Below the pieces are notes generated by a model. That model did not search any database, was not told the origin of the DNA, and saw only the letters and a list, made by a program, of their open reading frames with translations. Of a stretch of DNA of 64,000 nt, positions 1 through 64,000 are shown piece after piece (the stretch's first letter is position 1; every line of letters begins with the position of its first letter). The position numbers and the translations under genes were made by a program. The DNA comes from Prevotella sp. (GTDB lineage Bacteria; Bacteroidota; Bacteroidia; Bacteroidales; Bacteroidaceae). The stretch is taken from contig JAGAPR010000047.1 in NCBI GenBank assembly GCA_017623155.1, positions 1-64,000 on the forward strand, given 5' to 3'.

Positions 1-2
1 GC

Positions 3-137
3 GAGACAACAGGCATCAGCACTGTGAAAGACAACACAGTAAAAGACAACACGATATATAATCTCAACGGTCAGCGTGTGGCAGCTCCCGCAAAGGGCCT
101 CTACATCATGAACGGCAAGAAAGTGGTGATAAAGTAA
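3..137 (+). CDS. C-terminal end of a secreted protein with Por-type tail (partial)
   Basis: The reading frame is open from the window edge to a TAA at 135-137. It ends in a run containing IYNLNGQRV, PAKGLYIMNG and KKVVIK. This is the short C-terminal beta-strand tail typical of Bacteroidales secreted proteins handled by the type IX system (GQRV... GxYIxxGKKV.K pattern, known from Por-type sorting domains). The rest of the protein lies upstream, so its function cannot be read. The downstream small peptide gene starts 38 bp later on the same strand and may share its transcript. The assignment of the tail is secure as a pattern; actual type IX export is inference, supported by porU and porV elsewhere in the window. 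Confidence 0.7.
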   Translation, partial: ETTGISTVKDNTVKDNTIYNLNGQRVAAPAKGLYIMNGKKVVIK

Positions 138-175
138 TTATCTTATAAATTAAAAATTCTAAATAATAAAAAGAC

Positions 176-367
176 ATGAAAAAGTATATAAAACCAAATA
201 CGGAAATCCTTGATGTGGAAGTAGAAACACTGTTGAATGAAGCAAGCCCCGGCGGCATCGTATTCGACGAGAGCGGCAACACAGGCTCGGCAATATTCGG
301 TAATGGAAACGCCACCGGCGACGCATTCTCAAAAGGCCATATCGACCTTTGGGGCGACGACGAATAA
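176..367 (+). CDS. Small peptide of unknown function (63 aa)
   Basis: The 63-residue product begins MKKYIKPNTEILDVEVETLL and continues into a glycine-, asparagine- and aspartate-rich acidic tail with an SPGGIVFDES stretch. There is no signal peptide or membrane segment. Bacteroidales carry many tiny genes that start MKK.YIKP and then diverge; their role is not established. It follows a secreted-protein gene by 38 bp and is followed by a strong terminator at 436-473, so it ends its transcription unit. The EASPGG segment resembles a double-glycine leader end only superficially and no peptidase or exporter gene is adjacent. Codon usage looks coding, and the clean start and terminator placement support a real gene. 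Confidence 0.65.
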   Translation: MKKYIKPNTEILDVEVETLLNEASPGGIVFDESGNTGSAIFGNGNATGDAFSKGHIDLWGDDE

Positions 368-435
368 ATTGAACGCAATAAAAAGAGTATAGCAAAAATC
401 CGTAGCACCAGTTACGGTTAATAGAAAAGTAAATG

Positions 436-473
436 TGAAAAGCGGCTGTCCGTGAGGATAGCCGCTTTTTTTT
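436..473 (+). terminator. Rho-independent terminator
   Basis: Arms 441-450 and 457-466 form a 10-bp stem (agcggctgtc with gatagccgct, one G-T pair) around a short loop, followed by a run of eight T. It ends the unit with the small peptide gene and separates it from the convergent SRPBCC gene. Confidence 0.85.
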
Positions 474-498
474 GGGGGGGGAATCAAGAGGGTCTCCC

Positions 499-912
499 CT
501 ACTCGTACGGTATCATTGCCAGTGCATCGGCAATCTTCTCGAGTCCGTCTTGCAACGGTCCCGACACCATTCCCTTGATAAACGGATTGAGGTCGGCCTC
601 GAGCGTGAGCTTCATCTTGCTCGACGTCTCGGTGACAGGCAGCACCTGTATCCATAAATAAAAGGGTATGGGCGACTGCACAGCCTCAAACTTAACACAC
701 TTTGGCTCCTCGCGGTTTATTATCCGCATGGTAAGTTCGCCCACGGGAGCGACATTGATGCTCACCGAATCGTGATCGAAACGGAAATCCTTAACCTTGT
801 CTTCGGGCACGCGGTCGCGCACACGCTCTAAATTCTCCAAATTGCTGATACCGCCATATACGGCCGCCTGCGAATAAGGAATCTGTTTTATACTGCTTTC
901 AAACTTGCTCAT
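499..912 (-). CDS. SRPBCC-fold protein
   Basis: A 137-residue soluble protein. It starts MSKFESSIKQIP and has the alternating beta pattern and C-terminal amphipathic helix (PLQDGLEKIADALAMIPY) of the START/SRPBCC (polyketide cyclase-like) fold. The family binds hydrophobic ligands in a helix-grip pocket; no specific ligand or reaction can be read here. Its stop faces the terminator at 436-473. The start lies 6 bp after the pyrE stop on the same strand, so it is probably co-transcribed with pyrE. This order is common in Bacteroidales but says little about function. The fold call is from sequence pattern only. Confidence 0.75.
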   Translation of the reverse strand: MSKFESSIKQIPYSQAAVYGGISNLENLERVRDRVPEDKVKDFRFDHDSVSINVAPVGELTMRIINREEPKCVKFEAVQSPIPFYLWIQVLPVTETSSKMKLTLEADLNPFIKGMVSGPLQDGLEKIADALAMIPYE

Positions 913-918
913 AATCTT

Positions 919-1551
919 TTATTTCTTCCACTCCGACGGATTGCCCCGCCACTCGTTTAGCACTTCGATATCGGCGGCGGCGATGTATCCGGTCTCGGCC
1001 GCAATGGCCACCACATGCTCGTAGTCGGTGAGGGTGACAAGCTTCACACCGGCATCGGCAAAGGCCTTTTCGGCCACGGGGAAGCCGTAGGTGTAAGAAG
1101 CTACCATGCCCACAACCTCGCAACCGTGCCGGCGCAGAGCCTCAACGGCTTTCAGACTGCTGCCGCCCGTGGAGATGAGATCCTCCACGACGACGACTTT
1201 CATGCCCGGCGTGAGGTCGCCCTCGATGAGGTTAGCCATGCCGTGATCCTTCGGTTTGCTGCGCACGTAGGCAAAAGGCAGACCCAGTTGGTCGGCAACG
1301 AGGGCGCCCTGTGCTATCGCTCCCGTAGCCACGCCGGCCACGGCCTCAGCCTCGGGAAACTGCTCCTGTATGGCGTGACACAGCTCGAGCTTCACGAAAC
1401 TGCGCAACGCAGGGTATGCAAGAGTCTTGCGATTGTCGCAATAAAACGGCGATTTCCATCCCGACGCCCATGTGAACGGGTCGTTGGGTTGCAGCTTTAT
1501 AGCTTTGATGTCGAGCAATTTCGACGCGAAAATGTTTTTGATTGTATCCAT
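919..1551 (-). CDS. pyrE: Orotate phosphoribosyltransferase
   Basis: PyrE joins orotate to PRPP to make orotidine 5'-monophosphate, the fifth step of pyrimidine synthesis, in the cytoplasm. The 210-residue protein has the type I phosphoribosyltransferase PRPP loop VVVVEDLISTGGSS at about residues 118-131 and an upstream GVATGAIAQGALVAD segment. Length matches the family. A TAAATTTG -7 box at 1583-1590 gives it its own promoter downstream of comF. The SRPBCC gene follows after 6 bp. Identification is secure. Confidence 0.95.
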   Translation of the reverse strand: MDTIKNIFASKLLDIKAIKLQPNDPFTWASGWKSPFYCDNRKTLAYPALRSFVKLELCHAIQEQFPEAEAVAGVATGAIAQGALVADQLGLPFAYVRSKPKDHGMANLIEGDLTPGMKVVVVEDLISTGGSSLKAVEALRRHGCEVVGMVASYTYGFPVAEKAFADAGVKLVTLTDYEHVVAIAAETGYIAAADIEVLNEWRGNPSEWKK

Positions 1552-1582
1552 ATCTTTATTGTTTATGTTTATTTTCCGCTTG

Positions 1583-1590
1583 CAAATTTA
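1583..1590 (-). promoter_or_regulatory. -7 promoter box of pyrE
   Basis: The minus strand reads TAAATTTG, matching the Bacteroidetes TAnnTTTG -7 consensus, 31 bp upstream of the pyrE ATG. No clear -33 TTTG is at ideal spacing. Confidence 0.5.
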
Positions 1591-1607
1591 CTAATTTAAA
1601 TTTGGAA

Positions 1608-1635
1608 TTACGAATGTGGTATTACGAATGTGGTA
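1608..1635. repeat. 14-bp tandem repeat, two copies
   Basis: The word attacgaatgtggt occurs twice back to back (1608-1621 and 1622-1635), then starts again as att. It sits just downstream of the comF stop. A related word, gaattacgaatggtg, builds the large hairpin at 30914-30975. Confidence 0.8.
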
Positions 1636-1636
1636 T

Positions 1637-2338
1637 TCAATAGTGCGAAAATGACAGGGCGAGAATGCTCACGGTGACGCCTTCCGCCTCGCCGACGGCA
1701 CGGGCACACGACAGCATCGTGGCTCCGGATGTTATCACATCGTCGACAAGCAGCACGTGGCGGCCCGAGATCCGCGAAGCGTCGGCAAGGCGGAAAGCGC
1801 CCTCCACATTGTCCATCCTGTCTTCGCGGCTCAGCTTTGTCTGACTGATGATAAAACCGGTGCGCTCCACTGCGCGCGTATCGACAGGCAATCCCGTGAT
1901 TTCGGCCATGCCGCGGGCAAGCTCTTCGCTCTGGTTGTAGCCCCTCGCACGGCGGCGCTTGCGGGCCAACGGCACGGGAACAATAATGTCGATACCGCTG
2001 AAAAAGCCGTATGCCGCAAGTTCCGTAGCCATCAACCGCCCTATATAGCGGCACGCATCGACATCGCCCCGATACTTCATGGCGTATATGACAGCGGCCG
2101 ACTCGGCTTTCGGACGGAAGAAAAAGAACGCCGCCGCACGACAAACATCCACCCTACCCCAGAACAAACGGGCCACGACATTGTCTTGCGGCGTGCTATA
2201 ATAATATGTGCGCGGCAGATGCAGCAGGCACGACGAGCACACGACACGCTCGGAAACGGCAAGTCGCGCCCCGCATGCGACACACCTGCGGGGTGCCACG
2301 AGGTCAAACAGACGAGTGAGAATACTTTGCCGCATCAC
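1637..2338 (-). CDS. comF: ComF-family phosphoribosyltransferase-like protein
   Basis: A 233-residue protein with an N-terminal zinc ribbon (CVACGARL at about 18-25, then CSSC at about 34-37) and a C-terminal phosphoribosyltransferase-type loop HVLLVDDVITSGATM near residue 195. This is the ComF/GntX architecture. ComF proteins are linked to DNA uptake in naturally competent bacteria, though many carriers are not known to be competent. The ATG overlaps the recX stop by 4 bp (ATGA), so the two are translationally coupled; recX follows prmC in the same direction. No other competence gene is in the window. Confidence 0.85.
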   Translation of the reverse strand: MMRQSILTRLFDLVAPRRCVACGARLAVSERVVCSSCLLHLPRTYYYSTPQDNVVARLFWGRVDVCRAAAFFFFRPKAESAAVIYAMKYRGDVDACRYIGRLMATELAAYGFFSGIDIIVPVPLARKRRRARGYNQSEELARGMAEITGLPVDTRAVERTGFIISQTKLSREDRMDNVEGAFRLADASRISGRHVLLVDDVITSGATMLSCARAVGEAEGVTVSILALSFSHY

Positions 2339-2799
2339 TCTTCGGGAATATCCATGCAGCGACGAATGACATCCGTCGTGAAGCCGCGTCCCATGGCAAA
2401 GCGCGTAAGTTTCATGTTCATCTCATAATCGCTTGCCGCCTTTATGCTCCTGCGCTTGGCACGAAGCAGCGGTTGCAGCACGGCGATATATTCCTCGTCG
2501 GCGACATCATCGAGCGCCGCGCGGCGTATATCGTCGGCAATCCGCTTCTGCCACAGAGCCTGCTCGATTTTCCTACGCCCCCATTTGCCGTATTTCACCT
2601 TGTCGGCCACGAAAGCGCGGGCATAGCGTTCGTCGTCGACAAACTTACCCTTGGTGAGGTATTGCATCACTCTCGCCTGCTCGTCATCGGTCAATTCCCA
2701 GCGGTGCATCTTCTCCTGCATCTCATACTCGCAATGCTCGCCACGCGCACAGAGCGATGTGAGCCTCAGCAAAGCCTCTTTTTCTGTTATCTTATTCAT
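2335..2799 (-). CDS. recX: Regulatory protein RecX
   Basis: RecX binds RecA filaments and inhibits recombinase activity. The 154-residue protein has the family's repeated three-helix units, including LTSLCARGEHCEYEMQEKM near the start and KGKFVDDERYARAFVADK in the middle, the latter matching the diagnostic lxdD.rfA..fv pattern. It is short for the family but complete. It lies 21 bp after the prmC stop and overlaps comF by 4 bp, forming prmC-recX-comF. RecA is not in the window. Confidence 0.88.
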   Translation of the reverse strand: MNKITEKEALLRLTSLCARGEHCEYEMQEKMHRWELTDDEQARVMQYLTKGKFVDDERYARAFVADKVKYGKWGRRKIEQALWQKRIADDIRRAALDDVADEEYIAVLQPLLRAKRRSIKAASDYEMNMKLTRFAMGRGFTTDVIRRCMDIPEE

Positions 2800-2820
2800 C
2801 GTTTTTTATCGTATTTTGCA

Positions 2821-3675
2821 TCATTTCACGGCGGCCTCGCACCTCGCAGCCACGGCAAAACGCTCCTTGCCGCAACTGTCTTTCACTGTCTCCACACGGC
2901 AAAAGCCCATGTCGCGCAACATAGCGGCAAGCTCATCGGAATATAACGGGTTTATCTCGAAATACAACAATCCGCCCGGTCGCAGCGCATTCACGGCATA
3001 AAGGGCAATGGCGCGATAGAATTTCAACGGATTGTCATCGGGTACAAAGAGTGCCGTATGCGGCTCATAATCGAGCACATTGCGCTCCATCGCCGCACGT
3101 TCGCAATCGCATATATACGGCGGATTGCTCACGATGATGTCGTATTTGGAATTGTCGTCGGGCGGATTTAAGGCATCGCGACGCTCAAAAAGCACATCGG
3201 CCCCCAACTCACGGGCATTGCGACCGGCTATCGTCAGTGCCTCGCAGGATATATCCCACGCCGTAACCGCAGCTCCGGGAATGTCGAGTGCCAGCGTGAC
3301 GGCGATGCAACCGCTTCCCGTGCCTATGTCGAGAATGGCGGGCGAAAGACTTTCCCCGGCCGCATCGCGCACAATCATCGCCACAAGTTCCTCGGTCTCG
3401 GGGCGCGGAATGAGCACTCCGGGAGCCACACGGAACTCACGACAATGGAAATCGGCACGCCCGAGAACATACTGCACGGGCTCGGCGGTCATCAGGCGGG
3501 CTGCAATTTCTCCAAGCTCTCGGCTCTCGTCTGCCGTTAATTGTGTAACTTTGCCACAGTAAACATCGGTTGCCGACATGCCGAAACGCACATCAAGCAC
3601 ATAGCGGGCAATGGCTTTTGCCTCGCCTTGACCGTAGATCGGAGTCAACTTACGCCACAGTTCTTCATATGTCAT
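2821..3675 (-). CDS. prmC: Peptide chain release factor N5-glutamine methyltransferase
   Basis: PrmC methylates the glutamine of the GGQ motif in release factors RF1 and RF2. The protein has a class I methyltransferase motif ILDIGTGSGCIAV and the N5-glutamine signature VSNPPYICDCE. A longer frame is open upstream to 3891, but the start at 3675 (MTYEELWRKLTP, 284 aa) is preferred: it matches the usual N-terminus, and the upstream residues are cysteine- and phenylalanine-rich junk read from the divergent ribD region. A TACCTTTG -7 box lies only 7 bp before this ATG, so the transcript may be nearly leaderless, and the longer start would lie upstream of the transcript start. recX and comF follow. 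Confidence 0.93.
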   Translation of the reverse strand: MTYEELWRKLTPIYGQGEAKAIARYVLDVRFGMSATDVYCGKVTQLTADESRELGEIAARLMTAEPVQYVLGRADFHCREFRVAPGVLIPRPETEELVAMIVRDAAGESLSPAILDIGTGSGCIAVTLALDIPGAAVTAWDISCEALTIAGRNARELGADVLFERRDALNPPDDNSKYDIIVSNPPYICDCERAAMERNVLDYEPHTALFVPDDNPLKFYRAIALYAVNALRPGGLLYFEINPLYSDELAAMLRDMGFCRVETVKDSCGKERFAVAARCEAAVK

Positions 3676-3682
3676 GATGGTA

Positions 3683-3690
3683 CAAAGGTA
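3683..3690 (-). promoter_or_regulatory. -7 promoter box of prmC
   Basis: The minus strand reads TACCTTTG, an exact match to the strongest Bacteroidetes -7 form, 7 bp before the prmC ATG at 3675. Transcription starting about 7 nt downstream of the box would begin at or next to the start codon. Confidence 0.65.
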
Positions 3691-3784
3691 GTAAAATATG
3701 GGAGATGAGCCAAACGGGAGAGGAAGAAAAGACAAGAACTCGGAGAACTCCGAGCACTCCGAACACTCAAAAAAACAAAAGACA

Positions 3785-4705
3785 ATGAACAAAGAAGACG
3801 AAAAATACATGCGCCGATGCCTGCAATTGGCACGATGCGGAATGATTGGGGCACGGCCTAACCCCATGGTAGGTGCCGTGATAACGCACAACGGACGGAT
3901 TATAGGCGAGGGTTATCACATAAGATGCGGCGAAGGACATGCCGAAGTGAATGCTTTCGCTTCCGTAAAGCCTGCCGACGAGCCGCTGTTGCACGACGCC
4001 ACGATATACGTAAGTCTCGAACCGTGCGCCCATTACGGCAAGACCCCGCCGTGCGCCGAACTCATAATAAATAAAGGTGTGCGCCGGGTGGTTGTGGGAT
4101 GCACGGATATTTTCGCGAAAGTGCACGGTCGCGGCATTGAAATGATACGCCAAGCGGGAATAGATGTCACTGTGGGAGTGCTCGAACAGGAATGTATCGA
4201 ACTTAACAAACGCTTCTTCTCTTTTCACGGCAAGCACCGTCCTTACATTATTTTAAAGTGGGCACAGACGGCCGATGGCTTCATCGACGACCACTTCCGC
4301 CCAGCCATGATATCCACTCCGTTCACGCAGATGCTCTGTCATAAACTGCGCACCGAGAACGATGCCATCCTCGTGGGACGCGTGACGGCCGAGCGCGACC
4401 GTCCGAGATTGGACGCCCGACACTGGACCGGACACGCTCCGGTGCGGATAACGCTCGGGCACGACACCGACCTCTGCCGCCTCATGAACGAGCTTTACGA
4501 CAAAAACATACAGTCGCTGATTGTGGAGGGAGGCGCAAAGACGCATCGCTCGTTCATCGAAGCCGGACTGTTTGACGAAATAAGAATGGAGATTTCGCCG
4601 ATAACCGTAGGAGGCGGAACGGCGGCACCGGCTCTGCCGGCGGGCATCCGAGCCGTGGAAGACAAGTTATATGACGGCAACCGGATAATAACATACAGGC
4701 TATGA
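3785..4705 (+). CDS. ribD: Bifunctional riboflavin deaminase/reductase RibD
   Basis: RibD deaminates and then reduces the pyrimidine intermediate of riboflavin synthesis. The deaminase domain (about 1-145) has the zinc motif GHAEVN with His52 and Glu54, and EPCAHYGKTPPCAE with Cys81 and Cys90. The reductase domain (about 150-306) has RPYIILKWAQTADGFID and SLIVEGGAKTH. The start at 3785 is chosen over an in-frame ATG at 3698, because the extra 29 residues are a low-complexity repeat (NSENSEHSEHS). At 306 aa it is shorter than most RibD. The loss lies between RITLGHDTDL and LMNELY (about residues 221-236), where other members carry tens more residues, so the reductase half may be altered. It is divergent from prmC. 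Confidence 0.88.
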   Translation: MNKEDEKYMRRCLQLARCGMIGARPNPMVGAVITHNGRIIGEGYHIRCGEGHAEVNAFASVKPADEPLLHDATIYVSLEPCAHYGKTPPCAELIINKGVRRVVVGCTDIFAKVHGRGIEMIRQAGIDVTVGVLEQECIELNKRFFSFHGKHRPYIILKWAQTADGFIDDHFRPAMISTPFTQMLCHKLRTENDAILVGRVTAERDRPRLDARHWTGHAPVRITLGHDTDLCRLMNELYDKNIQSLIVEGGAKTHRSFIEAGLFDEIRMEISPITVGGGTAAPALPAGIRAVEDKLYDGNRIITYRL

Positions 4706-4727
4706 GCACTCAAAGAGCTCTGAGCAC

Positions 4728-5186
4728 TCATCCTTTTCGTCCGAAGTCGGCCGGCACCTCGCCCCACTTCTTCGTCTCCCACTTTATTATCGGAGTCTTA
4801 TAATTGTGCGTGGCGAGCCAGTGCTCAGCACGGGCAATAACCTTAAACAGCTCTTCGGTTTGCGGCGTGCGTGGGAGCTTCGTCTTACATTTACGCTTGC
4901 TCACCCACAGTATGGCATTGTAGCTGTCGGAGTATATTGCCTTGTTTATGCCGTGCTGCTCCATGAGTGCCAGAGCATGTACGATGGCAAGAAACTCACC
5001 GATATTGTTCGTGCCGTGCACAGGGCCGTAGTGAAACACCTGCTGCCCCGTGGCAAGATCGATGCCGCGATATTCCATCGGCCCGGGATTTCCGCTGCAA
5101 GCCGCATCCACGGCCCATGCGTCTGCCCTCACATCAAGATGCAAAGGCAGCACGGTATCATGACGATAATCAGGAGGATTGAACAT
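4728..5186 (-). CDS. rnhA: Ribonuclease HI
   Basis: RNase HI cuts the RNA strand of RNA-DNA hybrids during replication and R-loop removal. The 152-residue protein carries the acidic active-site residues in order: Asp27 in VDAACSGNPG, Glu64 in TNNIGEFLAIVHAL, Asp87 in IYSDSYNAILWV, and a C-terminal Asp147 in ADFGRK. Length and motif order fit a stand-alone bacterial enzyme with no N-terminal hybrid-binding domain. It follows argS on the same strand across a 109-bp gap holding a large inverted repeat at 5202-5287. It converges with ribD. Confidence 0.9.
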   Translation of the reverse strand: MFNPPDYRHDTVLPLHLDVRADAWAVDAACSGNPGPMEYRGIDLATGQQVFHYGPVHGTNNIGEFLAIVHALALMEQHGINKAIYSDSYNAILWVSKRKCKTKLPRTPQTEELFKVIARAEHWLATHNYKTPIIKWETKKWGEVPADFGRKG

Positions 5187-5201
5187 ACCTTTTTAAATTT
5201 A

Positions 5202-5287
5202 AGAGTTATGAGTTCAGAGTGAATAGTCATGATATGCTTTCAAGACATAAAAGTAATCATAACTATTCACTCTGAACTCATAACTCT
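5202..5287. repeat. Large inverted repeat (32-bp arms) between argS and rnhA
   Basis: Arms 5202-5233 and 5256-5287 are reverse complements with a single mismatch, around a 22-bp loop. The words (agagttatgag, ttcagagtgaa) recur near 57573-57590 (aatcataactcttcactctg). The T-tract is weak on both strands, so it is better seen as a dispersed palindromic repeat that may also stop transcription than as a standard terminator. Confidence 0.85.
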
Positions 5288-5295
5288 GAACTCAT

Positions 5296-7116
5296 TTACA
5301 TGCGCTCCGGCACTTCTATGCCGAGAAGCGACATGCCGTTACGTATCACCTTGGCCACATTACGTGCGATAACGAGACGAAGCAACTTCTTGTTTTCGTC
5401 CTCTTCCCTCAATATGCTGTAATCGTGATAGAACTGGTTGAACTCTTTTGTCAGTTCATAACAATAGTTTGCTATGCCGCTCGGGCTGTAATCCTTGCCT
5501 GCCTGCGCCACGACAGTGCCGTAATCGCTCATCTTCTGTATCAGCGCTGTCTCTTTTTCGTTGAGACTTACCTGCATACCGGCCACTGTTCCGGCGGTGT
5601 CTATGCCCGCGGCTACCGCCTTGCGCATGATGCTTCGTATGCGGGCGTATGTGTATTGTATGAAAGGGCCGGTGTTACCGTTGAAGTCTATCGACTCTTC
5701 GGGATTGAAAAGCATGTTCTTCCGGGCATCGACTTTCAGTATAAAATACTTCAACGCACCCATGCCCACGATGCGGGCAATTTCCGCACGCTCGCTATCC
5801 GTCATGTCGTCGAACTTGCCGGCCTCCTCGCTTGTGCGGCGGGCGTCGTCGACCATGAGCGACATGAGATCGTCGGCATCCACCACCGTGCCCTCGCGGC
5901 TCTTCATCTTTCCGTTCGGCAGTTCCACCATACCGTATGAGAAGTGCACAAGTTCGCGTCCCCACTTAAATCCGAGGCGGTCGAGAAGTATCGAGAGTAC
6001 TTGGAAGTGATAGTTCTGCTCGTTGCCCACAACGTATATCATCTTGTCTATCGGGAAATCCTTGAAGCGCATCTCGGCCGTGCCTATGTCCTGAGTCATA
6101 TAAACGCTCGTGCCGTCGCTGCGCAGCAGGAGTTTCTTGTCGAGTCCTTCGTCGGTGAGATCGGCCCACACGCTGTTGTCGTCGTGGCGCTCGAAGAGTC
6201 CTTTTGCCAGTCCCTCCTCTACCTTTGCCTTGCCTTTAAGATATGTTTCGCTCTCATAGTATATTTTGTCGAAGCCCACTCCCATGGCCTTGTATGTCTC
6301 GTCGAAGCCTGCATATACCCAGTCGTTCATCCGCTTCCACAGCGCGCGCACCTCGGCATCGCCCTGTTCCCACTTCACGAGCATGTCATGGGCTTCCTTT
6401 ATCAGCGGAGCCTCGTCCTTGGCTTTCTTCTCGGCAGCCTCATCGTCCATGCCTTCGGAGATGTATTTGTCTTTCAGTGCGGCCACCTCTTCGCGATAGT
6501 GTTTGTCGAAAGCCACGTAATAGTCGCCTATCAGGTGGTCGCCTTTCTTGCCGCTTGTCTCGGGCGTTTCGCCATTGCCGTATTTCAGCCATGCCAGCAT
6601 CGACTTGCAGATATGTATTCCGCGGTCGTTCACGATGTTTGTCTTCACCACATTGTTGCCGTTGGCCTCCATAATCTGCGCGAGGCTCCAACCGAGCAGG
6701 TTGTTACGCACGTGTCCGAGATGGAGGGGCTTGTTGGTGTTCGGCGACGAGTATTCTATCATCACGAGAGGCGAGTCGGCCCCGGCCTTACGGTGTCCGT
6801 AAGCGTCATCGGCATCTATCCCGGCGAGCATGTCAAGCCAAGCCGCGTCGGCAACACACAGGTTCAGGAAACCTTTCACCACATTAAATGAGGCCACGGC
6901 CGGGCATTTCCCGGTCAGAAAGGCTCCTATTTCGGCTGCAGTGTCTTCCGGCTTTTTCTTCGACATTTTCAAAAACGGGAACACCACGAGTGTGAGATTT
7001 CCCTCAAACTCCTTCTTTGTCTTCTGCAACTGCACCATCTTCTCAGGCACGTCTACGCCGTAAAGAGCTTTCACGGCTTCAATGGCAGACTCGCAAATTT
7101 GCTTCTCTATACTCAT
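5296..7116 (-). CDS. argS: Arginyl-tRNA synthetase
   Basis: ArgRS charges tRNA-Arg with arginine. The 606-residue protein has the class I HIGH motif as HLGH at residues 132-135 (SSPNTNKPLHLGHVRNNLLG), the KMSKS-like motif as KMKSREG near residue 405, and the C-terminal anticodon-binding DALR domain (FIQYTYARIRSI and NQFYHDYSIL). Length is normal. A TACCTTTG -7 box at 7148-7155 lies 31 bp upstream of the ATG. rnhA follows beyond a palindromic repeat. Confidence 0.96.
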   Translation of the reverse strand: MSIEKQICESAIEAVKALYGVDVPEKMVQLQKTKKEFEGNLTLVVFPFLKMSKKKPEDTAAEIGAFLTGKCPAVASFNVVKGFLNLCVADAAWLDMLAGIDADDAYGHRKAGADSPLVMIEYSSPNTNKPLHLGHVRNNLLGWSLAQIMEANGNNVVKTNIVNDRGIHICKSMLAWLKYGNGETPETSGKKGDHLIGDYYVAFDKHYREEVAALKDKYISEGMDDEAAEKKAKDEAPLIKEAHDMLVKWEQGDAEVRALWKRMNDWVYAGFDETYKAMGVGFDKIYYESETYLKGKAKVEEGLAKGLFERHDDNSVWADLTDEGLDKKLLLRSDGTSVYMTQDIGTAEMRFKDFPIDKMIYVVGNEQNYHFQVLSILLDRLGFKWGRELVHFSYGMVELPNGKMKSREGTVVDADDLMSLMVDDARRTSEEAGKFDDMTDSERAEIARIVGMGALKYFILKVDARKNMLFNPEESIDFNGNTGPFIQYTYARIRSIMRKAVAAGIDTAGTVAGMQVSLNEKETALIQKMSDYGTVVAQAGKDYSPSGIANYCYELTKEFNQFYHDYSILREEDENKKLLRLVIARNVAKVIRNGMSLLGIEVPERM

Positions 7117-7147
7117 ATCTTGATTTTATTTATTATCGTTTTGCCTG

Positions 7148-7155
7148 CAAAGGTA
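7148..7155 (-). promoter_or_regulatory. -7 promoter box of argS
   Basis: The minus strand reads TACCTTTG 31 bp upstream of the argS start codon. Confidence 0.65.
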
Positions 7156-7347
7156 CTTAAAATATGGTAATTCGACAAACAATATAAAAATGAATTGCGC
7201 GCGCGAGCGCTTAAACGCGATATAAAAAAGCACGCCGAAAGTATCCGGATTGTCCTTAAACGGCTAAAAAATGGCCATAAACAAACAAAATGTAACAATT
7301 ATATTGATTTTCTTTGCAAATAATAACACTTTAACGGAAATATATTG

Positions 7348-7355
7348 TACCTTTG
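7348..7355 (+). promoter_or_regulatory. -7 promoter box of the secreted-protein pair
   Basis: TACCTTTG lies 75 bp upstream of the ATG at 7431. Predicted transcription start is near 7362, leaving a leader of about 70 nt with no obvious hairpin. Confidence 0.65.
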
Positions 7356-7430
7356 TCACCGAGAGTATAAACATTTGCGAAAAGCAGACATACAACGTCT
7401 GCTCGGAACATAAACAAAATCAAAAAAAAC

Positions 7431-7910
7431 ATGAACAGAAAAACAACTATCGCAGCAGTTGCCTTATTGGCAATGGCAGGAGCCACGGCCAAGGCACAGA
7501 CCGATGTCGTTGTGACGAAGCTCAGCGGCGAGCAACAGAGGTTTGAGCTGGCCGATGTAGGCAAGTTCTACTTCGGAGACGGGGCGATGAACGTCGTCTC
7601 GTTGCCCACGAAAGCGGTGACGGCAATCCCCCTTTCGGGCCTGCTCAACATCAAGTTTCTGCCCAACCCCGACGGCATTGACAACATCATCGGTAACGAC
7701 AACCAAGGCGTGAAGTTCGCTTACGACGGCAACCGGCTGTCCGCAAGCGGCATCAACGGCGCGGCATCGGCCGCCATCTTCAGCACCGACGGCAGAAAAA
7801 TGATGAGCGCGAAACAATGGGACGGCACTCCCGTGGAGACCTCATCGCTGCCAAAAGGCGTCTATATCTTCAAAGTAAACAACAACACCTTTAAATTCAT
7901 CAAGAAATGA
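7431..7910 (+). CDS. Secreted protein with C-terminal sorting-type tail (159 aa)
   Basis: The protein starts with a clear signal peptide (MNRKTTIAAVALLAMAGA, cleavage probably after AKAQ). A short DUF-like segment, VTKLSGEQQRFELADVGKFYF, follows; it resembles the N-terminal module of many Bacteroidales surface proteins. The end, IFSTDGRKMM...LPKGVYIFKVNNN...KFIKK, matches the Por-type C-terminal tail. Almost nothing lies between, so this may be a small export-anchored or structural protein. Its stop overlaps the next gene's start by 4 bp (ATGA), so the two are translationally coupled. No enzyme motif is visible and function is unknown. Confidence 0.75.
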   Translation: MNRKTTIAAVALLAMAGATAKAQTDVVVTKLSGEQQRFELADVGKFYFGDGAMNVVSLPTKAVTAIPLSGLLNIKFLPNPDGIDNIIGNDNQGVKFAYDGNRLSASGINGAASAAIFSTDGRKMMSAKQWDGTPVETSSLPKGVYIFKVNNNTFKFIKK

Positions 7911-9265
7911 GAAAATATATATTACTCTTCATCCTTGCCGTAATCTCACTGGCAACGAACGCACAGACAACAGAGCCTAACAGAATACTCGTTACAGACA
8001 AGCTGGGTTCATACACATCATATAACATCAACGACATCGACACCATCGGCTTCGCAACGGTAGAAGGCAGCGTGGCTGCCGACGTGAAAGTGCTGGGCTA
8101 CGCCCAAGGCAAAGGTACGGCCTCCGATACCATCTGGATGGCCGTGACCAAGACCCCGGCGTGCTACACATACAAAATCCTTGTGCTGCCGACGAACACG
8201 GCAAAACAGATCACCACCGACCTGATGGCAGAGGCATACATGAACCGCTATGGCGCCATACGCCAGTGGGACGACTTCACCAACGCCCAGATGACCGGTT
8301 TCGACAAGAAGTTCAAGCCGGGAACATCATATACCGTGGTGACCGTGGGACACGACGGATACGACACTCCGTGCGAATTCCGCACTGCCGAGTTCACCAC
8401 TCCGGAGGCACAGCTTGTCGGAAACCCGCAAGTTACATGCGAGGTAACGAAGGTTACGCCGACAACCATCACCTACAAGTTCACTCCCAACGCCGACGTG
8501 AAGAAATACACCTACCGCCAATTCGACCATAAGGGTGGCGCAATGGACGAGTTCGAGTATTGGGGCCCGATGTTCGGCACTGACAACCTGGGTGACTATA
8601 TCATACGCAACAACTACACATACGACGGAGAGGAAGAGTATACGTATGACGGCCTGATGCCCGGACATGAGTACGAGATTGCAATACTGGCCTTAGATGC
8701 CAACGACAACTACGCTCCGATAACCTATACCTACGCAACCACCGAGCAAAAGGGCGGCACCGGCGAGGCCAAGGTCGACATCACCATCGGAGATTTCAAG
8801 CAAGATGCTGCTTCCGGCGATTACATACAGAGGGTTATATTCACTCCTAACGACCAGACTTTGAAGTACCATGCCGCACTCTTTACAACAAAGAACGACG
8901 GAACGGAGTGGACAGAAGAAGAGATTTTGACATATCTTAAGAGCGACAACAACCCCAACTTCCCGCCGTTCTTCCAAGATCCGAATTGGGATATCATCGA
9001 TGTAGACGACAGCTACTGGACACTTGACACGAACCTTACATTCACCGCAGCTGCCATCGCACAGAACGCCAATGGCGAATGGGGACCGCTGACAAAGGTA
9101 ACAGCCACCACTCCCGATGCTCCGAATGCCGCAAAGACAATGAAGGCCGGCAAGAAGATGCCTCAGCGCATGTTCACGAAGCAGGTCAATCCTATACCAA
9201 ACATGAGTGCTATGAAGCAGATGATGCCCGCAAAGAAAACAGGCATACAGCTGATTGCCAAATAA
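7907..9265 (+). CDS. Secreted protein of unknown function with fibronectin-like repeats
   Basis: The 452-residue product has a signal peptide (MRKYILLFILAVISLATNAQ) and then the same module as the preceding gene (ILVTDKLGSYTSYNINDIDTIGF). Two beta-rich stretches follow (about 60-165 and 165-280), each with a closing pattern such as KPGTSYTVVTVGHDGY and MPGHEYEIAILALDAND that resembles fibronectin type III strands. The C-terminus is basic and methionine- and lysine-rich (MKAGKKMPQRMF, MKQMMPAKK) and lacks an obvious Por tail. It is translationally coupled to 7431-7910. Likely cell-surface or periplasmic; no catalytic motif seen. Confidence 0.7.
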   Translation: MRKYILLFILAVISLATNAQTTEPNRILVTDKLGSYTSYNINDIDTIGFATVEGSVAADVKVLGYAQGKGTASDTIWMAVTKTPACYTYKILVLPTNTAKQITTDLMAEAYMNRYGAIRQWDDFTNAQMTGFDKKFKPGTSYTVVTVGHDGYDTPCEFRTAEFTTPEAQLVGNPQVTCEVTKVTPTTITYKFTPNADVKKYTYRQFDHKGGAMDEFEYWGPMFGTDNLGDYIIRNNYTYDGEEEYTYDGLMPGHEYEIAILALDANDNYAPITYTYATTEQKGGTGEAKVDITIGDFKQDAASGDYIQRVIFTPNDQTLKYHAALFTTKNDGTEWTEEEILTYLKSDNNPNFPPFFQDPNWDIIDVDDSYWTLDTNLTFTAAAIAQNANGEWGPLTKVTATTPDAPNAAKTMKAGKKMPQRMFTKQVNPIPNMSAMKQMMPAKKTGIQLIAK

Positions 9266-9304
9266 TCTGCCGGCAAACAACCGCCAAAGATAAGGCAAAC
9301 TAAA

Positions 9305-9357
9305 AGAAAACCCCTCCCTGCATTTCCCGTTTTGGGGATGCAGGGAGGGGGTTCTTT
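9305..9357. terminator. Bidirectional terminator hairpin
   Basis: Arms 9309-9323 and 9338-9353 (accccctccctgcat type with atgcagggaggg) form a very strong stem. It is followed by cttttatt on the plus strand and preceded by an A-rich stretch, so it could act both ways. It ends the secreted-protein pair. Confidence 0.85.
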
Positions 9358-9372
9358 TATTCTTCCGATTTT

Positions 9373-9457
9373 GTTACGCGGCCGAAGTAACGTTGTTACT
9401 TGGCCGTAGTGACAATGTGATTGAGGCCGCGTAACGATGTTACTTGGGCCGCGTAAC
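9373..9457. repeat. Family A repeat element, copy 1 (four GGCCG units)
   Basis: Four consecutive units of about 21 bp, each built as GTTACnnGGCCGnnGTAAC or a variant, fill this gap. The element aligns end to end with 19316-19401. Each unit is itself an imperfect palindrome around GGCC. Confidence 0.8.
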
Positions 9458-9577
9458 AAATCAGTTTGTTTCTTCATATTTCACCATTTGCATTTGAAAA
9501 CCACGCATTACGTGTTAAAAAACAATAAAAGATTAGTTTGTTTATGGCGATATATATTAAATAATGAGAAAAAGGAG

Positions 9578-9585
9578 TAACTTTG
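9578..9585 (+). promoter_or_regulatory. -7 promoter box of the rplM-rpsI operon
   Basis: TAACTTTG, 181 bp upstream of the rplM start. Predicted transcription start is near 9592. Confidence 0.65.
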
Positions 9586-9591
9586 CAGTCC

Positions 9592-9765
9592 GATTGTTCA
9601 GGGGGACACTTAGGCCCCCGCGGGCGGCGTGTTAATAGCAGTGTCTTTGGCCGGACACGGCGGTTAGTGAATCTCTGCCCATGCGTTGCTTTCGGATTAG
9701 ACTACCGTCAGTGGCGCGAATGAATGAAAAGAAAATGTTTTTTAGTAGTAAATTTTAAAACAGAA
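9592..9765 (+). ncRNA. Probable L13 ribosomal-protein leader RNA
   Basis: The transcript from the promoter at 9578-9585 would carry about 170 nt before rplM. This stretch is G- and C-rich unlike neighbouring spacers and has local hairpins (GGGGG 9601-9605 with GCCCCC 9614-9619; GTGTC 9641-9645 with GACAC 9654-9658). Structured autoregulatory leaders before L13 genes have been described in Bacteroidia, from memory of comparative RNA surveys. That this is one of them is inference from position and structure. Confidence 0.5.
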
Positions 9766-10227
9766 ATGAACACTTTAAGTTACAAGACTATTTCCGTAAA
9801 CAAGGAAACAGCTAAGAAAGAGTGGGTTGTGATAGACGCGAGCGACCAGATTGTGGGCCGTCTGTGCTCTAAGGTAGCCAAGTTGCTTCGTGGAAAGTAC
9901 AAGCCTACTTTCACTCCCCACGTGGATTGTGGAGACAACGTGATTATCATCAATGCCCAGAAAGTGGTATTCTCCGGCAAGAAAGAGACAGACAAGGTTT
10001 ATACACGCTATACCGGTTATCCCGGCGGACAGCGTTTCAACACTCCCGCCGAGTTGCGCAAGCGCGAGGATGGTGCCGAGCGTATCATTCGTCACGCCGT
10101 GAAGGGCATGTTGCCCAAAGGTCCCCTTGGCCGCAGCCTGATGAACAACCTCTATATATATGAGGGCACAGAGCACAAGCACGAGGCACAGAAGCCGAAG
10201 TCAATAGATATTAACCAGTATAAATAA
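9766..10227 (+). CDS. rplM: 50S ribosomal protein L13
   Basis: L13 is an early-assembling protein of the large ribosomal subunit. The 153-residue protein starts MNTLSYKTISVNKETA and contains the signature stretch WVVIDASDQIVGRLCSKVA and the conserved GGQRFNTPAELRKR and GMLPKGPLGR. An ATG at 9724 is in frame, but its extra 14 residues lie in the leader and are unlike other L13 N-termini, so 9766 is chosen. rpsI follows after 11 bp in the standard L13-S9 pair. Confidence 0.95.
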   Translation: MNTLSYKTISVNKETAKKEWVVIDASDQIVGRLCSKVAKLLRGKYKPTFTPHVDCGDNVIIINAQKVVFSGKKETDKVYTRYTGYPGGQRFNTPAELRKREDGAERIIRHAVKGMLPKGPLGRSLMNNLYIYEGTEHKHEAQKPKSIDINQYK

Positions 10228-10238
10228 AGCTAAGGAAG

Positions 10239-10625
10239 ATGGAAGTAGTTAATGCAATTGGTCGCCGTAAGAGTGCCGTGGCACGTGTTTATGTAAGCGA
10301 AGGAACAGGCAAGATTACGATCAATAAGAAAGACGTAACGGAATATTTCCCCTCAGCCATCCTGCAGTATGTGGTAAAACAGCCGCTCGAACTGCTCGAA
10401 GTGCTTGAGAAATATGATATAAAGGCAAATCTCGATGGTGGCGGTTTCACCGGCCAGAGTCAGGCTCTGCGTCTTGCTATTGCCCGTGCCCTCGTGAAAA
10501 TCAACGCCGAGGACAAGAAGAACCTCAAAGATCACGGATTTCTCACTCGCGACTCTCGTGCCGTTGAGCGTAAGAAGCCGGGACAGCCGAAGGCTCGTCG
10601 TCGCTTCCAGTTCAGCAAGCGTTAA
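10239..10625 (+). CDS. rpsI: 30S ribosomal protein S9
   Basis: S9 sits in the head of the small subunit with its C-terminal tail reaching the P-site tRNA. The 128-residue protein begins MEVVNAIGRRKSAVARVY, holds GGGFTGQSQALRLAIARALVKI, and ends in the conserved basic tail KARRRFQFSKR, whose terminal Lys-Arg is the tRNA-contacting end. It lies 11 bp after rplM in the same operon. A 176-bp spacer separates it from rpsB. Confidence 0.96.
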   Translation: MEVVNAIGRRKSAVARVYVSEGTGKITINKKDVTEYFPSAILQYVVKQPLELLEVLEKYDIKANLDGGGFTGQSQALRLAIARALVKINAEDKKNLKDHGFLTRDSRAVERKKPGQPKARRRFQFSKR

Positions 10626-10801
10626 TATTGCGCCTCGCGTTTCGATTGGCTGTATGCTTTTTGCAGCCGGTCGGGCGTGCTGAACATGTTTAGTATCTAA
10701 ACCGGCGGGATTTCCCGGCTGTGCCGTGCAACTACCCGCAGGCTGATTCTAAAAGACAAGAATTTTAAAAGAAAGTAAACAACAATTTAAAGCAAAAGAA
10801 A
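10626..10801 (+). ncRNA. Possible leader RNA before rpsB
   Basis: The 176-bp spacer has a GC-rich core. GCCGGT 10666-10671 can pair with ACCGGC 10701-10706 around a 29-nt loop, and an alternative GGGA/TCCC hairpin lies directly after it (10707-10716). Mutually exclusive pairings of this kind fit a regulated leader for S2. No promoter box is seen, so it may act within the longer rplM transcript. The assignment is from position and pairing only. Confidence 0.35.
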
Positions 10802-11605
10802 ATGTCAAGAACAAATTTTGATATGTTATTGCAGGCCGGATGTCATTTCGGTCACCTGCGCCGCAAGTGGAACCCCGCGATGGCTCCCTATATCTATACC
10901 GAGCGTAACGGAATTCACATCATCGACCTCCACAAGACCGTAGCCAAGGTCGACGAGGCAGCCGAGGCACTCAAGCAGATTGCCAAGTCGGGCAAGAAAA
11001 TCTTGTTCGTCGCTACTAAAAAACAGACAAAGGAAATCGTGGCCGAGAAGGCAACGAGCGTAAACATGCCTTACGTTATCGAGCGTTGGCCGGGCGGTAT
11101 GCTCACCAACTTCCCCACAATCCGCAAGGCAGTGAAGAAAATGGCGAACATCGACAAGCTGATGAACGACGGAACTTTCTCAAATCTCTCAAAGCGTGAG
11201 CTTCTTCAAATCACACGCCAGCGCGCCAAGCTCGAGAAGAACCTCGGTTCTATCTCGGATTTGACACGCCTCCCCTCTGCCCTTTTCGTGGTAGACGTGA
11301 TGAAAGAGGCCATCGCAGTGAAAGAGGCCAACCGTCTCGGTATCCCCGTGTTCGGTATTGTGGATACGAACTCCGATCCGAAGAACATTGACTTCATCAT
11401 CCCGGCAAACGACGACGCGAAAGACAGCGTTGAGACAATTCTCGCCGCATGTTGCGGTGCGATAGCCGAAGGACTCGAAGAGCGCAAGGTGGAGAAAGCC
11501 GACGAGAACGCCGCACAGGCTCAGGCCGAGGCAGAAGCAGGCGAGGAGAAACCCCGTCGCGCACGCCGTGCCCGCAAGGACACTCCCAAGACAGAGGAGG
11601 AATAA
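10802..11605 (+). CDS. rpsB: 30S ribosomal protein S2
   Basis: S2 bridges the head and body of the small subunit. The 267-residue protein has the family starts MSRTNFDMLLQAGCHFGHLR and RKWNPAMAPYIYTERNGIHI, plus RWPGGMLTNFPTIRKAVKK. It ends in a long acidic and arginine-rich tail (QAEAEAGEEKPRRARRARKD) common in Bacteroidales S2. tsf follows after 38 bp, the usual S2-EF-Ts pair. Confidence 0.96.
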   Translation: MSRTNFDMLLQAGCHFGHLRRKWNPAMAPYIYTERNGIHIIDLHKTVAKVDEAAEALKQIAKSGKKILFVATKKQTKEIVAEKATSVNMPYVIERWPGGMLTNFPTIRKAVKKMANIDKLMNDGTFSNLSKRELLQITRQRAKLEKNLGSISDLTRLPSALFVVDVMKEAIAVKEANRLGIPVFGIVDTNSDPKNIDFIIPANDDAKDSVETILAACCGAIAEGLEERKVEKADENAAQAQAEAEAGEEKPRRARRARKDTPKTEEE

Positions 11606-11643
11606 TCCATAATTAATAACTTAGAAATTTACAGAAGAGATAT

Positions 11644-12642
11644 ATGGCAATATCAATGACAGATATCAAGAAGCTCCGCGCCATGACCGGCGCAGGTCTC
11701 GCAGACGTAAAGAACGCGCTGACAGAGGCCGACGGAGACTTCGACAAGGCTAAGGACCTGCTCCGCGAACGCGGACTCGCCATTGCCGCAAAGCGTAGTG
11801 ACCGCGAGACTTCAAACGGCTGCGTGCTCGTAAAGGTTGACGGCAACTTCGGTGCCATGGTGGCCTTGAAGTGCGAGACCGATTTCGTTGCCACAGGCAA
11901 GGACTTCGTGGCACTGACACAGGCAATCCTCGATGCTGCCGTGGCAAAAAGATGCAAGACAATAGAAGAAGTAAGAGAGCTCACACTGGCCAACGGTGAG
12001 AATGCACAGGAGGCTGTCACACAGCGCTCGGGTATCACCGGTGAGAAAATGGAGCTCGACGGCTACTTCTATCTTGAAGGTGAGAATATCGAGGCTTACG
12101 ACCACATGGGCAAGCACACACTTGCAACCATGGTACAGACAAACAAGGCCGCAGCAGAAGCCGGACACAAGGTAGCCATGCAGGTGGCAGCCATGAAGCC
12201 GGTGGCACTCGACGAGACAACCATGCCTCAAAGCATCCTCGACGAGGAGTACAAAGTAGCTGTGGAGAAAACCAAGGAAGAGCAAGTGGAGAAGGCTGTC
12301 GTTGCCGCTATCAAGAAAGCAGGCATCAACCCCAACCTCGTTGACTCTGACGAGCACATCGAGTCTAACATCAACAAAGGCTGGCTCACACGCGAGGATG
12401 CCGACAAGGCTAAGGAGATACGCGAGAAGACAGCTGCCGAGAAAGCAGCCAACCTGCCCGCACAGATGATAGAGAACATCGCCAAGGGTCGTGTTGCCAA
12501 GTTCTTGAAAGAGAACTGCCTCGTAGATCAGGAGTTCCAGTTCGGTGACGGCGACAAGATTACCGTAGCCGCATGGCTGAAGCAGCAGGACAGTGAGCTG
12601 AAGATTGTAGACTTCAAGCGCTTTACACTCGCCGCTGAGTAA
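11644..12642 (+). CDS. tsf: Elongation factor Ts
   Basis: EF-Ts exchanges GDP for GTP on EF-Tu. The 332-residue protein has the N-terminal UBA-like signature KLRAMTGAGLADVKNALTEA and the signature GNFGAMVALKCETDFVA. The duplicated core domain follows, including AAGHKVAMQVAAMKPVAL. It is the last gene of the operon and is followed by a terminator at 12685-12729. Confidence 0.96.
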   Translation: MAISMTDIKKLRAMTGAGLADVKNALTEADGDFDKAKDLLRERGLAIAAKRSDRETSNGCVLVKVDGNFGAMVALKCETDFVATGKDFVALTQAILDAAVAKRCKTIEEVRELTLANGENAQEAVTQRSGITGEKMELDGYFYLEGENIEAYDHMGKHTLATMVQTNKAAAEAGHKVAMQVAAMKPVALDETTMPQSILDEEYKVAVEKTKEEQVEKAVVAAIKKAGINPNLVDSDEHIESNINKGWLTREDADKAKEIREKTAAEKAANLPAQMIENIAKGRVAKFLKENCLVDQEFQFGDGDKITVAAWLKQQDSELKIVDFKRFTLAAE

Positions 12643-12684
12643 GACGACTGTGCCTCCGCAAGCCGGAGACATGACAATAACATG

Positions 12685-12729
12685 CAAGTCGGGAAGTTGA
12701 GCCGCAAGGCTTTTCTTCCCGGCTTTTTG
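12685..12729 (+). terminator. Rho-independent terminator after tsf
   Basis: Arms 12686-12696 and 12715-12725 (aagtcgggaag with cttcccggctt) form an 11-bp stem with one G-T pair, followed by TTTTTG. An in-frame ATG at 12682 for the next gene falls inside this hairpin, which argues against it. Confidence 0.85.
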
Positions 12730-12747
12730 CTTAAAAAAACCAAAGAC

Positions 12748-13365
12748 ATGAAGATATTTGCAGTAGGAATGAACTACATTCAGCACAATAAAGAGCTGGA
12801 TGGAGCGTTATATAAACCGGAGAGTCCCGTGATTTTCACCAAAGCCGACTCGGCATTGCTTAAAGACAGGAAGCCTTTTTTCATTCCCGATTGGATGGGC
12901 CGGGTGGATTATGAGACAGAGATAGTGGTGCGGATATGCCGTCTCGGCAAGAGCATCCCGGAGCAGTTTGCCCATCGTTATTACGATGCCGTCACGGTCG
13001 GAATAGATTTTACGGCACGCGATTTGCAGAAAAAGCTACGAGAGGCGCGCCTGTCATGGGACTTATGTAAAGGCTTCGACGGGTCGGCGGCCATAGGAGA
13101 GTGGGTAGACAAGCGTATGTTCAGAGACATACAGGCTCTTCGCTTTCATCTCGACATCAACGGAACGACCGTTCAAGAAGGCTGCACGAGCGACATGCTC
13201 TTCAGAATAGACGAGCTCGTGGCCTATATAAGCCGCTTCTTCACCTTGAAGACGGGCGACATAATATATACTGGGACACCGGCCGGAATAGGACCGGTGC
13301 ACATCGACGACCACCTGACGGGATATATAGAAGACAGAAAAGTATTGGAATTCAACTGTAAATGA
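12748..13365 (+). CDS. Fumarylacetoacetate hydrolase-family protein
   Basis: A 205-residue FAH-family enzyme. Members act on 2-oxo-acid compounds such as acylpyruvates with a bound divalent metal. The metal-site pattern is visible: VDYETEIVVRI supplies the acidic ligands, VGIDFTARDLQ follows, and IIYTGTPAGIGPVHIDD lies near the end. The start is placed at 12748 (MKIFAVGMNYIQHN), since an upstream in-frame ATG lies in the terminator hairpin. The stop overlaps the porU start by 4 bp, so the two are coupled, an arrangement whose meaning is not obvious. The substrate cannot be read. Confidence 0.85.
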   Translation: MKIFAVGMNYIQHNKELDGALYKPESPVIFTKADSALLKDRKPFFIPDWMGRVDYETEIVVRICRLGKSIPEQFAHRYYDAVTVGIDFTARDLQKKLREARLSWDLCKGFDGSAAIGEWVDKRMFRDIQALRFHLDINGTTVQEGCTSDMLFRIDELVAYISRFFTLKTGDIIYTGTPAGIGPVHIDDHLTGYIEDRKVLEFNCK

Positions 13366-16300
13366 CGAAAAGAAAAATCCTGATATTTGCCCTTTTGCTG
13401 TGCGGAATGACGCAAATCGCCGCGCAGGAATTTTTCAATCTGACGGCCGAGCAAGTCAGGATAGACACTCTTTTGCCTCGTTTCAGCTATTCAAAAGACC
13501 TCGGATATGACTATTCCGACTCCGTGTACGATGTCAGGATAGACTATCCGGAGTTTATAGACATGGGGAATGCCGACATAGAGCGATACATGAAAATCAC
13601 CACCGACGCGCTGCCGACACTTCCCGTTCCGGATGTTTCCGTATCGGTGTCGCGCAAACGCGGCTCGCTCGACGTGTCGTTCGTGCCCCTCGTATTCCGC
13701 GACGGGCGCTACAAGAAGCTCGTCAGCTTTAAACTCACCATCAATTCCGCACCCTCAAAAAACTTAATCGCAGGCCGTCGCATGCCCGCAACTCGTGCAA
13801 CTGCGGCCGACAGATATGCCGAGAACTCGGTTCTCAGGAGCGGCTCGTGGGCAAAAATCCGAGTGCCGGCAAACGGCATATACCATCTTTCAGACGCCCT
13901 CATACGGCAGGCCGGCTTTTCCGACATATCGAAAATACGCGTTTACGGTTATGGCGGAGCCTTGCAACCCGAGCGTTTGGACGCCGATTATCTCACATCG
14001 ACCGACGATTTGACTCAGGTGCCCACGTATACGGTCGGCGGCAGACGTTTTTTCTATGCCAAAGGTCCCGTGCAATGGACCTCCAACAACGACCGTGAGC
14101 GCAATCCTTACTCCGATTACGGCTATTATTTCATCACCGAGAGCGACGAAGAGGCAATTCAATCGGACAGTGCCGCATTCTTCGGTAGCTTTTATCCCGC
14201 GGCCGAAGACTATAATACTTTATACGAAACAGACGATTACGCATGGTATCACAGCGGGAGAAATCTCTACGATTCGAGAACTTTTACCGTCAATGTGCCT
14301 AACGATTATACCATTGCCGCCGCAGGAAATGCGACAACAGGACGCGTCAGAGTGGTGATGACGGCCGATGTGTCATCTGCCGCGACAATCAGTGTGAACG
14401 ACAGTCTCGTGGGAACAATCACCGTATCGACTTCAAAAGACGAGAATGCCATGGCCAATCGCAACAGCGTATCACTTGACGTGCGCAACTTAAAACCCGA
14501 AAATAAGGTTACAATCACGCAGACACGGGGCGGTACCATGCACCTCGATTACATCACTTTGCATACCGACAAGCCGCGGGTGGCACCCGATTTGACTGTC
14601 GCTGAGATGCCTGTTCCCGAATTTGTGCATCGCATTACCAATCAAAATCTACACGCCGACACACCTGTCGACATGGTGATAATAATCCCCACAACCCAGA
14701 AACTGCGTGCGCAAGCCGAACGATTGAAAGCAATTCACGAGCAAACGGATGGTCTGCGGGTGCGCATTGTGCCCGCCGACGAGCTGTATAACGAGTTCTC
14801 GAGCGGCACACCCGACGCCACTGCATATCGCAGATACATGAAAATGCTATACGACAGAGCCGCCACCGATGCCGACGCGCCAAAGTATCTGCTGCTTTTC
14901 GGCGATGCGGCATGGGACAACCGCATGCTCACATCTGTATGGCGCAACTGTTCTCCCGACGATTTTCTCTTGTCTTATCAAAGCCGCAACTCGGTCAGTA
15001 AGACACACAGCCATATCTCAGAAGACTTTTTCTGCCTGCTCGACGACGATGAAAGGATATTCAACGGCACCGACACCGAAGCCGTTGACAATCCCGATTA
15101 CTACAGAACCAATTTCAGAGGCAAGCCGGATGTAGCCGTCGGACGTATTCCCGTGCGCACACCGGAAGAAGCTTCCATCGTCGTTGACAAGACAGAGGCA
15201 TATATATCCAACCGTAATGCCGGTCCGTGGAACAATACCGTCGTATTTCTCGGTGATGATGGAGACGGAAATATACACATGAGCGGAGCCAATAATGCCG
15301 CAGGCGTGTTGGCATCGCGAACATCGAGCATCGACATTAAGAAGATAATGTGGGATGCTTATCGCCGCGAGACCTCCTCGACAGGTTCGAGATACCCCGA
15401 TGTAGAGCGTGTCGTGCGGCAGTATATGACGGAAGGTGCGCTCATGATAAACTATTCCGGACACGGCTCGCCGGTGCTTTTGTCGCACGAGCATGTCGTG
15501 ACGTTGCGCGATTTCGCGACCACCGAGACGGCGAACCTGCCGTTATGGGTCACTGCCGCATGCGATGTTACGCCGTTCGATGGACAGGAGAGCAATATCG
15601 GAGAGACCGCTTTGCTCAACAAAAACGGCGGAGCCGTGGCATTCATAGGTACCACACGCACCGTATATTCCAACTATAACGAGAGCATCAACAAGGCTTT
15701 TGTCATCGAAATGCTCGGCAATGGCGATGAGAACGTTTCTATTGGAGAAGCTCTCCGCAGGGCAAAGAACGACATGGTAAGCCCCTCTTCGAGCGGATAT
15801 TCCACCGATTTCAGCGACAACAAGCTGCATTTCGTGCTGTTGGGCGACCCCGCATTAAAGCTCTGCAAGCCCACTTTCACCGTCTCTATCGACAGTATAG
15901 GGGGCAAGAAAGCCGATGGCAGTGAGGAGATATCCCTCAAAGCGGGCGAGGCCGTCACCGTAATCGCGCATTTGAAAGACGGCGACCGCACGCTGACCGA
16001 CTTCAACGGTATCATGACAGCCACTGTGAAAGATATAGAAGAGCAGATAGTATGTCTGGCAAACGAGACGGGAAAAACTCAGAACGCATTTAGGTACAAA
16101 GACCGCACGGGCACAATTTTCCGCGGCTCGGACAGTGTGCGAAACGGGCGTATGGCCTTTTCGTTCATCATTCCGAAAGACATAAAGTACAAAGACGGTA
16201 CAGGGCAGATTATCATCTATGCCGTGAACGGCGACAAAACGGCGATAGGCCACGGCGCGAACGACAGCTTCACGCTGAGCGGCTCGGCCGGTGACGCGTC

Positions 16301-16967
16301 GGATGTCATGGGACCGTCGATATATTGCTATCTTAATTCAACATCGTTTGCCAATGGCGACAATGTCAATGCCACCCCTTATTTCGTGGCCGAGATATAC
16401 GATGAGAGCGGAATAAACTCTTCCGGCGGCGGTATAGGCCATGACCTCGAACTTATTATCGACGGCGATATGGCCAAGACATACACCCTGAACGATGCTT
16501 TCCAATACGATTTCGGCAGTTATAAGAACGGTACCGTGGGTTACAGCATACCTGCTTTGACTCCCGGACGTCATAAATTGCTTTTCCGGGCGTGGGATAT
16601 TCTGAACAATTCGTCTGTGGCAGAACTTGCGTTCAATGTCGTTGAGGGGCTCGGCCCGAATATCATCAACATCGACTGCACGCGTAATCCCGCCACCACA
16701 TCCACCTCATTCCGCATCATTCACGACCGTGCGGGGTGCAACCTCGATGCGTTGATAGAAGTGTTCGACATGTCCGGACGCTTGCTTTGGACCCATGCCG
16801 CGAGCGGAATGCAGGCCGACAACACCATGATTGTAGACTGGGACCTCACCATCGACGACGGGCGGCGTCTCGGCACGGGTGTATATCTCTATCGGGTGAA
16901 TATCTCCGGCGACGGCAGTTCATACACCTCAAAAGCCAAGAAATTGATAGTAATAAGCAATAAATAA
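13362..16967 (+). CDS. porU: Type IX secretion sortase PorU
   Basis: PorU is the surface peptidase that removes the C-terminal sorting domain of type IX cargo and attaches it to lipopolysaccharide. The 1201-residue protein has a signal peptide, a long beta-rich N-terminal region, and a C25 (gingipain-like) domain with catalytic His701 in MINYSGHGSP and Cys734 in VTAACDVTPFDGQES. It ends with its own Por-type domain (LIEVFDMSGRLLW, GVYLYRVNISGDGS). Length matches the family. It is coupled to the FAH gene and followed by porV, the usual porU-porV pair. It explains how tailed proteins in this genome could reach the surface. Confidence 0.93.
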   Translation: MTKRKILIFALLLCGMTQIAAQEFFNLTAEQVRIDTLLPRFSYSKDLGYDYSDSVYDVRIDYPEFIDMGNADIERYMKITTDALPTLPVPDVSVSVSRKRGSLDVSFVPLVFRDGRYKKLVSFKLTINSAPSKNLIAGRRMPATRATAADRYAENSVLRSGSWAKIRVPANGIYHLSDALIRQAGFSDISKIRVYGYGGALQPERLDADYLTSTDDLTQVPTYTVGGRRFFYAKGPVQWTSNNDRERNPYSDYGYYFITESDEEAIQSDSAAFFGSFYPAAEDYNTLYETDDYAWYHSGRNLYDSRTFTVNVPNDYTIAAAGNATTGRVRVVMTADVSSAATISVNDSLVGTITVSTSKDENAMANRNSVSLDVRNLKPENKVTITQTRGGTMHLDYITLHTDKPRVAPDLTVAEMPVPEFVHRITNQNLHADTPVDMVIIIPTTQKLRAQAERLKAIHEQTDGLRVRIVPADELYNEFSSGTPDATAYRRYMKMLYDRAATDADAPKYLLLFGDAAWDNRMLTSVWRNCSPDDFLLSYQSRNSVSKTHSHISEDFFCLLDDDERIFNGTDTEAVDNPDYYRTNFRGKPDVAVGRIPVRTPEEASIVVDKTEAYISNRNAGPWNNTVVFLGDDGDGNIHMSGANNAAGVLASRTSSIDIKKIMWDAYRRETSSTGSRYPDVERVVRQYMTEGALMINYSGHGSPVLLSHEHVVTLRDFATTETANLPLWVTAACDVTPFDGQESNIGETALLNKNGGAVAFIGTTRTVYSNYNESINKAFVIEMLGNGDENVSIGEALRRAKNDMVSPSSSGYSTDFSDNKLHFVLLGDPALKLCKPTFTVSIDSIGGKKADGSEEISLKAGEAVTVIAHLKDGDRTLTDFNGIMTATVKDIEEQIVCLANETGKTQNAFRYKDRTGTIFRGSDSVRNGRMAFSFIIPKDIKYKDGTGQIIIYAVNGDKTAIGHGANDSFTLSGSAGDASDVMGPSIYCYLNSTSFANGDNVNATPYFVAEIYDESGINSSGGGIGHDLELIIDGDMAKTYTLNDAFQYDFGSYKNGTVGYSIPALTPGRHKLLFRAWDILNNSSVAELAFNVVEGLGPNIINIDCTRNPATTSTSFRIIHDRAGCNLDALIEVFDMSGRLLWTHAASGMQADNTMIVDWDLTIDDGRRLGTGVYLYRVNISGDGSSYTSKAKKLIVISNK

Positions 16968-17099
16968 CCATCTTGGCACGTTTATAGATTAGTGTTTATG
17001 AGTGTTTTTGCGGGCAACGACCGGTTGTGCCGTATCATGAAATAAACCGTTTGACAGTTATAATAAATCATTCAGTAAGTAATAACCGTAGTATCACAG

Positions 17100-18278
17100 A
17101 TGAACAGTAGACTCAGAATATCCGTACTTGCGGCATTCGCCATCATTTGCGCATGCGTTCGGGCGCAAGAAGAAAAGTTAAACCAGTTTAATCCGGTTGA
17201 GCATGCCGTCATTTCACAGACCATTGCCCCCGATGCCCGTGCCGCGGGTATGGGCGATGTGGGAGCCGCCACCGATCCGGACGTGACGTCGCAGTATTGG
17301 AACCCCGCCAAATATCCGTTTTGTATCAGTCGTGCCGGCGTGTCTCTCAACTACACTCCGTGGTTGCGCCAACTCGTGAGCGACATTGATTTGGCCTACG
17401 CCGTGGGCTATTACCGCATCGGAGATTACAGTTCCGTGTCCGGTTCGTTGCGTTATTTCTCCCTTGGCAAGGTGTTTACCAATTATGGAGGAGAGAACGA
17501 TCCCGGCATGAGCGTGAAGCCTTACGAGATGTCTTTGGACGTGGCATACTCGCTTATGCTCAGCGAGAAATTCTCCATTGCCGCTGCAATACGTTGGATT
17601 TATTCCGATTTACGCTACGATTACTCTGAAGATTCGGCGCCGGCATCGGCGTTCGCCGCCGACTTGGCCATGTACTACAACAACTATATCAACATCGGTA
17701 GCCGCGAGTGTCAGCTCGGTCTGGGTATGAATATAAGCAATATCGGCAGTAAGATATCCTATTATGGCGACGACCGCAGCCAGTTTATACCGGCCAACCT
17801 GCGTATCGGAGCCTCACTGATGGTACCGATAGACGAATATAACCGTTTTTCCATCGCCGCAGATGCCAACAAGTTGCTCGTGCCCACGGTGCCGCAGCAG
17901 ATGGAAGGCGAGGATGCGTCCGACTATCAGGCCCGTGTCATTCGCGAATATAGCGATGTCAGTTCCATTTCCGGTATCTTCAAGAGTTTCAGCGATGCCC
18001 CCGGCGGTTTCAAGGAAGAGCTCGAAGAGATACAGTGGAGCGTGGGAGCGGAATATGTTTACCACGACCAGTTCTCGCTACGTGCCGGTTATCACCATGA
18101 GAGTGAGAGCAAGGGAAACAGAAAATACTTCACCTTGGGCGGCGGTTTCCGCATGAACGTGTTTTCGCTCGATGTGGGTTACGTCATATCCACGGCGCAG
18201 AGTAACCCGCTCGACCAGACACTCCGCTTCTCGCTGGCTTTCGACATGGACGGAATAAAAGACCTTTTCAGACGTTAA
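17100..18278 (+). CDS. porV: Type IX secretion outer-membrane protein PorV
   Basis: PorV is an outer-membrane beta-barrel of the FadL fold that shuttles type IX cargo from the translocon to PorU. The 392-residue protein has a signal peptide (MNSRLRISVLAAFAIICACV), the family motif IAPDARAAGMGDVGAATDPD, then SQYWNPAKYPF, and alternating aromatic strands ending in a barrel-type terminus (FSLAFDMDGIKDLFRR). The 132-bp gap after porU has no clear terminator, so they may share a transcript. A large inverted repeat overlaps its stop. Confidence 0.92.
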   Translation: MNSRLRISVLAAFAIICACVRAQEEKLNQFNPVEHAVISQTIAPDARAAGMGDVGAATDPDVTSQYWNPAKYPFCISRAGVSLNYTPWLRQLVSDIDLAYAVGYYRIGDYSSVSGSLRYFSLGKVFTNYGGENDPGMSVKPYEMSLDVAYSLMLSEKFSIAAAIRWIYSDLRYDYSEDSAPASAFAADLAMYYNNYINIGSRECQLGLGMNISNIGSKISYYGDDRSQFIPANLRIGASLMVPIDEYNRFSIAADANKLLVPTVPQQMEGEDASDYQARVIREYSDVSSISGIFKSFSDAPGGFKEELEEIQWSVGAEYVYHDQFSLRAGYHHESESKGNRKYFTLGGGFRMNVFSLDVGYVISTAQSNPLDQTLRFSLAFDMDGIKDLFRR

Positions 18279-18369
18279 ACGCAAAGGCCGCAAAGGCGCA
18301 AAGAACCTATCATAAAGGAAGAAAGACTTTCTCCTGTATAATCTTTGCGCCTTTGCGGCCTTTGCGTTT
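18277..18369. repeat. Perfect 27-bp inverted repeat after porV
   Basis: Arms 18277-18303 and 18343-18369 are exact reverse complements made of the words cgcaaaggc and cgcaaag, around a 39-bp loop. It begins at the porV stop codon. The right arm is followed by tgatat rather than a T-run, so it is not a typical terminator. cgcaaaggcgcaaag words are a familiar dispersed repeat type in Bacteroidetes intergenic DNA. Confidence 0.9.
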
Positions 18370-18431
18370 TGATATATGCACACTTCCGGCATAAAACAAA
18401 AGATTTTTAAAACAAACCCCGACGACAGACT

Positions 18432-18911
18432 ATGAACATAAGAGTAGGATTTGGATTTGACGTGCACAGACTCGTGGAAGGCCGCGACCTGTGGATTGGC
18501 GGCATACGCATAGACCACAGTCTCGGCCTGCTCGGCCACAGCGATGCCGATGTTTTGATACATGCGATATGCGACGCCCTGCTCGGAGCGGCCAACATGC
18601 GTGACATCGGTTATCATTTCCCCGATACGTCGGCCGACACTCTCGACATAGACAGCAAGATATTGCTCCGCAAGACGATAGGCCTGATTGCCACGAAAGG
18701 ATATGCCGTGGGCAACATCGACTGCACCGTATGCGCGGAACACCCGAAGCTGAACCCGCATATTCCCGATATGTGCCGGTGTCTGGCCGATGTGATGGGC
18801 ACCGATTTGAATAATGTGTCTATCAAGGCCACAACCACCGAGCGTCTCGGATTTACCGGGCGCGAGGAGGGTATAAGCGCGTATGCGGTGGTGATGATAG
18901 TAAAAGAATAG
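18432..18911 (+). CDS. ispF: 2-C-methyl-D-erythritol 2,4-cyclodiphosphate synthase
   Basis: IspF closes the cyclic diphosphate in the non-mevalonate isoprenoid pathway. The 159-residue protein has the zinc ligands in GFDVHRL (Asp and His, about residues 8-14) and GHSDADVLIHAICDALLGAA (about 35-54), then DIGYHFPDT and the C-terminal TTERLGFTGREEGISAYA. Length is typical. It follows porV across the inverted repeat and precedes a small conserved protein by 13 bp. Confidence 0.95.
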   Translation: MNIRVGFGFDVHRLVEGRDLWIGGIRIDHSLGLLGHSDADVLIHAICDALLGAANMRDIGYHFPDTSADTLDIDSKILLRKTIGLIATKGYAVGNIDCTVCAEHPKLNPHIPDMCRCLADVMGTDLNNVSIKATTTERLGFTGREEGISAYAVVMIVKE

Positions 18912-18924
18912 CAGAGAAAGAATT

Positions 18925-19305
18925 ATGTTAGAACGCGATTATCTGATGCGTCTTGTGCGCGAGTTTGGCGAGGCTCTTGCCCTGTTGATGAATAAAAAAG
19001 TGAAGGAGCAGAGCGAGGAGATACGCTCGATGTACGACCTGTATGTAGGACCGTACGATTTTTATCATACCGCGGCCATAGAAGACGTGATGGAAAGCTT
19101 CGAGCAGTTCCCCGTAGACGAGCGTTTGCAGCGCATGGAGATGCTTGCCGAGCTATATTATGTCGAGGGAGGATTGAAGTCGGGCCCCGTGCGGCGCATG
19201 CTGCTCGACAAGTCACTTGCCCTTTTCACGTTCATAGACAGTCACGACAAGACTTACAGCATGGAGCGGATAGCGAAAATAACCGAATTGAAAAAGATGT
19301 TGTGA
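18925..19305 (+). CDS. Conserved protein of unknown function (126 aa)
   Basis: A 126-residue, mostly helical, acidic protein with no signal peptide, metal motif or membrane segment. It begins MLERDYLMRLVREFGEALAL, a start seen in small uncharacterised helical proteins, and ends KITELKKML. It lies 13 bp after ispF, so it probably shares that transcript; the pairing gives no clear functional hint. A family A repeat starts 10 bp after its stop. I do not recognise a named function. Confidence 0.7.
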   Translation: MLERDYLMRLVREFGEALALLMNKKVKEQSEEIRSMYDLYVGPYDFYHTAAIEDVMESFEQFPVDERLQRMEMLAELYYVEGGLKSGPVRRMLLDKSLALFTFIDSHDKTYSMERIAKITELKKML

Positions 19306-19315
19306 ACAATTGTGG

Positions 19316-19401
19316 TGTTACGCGGCCGTTGTAACGTTGTTACGCGGCCGTTGTAGCATTGTGATTTGGCCGTAGTAACATCGTTACTTCGGCCGCATAA
19401 C
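19316..19401. repeat. Family A repeat element, copy 2 (four GGCCG units)
   Basis: The element aligns with 9373-9457 over its full length: the same four units in the same order, with substitutions concentrated at the dinucleotide next to GGCCG. It sits between convergent transcription units. Confidence 0.8.
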
Positions 19402-19461
19402 AAAAAGGCAAAAAAACAAATGCTTTCTCATTTCCTCCCCTTGGGGACGGTCGGGAGGGAC

Positions 19462-19498
19462 AAAAAAAATGCCGCCACTCTCAACGAGCAACGGCATC
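19462..19498 (-). terminator. Rho-independent terminator of the small RNA
   Basis: ATGCCG (19469-19474) pairs with CGGCAT (19492-19497). On the minus strand the stem is followed by a run of eight T (19462-19469). Confidence 0.8.
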
Positions 19499-19728
19499 CG
19501 TTCTATGTACAATACTTGTTTTCTTAAAAAGCCTTGGCCTCTTGCCAAAGCCTGCCGCCGATATTGCACGGACGACAGTAATAACTAATACTGATACTAA
19601 AATCTTTTGAAAGTGAGGGAGCCTCACGGCTGCCTGTGTTACCTCTGAAACACTTTCTTTCTACCAATAACTAAAAACCTAAAACTATAAATATTACTAC
19701 TAACCTAAAACAATCTATTAACCTTTTG
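19462..19728 (-). ncRNA. Probable small RNA with own promoter and terminator
   Basis: A TATCTTTG -7 box at 19735-19742 precedes about 265 nt that end in a terminator on the same strand. The hairpins favour the minus strand. One is AGCC-GTGA-GGCT (19620-19631), with a GNRA tetraloop. Another is an 8-bp stem, 19531-19538 with 19544-19551, which contains a G-U pair on the minus strand but an A-C mismatch on the plus strand. The last is the terminator. No convincing reading frame lies inside and no gene follows in this direction, so it is not a leader. I cannot match it to a named family. Confidence 0.6.
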
Positions 19729-19734
19729 ACAGTG

Positions 19735-19742
19735 CAAAGATA
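19735..19742 (-). promoter_or_regulatory. -7 promoter box of the small RNA
   Basis: The minus strand reads TATCTTTG. It lies about 7 nt before the predicted transcription start near 19728. Confidence 0.6.
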
Positions 19743-19887
19743 CTGCGATTACAGATATCTGCATGTATTTTTATCGTCAAAAATGAAATTTTATTCGTTC
19801 TTATTGACTTAAATCAACAGCTGTGTGCGCAAACAGTGGTTTTTTGACGAAAAAATGAAGAATAATCCATTATCCCAAATTAGCAAT

Positions 19888-20355
19888 TCAATACCTTGTT
19901 TTATCCTCTTTCGCTATCCACATCCGGAATGCGCGTCCGGCCTCGTCGGACATCAGTTCCTCCATCGGTTTGCGGCGGTCGGCCGGGTCGAGCTCTATCT
20001 CTCGATAAATGAAATCATCGTCAAAGCCCGCCACAGCGGCATCGGTGCGGTTGCAGCCGTAATACACCCTGTCGAGATGTGCCCAATAGATGGCACCGAG
20101 ACACATGGGGCATGGTTCGCACGATGTGAATATCTCGCATCCGCTGAGGTCGTGTGTGCCGATACGGGCCGCCGCCTTGCGTATGGCACTTACCTCGGCG
20201 TGCGCCGTGGGGTCGTGGTCGAGAGTCACACGGTTGGACGTCTCGGCTATAATCTCTCCACCGCGGGCTATAACGGCTCCGAACGGGCCGCCGCCACGAC
20301 GAACACTCTCCTCTGACAGCGCTATCGCACGTTTCATCAATTCTATCTTGTTCAT
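19888..20355 (-). CDS. guaD: Guanine deaminase-type nucleoside deaminase
   Basis: A 155-residue cytidine-deaminase-fold enzyme. The zinc site is in DPTAHAEVSAIRKA (His and the catalytic Glu) and SCEPCPMCLGAIYWA (two Cys). The C-terminal GFDDDFIYREIELDPADRR closely matches the bacterial guanine deaminase GuaD rather than the tRNA adenosine deaminase TadA, which points to conversion of guanine to xanthine. A TATATTTG box at 20403-20410 lies 47 bp upstream. It stands alone between the small RNA and the nutrient-uptake operon. The fold and zinc site are certain; the guanine preference is inference. Confidence 0.85.
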   Translation of the reverse strand: MNKIELMKRAIALSEESVRRGGGPFGAVIARGGEIIAETSNRVTLDHDPTAHAEVSAIRKAAARIGTHDLSGCEIFTSCEPCPMCLGAIYWAHLDRVYYGCNRTDAAVAGFDDDFIYREIELDPADRRKPMEELMSDEAGRAFRMWIAKEDKTRY

Positions 20356-20402
20356 ACTCTTCCGTTTTTCATTAATAAATGTATTGTCTTATCACTATAT
20401 GG

Positions 20403-20410
20403 CAAATATA
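20403..20410 (-). promoter_or_regulatory. -7 promoter box of guaD
   Basis: The minus strand reads TATATTTG, a TAnnTTTG match, 47 bp before the guaD ATG. Confidence 0.5.
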
Positions 20411-20489
20411 CGGCTTTTATTTCATTACCGGCAAACTTAGACGGCATTGTTTGTTTTTCTTGTGTTTCTTTAACCTGCTTTATTTATAA

Positions 20490-20530
20490 ATAAAAAATCG
20501 GGTGCCGCCGTGATTGGCAACACCCGATTC
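20490..20530 (-). terminator. Rho-independent terminator of the susCD operon
   Basis: Arms 20497-20505 and 20521-20529 (aatcgggtg with cacccgatt) form a 9-bp stem, followed on the minus strand by TTTTTTATTTA. It lies 56 bp beyond the stop of the last operon gene. Confidence 0.85.
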
Positions 20531-20585
20531 TGTTAATATCCTAAATTATCTTATGAAAAGACTTCTTTATTTCATACAAATGAAA

Positions 20586-22319
20586 TTACTTGTTGATGAA
20601 CTTCTTGCCGTCGCGGATGAGAAGACCCTTGGCAGAAGCACCAACTTTCTGACCCATCAAGTTGTAAACAGGTGAGTTGCTGTTGTTCTCGGTCTTGATG
20701 TTGTCGATGCCAACTTCTTCTATGTTAACCTCGCCCTGAACAACGATAACAGGTACTTCCGATGTCACGCCGCGGCCTTTAAGATATCCGACTGCATGAC
20801 GGCCTTTCTCTGTGCCGAGAGGAGAAGCTGTGAAAGTTACACCATAGGTTCCGTCTCCATATACACCGGGAGTAGCAGTAGTAGCCTCAATCCAATCTAC
20901 ATCCTCGCCAAAATCGAAATAGTAATACTCATTGCCATCCAAGTCGTACCAATCCATTCCGGTAACTACCAATGCACCCGGAGCAAGCTCTGCATTCTGA
21001 CCGTCAACAGAACAGCTCTGGCCGTCATTAGAAACGCGAATGATATTGAAATCTGTTATGCTATTACCATCCTGTGTAGAAACAGAGTTTGCCACTTCCG
21101 CATAATCCATTACGCCGGTGAATGTGAAATTAACGCCAAGTCCTTCATAACTATGTATATAAGTAGTCTCTATTTCCGGATAATAAACAAGGAATCCGGC
21201 TTCTTCAACTTCATCGGCATCTTCCGGCAATATGTCATTACCGGTAATACCCATATCAATTCCTTCCTTATCAAATCCGTCGATAATTACATCAAACGCA
21301 CAATCCAATACGAAAGGAACCTTAACTTCATTTCCGAAAACGTCTTTCTCTGTCATAGAGAAAAGAACCTTACTTGCATAAGCAACGCCCGTCTGCGTAT
21401 AATCTGAATTAAAAGGACCCTCCAAGCCAAAAACATCAGAAGACTTCGCCGTCAAAGTATAAAGAGTATCGCCTTTCTCCGTATCGCAAATATACATTGT
21501 CAAAGACTTGCCCTCAGCGATAGGTGTATCCGTAGATGAATATACCGATACATAAATATCCTCGACATAAAGAGGAGACATCGGCTTGGCGTAGCTCTGT
21601 ATCATTGCGAAACATGTACCCACACCATTTGACGGATGATTAAGCTGTCCGTTACCAATGAGCCATCCTGTGCTCAATGATCCGTAAGCATAACCGCCGT
21701 AAACATGATCGTCCATGTAACCGAGGGGTGAAATAGAGTCGGTTGCCACTTTCGTAAAATCGCGTACGTCATTAGGTGTACCGGCCTGACCGCTCCAATA
21801 TGAATTAGTCTCTTTACCGATGGTAAAAGAGTCGGTCTGTGCGGCATTCAAGATAGTGGGAGCCGCCATATAATAACCGGCATCAAGAACGTTTGAAAAA
21901 CTTCCATCCTCGTTTTTATATTCCGTAACATCATTATGCCTTTCAATAACATTTCCATTCTGGTCAACTTGATACATATTCAAATGCCAAAGGCTTTTCA
22001 ACGGCTCGTCACTTTTGTTGGCAAAAGTGAACTTTGTAAACGGAGTTACAACAATACGGGTAGAATAGTATCCCATATTATCTTTAGAGAAATTAGAATA
22101 GAGAGCACCGGCGGGCTTTGCATAATAAAGTCCCGTCTTGGCAGATTTCATGACATTCTTCTGTGCCCTCTGAGACAAATCAATGTTCACGGGGCTTACC
22201 TGCAGCCGAGTGTTATTTACTATAGTACTCTTGGCTTTAACCTTAGTATCCTGCTTCTCTGCACCGAAAGAAACTGTTGCGGCCATGGCCACAATACCTA
22301 AAAGTAATGCTTTTTTCAT
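20586..22319 (-). CDS. Secreted protein of unknown function with Por-type tail (577 aa)
   Basis: The protein has a signal peptide (MKKALLLGIVAMAATVSFGA). A long beta-rich middle follows, with acidic and aromatic patches (for example LYVEDIYVSVYSSTDTPIAEG). The end, PVYNLMGQKVGASAKGLLI then RDGKKF, matches the short C-terminal sorting tail of Bacteroidales secreted proteins. It is the last gene of the susC operon, 19 bp after the DUF4302 lipoprotein gene, so it is probably exposed at the surface and works on or with the imported substrate. No catalytic motif was recognised. Confidence 0.75.
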   Translation of the reverse strand: MKKALLLGIVAMAATVSFGAEKQDTKVKAKSTIVNNTRLQVSPVNIDLSQRAQKNVMKSAKTGLYYAKPAGALYSNFSKDNMGYYSTRIVVTPFTKFTFANKSDEPLKSLWHLNMYQVDQNGNVIERHNDVTEYKNEDGSFSNVLDAGYYMAAPTILNAAQTDSFTIGKETNSYWSGQAGTPNDVRDFTKVATDSISPLGYMDDHVYGGYAYGSLSTGWLIGNGQLNHPSNGVGTCFAMIQSYAKPMSPLYVEDIYVSVYSSTDTPIAEGKSLTMYICDTEKGDTLYTLTAKSSDVFGLEGPFNSDYTQTGVAYASKVLFSMTEKDVFGNEVKVPFVLDCAFDVIIDGFDKEGIDMGITGNDILPEDADEVEEAGFLVYYPEIETTYIHSYEGLGVNFTFTGVMDYAEVANSVSTQDGNSITDFNIIRVSNDGQSCSVDGQNAELAPGALVVTGMDWYDLDGNEYYYFDFGEDVDWIEATTATPGVYGDGTYGVTFTASPLGTEKGRHAVGYLKGRGVTSEVPVIVVQGEVNIEEVGIDNIKTENNSNSPVYNLMGQKVGASAKGLLIRDGKKFINK

Positions 22320-22338
22320 AACTTTACTGTTTATTTAA

Positions 22339-23694
22339 TTAATAATATGTTACAACTGTCCATTTGTCAGGGTTGGTGGCCGAGACAATTTTCGTACGCG
22401 TCAAATCAAACTTGGAACTTGTTGCCTCTCCGACATAAGTATCTGATAATGCCGCCAACAAATCGCTTAATGACGGTATCAAATCCATAACCGCCTGAGC
22501 GTTTGATGTCTCATTGACAACCGGTTCCTTGAAATTGAGAGTAACATTGCCTCCCTCAACGGCATAGTCGAAAAGGAACGATATTGTCACCTGCGGAGCG
22601 TTGGATGGCTTATAAGACAAAGTCAACGTCAAAACATTGTCTTCGCCGAAGACAAAACGTATATTGTTCATCGTAAACTTATAACCACGGAATTCCTGAT
22701 ACACCTTATTGTATAGTTCGGACAATGTTTCCGACATCTCTGCACTACGCGTCCACTGCCATTTATTGGCGGCAAAGAATGTCGTGGGGTCAGCTCCGGT
22801 CAACGTAAGTTCCGGATGCTCAACTTCCGTGAACAACTGTTTTTCCTCATCGTAGACAAATTCCTGAGCAGTCAAATTTTCCGTTGCCTTCATCGCATCA
22901 CGGAAACGCAAGTAATATTTACCGTCATGCTTTGTTATGATGAACGGGCGACGGCTCTCATTTACAATGGCATCAGTACCCAACAGATATACATTCGGCA
23001 TTCCTCCGTTACCTTCGTCGATACGATATATGTTATCTCCGAAATTAAACTGGGCATAGTTGGGAGCCGATGTCGGGAATATCATATTGTGAAATGCTTT
23101 TATATCCGCCATGTATGTGGGGAAATCGGTGTCTTCCGGCAAACGGATGATACGGTCGTACACACTGCGCTTCTTTCCCTTGAGCATTCCTTCTTTTGCA
23201 TCCTTGCCAAGGTTGAGCACGATAAACTCATAGTCGCCCTCTGCTCCGAGGCCCGTCTCGTCATTCAGCGAGCCGGTGGTGAAAGGAATGTCATTGGGGT
23301 CAGAGAATGCATGCAGACACTCATTGTATGTATTAAAAGACAGCACGGGACCGTTGTCGGCGATTATCTCCCACACGGAAGCGTCTTCCTTGTATACATT
23401 ATTGGTGAAATTATTGTTCATCGCCACCTTTACCGAGTTGTCGCTGTCAAAATCCCAAAGCATCAGATAGCCGAGACCCTGCGGCGCTTCGTCGCCGTTG
23501 GTGGGATAATACTCTACCGTCCACTTTCCGCCGTTGGCAGCGAAGTATTCCGTATAGTCTTTCACTGCGGCTTCGAGACGCTCTGCCGCCGATGAGGAGA
23601 AGAGGTCTTCTTCCTCTCCCGCACATCCGGCGAAGCCCAATGCCATACCGGACAGCAGCGACATGGTAATTATCTTTCTTATATTCATAGTCAT
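22339..23694 (-). CDS. DUF4302-type lipoprotein
   Basis: A 451-residue lipoprotein: signal sequence ending in the lipobox GFAGC, then an acidic stretch that in Bacteroidetes favours surface export. It then reads ERLEAAVKDYTEYFAANGGKWTVEYYPTNGDE, the start pattern of the DUF4302 family found in susCD-linked operons with zinc metallohydrolase lipoproteins. Its role is unknown. It lies 16 bp after the metallohydrolase gene and 19 bp before the secreted-protein gene. The start shown includes MTMN; a start 6 bp later is equally possible. Confidence 0.8.
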   Translation of the reverse strand: MTMNIRKIITMSLLSGMALGFAGCAGEEEDLFSSSAAERLEAAVKDYTEYFAANGGKWTVEYYPTNGDEAPQGLGYLMLWDFDSDNSVKVAMNNNFTNNVYKEDASVWEIIADNGPVLSFNTYNECLHAFSDPNDIPFTTGSLNDETGLGAEGDYEFIVLNLGKDAKEGMLKGKKRSVYDRIIRLPEDTDFPTYMADIKAFHNMIFPTSAPNYAQFNFGDNIYRIDEGNGGMPNVYLLGTDAIVNESRRPFIITKHDGKYYLRFRDAMKATENLTAQEFVYDEEKQLFTEVEHPELTLTGADPTTFFAANKWQWTRSAEMSETLSELYNKVYQEFRGYKFTMNNIRFVFGEDNVLTLTLSYKPSNAPQVTISFLFDYAVEGGNVTLNFKEPVVNETSNAQAVMDLIPSLSDLLAALSDTYVGEATSSKFDLTRTKIVSATNPDKWTVVTYY

Positions 23695-23710
23695 TTCAAT
23701 ACTTAGTTGA

Positions 23711-24940
23711 TTAGTTGTTTGTTTGCAGTTCCTTGAACTTTTCTATCTCATTGAGAAGCGTCTCCAACAATGTCGTTCCGTCGTTCCGACGATATGTCAG
23801 GTTGTTTATGAAATTGCCATTGGCATCTTTCACGTAATCACCGTTATCGTCTGTAACCCACTGACGTTTCTGCACGCCCTCACGCATCGCGTCGAGGTCG
23901 TAGTTGAAGTTTGTCTTGAGCCACTGACGGGTCATGTCAAGTTTCTGCAAGATAACAGCTTGTCCGTCGATACCGTCCTCGTCGAGGAAAGTAAACTTGC
24001 CTTCCGCGTTGGGGATAGCCGTGTTTGTCTCGTCACGATTAACTTTCTTGCGCTGAACTTTGTAAGTCTCCGGCTGTCCGCCAGCATAAGAGCCAACCTT
24101 TATCATGTATCCGAGCGTGTCGCGAAGAGCACCTCTCTTCACCGCCGCGTCGAAATCCTTGACGTTATAGTCAACCTCTTCCCATTCGTACTTGGCGGCG
24201 CCGAGCATACGGCTCCATGTGTTATCGTCTTTAACAATGTAGTTGGCAATCAGCTCAACCCAGTCTTCACCGGCTTGCGAAGAACCGTAAGGAGTGATAA
24301 ATCCCTGTCCGAGTGCGACCGAGTCGGGCGTGTCCTGCCAGCTCGTCACGTTGTACTTACCGTTTGAAATAAGGTCAAACTCGGTGGGACGGTTGTAATT
24401 CTGATTCAAGATGTGGCTGAACTCATGGTGCATTGTCTTGAAGAACTTCTCGTTCATCATCTCTATATTGTTCGGGTTAAGTTCGTTTCCGTTGTATAGA
24501 GTGATTTTCAAACCGCCCTCGGCTGTACCGAGCGTCTCCGTTCCCGACGAGGGATTGTATGCCGGCGAGCCGATAAGATGAATGATACGGGGGCTGTACT
24601 TCTTCAAGAAAGTCTCTCCCACGATATCCTTGTATACATCGTACCACAGATATTCGCACAACACCGCGAGTGTCTGACATTTGTCGTAAGAACACGGCAC
24701 GAGGTTATACTCCATATCGGAGCCTATATCCTCCATCTTATAGATGTAGCGCATGTTGTAAGGTTCCTGAAAACGTACTTTCAAGAACGTGTCGAGCGGG
24801 AATGTATATACGGAGCGATCAAGCGGTCGCACGGTAGTATCGAATATCGTAGGGCCGAAATCATCATCCGAGCAAGATGCCATTCCACCGGCAAGCAGCA
24901 CGGCGAAAAGCGGCATTAACAACATATTCTTTATTTTCAT
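23711..24940 (-). CDS. Substrate import-associated zinc metallohydrolase lipoprotein
   Basis: A 409-residue lipoprotein with signal and lipobox (MKIKNMLLMPLFAVLLAGGM, then ASC). The zinc-protease motif HEFSHILNQ (HExxH form) lies near residue 170, followed by the downstream acidic and aromatic residues expected of a metallopeptidase. The family is known as a partner of susC/susD pairs, hence the usual name. It would act at the cell surface, probably trimming a protein or glycoprotein before uptake. It sits between susD and the DUF4302 gene, 16-32 bp from each. The active site looks intact. Confidence 0.88.
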   Translation of the reverse strand: MKIKNMLLMPLFAVLLAGGMASCSDDDFGPTIFDTTVRPLDRSVYTFPLDTFLKVRFQEPYNMRYIYKMEDIGSDMEYNLVPCSYDKCQTLAVLCEYLWYDVYKDIVGETFLKKYSPRIIHLIGSPAYNPSSGTETLGTAEGGLKITLYNGNELNPNNIEMMNEKFFKTMHHEFSHILNQNYNRPTEFDLISNGKYNVTSWQDTPDSVALGQGFITPYGSSQAGEDWVELIANYIVKDDNTWSRMLGAAKYEWEEVDYNVKDFDAAVKRGALRDTLGYMIKVGSYAGGQPETYKVQRKKVNRDETNTAIPNAEGKFTFLDEDGIDGQAVILQKLDMTRQWLKTNFNYDLDAMREGVQKRQWVTDDNGDYVKDANGNFINNLTYRRNDGTTLLETLLNEIEKFKELQTNN

Positions 24941-24972
24941 ATTATATCTTCCTCTTATTTTTATTACGTCAC

Positions 24973-26712
24973 TTATTTACTTCTATGCAAGAACGGGCCT
25001 TTGAAAACCGAAGAGGGTTCGGGCTTTTTCACGAGCAACGGAGCGTGAGACGACTCCAAACCTGCCGCGAGAACTTCCTGCGGAACCTCTATCGCACGGC
25101 GCGGATCGTTCCATGCAAGCGTCACTGTCTCCGAATATTCCGCGTTTCCGAACGTGTGCGACCACTCCATGCCCCAACGTTTCAGGTCGAAGAGACGATG
25201 GCCGGTGTATGCAAGTTCGTAACGGCGCATGTCGTTTATACAGTTCATGTATACTTCCAAGTCTTCCGGCACCACGAAATCGGCACTCATATTCTGCGTG
25301 AAATCCCAGTTTTCAAGCACGTTACTGTTCGTAGGCCTTGTATAGTATCTCATTATATCCTCGTGCGTAAGCGGAGTCAAAGCACCACCTGAGGTATAGA
25401 ACGCCTTGTTTGACGGAGAGAACGACTGGCGGCTCTCCTCGTAAGCGATGAGGTCTGCCTCGCATTCGCCGGCATCATGACGACCGAGCAGATATGCTTC
25501 GGCACGCTCGAGCAACAGCTGTGTGGCCGTAAACTCACGACGTACGACGTGTGCATAGCCGATACCGGCCACCTTGTCACTGTATTCGAAACGCTCGGCG
25601 ATACGCGCGCTTGCGAAACCATGGTCGGAGTTACCGTCCCAGAAAGTTCCTCCACTAACGCCTGCTGCCGGCATCAGATACCAACGCCAGTTAGGACCGG
25701 TATGATATTCGATGTCACGCAGTGCTCTTCCCGCGCAAGCATAACGATAACCCACGGCGCGACGGAACTGAGTGGAGTATGTACTGATGAGCATAAGGTT
25801 GTTAGGCTCGCCCGGTCCCTGCCATATCTCGGCATAGTCGGTAGACCGTGTACAGTCGTCAAATCTCGAATAATCCATCAACATGCCCGGCAACATGGTG
25901 CGGTCTGTGCCCAACACTGCGTTGGCATGCTCTATTACTTTCTCATAGTCGCGCTTGTAAAGATAGAAACGGGCGGCGAAAGCATGGGCGGCATTGACGT
26001 TAAAGTGCCACTTCGGCTTCTCGAAGTTGATGTCGCTGATATTTGCGAGTCCCTCTTCAAGGTCTTCTTCTATCTTTGCGTAAGTGTCAGCCACATTGCT
26101 ACGGTTATATTCCTGTATCAGGTTTGTACCGGGCTTTGTGACATACGGCACACCGATGTCGGCTTTGCTTGCCTCATCATTCTTCCATGCCTGCGAGAAA
26201 ACGCTGACCAAAACGAAATGATGGAAAGCACGGCTGAGCAACGCCTCGGCATAAGCGGCTTTCAATTTCGGAGTCATTGTGCCGCCGTTCTCAGCCTTAA
26301 TTCTCTCTATACATTCGAGAGCATGGTTGGCAACGGCAATAGCATGATAGCATCCTTCCCAAATAACCGACGGAGAATCGGTGCTGGTCGAAGACTTCAC
26401 CGGCTCGAAACGGAACGCCTCATCGTCTTCACGACCATAAGACGTAAGATTGTAATATACGCGAATTTCATCACCGTCTGACTGTGTTGCATAATAAGGC
26501 GACTGGATGTCAATCACGTTATCGCTCGTAAGCTCGCACAACCATCCGTAGTTTCCTGACATATATGCGGTTGTAAGCAACTTCACAACTTGGTCTTCGG
26601 TTCTTATCTCTACACGCTCGTCTGGCAGTTTGTCCAGAAAATCATCGCAAGACGTAAAAGCCATGACAGCCAATCCGCACAAGATTAATTTATATTTTGA
26701 AATTATATTCAT
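24973..26712 (-). CDS. SusD/RagB-family nutrient-binding lipoprotein
   Basis: SusD-type proteins form the lid over the SusC channel and bind substrate at the surface. The 579-residue product has a lipoprotein signal with lipobox FTSC, then DDFLDKLPDERVEI, the standard SusD N-terminus. TPR-like helices include LLSRAFHHFVLVSVFSQAW, and the C-terminal region contains CINDMRRYELAYTGHRLFDLKRWGM, a diagnostic SusD stretch. The start is set at 26712 (MNIISKYK) rather than 26733, because the usual signal peptide begins there. It follows susC by 24 bp. The protease partner suggests a peptide- or glycoprotein-linked substrate (inference). Confidence 0.93.
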   Translation of the reverse strand: MNIISKYKLILCGLAVMAFTSCDDFLDKLPDERVEIRTEDQVVKLLTTAYMSGNYGWLCELTSDNVIDIQSPYYATQSDGDEIRVYYNLTSYGREDDEAFRFEPVKSSTSTDSPSVIWEGCYHAIAVANHALECIERIKAENGGTMTPKLKAAYAEALLSRAFHHFVLVSVFSQAWKNDEASKADIGVPYVTKPGTNLIQEYNRSNVADTYAKIEEDLEEGLANISDINFEKPKWHFNVNAAHAFAARFYLYKRDYEKVIEHANAVLGTDRTMLPGMLMDYSRFDDCTRSTDYAEIWQGPGEPNNLMLISTYSTQFRRAVGYRYACAGRALRDIEYHTGPNWRWYLMPAAGVSGGTFWDGNSDHGFASARIAERFEYSDKVAGIGYAHVVRREFTATQLLLERAEAYLLGRHDAGECEADLIAYEESRQSFSPSNKAFYTSGGALTPLTHEDIMRYYTRPTNSNVLENWDFTQNMSADFVVPEDLEVYMNCINDMRRYELAYTGHRLFDLKRWGMEWSHTFGNAEYSETVTLAWNDPRRAIEVPQEVLAAGLESSHAPLLVKKPEPSSVFKGPFLHRSK

Positions 26713-26736
26713 TGTATTTCCTAATTTTATCATTTA

Positions 26737-29700
26737 TTAAATACCCAATCTTACTGTGAATGTGAACTGCTTAGGCATAGGGGTAGCCACACCGCCCGAG
26801 TTTATGAACTCCGGATCCTGTCCGTTGAGTTTGTCGTCCGCATAGATAAGCCAGAGGTTTGTGGCGTCGAGTTTGAGCGAAGCATGGCTCAGACCGATTT
26901 TCTTGACGAACGTGCTCGGCAGGTCGTAAGACAGAGATATGTCTTTCAGACGGATGAAACCGCCGTCGGCCACACGTGCCGTAGAATAGTTGTAGGCATT
27001 GTAAGCGTAGCTCAAATTGCTGTCGTCCCTATACTGTCTCATAGACGCGATGGTAGGTATTGAAGTAATCTTCTCGTCACCGGGCTTCACCCAACGGTTC
27101 TTAAACTCTTTCGGCATGGCCGACATGTCGGAATAAGCGGCTGAGAAAACCGGGTCGAGACGTATCTTGTTGCCGAACGAATATGTCACAAACACATTCA
27201 GACGCCAGTTTTTCCATGTCACGGTGTTGTTAAATCCACCGGTGATGGTAGGCTCGGTCGGTCCCTCATACTTCAAGAAGTCGAGTTTCTCAAACTCTTG
27301 GAAGTTGATGTTTGTGGTTGTAATCTCACCGTTCTCATTGATGAACTGGGGTATACCCTCATCGTTAAGTCCCACGAACGGGATTGAGAACAGCGCCGAA
27401 ACGGGATAGCCTTCACGGAAGTGTGTCGAGCTTGTTCCTGTACAGAGGCTTATCGCGTTTGAACGGGAGTCGAGCTCCGTGATGGTGTTCTTGGCGTAAG
27501 CGAACGTAAGGTCGGTGTCCCACTTGAACTTCGGAGTGACGATATTGTGAGTACTCAATGTGGCTTCCACACCGCTTGACTCCATCGTTGCCACGTTACC
27601 GAGCTTGTTGATAAATCCGTCACCACCCTGTGTCTGGATATATCCGATAAGGTCGTAGTTGTTACGCCAGTAGATATCGAAGTTAAGATTGATACGGTTT
27701 TTGAAGAAACCTGCGTCAAATCCCAAGTTAAGCTCATGCTTCTTCTCGTATGTAAGATCGTTGTTTGCGATCATGTCGAGCAGCAATCCCGTCTCCACTT
27801 GGTCTCCTTGCGGACGCCATACGTTGGTGGCGATATATATCGGGAGTGCGTTAGACACCGACGACGGTCCGCGGTCGGCTGTCAGCGAGTATGACGCGCG
27901 GAAAGCGAGGTGCGAAACAATACCGTTGTTCTTCTCCATCCAGTTTTTGAAGAAGTTTTCCTCGTGCACGTTCCATGCGCCGGATACGTTCCATGTGGGC
28001 AACCAACGCGCGCTGGTGCTGCGTCCGAGTTTGTTCGTTCCTTCGTAACGCATGGTAAAGTTACCCGTGTAACGTCCTTTATATGAGTAGCTTCCGCTGA
28101 AGAAGTAAGCAAGACTTCTCGTCCATGCCTTTGCAAACGAGCTGAGTTCGGTGCCTTCTTCTTTTGCCTGCTTGTAGAACTCGGGAGTTATTGTCACGAG
28201 TCTCGCGTTTTCATAATCCACTCCATAGTCAGAGTGGAAAATCTGCTCCTTGTCGGTTTTATTCACTTCCATACCGGCAAAGAGGTTCATTATGTGCGTA
28301 TCGTTCCACACCTTATTATATTGTGCGGTGCCGCGGAAGTCGAGCTGGTTCACGGTATAGTCGTTACGCGTGTATATACCGCCTGTCGGCATTACCGATA
28401 TCGGCAGAGAGTTTGGTTTGTCCGGATCCTGATACAGATAGGGGTTGCTGTACTGTATGTTAGGATTGTTCACACCGGCGCGGTAAGCCTCGGCTTGGTT
28501 TGAGCCGTTGAGGATGAAGTGCTCCTGTGAAGAGCGCTGCACGCGGTATGCTCCCATGGCTTTGAATTCAAGTCCCTGTATCGGTTTCCACGACACTTCG
28601 CCTTGGAATTTCATGTCGGTCACGTTCAACTCGATATAGTTGTTGTCGAGTTCCTTGAAGATATTGAACGGAGCGTAGTTACGTGTATAGGTCTCGTTCG
28701 GGTCGAGTGTGCGCGATGTGTTGAGCGCATAGCTGAACGGGTTGATGTCGAAGTCGCGGTTAACGGCACCGGAAACCACGTCTACACTTTGATTAAGTGT
28801 TCCCGGAGCGTTCTGGTTACGATAAGACGCGTTTGTGAGCAACGACACGGAGAGATGTTTCGAGAAGTTGAACGTGGCGTTCATGTTTGCCGTGTAACGC
28901 TCCACACTGCTCTGTTTTGTCCATCCCGGGTCGTTCATCATTGATATGGAGGCATATAGATTTGCCTTTTCCGAACCGGTGGAGATGCTTGCCGAGTGTT
29001 GCTGTATGATGTTGTTGCTGAACAACAAGTCGAACCAGTCGGTGTTGCGGAGCTCGGCTGTTTTCAGATATCCGTTCATTGCGGCCTCGGTGTAGGGCAG
29101 TCCGAACTCACCGTTTGTCTCGTTATATGAGGATATAAGACTGTACATCTTACCGTAAAGTCCGGAAGTGGAGCCGTTGGCGAGGCGGGAGAACTCGAGC
29201 CATCCTTTCTTTTCCATTTCCCTGTATATACCCATCTGCTCCTGCGAGTTGCTGATATCGTAGTTGTTATAGCTCGGCTTGAGTCGGTAAGTGAACTCAC
29301 CTGTATAGTTCACCGTGCTGCGACCGGCCTTACCGCGCTTTGTCGTGATGACAACGACACCGGCCATCGCGCGCGCACCATATATAGATGTGGCAGAACC
29401 GTCTTTAAGAACTTGGAAGCTCTCGATATCGTCTGCGCTCAATCCCGAAATGGCATTTGAAATCAACGTCACGGCATCTCCCGAGGAAAGATCGTCGGAA
29501 CTTACGTCGACGGCATCCTCCTGAATGACTCCGTCGATAACCCAAAGAGGCTTTGAGTTACCGTAGATGGACGTTGCACCACGCACACGGATTTTCGGAG
29601 CGGTACCGAACGTACCGCTGACGTTCTGCACCGACACGCCGGACACACGTCCTTCGAGCGAGCGGCTCACGTCTGCCACACCGTCGAGTTTTGCCGACGA

Positions 29701-30069
29701 TGCGTCGATCTTTGTCGTTGCACCGGTGAACAATCGCTTGTCCACTTTCTGCATACCTGTCACCACGACACCATCAAGCACCGTCGCGTTGGCCGACAAA
29801 GTTACTTTAATACCGTTTTTTGCTTTTACCTCTTTCTTGTCATATCCGATATAAGTTATGACAAGTGTTTTACCGGCGGCATTGGGGAGTCTGAACTTAC
29901 CGTCAATATCGGTAACGCCTCCCGTTTTCGTGCCCTTGACAAGCACCGACGCGCCAATCACAGGCTCACCGGTTTCGTCAATGACAGTACCGCTTACACT
30001 TCCGCCCTGAGCGAAAGACATCTGCATACTTAACAGCACGCATAGCAGTGTTAATAAAAATTTCTTCAC
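26737..30069 (-). CDS. SusC/RagA-family TonB-linked outer-membrane channel
   Basis: The 1110-residue TonB-dependent transporter moves substrate across the outer membrane. It has a signal peptide and a carboxypeptidase-like domain (GSVSGTVIDETGEPVIGASV to TYIGYDKKEV, about 23-95). The plug domain has the SusC motifs DGVADVSRSLEGRVSGVSVQ and SIYGARAMAGVVVITTKRGK. The barrel ends in the C-terminal strand QFTFTVRLGI. A TAACTTTG box at 30114-30121 gives the operon promoter 44 bp upstream. No sigma/anti-sigma or hybrid two-component regulator is nearby. Confidence 0.95.
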   Translation of the reverse strand: MKKFLLTLLCVLLSMQMSFAQGGSVSGTVIDETGEPVIGASVLVKGTKTGGVTDIDGKFRLPNAAGKTLVITYIGYDKKEVKAKNGIKVTLSANATVLDGVVVTGMQKVDKRLFTGATTKIDASSAKLDGVADVSRSLEGRVSGVSVQNVSGTFGTAPKIRVRGATSIYGNSKPLWVIDGVIQEDAVDVSSDDLSSGDAVTLISNAISGLSADDIESFQVLKDGSATSIYGARAMAGVVVITTKRGKAGRSTVNYTGEFTYRLKPSYNNYDISNSQEQMGIYREMEKKGWLEFSRLANGSTSGLYGKMYSLISSYNETNGEFGLPYTEAAMNGYLKTAELRNTDWFDLLFSNNIIQQHSASISTGSEKANLYASISMMNDPGWTKQSSVERYTANMNATFNFSKHLSVSLLTNASYRNQNAPGTLNQSVDVVSGAVNRDFDINPFSYALNTSRTLDPNETYTRNYAPFNIFKELDNNYIELNVTDMKFQGEVSWKPIQGLEFKAMGAYRVQRSSQEHFILNGSNQAEAYRAGVNNPNIQYSNPYLYQDPDKPNSLPISVMPTGGIYTRNDYTVNQLDFRGTAQYNKVWNDTHIMNLFAGMEVNKTDKEQIFHSDYGVDYENARLVTITPEFYKQAKEEGTELSSFAKAWTRSLAYFFSGSYSYKGRYTGNFTMRYEGTNKLGRSTSARWLPTWNVSGAWNVHEENFFKNWMEKNNGIVSHLAFRASYSLTADRGPSSVSNALPIYIATNVWRPQGDQVETGLLLDMIANNDLTYEKKHELNLGFDAGFFKNRINLNFDIYWRNNYDLIGYIQTQGGDGFINKLGNVATMESSGVEATLSTHNIVTPKFKWDTDLTFAYAKNTITELDSRSNAISLCTGTSSTHFREGYPVSALFSIPFVGLNDEGIPQFINENGEITTTNINFQEFEKLDFLKYEGPTEPTITGGFNNTVTWKNWRLNVFVTYSFGNKIRLDPVFSAAYSDMSAMPKEFKNRWVKPGDEKITSIPTIASMRQYRDDSNLSYAYNAYNYSTARVADGGFIRLKDISLSYDLPSTFVKKIGLSHASLKLDATNLWLIYADDKLNGQDPEFINSGGVATPMPKQFTFTVRLGI

Positions 30070-30113
30070 TTGTAAATCCTTAAAAAACTAAATTACCTTA
30101 ATTTTATATGCTG

Positions 30114-30121
30114 CAAAGTTA
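30114..30121 (-). promoter_or_regulatory. -7 promoter box of the susC operon
   Basis: The minus strand reads TAACTTTG, 44 bp upstream of the susC start codon. Confidence 0.65.
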
Positions 30122-30540
30122 CGCCTTATTTATCTTTTAACAAAAAAAATACGCATAAAAACGCTTTTTGTGCCGTTTTTTTTAACAGAACAACACTAAA
30201 ACGGGGCAAAAACATGCAAATTTCAATTTATCGACTGATTAATTGTTTCATTTTGAATATTGAACGGCGGGGATTTTCAATGGGAGTCAAGGGAGTCAAG
30301 GGAGTTATCGCTCGCAAGTTCGCTTGGAGTTAAAGACAAATGTATTTCGTGATGTTCATCCGACTTTTCGAGTGACATCTAAATCCGTCATTCGTTCGAG
30401 CTGTGTCAAAATACAAAGGAAGCACATTATAGGGGACAGAAACCTTGCTTTGCCCCGGCAACTCCATCCAAAGCCCCAGTTTTAGTTCCATATACTTAAC
30501 TAAAATCGGGTGTTATGTTAATTTAACATTTCAAATAACG
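30122..30540. other. Intergenic stretch upstream of susC
   Basis: No reading frame is supported. It holds the direct repeat gggagtcaagggagtcaagg (30280-30300) and a word ggagttaaagacaaatgt (30326-30343) that returns with one change at 57507-57524. The remainder is AT-rich and featureless to my reading. Confidence 0.6.
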
Positions 30541-30768
30541 GCGTTTTTCTGAAAAAAAACTTTCGAGGCCGCAAATTTGCGAGTTTTGAAGCACTTTTCA
30601 TAAATATCTGTATATAAAGAAGATACGATAATTCAGGCCTTTTCCGGGTGCTTTTGATATCGGCTCGTTTTCCAATTAGGCCGTAATTGGATTGCAATTA
30701 GGCCGTAATTGCACGCCAATTAGGCCGTAAATGGAATGCAATTACGGCCTAATTGGAACGCAAAAACA
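30541..30768 (-). repeat. Composite family B element, copy 1
   Basis: On the minus strand this reads GTTTTTGCGTT, then four units built on CAATTAGGCCGTAATTG or its complement (30672-30757). About 100 bp follow, then TTTGCGGCCTCG (ending near 30563) and an AT-rich stretch ending in AAAAACGC. The same order occurs on the plus strand at 61675-61907. The first 100 bp of the two copies align nearly base for base. Confidence 0.8.
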
Positions 30769-30913
30769 CCAAAAATGACAATAAAACTGAATGTAATTGT
30801 TGATAAAAGTTAAATCAGTGCTTTTATTGTTAAATATTTTAAGTTAACAAAACCTACTTCATCAACTTTTTTGTGTTGTGACTTTTTACTTTCCGTTAAC
30901 ACTTTTAAGTTAA

Positions 30914-30975
30914 TGAATTACGAATGGTGGGTTGTCGGTTTACGCCGACAACCCACCATTCACCATTCGTAATTC
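30914..30975. terminator. Large hairpin after the rhamnogalacturonan lyase gene
   Basis: Inner arms 30922-30938 and 30945-30961 are perfect 17-bp complements around a 6-bp loop. An overlapping outer pairing uses gaattacgaatggtg (30914-30928) and caccattcgtaattc (30961-30975). It starts 3 bp beyond the lyase stop. No strong T-run follows, so termination is likely but the repeat-word composition also suggests a mobile palindrome. Confidence 0.6.
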
Positions 30976-30977
30976 AA

Positions 30978-32798
30978 TTATTCTCCCAGATAATACGAGG
31001 TGACGGGCGACTGTGGATATCCCATGCTTCCGTGCATTATGTAGCTGCGATACAGCGGGTCTTGCATTAGCGTCACGCGACGGTCGAGTGCGGGAATGCT
31101 TGTGCGATATATGCGAATTTCTCCGGGCAGTGAGGTTATTATCTCCTCGCGCCAGTCGCCGTCGATATCGGCTGTGACAACCACGCTGCCCTCGATGCCG
31201 TCGGTGAGCACTTCGCCTTTCCATTTCCACACGCTCTGCGCATGGCGGAAGTCTTTGCTGCCGCCGTCACGCTTGAAAGTCTCGCGCAGCAAATCGCCGT
31301 CCCACCATAGCCACGGGTGGCATCCGGGCACCTCATCATCCCCTACCTCTATTTTCTTTCCATCGGCCGTGAACAGATATCTGGCGGTGCTGCCGCCCTT
31401 ACGGTCTTCGCCGGCAAAACATTCCATTCCCGGCCACTCGGGGTTAAAATCGGCCACCATGCCACTACCCACATGGTATGTGGTATGACCGATGCCCCAT
31501 ATCTGCCGTCCGCTCGCGGCATCTACCACGCACACGCCCCTGCCCTGCTCGTTCTTCGGCTCGAGAGCGAGAAAGACCTGCAAGCCCTCGATGTCGGGAC
31601 GCAGTTTGCATAGATAAGCCTTGTCGCTGTGTCCGAGTCCCGACGACCACAACAACGTGCCGTTGTCGTCGAGCATGCACGAGCCGAGCAGTATCTCGTC
31701 GCGGCCGTCACCGTCAACATCGCCGGTGACCATACTGTGCGCGCCCATGCTGCGCACCAGAGGATTTTCCTCGTCGCCGTCCCAACGCCACGCGCGGGTG
31801 AGCTTTCCGTCGCGGAGCATCCACGCATCGACGGTCATCAGCTTGTAAGTGCCGCGGGCTGCAAGTATATACGGGGTCTTGCCATCGAGGAAAGCCACAC
31901 CCATCTGGTTACGGTTCTGCCTGTTGACATCGCCGTAACGATTGTTGCGCTCGGGCCAAGGGACGGACGCGATGACCTTTCCCGTCATTCCGTCGAGCAC
32001 GGTCATCGACTCGCTTCCGCCGCAGATATGCCCCCTCGTGTCTCTCACGAAGTCATCGCCGGCGGTCTTCAATGCCACCTCCGCACGGCCGTCGCCGTCG
32101 AAATCGTATGCCACGAAAGGCGAGAACCATACGCCCGGCTCTATGCCGTGACCGAGGTCGACGGTCCACAGATATGTGCCGTCGCTGAGGTAGGCCGATA
32201 TCTTATATGTGATGCCGGTCTTGTCGGCGGGCATTCCGGGGTCTATGTTTGACGCGGGAGTGCGCACGATATAGTCGTAAACGCCGTCACCGTTGAGGTC
32301 GGCAAGGGCAATCTTGCCCGCACGGTCGCCGTCTTTCAGCTTTATGGAGGTGTAGTTTCTGAGCGAGGCAAGGTCTGCCGACACCCTGCCTGCGGCACCC
32401 CGGCCTTTTACGGGCCTCACGCTATACACAGCATTGGCCACGGGCTTGCGGTCTGTGAAGTCGCATGTGCGGGTTACGGGCTTGCGGGTGAGGCGGCTCG
32501 TCTTGCCTCCCGACTCGCGATATACGTGAAACGCGGCGTCCGAGCCGTCAGTCTCGAGCAGTCGCCAACTGAGATATACGCTCTTCCCGTCGTCGGTCGG
32601 CACGGCAACAAGCCCGCGGCCGAGATTTTCCTTCACCCTCTCGGCGGCATATCCCGCAACCTTTTCCTTGTACTCATGCCTCGGCTCGAGTATCTCATAG
32701 AAGTAATTTCGCTCGCGCGGATCTTGCGCGTAGCCCTGCATCACTGCGCAAACGGATAACAGCAACGCGATGAAACGGTTTTTTGTTTGTTCTGTCAT
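30978..32798 (-). CDS. Rhamnogalacturonan lyase, polysaccharide lyase family 11 type
   Basis: PL11 enzymes cut the rhamnogalacturonan I backbone of pectin by beta-elimination, using calcium. The 606-residue protein has a signal peptide (LLLSVCAVMQGYAQ), an N-terminal beta domain (LGRGLVAVPTDDGKSVYLSW), then an eight-bladed propeller with repeated calcium loops of the form DLNGDGVYDY, DFDGDGRAEV, DVDGDGRDEI and DIDGDWREEI. These are hallmark PL11 features. It stands alone, away from kduI/kduD (57691-59500), whose products handle unsaturated uronates from pectin, so the two loci probably serve the same diet component. No clear -7 box is visible in the upstream spacer. Confidence 0.9.
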   Translation of the reverse strand: MTEQTKNRFIALLLSVCAVMQGYAQDPRERNYFYEILEPRHEYKEKVAGYAAERVKENLGRGLVAVPTDDGKSVYLSWRLLETDGSDAAFHVYRESGGKTSRLTRKPVTRTCDFTDRKPVANAVYSVRPVKGRGAAGRVSADLASLRNYTSIKLKDGDRAGKIALADLNGDGVYDYIVRTPASNIDPGMPADKTGITYKISAYLSDGTYLWTVDLGHGIEPGVWFSPFVAYDFDGDGRAEVALKTAGDDFVRDTRGHICGGSESMTVLDGMTGKVIASVPWPERNNRYGDVNRQNRNQMGVAFLDGKTPYILAARGTYKLMTVDAWMLRDGKLTRAWRWDGDEENPLVRSMGAHSMVTGDVDGDGRDEILLGSCMLDDNGTLLWSSGLGHSDKAYLCKLRPDIEGLQVFLALEPKNEQGRGVCVVDAASGRQIWGIGHTTYHVGSGMVADFNPEWPGMECFAGEDRKGGSTARYLFTADGKKIEVGDDEVPGCHPWLWWDGDLLRETFKRDGGSKDFRHAQSVWKWKGEVLTDGIEGSVVVTADIDGDWREEIITSLPGEIRIYRTSIPALDRRVTLMQDPLYRSYIMHGSMGYPQSPVTSYYLGE

Positions 32799-32975
32799 GA
32801 TTAGTATATTAATATAATAGTATTGTCATCGGGTAAAGACAAGCATAAGCACATAAGACTCCGGCTGTCATTTATAAGACTCTTTCTATCCTTTTTGGTT
32901 TAATACAAAAACATCAAAGAGATGCGTACAGTATTAAAACATATTCCTTTTTCGCACTAATCGCGTTTTTTTTAT

Positions 32976-32983
32976 TAACTTTG
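32976..32983 (+). promoter_or_regulatory. -7 promoter box of metG
   Basis: TAACTTTG, 77 bp upstream of the metG start codon. Confidence 0.65.
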
Positions 32984-33060
32984 CAAGGCATTAACGGTAA
33001 TCTGCCGGACACGGCAACAACCCGCTTAAAGAATGAAATACAAATAAAAAACTACGATAA

Positions 33061-35106
33061 ATGAAAGAGCAACAGTTTAAACGCACCACCGTGACGGCAG
33101 CTCTGCCATACGCCAACGGCGGTGTGCACATCGGACATTTGGCCGGAGTATACGTACCGGCCGACATCTACGCGCGCTATCTCAGACTGAGAAAGCATGA
33201 CGTGGTGTTCATAGGAGGTAGCGATGAGCACGGTGTGCCCATCACCATCAGGGCACGCAAAGAGGGCATCACGCCGCAAGACGTGGTCGACCGCTATCAC
33301 GAAATGATAAAAAAGAGTTTCGAGGAGTTCGGCATCAGTTTCGACATTTACAGCCGCACGACATCGGATACACATCATAAATTTGCCGCCGATTTCTTCC
33401 GTAAGCTGTATGAAGATGGCAAACTGATAGAGAAAGAGACAGAACAGTACTACGACGAGGAGGCAAAGCAATTCCTCGCCGACCGATATATCACCGGCGA
33501 ATGTCCGCACTGTCACAACCCCAAGGCTTACGGCGACCAGTGCGAAAAGTGCGGCAGCGACCTCGACCCCACGGAACTGATAAACCCGCAGTCGGCCATC
33601 AGCGGCTCAAAGCCGGTGATGCGCAAGACAAAAAACTGGTATCTGCCGCTCAACGAGTATCAGGAATGGCTCAAAGAGTGGATACTCGACGGCCACAAGG
33701 AATGGCGGCCTAACGTATACGGACAGTGCAAGAGCTGGCTCGACCTCGACCTTCAGCCCCGGGCCATGACCCGCGACCTCGACTGGGGAATACCCGTGCC
33801 TGTGGAAGGCGGCGAGGGCAAGGTGCTCTACGTGTGGTTCGATGCGCCGATAGGCTACATATCAAACACCAAGGAACTGCTGCCCGACTCGTGGGAGAAA
33901 TGGTGGAAAGACCCCGAGACGCGCCTCGTGCACTTCATCGGCAAGGATAACATCGTGTTCCACTGCATCGTTTTCCCCACAATGCTCAAAGCACACGGAG
34001 GATATATACTGCCGGACAACGTGCCGTCGAACGAGTTTCTCAATCTCGAAAACGACAAGATATCGACCTCGCGCAACTGGGCCGTGTGGCTGCACGAGTA
34101 TCTCATAGAAATGCCGGGCAAGCAAGACGTGCTCCGCTACGTGCTCACGGCAAACGCACCGGAGACAAAAGACAACAACTTCACATGGAAAGACTTTCAA
34201 GACAGAAACAATAACGAGCTTGTGGCGGTGTACGGCAACTTCGTAAACCGCGCCCTGCAACTGACGAAGAAGTATTGGGACGGAGTCGTTCCGGCATGCG
34301 GCGAACTTACAGATGTGGACAAGGCCGCACTCGACGAGTTCAAGGATGTCAAGCAACGGGTGGAGGAACAACTCGACATGTTCAAATTCCGCGAGGCACA
34401 GAAAGAGGCGATGAACCTCGCACGCATCGGTAACCGATACATAACGGAATGCGAGCCGTGGAAAGTATGGAAGACAGACCCGAAACGGGTAGAGACTATT
34501 CTTTACATATCATTGCAGCTCGTGGCCAATCTCGCCATAGCTTTCGAGCCGTTCCTGCCGTTCAGCAGCGCACGGTTGCGCAAGATGATAAACACGGACA
34601 GCGTGGAATGGGACAACCTCGGACGCACCGATTTGCTCGCGGCCGGTCATAAGCTCGGCGAACCGGAACTGCTCTTCGAGAAGATTGACGACGAGACCAT
34701 CGCCTACCAACTTAACAAACTCGAAGAGACGAAAAAGGCAAACGAGGCTGCCGCATACAAGGCCGACCCGATAAAGGACACTGTCGCCTTCGAGGATTTC
34801 GAGAAAATAGACATTCGCGTGGGACATATCAAAGCATGCGAAAGGGTCAAGAAAGCCAACAAACTGCTGAAATTCACCATCGACGACGGCTCGGGCACAG
34901 ACAGAACAATAGTCAGCGGAATAGCGAAATTCTACAATCCGGAAGACCTTATCGGCCGCGACGTGCTCTTCATAGCCAATCTCGCACCCCGAAAACTGAT
35001 GGGAATAGAGAGTCAGGGAATGATTTTATCGGCCGAAAACTATGACGGCGACCTGAGCGTGACCACCATATTGCGCGATGTCAAGCCGGGAAGCAAGGTT
35101 TGCTAA
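33061..35106 (+). CDS. metG: Methionyl-tRNA synthetase
   Basis: MetRS charges both initiator and elongator tRNA-Met. The 681-residue protein has HIGH exactly at residues 23-26 ([16 protein letters not shown]), a four-cysteine zinc knuckle CPHCHN...CEKCGS near 145-162, the KMSKS variant KISTS near residue 333, and a C-terminal tRNA-binding OB domain ([20 protein letters not shown] onward, about 578-681). The architecture is the long dimeric form with the fused OB domain. It converges with the cobalamin cluster 35 bp beyond its stop. Confidence 0.96.
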
Positions 35107-35141
35107 GCACCTTTCACAATAGCAAAAGGTTTCCGCCGGCA

Positions 35142-36101
35142 TCAGAAAAGCAGACGGAGCGACAGCAACGAAGCCACAATCAATATCATTAATATCTCGG
35201 AAAAGCGGTTGATTACAACCGCTTTTTTCATGTCTGCAGTCGAAAGCGGGCGGTCATCGGTGCCGATATAGGGCTTGGGGAATAACGTTCCAAAATAATA
35301 GTGCGGTCCGCCGAAGCGACAACCGAGTGCACCGGCAAGCGCAGCCTCGGGCCAACCGCTGTTGGGACTGGCGTGGCATCGGCCGTAACGGAGAACGAAA
35401 CGGAAGTGAGACAGGCGGCCACCGCACGACAGCACCATGAGAAAAGCCGTGAGACGGGCAGGCAACCAGTTGGCGACATCATCGAGACGGGCGGCAAACC
35501 GGCCGAAGTCGAGGTATCGCTCTGTGCGGTAACCAACCATGGAATCGAGCGTGTTTATCATCTTATAGGCCATCATCCCGGGCACACCAAGCAGCAAATA
35601 CCAGAAAAGAGGAGCCACGACACCATCGCTAAGGTTCTCGGCAAGGGTTTCAAGAGCGGCCGTACGCACCTCGTCGGACGACAATTCGGATGTGTCGCGA
35701 CCCACAATGCGAGCCACTTGCCGCCGTCCGGCATCCAAAGAACGGTCGAGAGCGATGAACACATCGCGCACCTCGCGGGTCAAAGTGGTGCCTGCAAGGC
35801 AGAAAAACACAAGTATCGAGCGTACGGCGATGCCCGCAACGGGTGACAACTTGTCGGCAACGGCCGTCAACAGCCATGTCGACGCGAAGACGACAACGAC
35901 CAGAGTTGCCGCCATCACAGCACCGGAAACACGTCTGTTACGCTCCGGTCGATTTAGCTTTCGCTCGCCGGCGGCTATCATCTTGCCAAAAAGCACAACA
36001 GGATGCGGCAGCCAACGCGGGTCGCCAAACAACAAATCGAGCACCCATCCGATAATAACCGGGGCGCAAACGCACATTATTATATATATATGTTCCGGCA
36101 T
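35142..36101 (-). CDS. cbiB: Adenosylcobinamide-phosphate synthase CbiB
   Basis: CbiB (CobD in aerobic nomenclature) attaches the aminopropanol arm to adenosylcobyric acid in the inner membrane. The 319-residue protein has several membrane segments (VIIGWVLDLLFGDPRWLPHP start, AAFW-type helices later) and the signature HPVVLFGKMI and NTLDSMVGYRTERY. It is the last gene of the cobalamin cluster, 15 bp after the aminotransferase-like decarboxylase that makes its substrate arm. This pairing confirms both calls. Confidence 0.92.
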   Translation of the reverse strand: MPEHIYIIMCVCAPVIIGWVLDLLFGDPRWLPHPVVLFGKMIAAGERKLNRPERNRRVSGAVMAATLVVVVFASTWLLTAVADKLSPVAGIAVRSILVFFCLAGTTLTREVRDVFIALDRSLDAGRRQVARIVGRDTSELSSDEVRTAALETLAENLSDGVVAPLFWYLLLGVPGMMAYKMINTLDSMVGYRTERYLDFGRFAARLDDVANWLPARLTAFLMVLSCGGRLSHFRFVLRYGRCHASPNSGWPEAALAGALGCRFGGPHYYFGTLFPKPYIGTDDRPLSTADMKKAVVINRFSEILMILIVASLLSLRLLF

Positions 36102-36116
36102 GTTGTCGTTCTATTG

Positions 36117-37127
36117 TTATTTTTTGAGAGTCAAAACAAGTTTCTTTATCGCTTCCACGAGCAACGCATTATCATCGCGCGAGCGGGCGGCCACGCGGAA
36201 ATAACTACCGTCAAGCCCCGTAATGTTCGAGCAATCGCGTATCAGAATGCCGTGGCCCACGGCGAGACGCTCCTTTAATTCCGCAGCCGTGATGCCGGAA
36301 ACACGACACAGCATGAAATTGGTTGCCGTGGGACGCACGTCTATTCCGTCGATGGCGGCAAGGTCATGGCAAAGCGTCAAGGCGTCATCGAGATACGAAC
36401 GGAGATCGGGAATAACCGATATTCCGCCGCCCAACAGATACATCCCGGCCTCTATCGCAAGCGAATTCACCGACCACGGATGGCGGAAACCACGCATACG
36501 GGCAATCGTTTCGGCCGATGCCGTGACATAACCGAGGCGCAATCCGGGTATGCAAAATGTCTTGGTCATGGAGTGAAGGAGTATCACTCCCGGCAATTCA
36601 AGTGCCTCGGCGGCGGTCAATAACGGCTCGACGGTGTAATCTTCGTACGACTGGTCGATGACGGTAATGCCTCCGAGACCGATTATCCGCCGCATATATT
36701 CAACGTCGAGAACCTCTCCCGTGGGGTTGTTGGGATTGCAAATCCAACGGAGAATGTCGCCCGGGGCATCGAAAGCGGCATCAGACTCGACATAACCGAA
36801 CATCCTGCAAGCGTCTTCATACTCGCTGAACGTGGGCCGGCGCACGACAAACCGTGACAGCGTTCGGCAGGCATGGGCTATCAGGTAGATTGCTTCCGTG
36901 GCCCCGCTTGTCACCATCACGCACTCAACGGGTATGCCGAGATGCCCGGCTATCAACTTTTCGAGCGTGTAAGGCTCGGGCTCCGGGTATGCTTCAATGG
37001 TGTCAAGGCGAGATGCGAGATGCGCTTTCAGTCCGCCGAGATTTGGCGAATAGTAGATATTCGAGCTGAAATTCAGTTTTATTCTGTCGCCGTAGCGATA
37101 CATGTCGTCACCGTGTCCCTCTATCAT
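36117..37127 (-). CDS. cobD: L-threonine-O-3-phosphate decarboxylase
   Basis: A 336-residue class I PLP enzyme. CobD (Salmonella naming) decarboxylates threonine phosphate to aminopropanol phosphate, the arm added by CbiB. It has the aminotransferase motif WICNPNNPTGEVLD and the PLP lysine in LHSMTKTFCIPGLRLGYVT. A histidinol-phosphate aminotransferase would look similar, but the location between cobQ and cbiB makes the cobalamin role clear. Its start overlaps the cobQ stop by 4 bp. The symbol is given in the Salmonella sense; cobC is used in some annotations. Confidence 0.88.
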   Translation of the reverse strand: MIEGHGDDMYRYGDRIKLNFSSNIYYSPNLGGLKAHLASRLDTIEAYPEPEPYTLEKLIAGHLGIPVECVMVTSGATEAIYLIAHACRTLSRFVVRRPTFSEYEDACRMFGYVESDAAFDAPGDILRWICNPNNPTGEVLDVEYMRRIIGLGGITVIDQSYEDYTVEPLLTAAEALELPGVILLHSMTKTFCIPGLRLGYVTASAETIARMRGFRHPWSVNSLAIEAGMYLLGGGISVIPDLRSYLDDALTLCHDLAAIDGIDVRPTATNFMLCRVSGITAAELKERLAVGHGILIRDCSNITGLDGSYFRVAARSRDDNALLVEAIKKLVLTLKK

Positions 37128-38650
37128 TGCGCTTGTTCCCGATTATTTTTCAGTATATCATAAATCCTGCCCATATCCACATTGCGGCGCACATGGTCGG
37201 CAAGCAAGTCGTATTGCTCGTTCTTAAACGCCGCATAATCAAACGGACGGGCTGCCTGTTCTATCTTCGCCGCATGCGGAGCGAGGATAAAATCGGCGAA
37301 AACACCGTTGTCGAGAATGCCGTGCAGATATGTTCCCATGCACTTATTGTCTACGAAACAACCGTCGGCTGTACCGTCGGCGAGACGTGTCAACGGCTCG
37401 GCCGTCAGTCCTTCGGCGGCCGATGTCACTCCCATGTGTATCTCGTAGCCGTACATCTCGGCTTCCGGCATATCGCAAGCCGTGCTTTCCGCCATTGTGA
37501 AAGCCACTCTCCGCGTCACCTTGCTCGCCGTCATAGTGGTGCACACGGGCAGCAATCCGAGTCCCGGCACGCGCTCCACATCACCCTCAATACCGTCGGG
37601 GTCGAGCACTTCGCGCCCCATCATCTGATAACCGCCGCATATCCCGAGCACCGTTGCCCCGTCACGGCGCGCTTTCCTTATGGCATCGGCCACGCCGTTA
37701 CGCCTCAACTCGCACAGATCATCTATCGTACTCTTCGTGCCGGGCAGTATAACGATGTCGGCCTTTTCTATATCCACAGTATTATTCGTATAGAAAAGAT
37801 GCACGCGCGGGTCGTGTTCGAGAACGTTGAAATCGGTGAAATTGCTCAGATGACGCAACAAAACCACGGCCACATTTACCCGGCCGCCATGCTCGGCCGC
37901 CATTGATTTGCGAGCCAGAGCCACGCTGTCTTCCTCCTCTATGTATATGTTTTTATAATAAGGTATTACTCCGAGAACCGGTATGCCGCACAAATCTTCT
38001 ATTATCTTGATGCCCGAGGCAAACAGACTGATATCTCCCCGAAACTTGTTTATGATGATACCTTTCACCAACCGCCGCTCTTCCGGGCGCAACAGGGCGA
38101 TGCTTCCATACACGGAAGCGAACACACCGCCGCGGTCTATGTCGGCAACGAGAATGACATCGGCACCGGCATGGGCGGCCATAGGCAGGTTGACGAGGTC
38201 GATATCCCGGAGATTGAGTTCGGTCATGCTGCCCGCGCCCTCCATGACGACGGGGTTGTGACGGGCGGCAAGGTGGTCGAACGCGGCGCAAACGGCAGCA
38301 CGAAGCTCTGCCCTGCCCTCGCGGCGGAAATATTCCGAGGCGCTGCGCGTGCCCACGGGCCGGCCGTTGAGCACCACCTGCGACGTGTGGTCCGACTGCG
38401 GTTTGAGCAGCAGCGGGTTCATGTCCGTGTGACATTCCACGCCGGCAGCCTCGGCCTGCACGGCCTGCGCCCGCCCTATCTCCAAGCCGTCGGGTGTGGC
38501 AAACGAGTTGAGTGCCATGTTCTGCGCTTTGAACGGTGCGGGGGTATATCCGTCTTGCAAGAATATCCGGCAGAAAGCGGCGGCCACAACGCTCTTTCCC
38601 ACGTCGCTGCCCGTACCGGTGAACATTATCGGATGTAATCTTTCTTTCAT
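37124..38650 (-). CDS. cobQ: Cobyric acid synthase
   Basis: CobQ (CbiP) amidates four side chains of adenosylcobyrinic acid diamide using glutamine and ATP. The 508-residue protein has the N-terminal dethiobiotin-synthetase-like P-loop MFTGTGSDVGKSVVAAAF, then ALNSFATPDGLEIGRAQAVQ. The C-terminal glutamine amidotransferase domain has its nucleophile in VLGICGGYQMMG and the MYGYEIHMG strand. Length is normal. It lies 14 bp after the adenosyltransferase gene and overlaps the decarboxylase gene by 4 bp. Confidence 0.94.
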   Translation of the reverse strand: MKERLHPIMFTGTGSDVGKSVVAAAFCRIFLQDGYTPAPFKAQNMALNSFATPDGLEIGRAQAVQAEAAGVECHTDMNPLLLKPQSDHTSQVVLNGRPVGTRSASEYFRREGRAELRAAVCAAFDHLAARHNPVVMEGAGSMTELNLRDIDLVNLPMAAHAGADVILVADIDRGGVFASVYGSIALLRPEERRLVKGIIINKFRGDISLFASGIKIIEDLCGIPVLGVIPYYKNIYIEEEDSVALARKSMAAEHGGRVNVAVVLLRHLSNFTDFNVLEHDPRVHLFYTNNTVDIEKADIVILPGTKSTIDDLCELRRNGVADAIRKARRDGATVLGICGGYQMMGREVLDPDGIEGDVERVPGLGLLPVCTTMTASKVTRRVAFTMAESTACDMPEAEMYGYEIHMGVTSAAEGLTAEPLTRLADGTADGCFVDNKCMGTYLHGILDNGVFADFILAPHAAKIEQAARPFDYAAFKNEQYDLLADHVRRNVDMGRIYDILKNNREQAQ

Positions 38651-38664
38651 CTTTTCTCTTTGTC

Positions 38665-39207
38665 TTACTTTACTTCCGGTGACTCGGTGTCACGGTTTCT
38701 CGCACCGTATTCCACTGTCAGGGCAAACAGATAGTCGGACAGTCGGTTCATGAACACCAATATCCTGCTGTCTGTTTTCACCGTCCGCGCGAGCGACACC
38801 ATGCGCCGTTCGGCCGTACGTGCCTGCGTCCGGGCGGCATGTATGAATGCGGTGAGGGTGCTCTCGCCCGCTATCGTGAAGCCGCCGGCACCGCGACATG
38901 TGTCGATATACCGCTCCATGCGCTCTGTCAGAGTTTCCACTCCGAGCCGGCGGGGATTTGCCTCGCCCTCGGGGGTGGCCACATGGCTCATCACCGTCAT
39001 CAGTTCACGCTGTATATCGTGTATCATCGCAGCCGCCTCACAGTCTTTCGGCAGCATCGAGCGCACAATTCCGAGCAGTGAGTTGAGGTGGTCGGTCTGT
39101 CCGTTGACCTCGATCCGCAGGTTGTCCTTATCCACTCTCACGCCTCCGCGGATGGCTGTCGTGCCGGCATCGCCGGTCTTTGTGTATATATTCTTCATCG
39201 TTTTCAA
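38665..39207 (-). CDS. Cob(I)alamin adenosyltransferase, PduO type
   Basis: A 180-residue PduO-family enzyme that transfers the 5'-deoxyadenosyl group from ATP to cobalt(I) corrinoid. The ATP-binding N-terminus reads YTKTGDAGTTAIRGGVRVDK, followed by VNGQTDHLNSLLGIVRSM and the late ARTQARTAERRMVSLAR, matching the family's conserved arginines. It overlaps cbiA by 4 bp at its start. The usual ELNS is TDHLNS here, a mild variation. Function is well supported by context. Confidence 0.9.
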   Translation of the reverse strand: MKTMKNIYTKTGDAGTTAIRGGVRVDKDNLRIEVNGQTDHLNSLLGIVRSMLPKDCEAAAMIHDIQRELMTVMSHVATPEGEANPRRLGVETLTERMERYIDTCRGAGGFTIAGESTLTAFIHAARTQARTAERRMVSLARTVKTDSRILVFMNRLSDYLFALTVEYGARNRDTESPEVK

Positions 39208-40514
39208 TCATTGTCCGACGGGCGGAAGAAGTCGGTAGGAGCCGTCTCGCCACCCCAATATATATGCGTGTATCCGGCTATCGTGTTGCCTGCGCGCAAT
39301 ATCGCCGAACGAACGGGCTCGCCGGAGGCGTTATACACCTGTGTGATACTTTGTGGCTCGTCGCCCACGAAACGGGAATAATGGAACTCGTGCCCCCTCA
39401 CTTCGCGCCCGCCAAAAGCAAAACGCCTGTAACCGAGCGACAAGCGGCGCTCGACCGGGCGTGCCGTGATGTCGTGGGGCAACACTCCCGCCATTTCAAA
39501 CACTCCCTCGTCGGTGGCTATCGAGCGGCACAGGTACATCATCCCGCCGCACTCGGCAAGCACACGACCGCCACGAGCGGCATAAGAACGTATGGATTTC
39601 AGCGTGTTGCGGGCGGCCGACAGTCCGGCGGCACGGTTCTCGGGGTATCCTCCCGGGAGATACAGCAGCGACGTATCGGCAGGCAACGGCTCGTCGCTCT
39701 CGGGGTCGAACTCCGTCACATGCCCCATCATCCGCAGCATGTCGAGATGTTCTTGATATATGAAAGAGAAAGCCTCATCGCTGCGAGCCACAACAATGTC
39801 GCCGGCAATACGCGGCAAGTTTGTCCACGGCGCGGCCGACTCACGGCACGGTCGGGTGCACGCGCTCAGCAACCGCCGCCAATCCACGCCCTCGGATATC
39901 ATCGGCGTGATGTCGTTCCCCGTTCCGCCACTGAAATCCAAACCGAGATAGCGCGACGAAACGATGTCAACCGACCGGCGGGACAGAAAGCCGAAACACT
40001 CGATACCAAGATCTGAACACACCCGGCGGAGCATTTGCCGATGGCGCTCCGAGCCCACCCTGTTGAATATCACACCGGCAACGGTCACGCCGGTATCGAA
40101 TTTCGTAAACCCGTAGAGCAGCGGAGCGAGCGAATAGGCGGCACTGCGGGCATCGGCAACGAGCACCACAGGCAACCCGAGCGTGCGGGCAATATCGGCC
40201 GTTGAACCGCTACTGCGGTCATATCCGTCGTACATCCCCATCATTCCCTCCACCACGCACACATCGGCACCGGCAGAATAATAACCGTAAAGCTCGCGCA
40301 CATGCCCCTCACCGGCCATAAACAGGTCGAGATTTACCGACTGTCGGCCGCACACGGCCGCATGAAACTTGGTGTCTATATAGTCGGGGCCGCACTTAAA
40401 CGGTTGCACGGTAAGCCCCTCACCGCGCAGCAGGCTCATCAACCCGCGCGCCACGGTGGTCTTTCCCGCTCCCGACGACGGAGCCGCAATGACAAACTGT
40501 GGTATATCTCTCAT
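39204..40514 (-). CDS. cbiA: Cobyrinic acid a,c-diamide synthase
   Basis: CbiA (CobB) performs the first two amidations of cobyrinic acid. The 436-residue protein starts MRDIPQFVIAAPSSGAGKTT with a P-loop at once, contains GMMGMYDGYDRSSG, and has the amidotransferase Cys in VLAECGGMMYLC. The start at 40514 is chosen over an in-frame ATG at 40574, which lies upstream of the promoter box. A TACCTTTG -7 box at 40521-40528 leaves only 6 bp to the ATG, so transcripts may be leaderless. Its first codons and promoter are duplicated at 41741-41841. It would normally follow cbiJ-cbiD, but an island intervenes. Confidence 0.94.
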   Translation of the reverse strand: MRDIPQFVIAAPSSGAGKTTVARGLMSLLRGEGLTVQPFKCGPDYIDTKFHAAVCGRQSVNLDLFMAGEGHVRELYGYYSAGADVCVVEGMMGMYDGYDRSSGSTADIARTLGLPVVLVADARSAAYSLAPLLYGFTKFDTGVTVAGVIFNRVGSERHRQMLRRVCSDLGIECFGFLSRRSVDIVSSRYLGLDFSGGTGNDITPMISEGVDWRRLLSACTRPCRESAAPWTNLPRIAGDIVVARSDEAFSFIYQEHLDMLRMMGHVTEFDPESDEPLPADTSLLYLPGGYPENRAAGLSAARNTLKSIRSYAARGGRVLAECGGMMYLCRSIATDEGVFEMAGVLPHDITARPVERRLSLGYRRFAFGGREVRGHEFHYSRFVGDEPQSITQVYNASGEPVRSAILRAGNTIAGYTHIYWGGETAPTDFFRPSDND

Positions 40515-40582
40515 ACGGTGCAAAGGTAATAATTTTATGATTATCCGCCGAAAACATGCGGAAAATAGTGACAATAAGCACC
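40482..40582. repeat. 101-bp direct repeat, copy next to cbiA
   Basis: It covers the first 11 cbiA codons, the -7 box and about 50 bp upstream. It matches 41741-41841 at 100 of 101 positions (difference at 40505 versus 41764). A weaker match continues for about 13 more bases. The copies are 1259 bp apart and flank the RhuM gene. Confidence 0.95.
40521..40528 (-). promoter_or_regulatory. -7 promoter box of cbiA
   Basis: The minus strand reads TACCTTTG, 6 bp before the cbiA ATG. It gives the downstream half of the cobalamin cluster its own promoter. Confidence 0.7.
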
Positions 40583-40628
40583 CAGCGTCACTGTTAGTGC
40601 TGTATAATCAGTAACCTATAAGGTCAAC

Positions 40629-41645
40629 TTATGGTTTAGAATTCCTACCTCCCAACAATCTTTTCTGCTCTCGCTCGAAGTTTTCGAGAAAATGTATTTC
40701 TACCGGAGACATTTCATTCTTGATGCGCTCCTTAAATTTGTCATATTCTGCATCCGCCTTTTCCTTTGCCAACTTGGCGGAAATCTTGCCGGCATGGGTA
40801 AGAATATCTTTTCGGGAGATACGAAGAAAATCATCGAGAATGTTTATCCAGTCTTTCATATACATTGGTCGATGCTCTTCTGCCTGCATTTCTGCAAAGT
40901 CGAGATAGAGGCTCACGATGCGGTTCAGTGAAGTAATCTCTTCTTGTGTCAGATAGTTTTTGGCAATCTCTGCTTCAGGTTTTGTAGGCATGTATCCCGA
41001 CCATGTGGTGAGACCCATGAAGTCCTTTTCTGCATTAGCCCTCTCATAGACGACTTCTGCTGCGGTGTGCCCGTGAACAGAATAGTGCATCTTATTTTGC
41101 ACCGTCTTGAAGAACTGCTGTGTCATTTCCACTCGTGGGTCATAGTCTATACTGAGGGCATAGATTTCAAGCACTTTCCGATAGAACACCTTTTCACTCG
41201 AACGTATGTCTCTTATTCGTGCAAGCAGTTCGTCGAAGTAGTTGCCACCACCGGCACGCTTCAGCAAATCATCATTCAGAGCAAACCCTTTCACAATATA
41301 TTCCTTCAATACCTTGGTCGCCCAGATGCGAAACTGAACGCCACGATATGAGTGCACCCTGTAACCGACACTGATAATCATGTCAAGGTTATAGAAAGCT
41401 ATCTTCCTTTCCACCTTTCGACCTCCTTCATTTTGAACTGTTGCAAAAAATGCAACTGTTGCTGCTTCTTCCAACTCCCCATCGTCCAACACATTTTTTA
41501 TATGTCGGGAAATGGTGGATTTGTTTCTCTGAAAGAGCTCCGCCATTTGGTCTGCCGAGAGCCAAACATTTTCGTTCTCTAATCTGACCTCTATCTTTGA
41601 GTCTCCATCCGGCGTTTGGTATAATAAAATTTGTCCTTTATCCAT
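40629..41645 (-). CDS. RhuM-family protein
   Basis: A 338-residue protein of the RhuM family (once called virulence protein; biochemical role unknown). The N-terminus reads LYQTPDGDSKIEVRLENENV, then WLSADQMAELFQRNKSTISRH, a winged-helix-like DNA-binding pattern, followed by the family stretch VGYRVHSYRGVQFRIWATKV. These genes often travel with restriction systems and mobile DNA. Here it is full length and bracketed by 101-bp direct repeats of cbiA promoter DNA, so it could be transcribed from the duplicated cbiA promoter at 41780-41787. It is the island gene nearest cbiA. Confidence 0.9.
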   Translation of the reverse strand: MDKGQILLYQTPDGDSKIEVRLENENVWLSADQMAELFQRNKSTISRHIKNVLDDGELEEAATVAFFATVQNEGGRKVERKIAFYNLDMIISVGYRVHSYRGVQFRIWATKVLKEYIVKGFALNDDLLKRAGGGNYFDELLARIRDIRSSEKVFYRKVLEIYALSIDYDPRVEMTQQFFKTVQNKMHYSVHGHTAAEVVYERANAEKDFMGLTTWSGYMPTKPEAEIAKNYLTQEEITSLNRIVSLYLDFAEMQAEEHRPMYMKDWINILDDFLRISRKDILTHAGKISAKLAKEKADAEYDKFKERIKNEMSPVEIHFLENFEREQKRLLGGRNSKP

Positions 41646-41653
41646 ATTTTCCT

Positions 41654-41773
41654 TTATTCTAAGTTGAAGTTCTCAACAAAATCAGCATCAAGTTCTTCTG
41701 TAAGTGTCCTATTCTGCAATGACAGTACAGATATAGTCGTAGCCGCAATGACAAACTGTGGTATCTCTCTCAT
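41654..41773 (-). pseudogene. Chimeric 39-codon frame: duplicated cbiA start fused to another ORF end
   Basis: The second copy of the cbiA start gives MREIPQFVIAA, then leaves the repeat at 41741 and continues in frame as TTISVLSLQNRTLTEELDA to a stop at 41654, 8 bp before the RhuM ATG. The tail probably derives from whatever gene preceded RhuM in its donor. If translated it would couple with RhuM. It is most likely a non-functional junction product. Confidence 0.7.
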
Positions 41774-41841
41774 ACGGTGCAAAGGTAATAATTTTATGAT
41801 TATCCGCCGAAAACATGCGGAAAATAGTGACAATAAGCACC
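41741..41841. repeat. 101-bp direct repeat, copy upstream of RhuM
   Basis: It matches 40482-40582 at 100 of 101 positions. It carries an intact TACCTTTG box and an ATG at 41773. Confidence 0.95.
41780..41787 (-). promoter_or_regulatory. Duplicated cbiA -7 box, now upstream of RhuM
   Basis: The minus strand reads TACCTTTG in the same setting as 40521-40528, pointing into the RhuM gene 135 bp away. Confidence 0.6.
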
Positions 41842-41955
41842 AATGCGTCATTGTTTTATTTAATAATAACAAGGTAAAATAAATGGATAGAATACTTCCT
41901 ATCCTATTCTTAGGTCAAATTAAAGAGTATTATAATACAAACTTTTACAACCTCG

Positions 41956-42411
41956 TTATCCTCTCCATGTTATTTGCCAATATCCTTGCTTCCTACCTCC
42001 TACACGTTTCAACAATCCAAGTTCTTGAAGACGGGAAAGATTGTAGATAATCCCTCCCATGGTAGTATCCGGAATATTCTCAACCAGTTCTTTCCGTGTC
42101 GCATCAGGATGTTTGCTCAAATATATCAATATTGTTTCTTGTTGTTTACTCAACTGCTTTTGTATGGTCTTTTGTATGGTCTCCGGCACGTTTTGTATCG
42201 TTGCCCTTTCCGGATATTCAAACCTAAATATCGTCCATATTCCAGAAGCGTCATAACGGAACTCCGGTGTCGAGAAGCCATCGTTCTTGCACGCCGTAAT
42301 AATGCGCTCTATCCCACGTCCCCATGCTTCAATCTCGCCGGCACGGAAGAACGTATTGGCTATGCTTGGATTATATGGCTGCTGTGCGAAGATAATCTTG
42401 AATCCCCCCAA
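41956..42411 (-). pseudogene. C-terminal fragment of a RecG/AlbA-type transcriptional regulator
   Basis: The frame encodes 151 residues. Near the start it reads QQPYNPSIANTFFRAGEIEA then WGRGIERI, a diagnostic stretch from the middle of AlbA_2 (Schlafen-type ATPase) regulators that are usually 400-500 residues long. It ends with a winged-helix region (ILIYLSKHPDATRKELVE). The N-terminal AlbA domain is absent and the sequence upstream of 42411 does not restore it. It is a 5'-truncated relic in the island. Confidence 0.8.
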
Positions 42412-42558
42412 AAAAGAAAAAGAGCAACGACTTTAATGAGAACCATCTGTCATTGCCCTAATTTTCTAAACTATAAATTGAATACGTTTGTAGTACATTT
42501 ATATTGTTTAAGCCTGCACTTGAAATTTATTCTTTTTTTATCAAAAATATAATCAACC

Positions 42559-42945
42559 TCATTTTCTATAATATGTATAGACATACCCGTCCTCATCCAT
42601 AAAGGTAAAATAAGAATCTGTAATATTTGTTATGAAATAATACCACGTCGTACCGCTTCTGTTGACTAAAACTAATATTCCGGATTTTTCTTCATAAGAA
42701 TATCTCCCTTCTTCATCTTCAAACCAAGAAGAGTTTGTGCCTGAAAATGTCAAATGATATGTTCCATTAGACATAAATTTAAAAGTAGAAGTAGCTCCGT
42801 AGTAATGATTATTTGAATACCATGTTCCGACAATACGGCTACCCCCGTTATCATCGTCATCATCGCTGCAAGCGACAAAAATCATACCGAACATTGCAAC
42901 GAATAATGCCATTGCCATGAATTTGATTTTTTTTAATTGTTTCAT
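42559..42945 (-). CDS. Small lipocalin-like lipoprotein (128 aa)
   Basis: A 128-residue lipoprotein with signal and lipobox FVAC followed by SDDDDDNGGSR, an acidic surface-export-type linker. It continues as RIVGTWYSNNHYYGATSTF with alternating beta-strands, the pattern of small lipocalin-like (DUF-type) Bacteroidales lipoproteins. Ligand unknown. It is the third of three adjacent envelope-protein genes in the island, 34 bp after the LysM protein. It is visibly AT-rich compared with the cobalamin genes. Confidence 0.75.
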   Translation of the reverse strand: MKQLKKIKFMAMALFVAMFGMIFVACSDDDDDNGGSRIVGTWYSNNHYYGATSTFKFMSNGTYHLTFSGTNSSWFEDEEGRYSYEEKSGILVLVNRSGTTWYYFITNITDSYFTFMDEDGYVYTYYRK

Positions 42946-42979
42946 TTTCTTTTGTTTTTTAATGTATTAATAATAAAGT

Positions 42980-43795
42980 TCAGTTAATAATTGTCGTCAA
43001 ACCGACCATTATCATACCGTTTTTTATAATATCTTTTGTCTTAAACTTATTTGCCGAAACCAGATATCCAAGATTAAGAAATGTACTGTTGCCTTTCTTT
43101 GTATCCAACAACTTAAAACCTATAGACATTTCTGCATTTGCACCATATATAAATTCATCTTTAAACTCTTTTTTCATTTTATAGTTTTTATCTAATTCAA
43201 TTACATCATAACCACTTAATCCTGCATAAGGATATATTTTGCCTTGAATATAAAAGGCGTCATTATACATTATATGCTTGCCCAATCCAACGCCCATAAA
43301 AAATGCCTCATTAAAAAGTTCGTTTTTCCCGAATTTCAAGTTAGAAGAAAAACCAAATGATATCAATAAAGATTTGTACATGCCGCAACTAAATGCATAA
43401 CCGTATTCTTTCGCCTCAGACTGGTATAACAAATTGTGACAGGCCAGTCTTTTATCTGCTTCTTTCACGGTTCGAACACCAGACGGTGCTTCTGCTACAT
43501 CCGGAACATTTGTAACAATAGTACTTTTATCAGACACATGTTCCTTATACTCTTCTGACTTTACATCACTGCCTTTTGCCGGAATTATTATTTTCATTCC
43601 GGCATAAAAAAGTCCGTCCGTATTAGGATTTGCTTTTATGATATCATCCACAGTTACACCATGAGCCTTTGCTATACTTTCAATACTTTCACCACGTTGA
43701 ATTTTATATTCCGTTGTTCCTGTTTGTCCTTTAACACTTGTTACAGACATTAGTAAAAGTATTGTTATAAATACTTTGAATGTTTCTTTTCTCAT
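42980..43795 (-). CDS. LysM-domain outer-membrane beta-barrel protein
   Basis: A 271-residue protein with signal peptide (ITILLLMSVTSVKG) and one LysM domain at about 29-72 (YKIQRGESIESIAKAHGVTV, ending YAGMKIIIP), which binds peptidoglycan. After a linker, a beta-barrel-like C-terminal half begins near residue 125 (YGYAFSCGMYKSLLISFGFS and later strands). It probably anchors an outer-membrane protein to the cell wall. It sits between two lipoprotein genes in the island, 17 bp after the coiled-coil lipoprotein. The specific role is unknown. Confidence 0.75.
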   Translation of the reverse strand: MRKETFKVFITILLLMSVTSVKGQTGTTEYKIQRGESIESIAKAHGVTVDDIIKANPNTDGLFYAGMKIIIPAKGSDVKSEEYKEHVSDKSTIVTNVPDVAEAPSGVRTVKEADKRLACHNLLYQSEAKEYGYAFSCGMYKSLLISFGFSSNLKFGKNELFNEAFFMGVGLGKHIMYNDAFYIQGKIYPYAGLSGYDVIELDKNYKMKKEFKDEFIYGANAEMSIGFKLLDTKKGNSTFLNLGYLVSANKFKTKDIIKNGMIMVGLTTIIN

Positions 43796-43812
43796 AAAAT
43801 ATTTTTTGTTGG

Positions 43813-44691
43813 TTATAATTGAATGATTAAATAATTAGACACACTCCAAAACTTTGTGGCATTTTTTATACTCAATGTACACGTTCCATCTCCATTCTTT
43901 ATTAACGTGTAAGAATCTCCTGTAGGTATCGGTGTAAGTATTTGGGGCTTATTGGAGTGCAATCGTATTTCACGGAAATCTCTAATATCCACAGGTGTAA
44001 ACTTACTTTTATCTATACTGCTATAATTTATTTTCTTCTTTGCCAGAAAGCCTCCTGTCAAAATACCGGCTTTTTTCAATTCTTTCTTCGTACCTATTTT
44101 TACATAACACTCGTTTATTGTTTCATCCTGAGCACTAAGTGCTTCATTTAGTATCTTATTCTTCTTTTCCGTCTTTTCCATAGTTGTACGCATTGAAGCC
44201 ATAACAGTGCGCAGTTCTCTTATATTTTTATTCTTATTACCGATGTCTCTCTTCAGCTGCTGTATCACAGCATCCTTTTCTGCCAGTTGTTGATTCAGAA
44301 AAGATATAATGCTTTTCATCTTCTCTACACCAACACCATTAATACTTTTAATAGAATCCTGTAACTGTTGGATTTTACTTCTCTGCTTTTCAAGCAACTC
44401 TTCAAAGAAATTAAGATTTTCCATTATCTGTTTCCTGCTTAAAAGCACTCCGTCTCCACTCTTATTGGAACAGAGCACATTTTCTTGCATTGCAATACTG
44501 TCAAGACCGACGGCGATAGTTGTTATCATAGAGTTCAATTCATCAAGTTCTTGCTCTCTTTCCAGACAAACCCTCTTTATTGAATCCCTTTCTTCTATAA
44601 ACTTTGCCATACCGTTATTACTGTTTTCACACGAAGTTATAAAACATGTAATTAAAATAAAAAACAGGAAAGGTGTACTAGTTCTTCTCAT
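43813..44691 (-). CDS. Coiled-coil lipoprotein of unknown function
   Basis: A 292-residue lipoprotein: signal ending in lipobox ITSC, then about 170 residues of heptad-rich coiled coil (for example LEKQRSKIQQLQDSIKSI and LAEKDAVIQQLKRDIGNKNK). A beta-rich C-terminal domain follows (DIREIRLHSNKPQILTPI type stretch). The architecture suggests a periplasmic spacer or tether. It is the first of the three envelope genes, with a TACCTTTG box at 44720-44727, 28 bp upstream, that may drive all three. No homologue is recognised with certainty. Confidence 0.7.
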   Translation of the reverse strand: MRRTSTPFLFFILITCFITSCENSNNGMAKFIEERDSIKRVCLEREQELDELNSMITTIAVGLDSIAMQENVLCSNKSGDGVLLSRKQIMENLNFFEELLEKQRSKIQQLQDSIKSINGVGVEKMKSIISFLNQQLAEKDAVIQQLKRDIGNKNKNIRELRTVMASMRTTMEKTEKKNKILNEALSAQDETINECYVKIGTKKELKKAGILTGGFLAKKKINYSSIDKSKFTPVDIRDFREIRLHSNKPQILTPIPTGDSYTLIKNGDGTCTLSIKNATKFWSVSNYLIIQL

Positions 44692-44719
44692 TTTGTGATT
44701 ATAAAAATTTCTTCAAATG

Positions 44720-44727
44720 CAAAGGTA
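44720..44727 (-). promoter_or_regulatory. -7 promoter box of the three envelope genes
   Basis: The minus strand reads TACCTTTG, 28 bp before the ATG at 44691. Confidence 0.6.
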
Positions 44728-44789
44728 TAATATAATCAACTTTTTTCAAAAAAGGGGCGTATTACAATGAACGACACTTGTGTCGCATT

Positions 44790-45008
44790 TTACTTGTCAC
44801 CGATAGCATCTATATTGTCCGACAAGTCTTTAAAAAAGTTGTGCTCAAGTATTACGGATATGCGCTGAAGCAGCGTAGTGTCAATGCTTTCACGCTTGAA
44901 AATGTCATACACGTTCTGCCTGTTACAGTAAAGTTTGCGAGCAAACCATGCCACAGTACGCTCCTTTTCACGCAACACCGCTTCTATCCTCTTACCTATA
45001 TGAAACAT
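44790..45008 (-). CDS. Small HTH transcriptional regulator (72 aa)
   Basis: The product starts MFHIGKRIEAVLREKERTVA and contains WFARKLYCNRQNVYDIFKRE, an XRE-type helix-turn-helix, then LQRISVILEHNFFKDLSDN. This is a very common tiny regulator form in Bacteroidales. The start at 45008 is chosen because the 13 residues before it (from 45047) do not belong to the family pattern. It lies directly downstream of a probable structured RNA at 45080-45305, which could be its leader or a separate transcript. Target unknown. Confidence 0.8.
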   Translation of the reverse strand: MFHIGKRIEAVLREKERTVAWFARKLYCNRQNVYDIFKRESIDTTLLQRISVILEHNFFKDLSDNIDAIGDK

Positions 45009-45079
45009 AGTAGTTCTACATAAACACATAAAAGCCGAACCACCCAAGACTTTCCTTTATATATAAAAATGAGACACAT

Positions 45080-45305
45080 AAAAAAGGCGGGGAGTCCTGA
45101 CCATTGTCCATCCCGTCTTTGGGCCTTCGCACTGCCTCACCTGCGGATAAACAATGCAGCAGCCCCACGCCCATGCTATATACACAGACACACTACAAAA
45201 AAGACGAACAGGATATATACACCAGTTCTCGCTGTTTGTACATGTGAGTATATGCACACGTGGGCGTTGCCACCTTGTTAATCTTTACAGGTTCTTGAAT
45301 GTGCG
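45080..45305 (-). ncRNA. Probable structured RNA upstream of the HTH regulator
   Basis: This stretch is much more GC-rich than the AT-rich DNA around it. A long-range helix joins 45167-45173 (ACGCCCA) with 45261-45267 (TGGGCGT). On the minus strand it ends in a stem (45086-45091 with 45112-45117, plus inner GGAC/GTCC pairing) followed by six T (45080-45085), which looks like a terminator. A near-match -7 box (TATCTTTC) lies near 45313-45320. Both strands have open frames of about 66-70 codons, but their composition (Cys, His and Trp scattered) looks like RNA read as protein. Confidence 0.4.
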
Positions 45306-45624
45306 AAGTTCAAAGACGAAAGATAACGTTATAGTAACGCCTTATTTTTATTATGTCATCCATGACAGTAATTATATCATTACGTCACGGACACTGCAAA
45401 ATTATAACTTTTTATTTGATTAACAGTTAACGGAATGTCTTTTTTTACATCTTACATATCAAAAAGTTCCGTAAGAATAAGCATCACTGCGTCAAATAGA
45501 ATGACAATTGAAGTTGTCGGGTATATATAAAGTTGTCATATCTTAATTTTTATCTTTCAATCTGTAACCAGCAGTTGAAAAACTACTGTGTAAAGTGGGG
45601 ATGTATCAAAATACAAATGCAATT
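45306..45624. other. Intergenic stretch, no feature seen
   Basis: AT-rich DNA without a supported gene. It includes short words such as gttgtc repeated around 45513-45540, but nothing I can name. Confidence 0.5.
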
Positions 45625-45718
45625 ATTTGTAGGAGCGCACGGCTTGTATACCCGCTTATAAAGCACTGACAATCAGTTAATATCTATTCAGGCGCACGAA
45701 CCGTGCGTCCCTACAAAT
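45625..45718. repeat. Terminal-inverted-repeat element (about 94 bp)
   Basis: Ends 45625-45642 (atttgtaggagcgcacgg) and 45701-45718 (ccgtgcgtccctacaaat) are inverted copies with one mismatch. The right end also holds an internal palindrome gcacgaaccgtgc. The size and ends resemble a miniature inverted-repeat element; no flanking duplication is clear. Confidence 0.7.
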
Positions 45719-45861
45719 TCCATAAACATGCATTTTGACCCGACCCCTGAAAATCGGGATTTGAAGTTTAGAAATTACAATCTGCAAGATTTTACGGGCT
45801 TGAAATTACGATTTTACGGCAAAAAGGATGTGTACGGCGAGATAACGGGCGTCATTTAAAG

Positions 45862-46072
45862 AAAAAGAACGAGAAACGAGATATTCGTTTGTTCGCAACG
45901 GAATATTAACTGGTTTACAACGAGATATTAACTGCACTGTAATTAATATTCCGTTGCAAGACAATGCGATATTAACTGCACTTCAATTAATATCTCGTTA
46001 CGAGGTAACGAAGTATTAACTGTGAAGTAACAAAGTATTAACTGTGAGATAACGAAGTATTAACTACCGATG
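45862..46072. repeat. Family C repeat array (ATATTAACTG units)
   Basis: About eight loosely spaced units, each with ATATTAACTG, AGTATTAACTG or the complement AATTAATAT(C/T) joined to AACGAG, AACGGA, GTAACGAAG or similar. Spacing is about 20-30 bp. The unit ends change from gcac or ggtt to gtga along the array. It sits directly before the HU gene terminator. Confidence 0.75.
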
Positions 46073-46100
46073 AAAAAATACGCTATTGGGGAGAAAAGAC

Positions 46101-46138
46101 ATAAAAAATCCCACATTCCGAGTGGTCGGAATGTGGGT
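46101..46138 (-). terminator. Terminator of the HU-like gene
   Basis: Arms 46110-46121 and 46126-46137 (cccacattccga with tcggaatgtggg) form a perfect 12-bp stem with a 4-nt loop, followed on the minus strand by ATTTTTTATG. Confidence 0.9.
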
Positions 46139-46202
46139 TACGGGGATGGGATGCCGGCAAAAGCGTGCATCGCATTTTCATAAAATCATGAGCGGTGCCG
46201 GA

Positions 46203-46655
46203 TTACGGTTGCGCTTTTTCCTCGTCTTCATCTTTTATCACGGCGTTTTTGGGAAGCTCTATCGCTGCGCAACGTCGCAACAGGTCGGTGACACGGCGGT
46301 TGGTGGTGCTGTCCTTGTAAGTCTCGGGCATGAAATTGATGTGCATGCCCAAGACGTTTTTCTGCGAGCTAAACTCTTTCGGCGACACGGATGGCTTCGT
46401 TTTAAGTCCTATCTTGAACGTGCCGAGGCCGTCTATCTTCACGCGCTTCGAGTCTTGCATGGCACGCGTCATCGTGGGGACGAGCTCGCGAAGCACTGCC
46501 TCGATATCGGAACGTTTCACGGTGCAGTTCTCCTGCATTATCTCGGCCAGTTCGCGGGTAGACATCGTGTCGACCATCACCGCACGGGCATACCATTTTC
46601 CATAAACACTGCTGCGACTGTTGTTGTTGCGATATAATCTGTAATATACTGACAT
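46203..46655 (-). CDS. HU-like DNA-binding protein, long Bacteroidales type
   Basis: A 150-residue protein of the HU-related family that is widespread in Bacteroidales and longer than classical HU. It begins MSVYYRLYRNNNSRSSVYGK, continues DTMSTRELAEIMQENCTV and KRSDIEAVLRELVPTMTRAM, then VKIDGLGTFKIGLKTKPS, the HU beta-arm region. A charged tail (VIKDEDEEKAQP) ends it. It binds DNA without strong sequence specificity; individual roles are unknown. A TATCTTTG box at 46753-46760 and the terminator at 46101-46138 make it a single-gene unit. Many such genes sit in accessory regions. Confidence 0.88.
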   Translation of the reverse strand: MSVYYRLYRNNNSRSSVYGKWYARAVMVDTMSTRELAEIMQENCTVKRSDIEAVLRELVPTMTRAMQDSKRVKIDGLGTFKIGLKTKPSVSPKEFSSQKNVLGMHINFMPETYKDSTTNRRVTDLLRRCAAIELPKNAVIKDEDEEKAQP

Positions 46656-46959
46656 AGTTCTTTGATTTTTTATTGTTTATCATTTTGCTTTATCGTCTCT
46701 CTCGTCAAACCATCCTCGTCAGGATACCGGGCGTCCCCATTGTTTGACGATGCAAAGATAACACAAATGACATTACATGTCAAGGCGCATCACGATACAC
46801 TTCGCGATACATATCCAGATACGCCCGTAATTTTATCACAATAAAGCCCGTTTTACTGTGAAGAATTGAATTTGCAACAAACTCTGACTTCTAACCTGCA
46901 TTATTCATACCTGTTCCTACTACAAGGACTAACCGCCGGCACCTCAGCGCGCTACATTC
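46656..46959. other. Intergenic stretch between the HU-like gene and the broken HTH gene
   Basis: It holds the HU promoter box and leader. From about 46880 onward a second frame (ending LFLLQGLTAGTSARYILRH) may be the 5' part of the broken HTH gene. Otherwise nothing is seen. Confidence 0.5.
46753..46760 (-). promoter_or_regulatory. -7 promoter box of the HU-like gene
   Basis: The minus strand reads TATCTTTG, 98 bp upstream of the ATG at 46655. Confidence 0.5.
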
Positions 46960-47157
46960 TTAGGCATTAGCGAAGGACAAATGGGTAATATCGAATCCAT
47001 CATACCTCCACATAAATATACTTTATCACAAATTCACCGCATTTGTAAACTATTTGAAGTTCCAATACAACAAATATTTATAGAAGAATTCAATGATGAT
47101 ATGAGAGATGTAATAGAACTTCTAATATCAAATATTATAAAATATGAAGAGCGATAA
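46956..47157 (+). pseudogene. Broken XRE-type HTH regulator gene before the endonuclease
   Basis: The frame FLGISEGQMGNIESIIPPHK, then YTLSQIHRICKLFEVPIQQ, runs to a stop at 47155-47157. This is the second half of a helix-turn-helix regulator of the type that precedes restriction genes. Upstream in this frame a stop appears, while the adjacent frame reads GLTAGTSARYIL, which would complete the first HTH helix. A frameshift near 46955 is therefore likely. No start codon with a full N-terminus is visible. Its end overlaps the endonuclease start by 14 bp. Confidence 0.6.
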
Positions 47158-47893
47158 AGATAGAATAATAGAACGATTCCATCAAATAAAAGATTTAGGA
47201 TTTGTAAAAAGCAACCGTAAGAACAATACGGGTATAGGTAAAACTTTCGAAGATTACATGGGTGTTGTAGAGAACAACTTAGATAAGCCCTACTTATTTG
47301 GGTTTGAAATAAAATCACATAGAGAAGAAACCAACTCATATATAACTCTATTTACCAAATCACCAAACTTCCCACAAAGAGCCAATGCTTGGTTAAACCT
47401 TAATTACGGCATTCCATATGAAGAAAATCCGCAATTACATAAACTTCACACTTCTATGTTCGCAGACAAATATAATACTTTCAACGAGCAATATTCTTTC
47501 AGACTCATAAATGACACTACTAATAATTTATTAAGAATTGGTATCTTTGACATTAATACCAAGAAACTTATCAATGCCGATGCTGGATATACGTATAAAT
47601 GTATTGAAACAGTATTAAGGAATAAACTACATAACTTATTCTATGTCAGCGCAAATCGGAAATATATAGATAACGACGAATACTTCCATTTTAATATGGC
47701 AGAAATATTCTCTAATCCTACAATTGAACGCTTTCTTAAACTGGTAGATGCCGGCAAAATAATGTATGATATAAGAATTGGCTCATATAAGTCGGGGGCT
47801 AATTATGGAAAGCCACACGATCATGGAAGTGGATTTAGAATTCTGGAACCAAACCTAAAACTCCTTTTTCAAAATAGAGAAGAAGTAAATTGA
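47144..47893 (+). CDS. MvaI/BcnI-family type II restriction endonuclease
   Basis: A 249-residue endonuclease. The family signature is clear: IKDLGFVKSNRKNNTGIGKT, then FEDYMGVVENNLDKPYLFGF and EIKSHREETNS, which supplies the ExK catalytic residues, and ITLFTKSPNFP. Known members cut CCWGG or CCSGG as monomers. The gene looks intact. Its start lies inside the end of a broken HTH gene. No DNA methyltransferase gene is present in the 64-kb window, so the host must be protected otherwise, or the enzyme is inactive or silent. It is strongly AT-rich relative to the flanking cobalamin genes. Confidence 0.88.
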   Translation: MKSDKDRIIERFHQIKDLGFVKSNRKNNTGIGKTFEDYMGVVENNLDKPYLFGFEIKSHREETNSYITLFTKSPNFPQRANAWLNLNYGIPYEENPQLHKLHTSMFADKYNTFNEQYSFRLINDTTNNLLRIGIFDINTKKLINADAGYTYKCIETVLRNKLHNLFYVSANRKYIDNDEYFHFNMAEIFSNPTIERFLKLVDAGKIMYDIRIGSYKSGANYGKPHDHGSGFRILEPNLKLLFQNREEVN

Positions 47894-47980
47894 ATTATAT
47901 TTTCCCAAATAGAATTCTTAAAACATATACAATTACTATTGTATAAATTCTATACGAGCACTGTGTCTTATCTCAAAATA

Positions 47981-49798
47981 TCATTCGGCAGAGAAGCAAC
48001 GGCCGGCTTCATCAATAAGTAAGATAGTAAGATTGCCGGCAGGAAAGAGGGGCCGGCAGTGGGAGACACAATGCGATATGACCACGCGGCAGAAGCGGGA
48101 AAGGCGTTCCGGCGGTACAATTGTCCATAACTCGCGTGCAAGAGTAATGCTTTTTGCAGATGAAACGACGGCGGCATCGCACCCTGCCTCGGCAAGCATG
48201 GCGGCAATAAACGCTTTATCCATGGTAGAACGATGACTGTGTGTGTCAAGCTCGCCTGCTGCCAGCTTCACGGCTTTGCCCATCATCACGCCGAGCGTAA
48301 GCCTTTTTATACCCAGTTCGGCGGCCATTGCTATCGTTTCGCCTATATAATTGCCGTATTCCACAAATGCCTGCGGCGGCAAATCGGGATATACAGCCCG
48401 CACGAAACGTTCGCTCTTCGCTCCAGAGTTTATCACTATGCGCTCCGCTCCGCTCGCCACGGCCACCTCCATGCACTTGCGTATGGAACTGACGAAAGCG
48501 GCTTCGGAAAACGGTTTTATTATTCCCGAGACACCCACGATGGATATTCCGCCAACGATACCGAGGCGCGGATTGAATGTGCGGGCGGCAGTCTCCTCTC
48601 CACCCGGCACGGAGATTGTTACGTTCAGGGGATTTTCCGGGTGCAACAGCGTAATGATATTATTGCGTATCATCTCGCGCGGCACACGGTTTATGGCCGG
48701 ACTGCCGGGCGGAAAATCAAAACCGGGCAGCGTGATAGTGCCCACTCCCGGGCCGGCAGCAATGGTAATGAGCGATATATCTTCGGAGAGAGGGGGTTGT
48801 ATCTCATCTTCTTCGCGATAAAAAACAGCTGCTCTTATCTCCATTCCGTCTGTCACGTCTGGGTCGTCGCCACTGTCTTTAATAACAGAGGCATAACCGT
48901 CGCCGTAGGTTACATCTACCGTTATGGTCTCGCCGTTGGGAAGTATGACGGGAACAGACGGCGTGGTGGTGCCGTGCAACAAGCGAATGGAGGCAGCAAG
49001 AGCGGCTGCCGTGGCACAAGTACCGGTGGTAAGACCGCTGCGGAGAGGATAAAAGCTGGGGAGAAGACGCTCTACGGCACGCCGCAAGCCGTGTTCGCCA
49101 TTGACAATAGTAAAATATGACGGCGTGGGCGGGCGCTTGACAGCCACCACACGTATGCCCATGTCGAGGGCAGCAGCGGCTTTCTCGGCAAATCCGCCGG
49201 TGATACCGCTCTCTTTCATCAGCACGGCATCGGGGCGGATACGGGCGAAAAGCGCACGGTTATCCTCTCCCTCGCCGTAAAAACAAAGTTCTTCGGGACG
49301 TGCACCGAAACGGCGTGCGATGGCAAGAGAACTTTCGCGGTTGAGTATTCTGTGGTATAGCCTCACGCCGCGCGACTTCAATACCGACAAACGACCTATC
49401 GACTGTACTCCCGTTGTGGCCACTACGCAACGACACCCCGACAACCGTTCTATCGCATCGTCATACCCGTCGCACCATTCTATGCGCACGGTGTCGCGCC
49501 CGGGAAATATCCTTTCGAAACGAATGGCGGGAATGTCGAGAGCCGAAGCCACGGCGGCCACAGTGGCATGAAGCTGCGAAGCAAACGGATGGGCGGCATC
49601 TACGATAAGCCGTATGCCGTTAGTCTGACAGAACTCCGTCATCGATCCGGCATCCATTGCACCGCAAACACGTGTGCCGCGACTCATTGTCACGGCCTGT
49701 TCGTCGCCCCGTGTGGAATAAAAATACGGAGAGCCAGACTCTTCAAGTTCCTTAACGGCTTTCAGTCCCTCGGTTGTTCCGCCGAAAACGAGAATCAT
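47981..49798 (-). CDS. Fusion: precorrin-6A reductase (CbiJ) and cobalt-precorrin-5B methyltransferase (CbiD)
   Basis: A 605-residue two-domain protein. Residues 1 to about 245 are CbiJ/CobK (MILVFGGTTEGLKAVKELEE, VDAAHPFASQLHATV, later ESGITGGFAEK), the NAD(P)H-dependent reductase. About 250 to the end is CbiD (LRSGLTTGTCATAAALAASI, INRVPREMIRNNI, INSGAKSERFVRAVYPD), which methylates C1 of cobalt-precorrin-5B in the anaerobic route. The start overlaps the cbiG-cbiF fusion stop by 4 bp. Downstream, the cluster is interrupted by the island for 7.5 kb before cbiA. CbiD marks the early-cobalt, anaerobic pathway. Confidence 0.93.
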   Translation of the reverse strand: MILVFGGTTEGLKAVKELEESGSPYFYSTRGDEQAVTMSRGTRVCGAMDAGSMTEFCQTNGIRLIVDAAHPFASQLHATVAAVASALDIPAIRFERIFPGRDTVRIEWCDGYDDAIERLSGCRCVVATTGVQSIGRLSVLKSRGVRLYHRILNRESSLAIARRFGARPEELCFYGEGEDNRALFARIRPDAVLMKESGITGGFAEKAAAALDMGIRVVAVKRPPTPSYFTIVNGEHGLRRAVERLLPSFYPLRSGLTTGTCATAAALAASIRLLHGTTTPSVPVILPNGETITVDVTYGDGYASVIKDSGDDPDVTDGMEIRAAVFYREEDEIQPPLSEDISLITIAAGPGVGTITLPGFDFPPGSPAINRVPREMIRNNIITLLHPENPLNVTISVPGGEETAARTFNPRLGIVGGISIVGVSGIIKPFSEAAFVSSIRKCMEVAVASGAERIVINSGAKSERFVRAVYPDLPPQAFVEYGNYIGETIAMAAELGIKRLTLGVMMGKAVKLAAGELDTHSHRSTMDKAFIAAMLAEAGCDAAVVSSAKSITLARELWTIVPPERLSRFCRVVISHCVSHCRPLFPAGNLTILLIDEAGRCFSAE

Positions 49799-51594
49799 TC
49801 TTCTGCCTTTCTGTATAGATGAGTGAAATGACGAGAGTACAACTCCGACAGACCGTGCCTGTTGTCGATAGCCTCACCTATCACAAGGAGCGTGTCAAGA
49901 CGCAGTCCGTTGCCTCTGACAATGGCAGCGAGATCGGCCAATACGCCTTTGTATATCCGCTGTTCGGGCCATGTCAGCTTGTGGCATACGGCCACCGGTG
50001 TGTCGGCGGGATACTCACGGAGCAGTTCTTCCTGCACATTCTCCACGATATCGGCACTTAAATATATGCACATGGTGGAACGCGAACGAGCCAGAAGATG
50101 CAGTTTTTCGGTGTCGGGCATGGGTGTTCGTCCCTCGCCGCGTGTGAGAATGATTGTCTGTGTCTTGCGTGGAATGGTGAATTGCGAACGCAATTCGGCC
50201 GCGGCTGCTTGGAAAGCGGAGATGCCGGGCGTGATATGATAGCGCATTCCGTAGCGGTCGAAGTGGTTCATCTGCTCCTGTATGGCTCCGTAAAGGCACG
50301 GATCGCCGGTATGCAGACGCACTACAAACTTGCCACGGTCGTAGTATTCTTTCATGATTTCAACCTGTTCTTCGAGCGTAAGCGAAGCCGAGCTGCGCAC
50401 CGTAGCCCCTTGTTTGGCACATTCCGTGAGCTTTCGCGGTACGAGACTGCCCGCATACAGTATCAGGTCGGCCCGTTCGAGCATCCGCCTACCGCGCACC
50501 GACACGAGTTCCGGGTCGCCAGGACCCGCACCCACTATCTCTATGTGTCCCTTGCGCATGAAAGCGGCATCCATTGCGGCCGCCACCGTCCAATCGGCAC
50601 CTTTCTTTTTTTGCATGATAAGCTCTCCGCCGCCTGCGGCGAGCACTGCGGCCGCCTCGCTCACGCTTGCCGTTCCTACATGTTTCATCACCGTTTCACT
50701 CGGATTAGGCACATCGATATCTTTCAGTTCGCCTGCCGTAAAGAAACGCAAAGCATATCCCTGCCCCGCAAGAAGGGCCAGCGCAGGCTCGTCGCGCTTC
50801 TCTTCTATCGACGATATATCGGCGATTGCCGCCTCGGGAATACCCTCTGAGGCGAGAGCGGCCAATATCTCGTCGCACACCCGTGCGGCCGGCGCGGCCT
50901 GATGTGCCAGTCCTATTCCTACATGAAAGCATCGGGGTATATAATGGACAAACGGCAATGAGATGTGCTTCGGCCGTCGTGCGCCCACGATAATGAGCAA
51001 ATCAAACTCGTCGGAGACGATATCGTCTTCCCTGAAAAACAGTTTTACGTGCCCGGGGAGGTTTCTTTCCATCCATTCGGTGCCGCTGTCGCGCACAGTG
51101 AGCAGCAAAGCGGTGGGCTTCCGTGCCGTAAACAGTGCTATCTGAGCGTTCATCACCGCGGGATATGCCGTCCATCCGAACTTATCGGCAATGGTATCAA
51201 GCGCCCACAAGCCCAGTTTGTCGCTCAAAGTGGTCACGGCCGGAATGGCACCGAGAGCCGACGCTATGCCGATGGCGGCCTCATTGGCTCCTCCCACATG
51301 CCCCGAGAGCACCGGAACCACTGTCGCTCCCGTGCCGTCGACACATATCACGGCCGGGTCGGTGTGCTTATCTGCGATAAACGGGGCAATACTTCGCACA
51401 CAAATACCCATTGCACCGATAAACACAAAGCAATCAACAGTATTCCAATTACCGGCGAGCAAATCGCCGATAGTGTTGATATGGATGGTGTCAGGCTCGT
51501 TATGGAGCGAGAATATCTCCCCTCCCAGTTCCGCCTTTATTGTTCTCGCCGTGTCGTATCCGGCCTCTGATACTAATACTATGCAGGTTTTCAT
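49795..51594 (-). CDS. Fusion: cobalt-precorrin-5A hydrolase (CbiG) and precorrin-4 C11-methyltransferase (CbiF)
   Basis: A 599-residue protein. The N-terminal part (about 1-340) is CbiG, which opens the lactone: FIGAMGICVRSIAPFIADKH and VVPVLSGHVGGANEAAIGIA, plus the C-terminal half of the family (LIMQKKKGADWT). The rest (from GHIEIVGAGPGDPELVSVRG, about 345-599) is CbiF/CobM, an SAM-dependent tetrapyrrole methylase with LHTGDPCLYGAIQEQM and TPGISAFQAAAAEL. Consecutive pathway activities are thus covalently joined. It is coupled to cbiJ-cbiD by a 4-bp overlap and lies 40 bp after cbiE-cbiT. Confidence 0.93.
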   Translation of the reverse strand: MKTCIVLVSEAGYDTARTIKAELGGEIFSLHNEPDTIHINTIGDLLAGNWNTVDCFVFIGAMGICVRSIAPFIADKHTDPAVICVDGTGATVVPVLSGHVGGANEAAIGIASALGAIPAVTTLSDKLGLWALDTIADKFGWTAYPAVMNAQIALFTARKPTALLLTVRDSGTEWMERNLPGHVKLFFREDDIVSDEFDLLIIVGARRPKHISLPFVHYIPRCFHVGIGLAHQAAPAARVCDEILAALASEGIPEAAIADISSIEEKRDEPALALLAGQGYALRFFTAGELKDIDVPNPSETVMKHVGTASVSEAAAVLAAGGGELIMQKKKGADWTVAAAMDAAFMRKGHIEIVGAGPGDPELVSVRGRRMLERADLILYAGSLVPRKLTECAKQGATVRSSASLTLEEQVEIMKEYYDRGKFVVRLHTGDPCLYGAIQEQMNHFDRYGMRYHITPGISAFQAAAAELRSQFTIPRKTQTIILTRGEGRTPMPDTEKLHLLARSRSTMCIYLSADIVENVQEELLREYPADTPVAVCHKLTWPEQRIYKGVLADLAAIVRGNGLRLDTLLVIGEAIDNRHGLSELYSRHFTHLYRKAEE

Positions 51595-51634
51595 TATTCG
51601 TTACTGGTGTATAATGTAATTAATACGATGGTTT

Positions 51635-52861
51635 TCATTTCACGGGACAAACCTCGGCGGCCATTATTTCGATTGGGTTGTGACTGTCGGCGGTCACGCG
51701 CAACGGCGTGCGCAGCGTCATTCCGAGTTTTCGCGCTGTCTCAACGAAAGTATCGCGGCTTTGTTCCGTGACGGAATTCATCACCACGACGCCACCCTCC
51801 GGCATGATTTCCGCCACACGAGACATTATCTCCGCGAGCCGTCCGCCGTGTCCGCCGATGAACACCGCGTCCGGACAAGGCAACGATGACAGGTCTGTCT
51901 GCAAAAAATCGCCTGTCAATGCCATTATGCCGGGCACTCCGAAACGGCGTGCGTTGGCGGTTATCAGTGCCTCGCCGGCCTCTCTCTTCTCAAAAGCCAC
52001 CACTTCGAGATGCGGGAACTGTGCCTTTGCCTCGATCGACACCGAGCCCGTGCAGAAACCGATATCCCACAACACATGACGCGACGGCAGTCCGAGTGCT
52101 TGCAGGGAGAGCAGCCGTATTGGCATCTTGGTGATCATCTTGGCGCGTCCGTCGAGATGTTCAAAGTCGCCGTCCGGTATTCCGAAGAGTCGGTCGCGGC
52201 GGCAAGTGGCAGTGAGTATTATGCAATTCGGCATCGGGAACTCCCGCTCTGCTGCCTCGGCTATCGTCATTGTCGTTATGCTTTCGTTCTCGGCATTGCC
52301 CAGATTGCAGCCAACGGTCATCATATAGTTGTCATATCCGAACTCTGTCATGCGGCGGGCGATTGCGGCGGGCGTGCGCTCGCGGTCTGTAAGCACGCCT
52401 ATCAGCGGCCGGCACTCTATCAGCGCGCGGTCAAACTCATGCCACGGGCGGCCTGTAAGCGACACCACGCACATGTCGTGATACGGCATCACCATCCTAT
52501 GAGCAAGCATTTGCAGGGAGTTGTGGGCCGGATAGAGTCGTATCGCGGCAAAAGGCTCCTTGCGACGGATGGTATTTGCAAATCCGAAAAACAGCGGGTC
52601 ACCCGAGGCGAACACCACAATGCGCTCATGGATGTGCCCGTAAGCATCGAAAACACCGTCTATCGGCACGGTGATATCTATCCATTCGGCACCGGCCGGC
52701 AATAATGCAGCCACGATTTCATGATGCCTGCGCCCGCCGGAAAAAACTCTCGCGGTGTTTATCTCGGCCATGACTTCGGGCGGAAACCACGGCTTGCGGC
52801 TGTCGGTAAGCCCTATCACGACATATTCCCGGCTCTGTTTTATATTCTCTTCCATCGCCAT
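51635..52861 (-). CDS. cobL: Fusion: precorrin-6Y methyltransferase CbiE-CbiT (CobL type)
   Basis: A 408-residue protein that methylates C5 and C15 and decarboxylates the C12 acetate. The N-terminal half is CbiE (VFASGDPLFFGFANTIRR, LIGVLTDRERTPAAIA), a tetrapyrrole methylase. The C-terminal half is CbiT (HVLWDIGFCTGSVSIEAKAQ, PDAVFIGGHGGRLAEIMSRV), a Rossmann methyltransferase. The fusion is the CobL form. The start MAMEEN is one choice; a start six bases later is possible. It lies between cbiH-cbiC (21 bp upstream) and cbiG-cbiF (40 bp). Confidence 0.93.
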   Translation of the reverse strand: MAMEENIKQSREYVVIGLTDSRKPWFPPEVMAEINTARVFSGGRRHHEIVAALLPAGAEWIDITVPIDGVFDAYGHIHERIVVFASGDPLFFGFANTIRRKEPFAAIRLYPAHNSLQMLAHRMVMPYHDMCVVSLTGRPWHEFDRALIECRPLIGVLTDRERTPAAIARRMTEFGYDNYMMTVGCNLGNAENESITTMTIAEAAEREFPMPNCIILTATCRRDRLFGIPDGDFEHLDGRAKMITKMPIRLLSLQALGLPSRHVLWDIGFCTGSVSIEAKAQFPHLEVVAFEKREAGEALITANARRFGVPGIMALTGDFLQTDLSSLPCPDAVFIGGHGGRLAEIMSRVAEIMPEGGVVVMNSVTEQSRDTFVETARKLGMTLRTPLRVTADSHNPIEIMAAEVCPVK

Positions 52862-52882
52862 TCTTTTTCACTTCATGACTTT

Positions 52883-54292
52883 TCACACGTCACGACCGGG
52901 GCGGAGGGCCTCGGCATCGTTAAAACACAGGATGGCATTGGTGAGCGTCGCGGCGATATTGCTGCCGCCCTTGCGTCCCCGAACGATTATTTTGGGAACG
53001 TCGGAGAATGTCTTTACCATATATTTCGACTCTCTCACATGCACAAAGCCCACCGGAGCGGCTATTATTCCCGCTGGTCGCGCCTTGCCCTTACGCATGA
53101 GGTCGCACAGCTCGATGAGTGCCGTCGGGGCGTTGCCGAACACAAACAATGCATCCGGATGCTCTTCGACGGCGAGCCTTATGCCTGCCTGCGTGCGGGT
53201 GATACCCTCGTTTTCTGCCATAGCACACGCCCGTTCGTCGCCGAGATAACATTTCGCCTCAACGCCAAGACGGGCCAACGCTCCTTTTCTTATGCCGCTC
53301 GTGACCATCGTCACGTCGCTTATAATCGTCGTCAGCCGACCGGTTTTCACCATATCATACAATGTTTCCACCGCACCTTCATCCGTATACAGGATGTTTT
53401 CCATGTCGAAATCGGCCGTGGTATGTATCGCGTGCAGCAAAGCCCACTTGCGTCCGAGACTTATATCCCGGTTTTTCAGTTCGCCCTCTATCGTGCGGAA
53501 GCTGCGTATCATGATGTCCTGCCCCACCCGTCCGGTATCGGCATCCGCGTCGCGGTAATATCCCCGCGGCGTGATAAAACGGCCGTCGCGCACATACGAC
53601 TGCGAATTTCCGATTATAACGACGGTGAACATGTCGGCATCTTCGGGATTGAAATCGCCCAGAGTGACAATCTCCGCCGTCTGTTCCGGTCGGCCCGCCT
53701 GCCGCACGAGGCCCACGGGAGTGTCTGCCGGGCGGCCGCACTCGATGAAAATTTCTTTCAGCCGGTGCAACTGCCAGTAACGACCGTGGCTTCTCGGGTT
53801 GTATACCGCCGTGACAAAGTCGGCCGTGGCGGCTGCCGTGATGCGCCGTTCGATTATCTCCCACGGCGTCATGAGGTCTGAAAGTGATATCACGCAGAAG
53901 TCGTGCCCCACGGGAGCGCCGAGGATTGAGGCTGCTTTCTGAAAGGCGGAGATGCCGGGATATGCCGTTATTTCGACATTTCCGCCGCGCTCCACATTCA
54001 TTTCGTATATCAGCGGCGCCATTCCGTATATGCCGGCATCGCCTGAACTGATGACGACAACCGTGCGCCCGCCCTCGGCAAGTTCGAAAGCCTGACGAGC
54101 CCGTTCCCTTTCCTGCCGCATGCCGCTGTCGACACACACGGCATCGGGCTCCATATACGGCTCGATAAATCGGAAATAATACTTGTAGCCTACTACCACA
54201 TCGGCCTCTCTGACAGCTCCGAGCACCGCCGGCGTTATGTCGTCTGCGCTACCCGGACCTATTCCCGCTATTATTATTCTTGGCTTGCTCAT
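52883..54292 (-). CDS. Fusion: precorrin-3B C17-methyltransferase (CbiH) and precorrin-8X methylmutase (CbiC)
   Basis: A 469-residue protein. Residues 1 to about 245 are CbiH/CobJ (IIIAGIGPGSADDITPAVLG, VVISSGDAGIYGMAPLIYEM, AVYNPRSHGRYWQL), the ring-contracting methylase. About 258-469 are CbiC/CobH (RSFRTIEGELKNRDI, RKWALLHAIHTTADFDM with the active-site His region, ENEGITRTQAGIRLA, APVGFVHVRESK), the methylmutase giving hydrogenobyrinic or cobyrinic acid. It is the first gene of the visible cluster. A TAACTTTG box at 54318-54325 starts transcription 26 bp upstream, leaving no room for a cobalamin riboswitch. Confidence 0.93.
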   Translation of the reverse strand: MSKPRIIIAGIGPGSADDITPAVLGAVREADVVVGYKYYFRFIEPYMEPDAVCVDSGMRQERERARQAFELAEGGRTVVVISSGDAGIYGMAPLIYEMNVERGGNVEITAYPGISAFQKAASILGAPVGHDFCVISLSDLMTPWEIIERRITAAATADFVTAVYNPRSHGRYWQLHRLKEIFIECGRPADTPVGLVRQAGRPEQTAEIVTLGDFNPEDADMFTVVIIGNSQSYVRDGRFITPRGYYRDADADTGRVGQDIMIRSFRTIEGELKNRDISLGRKWALLHAIHTTADFDMENILYTDEGAVETLYDMVKTGRLTTIISDVTMVTSGIRKGALARLGVEAKCYLGDERACAMAENEGITRTQAGIRLAVEEHPDALFVFGNAPTALIELCDLMRKGKARPAGIIAAPVGFVHVRESKYMVKTFSDVPKIIVRGRKGGSNIAATLTNAILCFNDAEALRPGRDV

Positions 54293-54317
54293 AATATCTG
54301 CATTGTCTTTAAAGACG

Positions 54318-54325
54318 CAAAGTTA
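54318..54325 (-). promoter_or_regulatory. -7 promoter box of the cobalamin cluster
   Basis: The minus strand reads TAACTTTG, 26 bp before the cbiH-cbiC start. Confidence 0.65.
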
Positions 54326-54365
54326 CTCTTTTTTTTATAATTATTGTCTTTGAGGGAGAAGTCTT

Positions 54366-57690
<3,325 letters not shown>

Positions 57691-58491
57691 TCAAGGCTGC
57701 TTGCCGATGTAAGCGAGGATACCTCCGTCTACATAAAGCACGTGACCGTTGACGGCATCCGATGCGTGAGAAGCGAGGAATACTGCCGGGCCGCCGAGTT
57801 CTTCGGGCTCGAGCCAGCGTCCTGCCGGGGTCTTGGCGCAGATGAACGAGTCAAACGGATGACGGCTGCCGTCGGCTTGACGCTCGCGCAACGGGGCTGT
57901 CTGAGGAGTGGCGATATAGCCCGGGCCTATGCCGTTGCACTGGATGTTGTACTCTCCGTACTCTGAGCAGATGTTGCGTGTGAGCATCTTCAAACCGCCC
58001 TTGGCGGCAGCGTATGCAGACACTGTCTCGCGACCCAGTTCGCTCATCATAGAGCAGATATTGATGATTTTACCCTCGCGGCGCTCCATCATCTCGGGAA
58101 GCACGGCCGACGACACGATGAACGGACCTACGAGGTCGATGTCGATAACCTGCTGGAACTCGGCACGCTTCATCTCATGCATGGGAATACGCTTGATGAT
58201 ACCTGCGTTGTTGACGAGGATATCGATGTTGCCCACCTCTGCATGTATTTTCTCCACGAGTGCCTTCACATCGTCTTCCTTTGTCACGTCGCACACGTAA
58301 CCGTGCACATTCTCTATTCCTGCCTCCTTGTAGTTGGCGAGTCCTCTTTCGAGAGCAGCCTCATTGATATCATTGAAAATGATGTTCTTGATACCGGCAG
58401 CCACGAATGCCTTGGCGATATTAAATCCGATACCGTAAGAAGCGCCGGTAATCCAAGCGTTCTTACCCTCTAATGAAAAAGGATTTTTCAT
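57691..58491 (-). CDS. kduD: 2-dehydro-3-deoxy-D-gluconate 5-dehydrogenase
   Basis: KduD reduces 3-deoxy-D-glycero-2,5-hexodiulosonate to 2-keto-3-deoxygluconate with NADH in unsaturated-uronate catabolism. The 266-residue short-chain dehydrogenase has the cofactor loop GASYGIGFNIAKAFV, LVNNAGIIKRIPMHEM, the catalytic YAAAKGG (Tyr-x-x-x-Lys), and the C-terminal SDAVNGHVLYVDGGILAYIG. It follows kduI, its pathway partner, by 166 bp. Gluconate 5-dehydrogenases are close relatives, but the kduI neighbour settles the assignment. Confidence 0.93.
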   Translation of the reverse strand: MKNPFSLEGKNAWITGASYGIGFNIAKAFVAAGIKNIIFNDINEAALERGLANYKEAGIENVHGYVCDVTKEDDVKALVEKIHAEVGNIDILVNNAGIIKRIPMHEMKRAEFQQVIDIDLVGPFIVSSAVLPEMMERREGKIINICSMMSELGRETVSAYAAAKGGLKMLTRNICSEYGEYNIQCNGIGPGYIATPQTAPLRERQADGSRHPFDSFICAKTPAGRWLEPEELGGPAVFLASHASDAVNGHVLYVDGGILAYIGKQP

Positions 58492-58634
58492 TTAATTCTA
58501 AATTTAAATTATTAATTATTAGTTGTTATTTATATTCTGAACCTTTGTTTCCGAATTATGACATGAGGTCATGCCGTTTCCCGGCTTTTCCGTCTCTATC
58601 ACGCGCATCTCCGCCCGTCATAATTCATAATTTT

Positions 58635-58680
58635 CATTGATTACAGACTTGAAATTTCTATTTCAGGTCTGTAATCAATG
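58635..58680. repeat. Hairpin mirroring the 3' end of kduI
   Basis: Arms 58635-58655 and 58660-58680 are 21-bp inverted copies with one mismatch and a 4-nt loop. The right arm is kduI coding sequence including its stop. It could act as a terminator between kduI and kduD, although the following strand lacks a strong T-run. Confidence 0.85.
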
Positions 58681-59500
58681 AAAAGTCCTGATCTCCGTAG
58701 TCGAGATTTTCGCCTCCCATACCCCAGATGAAGGTGTAGTTGTGGGTGGCGGCGGCGCTGTGGATGCTCCATTCGGGCGAGAGCACGGCCTGATCGCCTT
58801 TCATCCAGATGTGGCGTGTCTCGTCTACCTCACCCATGAAGTGGCATACGGCCTGATCTTCGGGCACCTCGAAGTAGAAGTAAGCCTCCATGCGGCGGCT
58901 GTGCACGTGCGCCGGCATCGTGTTCCATACGCTTCCGGGAGCAAGCTCGGTCATACCCATCTGCAACTGGCATGTAGGAAGCACCTGATTGACAATCATC
59001 TTGTTGATGTCGCGCTCGTTACTCGTCTCCAGTTCGCCCATGTGAGCCACCACGGCGTCGGCCTTTGTCACTTTCTTGCAGGGATATGCCGTGTGTGCCG
59101 TCACGCTGTTGAAGTAGAACTTGGCGGGCTTTGCGGCATCGGTGCTGGCAAAGAACACGTCGCGGTCGCCGCGGCCGATGTACAATGCCTCTTTATAACC
59201 GAGGGTAAACTCCTCGTCGCCCACTTTCACGGTGCCTTCGCCGCCTACATTGAAGATACCTATCTCGCGGCGGGTGGTGAAATATTCGGCTTTGAGCGGG
59301 TCGATGGCCTCGAGCTTCAAGCTCTCCTTTACGGGCATGGCACCGCCGACAACCATGCGGTCGTACATCGAATATACCATGTTCACCTCGTCGGCGGCAA
59401 ACACTTTCTCTATAAGGAAATCACGGCGTATGCGGGCCGTGTCGTAACTCTTCGCGTCTTCCGGATGTGCGGCGTAGCGAATTTCGTAATTTGTTTTCAT
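58658..59500 (-). CDS. kduI: 5-dehydro-4-deoxy-D-glucuronate isomerase
   Basis: KduI isomerises the unsaturated uronate product of pectin lyases to the ketose used by KduD. The 280-residue cupin has the zinc-binding pattern in MPAHVHSRRMEAYFYFEV (His, His, Glu), with the last His near FMGEVDETRHIWMKG, and the N-terminal MKTNYEIRYAAHPEDAKSYD typical of the family. Length is normal. A TATCTTTG box at 59626-59633 starts a kduI-kduD unit. It links to the rhamnogalacturonan lyase at 30978-32798. Confidence 0.95.
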   Translation of the reverse strand: MKTNYEIRYAAHPEDAKSYDTARIRRDFLIEKVFAADEVNMVYSMYDRMVVGGAMPVKESLKLEAIDPLKAEYFTTRREIGIFNVGGEGTVKVGDEEFTLGYKEALYIGRGDRDVFFASTDAAKPAKFYFNSVTAHTAYPCKKVTKADAVVAHMGELETSNERDINKMIVNQVLPTCQLQMGMTELAPGSVWNTMPAHVHSRRMEAYFYFEVPEDQAVCHFMGEVDETRHIWMKGDQAVLSPEWSIHSAAATHNYTFIWGMGGENLDYGDQDFSLITDLK

Positions 59501-59625
59501 AAATCAATATATAAGTTTTTAAATCATTGTTTTCGAAACATTTGCGCGGTCGTGGCAGGTCGGAAACACATTTCTTTCCGTTTGCCACACCCGGCGATAC
59601 GCACCGAGGCGCATACTGTCATTTG

Positions 59626-59633
59626 CAAAGATA
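59626..59633 (-). promoter_or_regulatory. -7 promoter box of kduI
   Basis: The minus strand reads TATCTTTG, 126 bp upstream of the kduI ATG. Confidence 0.6.
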
Positions 59634-59733
59634 ATAAATAAAAACCGAACACGGATAAATATATCGCGGTATATTTCAAGAAAAAATCTTATTTAACGTG
59701 AGTTTTGGAATTTACAAAACATTACCCGCCCCC

Positions 59734-59761
59734 GCGTAACGATGTTACTTGGCCTTGTAAC
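59734..59761. repeat. Family A repeat, single partial copy
   Basis: CGCGTAACGATGTTACTTGG then CCTTGTAAC, matching the third and fourth units of the element at 9373-9457. Confidence 0.7.
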
Positions 59762-59830
59762 AAAATTCAAAGTTACAAAAAAGAGGATGTGCACTTCAAT
59801 TTTGTCACATTCTCGTCATTCTACATTTAT

Positions 59831-59980
59831 TCAAAAGTGATATATGACATCTTCGGGCGTGGGAGTGCCCGGCCTGACGATATCGAGATTATACACTTGA
59901 GCATCCGGATTACACTCTTTGATTAAATTTGTTAAGATGTATACCGATAGAGCCGGTACCGCCGGTGATTTGTAATTCAT
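59831..59980 (-). pseudogene. Fragment of an NAD-dependent sugar epimerase gene
   Basis: On the minus strand one frame gives ITGGTGSIGIHL, the nucleotide-binding loop of epimerase/dehydratase proteins. After one extra A the next frame continues LTNLIKECNPDAQVYNLDIV and RPG, as expected after that loop. Only about 50 residues remain and the frame is broken, so it is a dead 5' fragment. The first 34 bp of it reappear at 61376-61409 beyond the ATPase gene. Confidence 0.75.
59936..59969. repeat. 34-bp direct repeat, left copy
   Basis: It is identical to 61376-61409 and encodes (minus strand) the GGTGSIG loop of the epimerase fragment. The two copies flank the AAA ATPase gene, 1440 bp apart. Confidence 0.95.
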
Positions 59981-60009
59981 ATAAATATCATTAATCCTTT
60001 CTTTTTTCA

Positions 60010-60049
60010 ATATTTACATATCAGAAACAGATAAAAGTATTGTAAATAT
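60010..60049. promoter_or_regulatory. Inverted repeat upstream of the ATPase promoter
   Basis: ATATTTACA (60010-60018) and TGTAAATAT (60041-60049) are perfect 9-bp inverted copies, ending 22 bp before the -7 box. It could be an operator or the end of a neighbouring transcript. Confidence 0.35.
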
Positions 60050-60071
60050 GCGCATTCTTCAGAAAAATAAG

Positions 60072-60079
60072 TATCTTTG
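60072..60079 (+). promoter_or_regulatory. -7 promoter box of the ATPase gene
   Basis: TATCTTTG, 84 bp upstream of the chosen start at 60164. An in-frame ATG at 60077 overlaps the box and would precede transcription, so it is rejected. Confidence 0.65.
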
Positions 60080-60163
60080 CATCCTATATTCAGACTAAAA
60101 AAGCGGAGTGCAACTCCTGTTTTTAAGTCAAAAATTAGGAATAAACTTCAATATCATTCCGCT

Positions 60164-61330
60164 ATGTTTAAAAGATATACAACACTTGAAGATACGTGCA
60201 CAGACAGTATTTTTCTTTTCGGAGCGCGTCAGACAGGTAAGACAACTCTTATCAATGAGTTATTTCCTGATGCGCCCAAGTATGACCTGCTTGACTCAAC
60301 GACTTATGAACGCCTGCAACGCAATCCTTCGCTACTTCGCCAAGAACTGGAAATGCTGCCGGCCAATACCCTCGTGGTGATAGATGAAATTCAGCAAATT
60401 CCCATTCTATTAAATGAGGTTCACTGGCTTATAGTAAACAAGAGTCTGCGGTTTGTGCTTAGCGGTTCAAGTGCACGCAAACTGAAACGTAATGGAGCCA
60501 ATATGCTTGGTGGCCGTGCATTGAAAAACGTTCTGTTCCCCCTTGTAAGCAAGGAAATAGACGATTTTGATGTAATACGCGCAATTCACAACGGCATGAT
60601 TCCCCGTCATTATCTTGCTCCCAGTCCAAATGTTTTGTGGCGAAGGATGCAGGCTTATATCACTGTATATCTAAGGGAAGAGATAAAGGCAGAGGCTCTG
60701 GTCAGAAATCTTACCACTTTCAACAAGTTTCTTGAGGTTGCAGCCATGACCGATGGCGAGATGGTTGTATGGAACAACATTGCACAAGACTGCGGCATAG
60801 ATGCAAAAACTGTAAAAGAATACTTTTCCATACTCGAGGAAACACTTGTGGGTTATATGATTCCGGCTTATACAAAGAAAGTAAAACGCAACATACGGCA
60901 ATCTCCCCGTTTCTATTATTTTGATCTTTGTATACCTAACTATCTTCTTGGGCGCAAGCATCTGCAACAGGGCACAAATGATTTTGGCCATGCTTTTGAA
61001 CACTTGATCATACAAGAGATGGTGGCATATCTTGGCTATCATTTCATAGACGGAGGGCTTTCCTACTGGCACACCTATTCTGAGCTCGAGGTTGATGCTG
61101 TATTGGGAGATGCACTGGCAGCAATAGAAATAAAGTCTTGCTCCGAAGTGCAGGCAAGGCATCTCAATGGCCTAAAAGCATTCAAGGAAGAGCACCCGGA
61201 TTGTCGTTGCATTGTCGTATCCATGGATGAGCGTCCGCGAATATTACAAGGGTTTGAGATTTTGCCGGCTAAAGATTTTCTGCGTATGCTTTGGAATGAC
61301 GAGATTGTCGACATTTCATTATTGCTATAG
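60164..61330 (+). CDS. AAA-family ATPase with DUF4143-type C-terminus
   Basis: A 388-residue protein of the large ATPase family often found singly and in many copies in Bacteroidales. It has Walker A GARQTGKTTL near residue 20, Walker B TLVVIDEIQQIP, sensor VLSGSSARKLKRNGANMLGG, and a C-terminal DUF4143 region (FYYFDLCIPNYLLGRK, then ELEVDAVLGDALAAIEIKS, which resembles a nuclease-like ExK core). Function is unknown; mobile or toxin-antitoxin-like behaviour has been suggested only by distribution. It has its own promoter and is bracketed by 34-bp repeats of an epimerase fragment, so it arrived as an insertion. Confidence 0.88.
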   Translation: MFKRYTTLEDTCTDSIFLFGARQTGKTTLINELFPDAPKYDLLDSTTYERLQRNPSLLRQELEMLPANTLVVIDEIQQIPILLNEVHWLIVNKSLRFVLSGSSARKLKRNGANMLGGRALKNVLFPLVSKEIDDFDVIRAIHNGMIPRHYLAPSPNVLWRRMQAYITVYLREEIKAEALVRNLTTFNKFLEVAAMTDGEMVVWNNIAQDCGIDAKTVKEYFSILEETLVGYMIPAYTKKVKRNIRQSPRFYYFDLCIPNYLLGRKHLQQGTNDFGHAFEHLIIQEMVAYLGYHFIDGGLSYWHTYSELEVDAVLGDALAAIEIKSCSEVQARHLNGLKAFKEEHPDCRCIVVSMDERPRILQGFEILPAKDFLRMLWNDEIVDISLLL

Positions 61331-61375
61331 GTATATCACATCTCTTTCGAGTATACATTCAAAAGCCTATAAGCG

Positions 61376-61409
61376 GATGTATACCGATAGAGCCGGTACC
61401 GCCGGTGAT
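61376..61409. repeat. 34-bp direct repeat, right copy
   Basis: It is identical to 59936-59969. On the minus strand it reads ITGGTGSIGIH and then hits a stop five codons later. Confidence 0.95.
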
Positions 61410-61674
61410 GTAACTATTCAGCGTAGATACCGGTCTACGGTTGAGTGCGCATGCGATAACAAGTTCAGTCCTCTGTAACTATTCAGTATTTCATCCGGAC
61501 TCCTGAGACCGGGTGTAAATTATTAATAAACGTAAAAACCGCGGGGTAATTGTTAAAATAAAAAGTGCGACTTGAAGTCACCGTTTAGAAAAAGCCGAGA
61601 ATTTAAATTGACATTTTCGTGTCATTATTTGGGGGTTGAGATGCAATTATCCGGGGTTGGACATGATTTCCGGT
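61410..61674. other. Intergenic stretch after the ATPase insertion
   Basis: The word gtaactattcag occurs at 61410-61421 and again near 61476-61487, flanking gtagataccggtctac, a small palindrome. No gene is seen. Confidence 0.5.
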
Positions 61675-61907
61675 CGTTTTTGCGTTGCAATAAGGCTGTA
61701 ATTGCATTGCATTTACGGCCTTATTGCATTCCAATTACGGCCTAATTGGAATGCAATTACGGCCTAATTGGAAATGAAGAGGGTTTGTAAGGGAAGTAGG
61801 GAAAGTAGATTTTACAGGTAACAGACTGACAAACAACATTTTACACAAAATGCTCTAAAAATGCGTTTTTTGCGGCCTCGGGAAAATATTTTTGAAAAAA
61901 CGCATTC
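61675..61907 (+). repeat. Composite family B element, copy 2
   Basis: It reads CGTTTTTGCGTT, then four units on CAATTACGGCCTAATTG or variants (61687-61772). About 100 bp follow, then TTTTGCGGCCTCG (ending 61880), an AT-rich stretch and ACGCATT. The order and relative spacing match 30541-30768 read on the minus strand. It lies about 260 bp upstream of the helicase gene. Confidence 0.8.
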
Positions 61908-61983
61908 TCAGAGCATTCAACCCCCGATTTTATTAACAACGTTTTAATCATTTTAACATATACACTCACGAGGGGCGGTCGTT

Positions 61984-62052
61984 ATGATAGAGGCAACCTG
62001 CCGGCACGCCGACGAAATGCCCGTTGTAGAAAGGATATATGAACAACCATGA
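61984..62052 (+). pseudogene. Possible 5' fragment of a GNAT acetyltransferase gene
   Basis: A 22-codon frame MIEATCRHADEMPVVERIYE ending QP-stop resembles the first strand and helix of GNAT N-acetyltransferases (MIR.AT..DMP.V..IYE). The rest of the domain is absent; repeat words (attcttcattctt) and the helicase promoter follow at once. It is short, so the match could be chance. Confidence 0.35.
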
Positions 62053-62065
62053 ATGATGCAGGTCA

Positions 62066-62099
62066 AAATTCTTCATTCTTTATTCTTCATTCTTCATTT
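62066..62099. repeat. attcttcattctt word repeats
   Basis: attcttcattctttattctt followed by cattcttcattt: a tandem of a 7-8 bp word directly upstream of the helicase promoter. Confidence 0.6.
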
Positions 62100-62106
62100 A
62101 ATATCA

Positions 62107-62114
62107 TACCTTTG
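62107..62114 (+). promoter_or_regulatory. -7 promoter box of the helicase gene
   Basis: TACCTTTG, 54 bp upstream of the ATG at 62169. Confidence 0.65.
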
Positions 62115-62168
62115 CAACATTGTACGCGCGAAAACAGCACGGCGGATTATCAAAAAAAGAAAAAGACA

Positions 62169-64000
62169 TGGAAGACAATTACGAACTGAAACTGGCACGG
62201 GACTTTATCGAGAAAACAGGATGCAACATTTTCCTCACGGGAAAGGCCGGAACGGGAAAGACAACCTTTCTCAAAGAGTTGCGCGAGCGGTCGCCAAAAC
62301 GCATGGTCGTGCTCGCCCCCACGGGCATAGCGGCCATCAACGCCGGCGGAACCACGATACACTCGTTCTTCCAACTGCCTCTGTCTCCGTTCGTGCCGGG
62401 AGCCTCGTTCGGCGGTCGGGAACAGAAGCGGTATCAGTTTGGCAAGGTGAAGCGCAACATCATCCGCACTCTCGACCTGCTCGTCATCGACGAGATTAGC
62501 ATGGTGCGCGCCGACCTGCTCGACGCCGTCGACTCCGTGATGCGCCGCTACCGCGTGCACAACCTGCCGTTCGGCGGCGTGCAGCTGCTGCTCATCGGCG
62601 ACCTGCAGCAGCTCGCGCCCGTGGTGAAGGACGACGAGTGGGAGATGATGAAGAGCTATTACGACACTCCGTTTTTCTTTTCGAGCAAGGCTCTCAACGC
62701 CGCGGGATATCACACGATAGAGTTGCAGACCGTTTACAGACAGCAGGACGGCAAGTTCCTTTCCATCCTGAACAACATCAGGGAGAACAAGGCCGACGAC
62801 AACACGCTGGCCGAGCTGAACAGGAGATACATCCCCGACTTCACACCGCCCAAAGGCAGCAACTACATAAGGCTGACAACGCACAACTATCAGGCCCAGC
62901 AGATTAACGACAGGCAGTTGGAACGCCTCGGCGGCGCGGCAAGCGAATACCGTGCGGAGGTGGAAGGCACGTTTCCCGAAAGTTCATATCCCGCCGACGA
63001 GACGCTGACGCTAAAAGCGGGAGCGCAGGTCATGTTTATCAAGAACGACCCTAACAGGCGCTACTACAACGGAATGATCGGCGAGGTTGTCGATGCGGGG
63101 CACAACTCGATAACGGTGATGAGCCGCGACACGGGCGAGACGATAGACATCGAGCCCGCCGAATGGGCCAACTCCAAATACGCGATAGACAGCAAGACAA
63201 AGGAGATAACGGAGACGGTGGAGGGCGTTTTCCGCCAATACCCGCTGCGGTTGGCATGGGCGATAACGATACACAAGAGTCAGGGACTGACATTCGAGCA
63301 CGCCATCATCGACGCGTCGCACTCGTTTGCCCACGGACAGGCATACGTGGCACTGAGCCGCTGCAAATCGCTCGAAGGCATGGTGCTGTGCGCTCCGCTC
63401 GGACGTGAGGCGGTGATAAACGATGATACTGTGAGCAGTTTCATTCAAAACGCCGAGGCCAACCGACCCACGGCCGACACGCTGAACGACATGCGGCGGG
63501 CATACGTGGCGCAAATACTCGATGAACTTTTCTCCATGGCCATGTTGCGGCAGGCCGTCGAGATGCTCACACGCACGCTGACGGAGCATTTCTACAACAA
63601 ATATCATACCATGCTCACCGAATATACAAACGCAAGGAACATGCTGGACGAGCTCGCCGGCGTGGCCGAAAAGTTCGGAAAGCAATATCGCGGCCTGCTC
63701 GCCGGCGGGCACGATGCCGCCGACCCGCTGCTGCAAGAGCGCATTCACAAGGCCGCGACATACTTTGCCGGCAGGCTCGAAACGATGAAAACGCTGTTTG
63801 CAAAGACGCGCGTGGAGACGGGAAACAAACTCGTAAGGGCGCAATTTGACGACCGCCATGCCACACTCGGCGAGGAACTCGGTCTGAAAACAAAAATGCT
63901 CGGATATATCTCCGACCCGGATTGCACATTCACGACAAGCGACTATCTGCGCCGTAAGGCCCGCATATTGCTCGGCGACAGCACCGACGAGACGGCCTCA
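62169..64000 (+). CDS. PIF1-like helicase/AAA ATPase (runs off the window)
   Basis: At least 610 residues are visible with no stop before the edge. Walker A is NIFLTGKAGTGKTTFLKEL (about 20-38), followed by VVLAPTGIAAINAGGTTIHS, Walker B LLVIDEISM, and the superfamily 1 motifs GDLQQLAPVV, TVYRQQD and AITIHKSQGLTFEHAIID, then YVALSRCKSLEGMVL. This is the PIF1/RecD2-like group that unwinds DNA 5' to 3'. A long helical C-terminal part (from about 430) matches the extended Bacteroidales form, often with a further DNA-binding domain beyond this window. It has its own promoter and a family B element upstream. Confidence 0.93.

Follow-up and report, generated by a model that had tools for sequence, protein, structure and literature searches.

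In the 64,000-nucleotide stretch of Prevotella sp. DNA analysed here (the window, 64 kb), a single RhuM gene stands beside the cbiA start, with a copy of the cbiA promoter and start on either side of it (Table 1). This arrangement probably arose through the insertion of 1155 bp of foreign DNA into the 5' end of cbiA, which left some 104 bp of target sequence on each side. The repeat, the single-gene insert and the relic cbiA start can be read directly from the window, and the same anatomy is present at other loci of the genus; duplication and insertion at cbiA would have been one event.

Table 1. Features of the cbiA/RhuM region in window coordinates.
Feature	Position	Strand	Basis
cbiA (cobyrinate a,c-diamide synthase), intact, ATG in the inner copy	39204..40514	-	Pfam GATase_3 + CbiA
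Inner repeat copy: cbiA upstream DNA, -7 box (40528-40521), ATG, 11 codons of intact cbiA	40479..40582	-	
46 bp from the RhuM stop codon to the inner copy; initial 13 nt similar to the outer copy's native flank	40583..40628		
RhuM, 338 aa	40629..41645	-	PF13310 E=1.5e-113; PADLOC PDC-S05 E=2.7e-151
Foreign DNA, 92 bp, from the outer copy to the RhuM ATG	41646..41737		
Chimeric 39-codon ORF: 11 codons of cbiA followed by 28 foreign ones; stop 8 nt ahead of the RhuM ATG	41654..41773	-	translation
Outer repeat copy: promoter and start as in the inner copy, truncated beyond codon 11	41738..41841	-	
Variable, A+T-rich outer flank of the insertion (36.5% GC), reaching toward the cbiJ/cbiD-like gene	41842..47900		

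The two copies are identical at 102 of 104 bases with an offset of 1259, the longest exact run being 76 bp and the two mismatches lying at 40481 (G/T) and 40506 (A/C). The original prediction had placed RhuM between repeats of the cbiA promoter and start of 101 bp with one difference, and this is confirmed, the 101 bp being the 104-bp repeat minus its first 3 bp. On the minus strand each copy consists of cbiA upstream DNA, TACCTTTGC (from 40528 and 41787), an ATG and exactly 11 cbiA codons, which read MRDIPQFVIAA in the inner copy (40514-40482) and MREIPQFVIAA in the outer one. These data bear out the further statements that the copies carry the -7 box together with the first 11 codons of cbiA, and that the copy upstream of RhuM keeps its -7 box and ATG; both copies do so, and each retains TANNTTTG beside the ATG. 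At the upstream edge of the repeat an imperfect similarity runs about 14 nt further and blast joins 40479-40595 at 96%, an extension matched in none of 1000 shuffles and in about 2 of 843 island 50-mers.

Same-strand exact repeats of at least 30 bp number two in the window, the cbiA repeat and a 34-bp repeat at 59936-59969, which recurs exactly at 61376-61409 around another ORF. When the organism's own genome (2.74 Mb in 104 contigs, 84% complete) was searched with positions 40400-42500 as query (17 of 17 candidates scored), other contigs matched only within RhuM, and a second search (3 of 27 candidates scored) gave only the two places of the repeat among the matches listed. The duplication is far longer than those of the transposon type, consists of local target sequence and brackets the insert. 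Its outer copy is a truncated cbiA start, which makes best sense as the relic of an insertion-linked duplication.

The insert is made up of 92 bp, the RhuM ORF and 46 bp, with one ORF bracketed. The encoded protein scores 378.7 bits against PF13310, for which the curated cut-off is 33.7, and covers positions 1-250 of the 252 in the profile; judged from its sequence, RhuM is a stand-alone candidate anti-phage gene inside the vitamin B12 cluster. The named relatives, with identities of 70-75%, belong to Bacteroidales, Muribaculaceae, Porphyromonadaceae and one Fibrobacter assembly, and no solved relative was found by sequence search. The chimeric ORF is a possible leader for RhuM, and sequence searches for the source of its 28 foreign codons gave no convincing match. 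Neither an integrase nor a transposase is present in the 1155 bp, RhuM being the sole family match among the proteins scanned there. Inverted pairs of at least 16 nt with one arm at each end of the insert are absent; the arms of a single weak pair (40461-40477 and 48087-48103, 82%) are 7.6 kb apart. Known RNA families were absent between 30000 and 52000 at the gathering threshold. A transfer unit common to RhuM loci was also considered and rejected, as eight compared loci (L007, L008, L064, L065, L144, L165, L271 and L274) have no flanking sequence in common with the window at E 0.01. The flank matches among these eight are 78 nt at 78% between L144 and L271, and 17 nt between L007 and L144.

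The variable stretch on the outer side of the insertion ends ahead of a gene at 47981-49798, which from our own reading we take to be cbiJ/cbiD-like. Adjoining the outer copy, an apparently truncated C-terminal fragment of an HATPase_c_4 (RecG-like ATP-binding) protein occupies 41956-42411. The stretch also holds an MvaI/BcnI-type restriction endonuclease gene at 47144-47893 (Pfam E=2.3e-62), with no methyltransferase recognised by eye among the neighbouring ORFs, and an inverted repeat of 38 nt with a 5-nt loop and 79% complementarity at 45919-45999.

We scored direct repeats bracketing an ORF at RhuM loci and in control regions; searches with n of 120 or more covered few candidates in each genome and give some of the matches. 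Bracketing affects roughly one RhuM gene in every five or six within the genus (19 of 103 full-length genes) and none of 118 control ORFs (Fisher test, 1.9e-7); at a score of at least 40 the counts are 11/103 and 0/118 (1.7e-4). The 103 genes pool two samples and include the window, and the controls come from 20 regions picked at round coordinates in 10 genomes, where no RhuM occurs. The excess is weaker when ORFs of the same loci serve as controls. In a wider set (7 of 146 distinct RhuM genes omitted) 25 of 139 RhuM genes are bracketed versus 11 of 197 control ORFs, three of the 11 being RhuM-like N-domain proteins, and in the second genus sample (6 of 82 omitted) the difference between RhuM (15/76) and neighbouring ORFs (3/30) is not significant. 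The latter sample includes L339, which is absent from the pooled 103 because its flank is shorter than 500 bp. Among 80 loci of named genomes, four of them omitted for short flanks, RhuM is bracketed in 7 of 76 cases and other ORFs in 2 of 135, both control matches (L101 and L120) being RhuM genes themselves. Abi_2 genes of the genus are bracketed in five of 27 cases (3 of 30 loci omitted), two of the five scoring only 24 and 26; RhuM is therefore not special, and the footprint follows defence-type cargo generally.

Inspection by eye of the 19 genus repeats showed that 11 consist of the promoter, start or 3' end of a neighbouring gene, while four are intergenic (L316, L144, L321 and L211) and four are probably unrelated (L271, L274, L334 and L315, the last a CRISPR-like repeat). 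Six cases are of the 5' type, in which the promoter or start of the next gene is duplicated and RhuM is always oriented like the host gene. Besides the window these are L341 (99 bp, 97%, with 22 codons), L323 (a 46-bp promoter, 100%), L289 (a promoter), L205 (29 bp, including the first or fifth codon of the next ORF) and L300 (2419-4880), whose repeat combines DNA upstream of gyrA with the last RhuM codons and suggests stacked insertions at one promoter. The 3' ends of genes are duplicated at L297 (FtsX/MacB-type permease), L281 (comM-like), L276, L350 (type I specificity subunit) and L019 (HsdM), the last of which may be a tandem RM/RhuM duplication; genes at L297, L300, L350 and L019 and those of the comM type were assigned from Pfam. 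Outside the genus, L099 has a 206-bp copy of its neighbour's 3' end. The original prediction had proposed to look for other RhuM genes flanked by repeats of local promoter DNA, and the outcome supports it in part: promoters and gene ends were found, but promoter DNA is only one of the duplicated kinds, and Abi_2 genes share the footprint.

At L292, L339, L281 and L101, fragments of differing length from the 3' end of comM (Mg_chelatase family) flank RhuM and other cargo, and this gene end looks like a recurrent landing site. L144 (9739-20000), from a genus relative, holds two RhuM genes: one is bracketed by direct repeats of about 380 bp where a CRISPR array ends, and the other sits in the cas operon, flanked by its Cas7 and Cas4 genes. 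At L120 (3750-7061) two RhuM genes lie in an array, possibly integron-like, with repeats of about 36-50 bp between genes. In the five regions opened from E. coli (L167-L171), RhuM or a fragment of it lies near selC, yicL or setC, with only a fragment kept in K-12, and these regions were of no help as a within-species test.

Sixteen cases were compared for the dimensions and edges of the insertions. The insert measures 945-1171 bp in 10 of the 16, and the duplication, from 27 to 338 bp, varies between insertions. The edges differ, with no common motif or constant attachment core recognisable by eye among the 16. Mismatches between repeat copies are not clustered at the edges (combined p 0.34), and the length distribution has no clear cut-off of the kind that would indicate a size limit for homologous recombination. 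Mismatch clustering, the edge extension and the length distribution do not decide the route of insertion.

The ancestral state was sought in 398 genomes of the genus by joining the flanks of six cases (L316, L297, L300, L323, L341 and L289), with two candidates scored each. Relatives that lack RhuM and carry a single copy were found in four of the six. In G410 the L316 site holds a single copy, continuous with the right flank at 94.8%, and the left neighbour is different. At the L297 site, G387, G019, G206 and G348 each have one permease 3' end, in G387 followed by a 262-aa gene before the next shared gene. At the L300 site, gyrA is present in G179 and G090 together with a single occurrence of roughly half the non-coding repeat; the outer flank of L300 may itself be variable, since it is located elsewhere in G028 and G166. 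In G370 a single copy at the L323 site adjoins the left flank only. L341 and L289 had no useful relative in this set. Because both flanks never join around one copy in the relatives found, these single-copy relatives are not exact empty sites. For the window itself, none of the relatives searched carries its cbiA 5' region, and the 104 bp, compared by blast with 15 cbiA loci of genus relatives, matched over no more than 26 bp. Of the sister genomes G359 is the best, with 81% DNA identity across cobQ and the beginning of cobO; its contig breaks off within cobO, and cbiA was not found in it.

The L323 site differs in its cargo from species to species. Beside a homologue of the gene upstream of L323, the same promoter of 45-46 bp brackets RhuM in G154 and a RhuM remnant in G324, while in G015 its copies bracket an 85-aa DUF6364 gene and a PIN-domain gene, with no RhuM, and G103 has a different small gene and no RhuM. 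The locus with the PIN-domain/DUF6364 pair between the promoter copies that flank RhuM in L323 is L392 (619-1417). The two copies without RhuM in G015 imply that repeat copies can outlast or predate a given cargo. The original prediction named relatives without RhuM but with both copies as evidence against it, and G015 is in part such a case, with a different gene pair between the copies. The cargo differences at L323 support a cassette-like use of duplicated promoters, and they also support replacement of an earlier cargo by RhuM.

The cbiA/RhuM case resembles an already described, little-understood process, insertion with long target duplication. In the accounts cited here, Kobayashi's group describes it for RM genes with long, variable duplications of the order of 100 bp, and it is attributed to Nobusato et al. 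2000 (Gene 259:99) and Furuta et al. 2010 (NAR 38:2428) (PMC1643837, PMC3031569, PMC3154945, PMC3874152). In common with those insertions, as described there, ours has a chromosomal defence-type gene, long variable target repeats on the order of 100 bp and no transposon ends. It differs in that the cargo is a single RhuM ORF and not an RM system, the host belongs to a Bacteroidales genus and not to Helicobacter, and the duplicated segment consists of a promoter and start codons. A minority of transposed genes in Arabidopsis, likewise single non-transposon genes, is reported to be flanked by direct repeats longer than 15 bp (22 of 126 versus 6 of 102); this is a eukaryote, for which a circle-integration model was proposed (PMC2869330). 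In E. coli a plasmid that had been linearised, trimmed and re-circularised is described as having entered by one crossover, giving target duplications of 109-950 bp in 14 sequenced clones, and there too the insert is flanked by a direct duplication of the target end (PMC3240628). That case, as presented in the same source, is a laboratory conjugation product, and its transfer to cbiA is by inference. By analogy, a trimmed, re-circularised fragment made of cargo and a piece of the target might have entered at cbiA through a homology-driven single crossover or an equivalent repair event, a route that we weakly favour over any transposase.

Other histories could produce the same picture. The promoter segment may already have been duplicated, around other cargo or in tandem, with RhuM replacing the content later by recombination between the repeats. 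The L323 copies, which hold RhuM in G154, a remnant in G324 and the PIN/DUF6364 pair in G015, speak for this history, as do the stacked events at L300, where the repeat includes the last RhuM codons. It needs two events, however, the first of which would still be an insertion or duplication of the same kind, and a cargo-free two-copy allele was not among the relatives fetched; we regard it as unlikely on balance. As no exact empty site was found and two copies occur without RhuM at L323, we lowered our confidence in direct insertion of RhuM with target duplication and raised that in cargo exchange.

Site-specific integrative elements produce second copies of gene ends and may in this way restore a promoter, as SXT does at prfC. 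The two copies could be the attachment sites of a site-specific element that targeted the cbiA 5' end and has lost everything except RhuM, and the several cargo genes followed by comM 3'-end fragments at comM would fit such a history. Set against it are an insert of 1155 bp without an integrase, duplications of variable length with no common edge motif by eye in the 16 cases, and targets that are unrelated genes, which make it decidedly improbable. An assembly artefact, in which a short-read assembler linked RhuM to cbiA through a common k-mer, might be suspected in an incomplete assembly of many contigs and a repeat with an exact core of 76 bp. It would require two false junctions, the copies differ at two bases, and the same anatomy occurs at L316 in G069, a one-contig genome, so that we find it very hard to credit. 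Hardest to credit is a reverse-transcribed RhuM transcript integrated at widely spaced nicks, which would leave a long, variable target duplication: many inserts do barely exceed the ORF, and duplication lengths do vary, but nothing implicates a reverse transcriptase, a tail or end signature is absent, and the 92-bp foreign leader reads as the tail of another frame.

Insertion of RhuM with duplication of the cbiA promoter and start remains the probable explanation. As TANNTTTG is kept next to the ATG in both copies, RhuM may use the outer one; it would be transcribed from there through the 39-codon leader, and cbiA from the inner copy. Such insertions may persist because each gene retains a promoter, and the repeats, once formed, could permit exchange of cargo. 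Extended to the whole genus, RhuM, Abi_2 and the PIN pair might spread and swap as one- or two-gene cassettes without a mobility gene. Each insertion would leave long duplications of a local promoter or gene end, so that newcomer and host gene both have a host-derived promoter, and the copies would then serve as a socket for the next cargo; this wider picture is speculative and, as it stands, doubtful.

The present analysis gives a rate for the genus, extends the pattern to further gene families and distinguishes a subtype in which promoters or starts are duplicated. It also identifies a site at which the cargo between the same promoter copies varies with the species. One gene with a local promoter or gene end to each side of it provides a footprint for the entry of solitary defence genes without a transposon or integrase, and the idea of long target duplication becomes testable in more genomes and in more gene families than RM systems.
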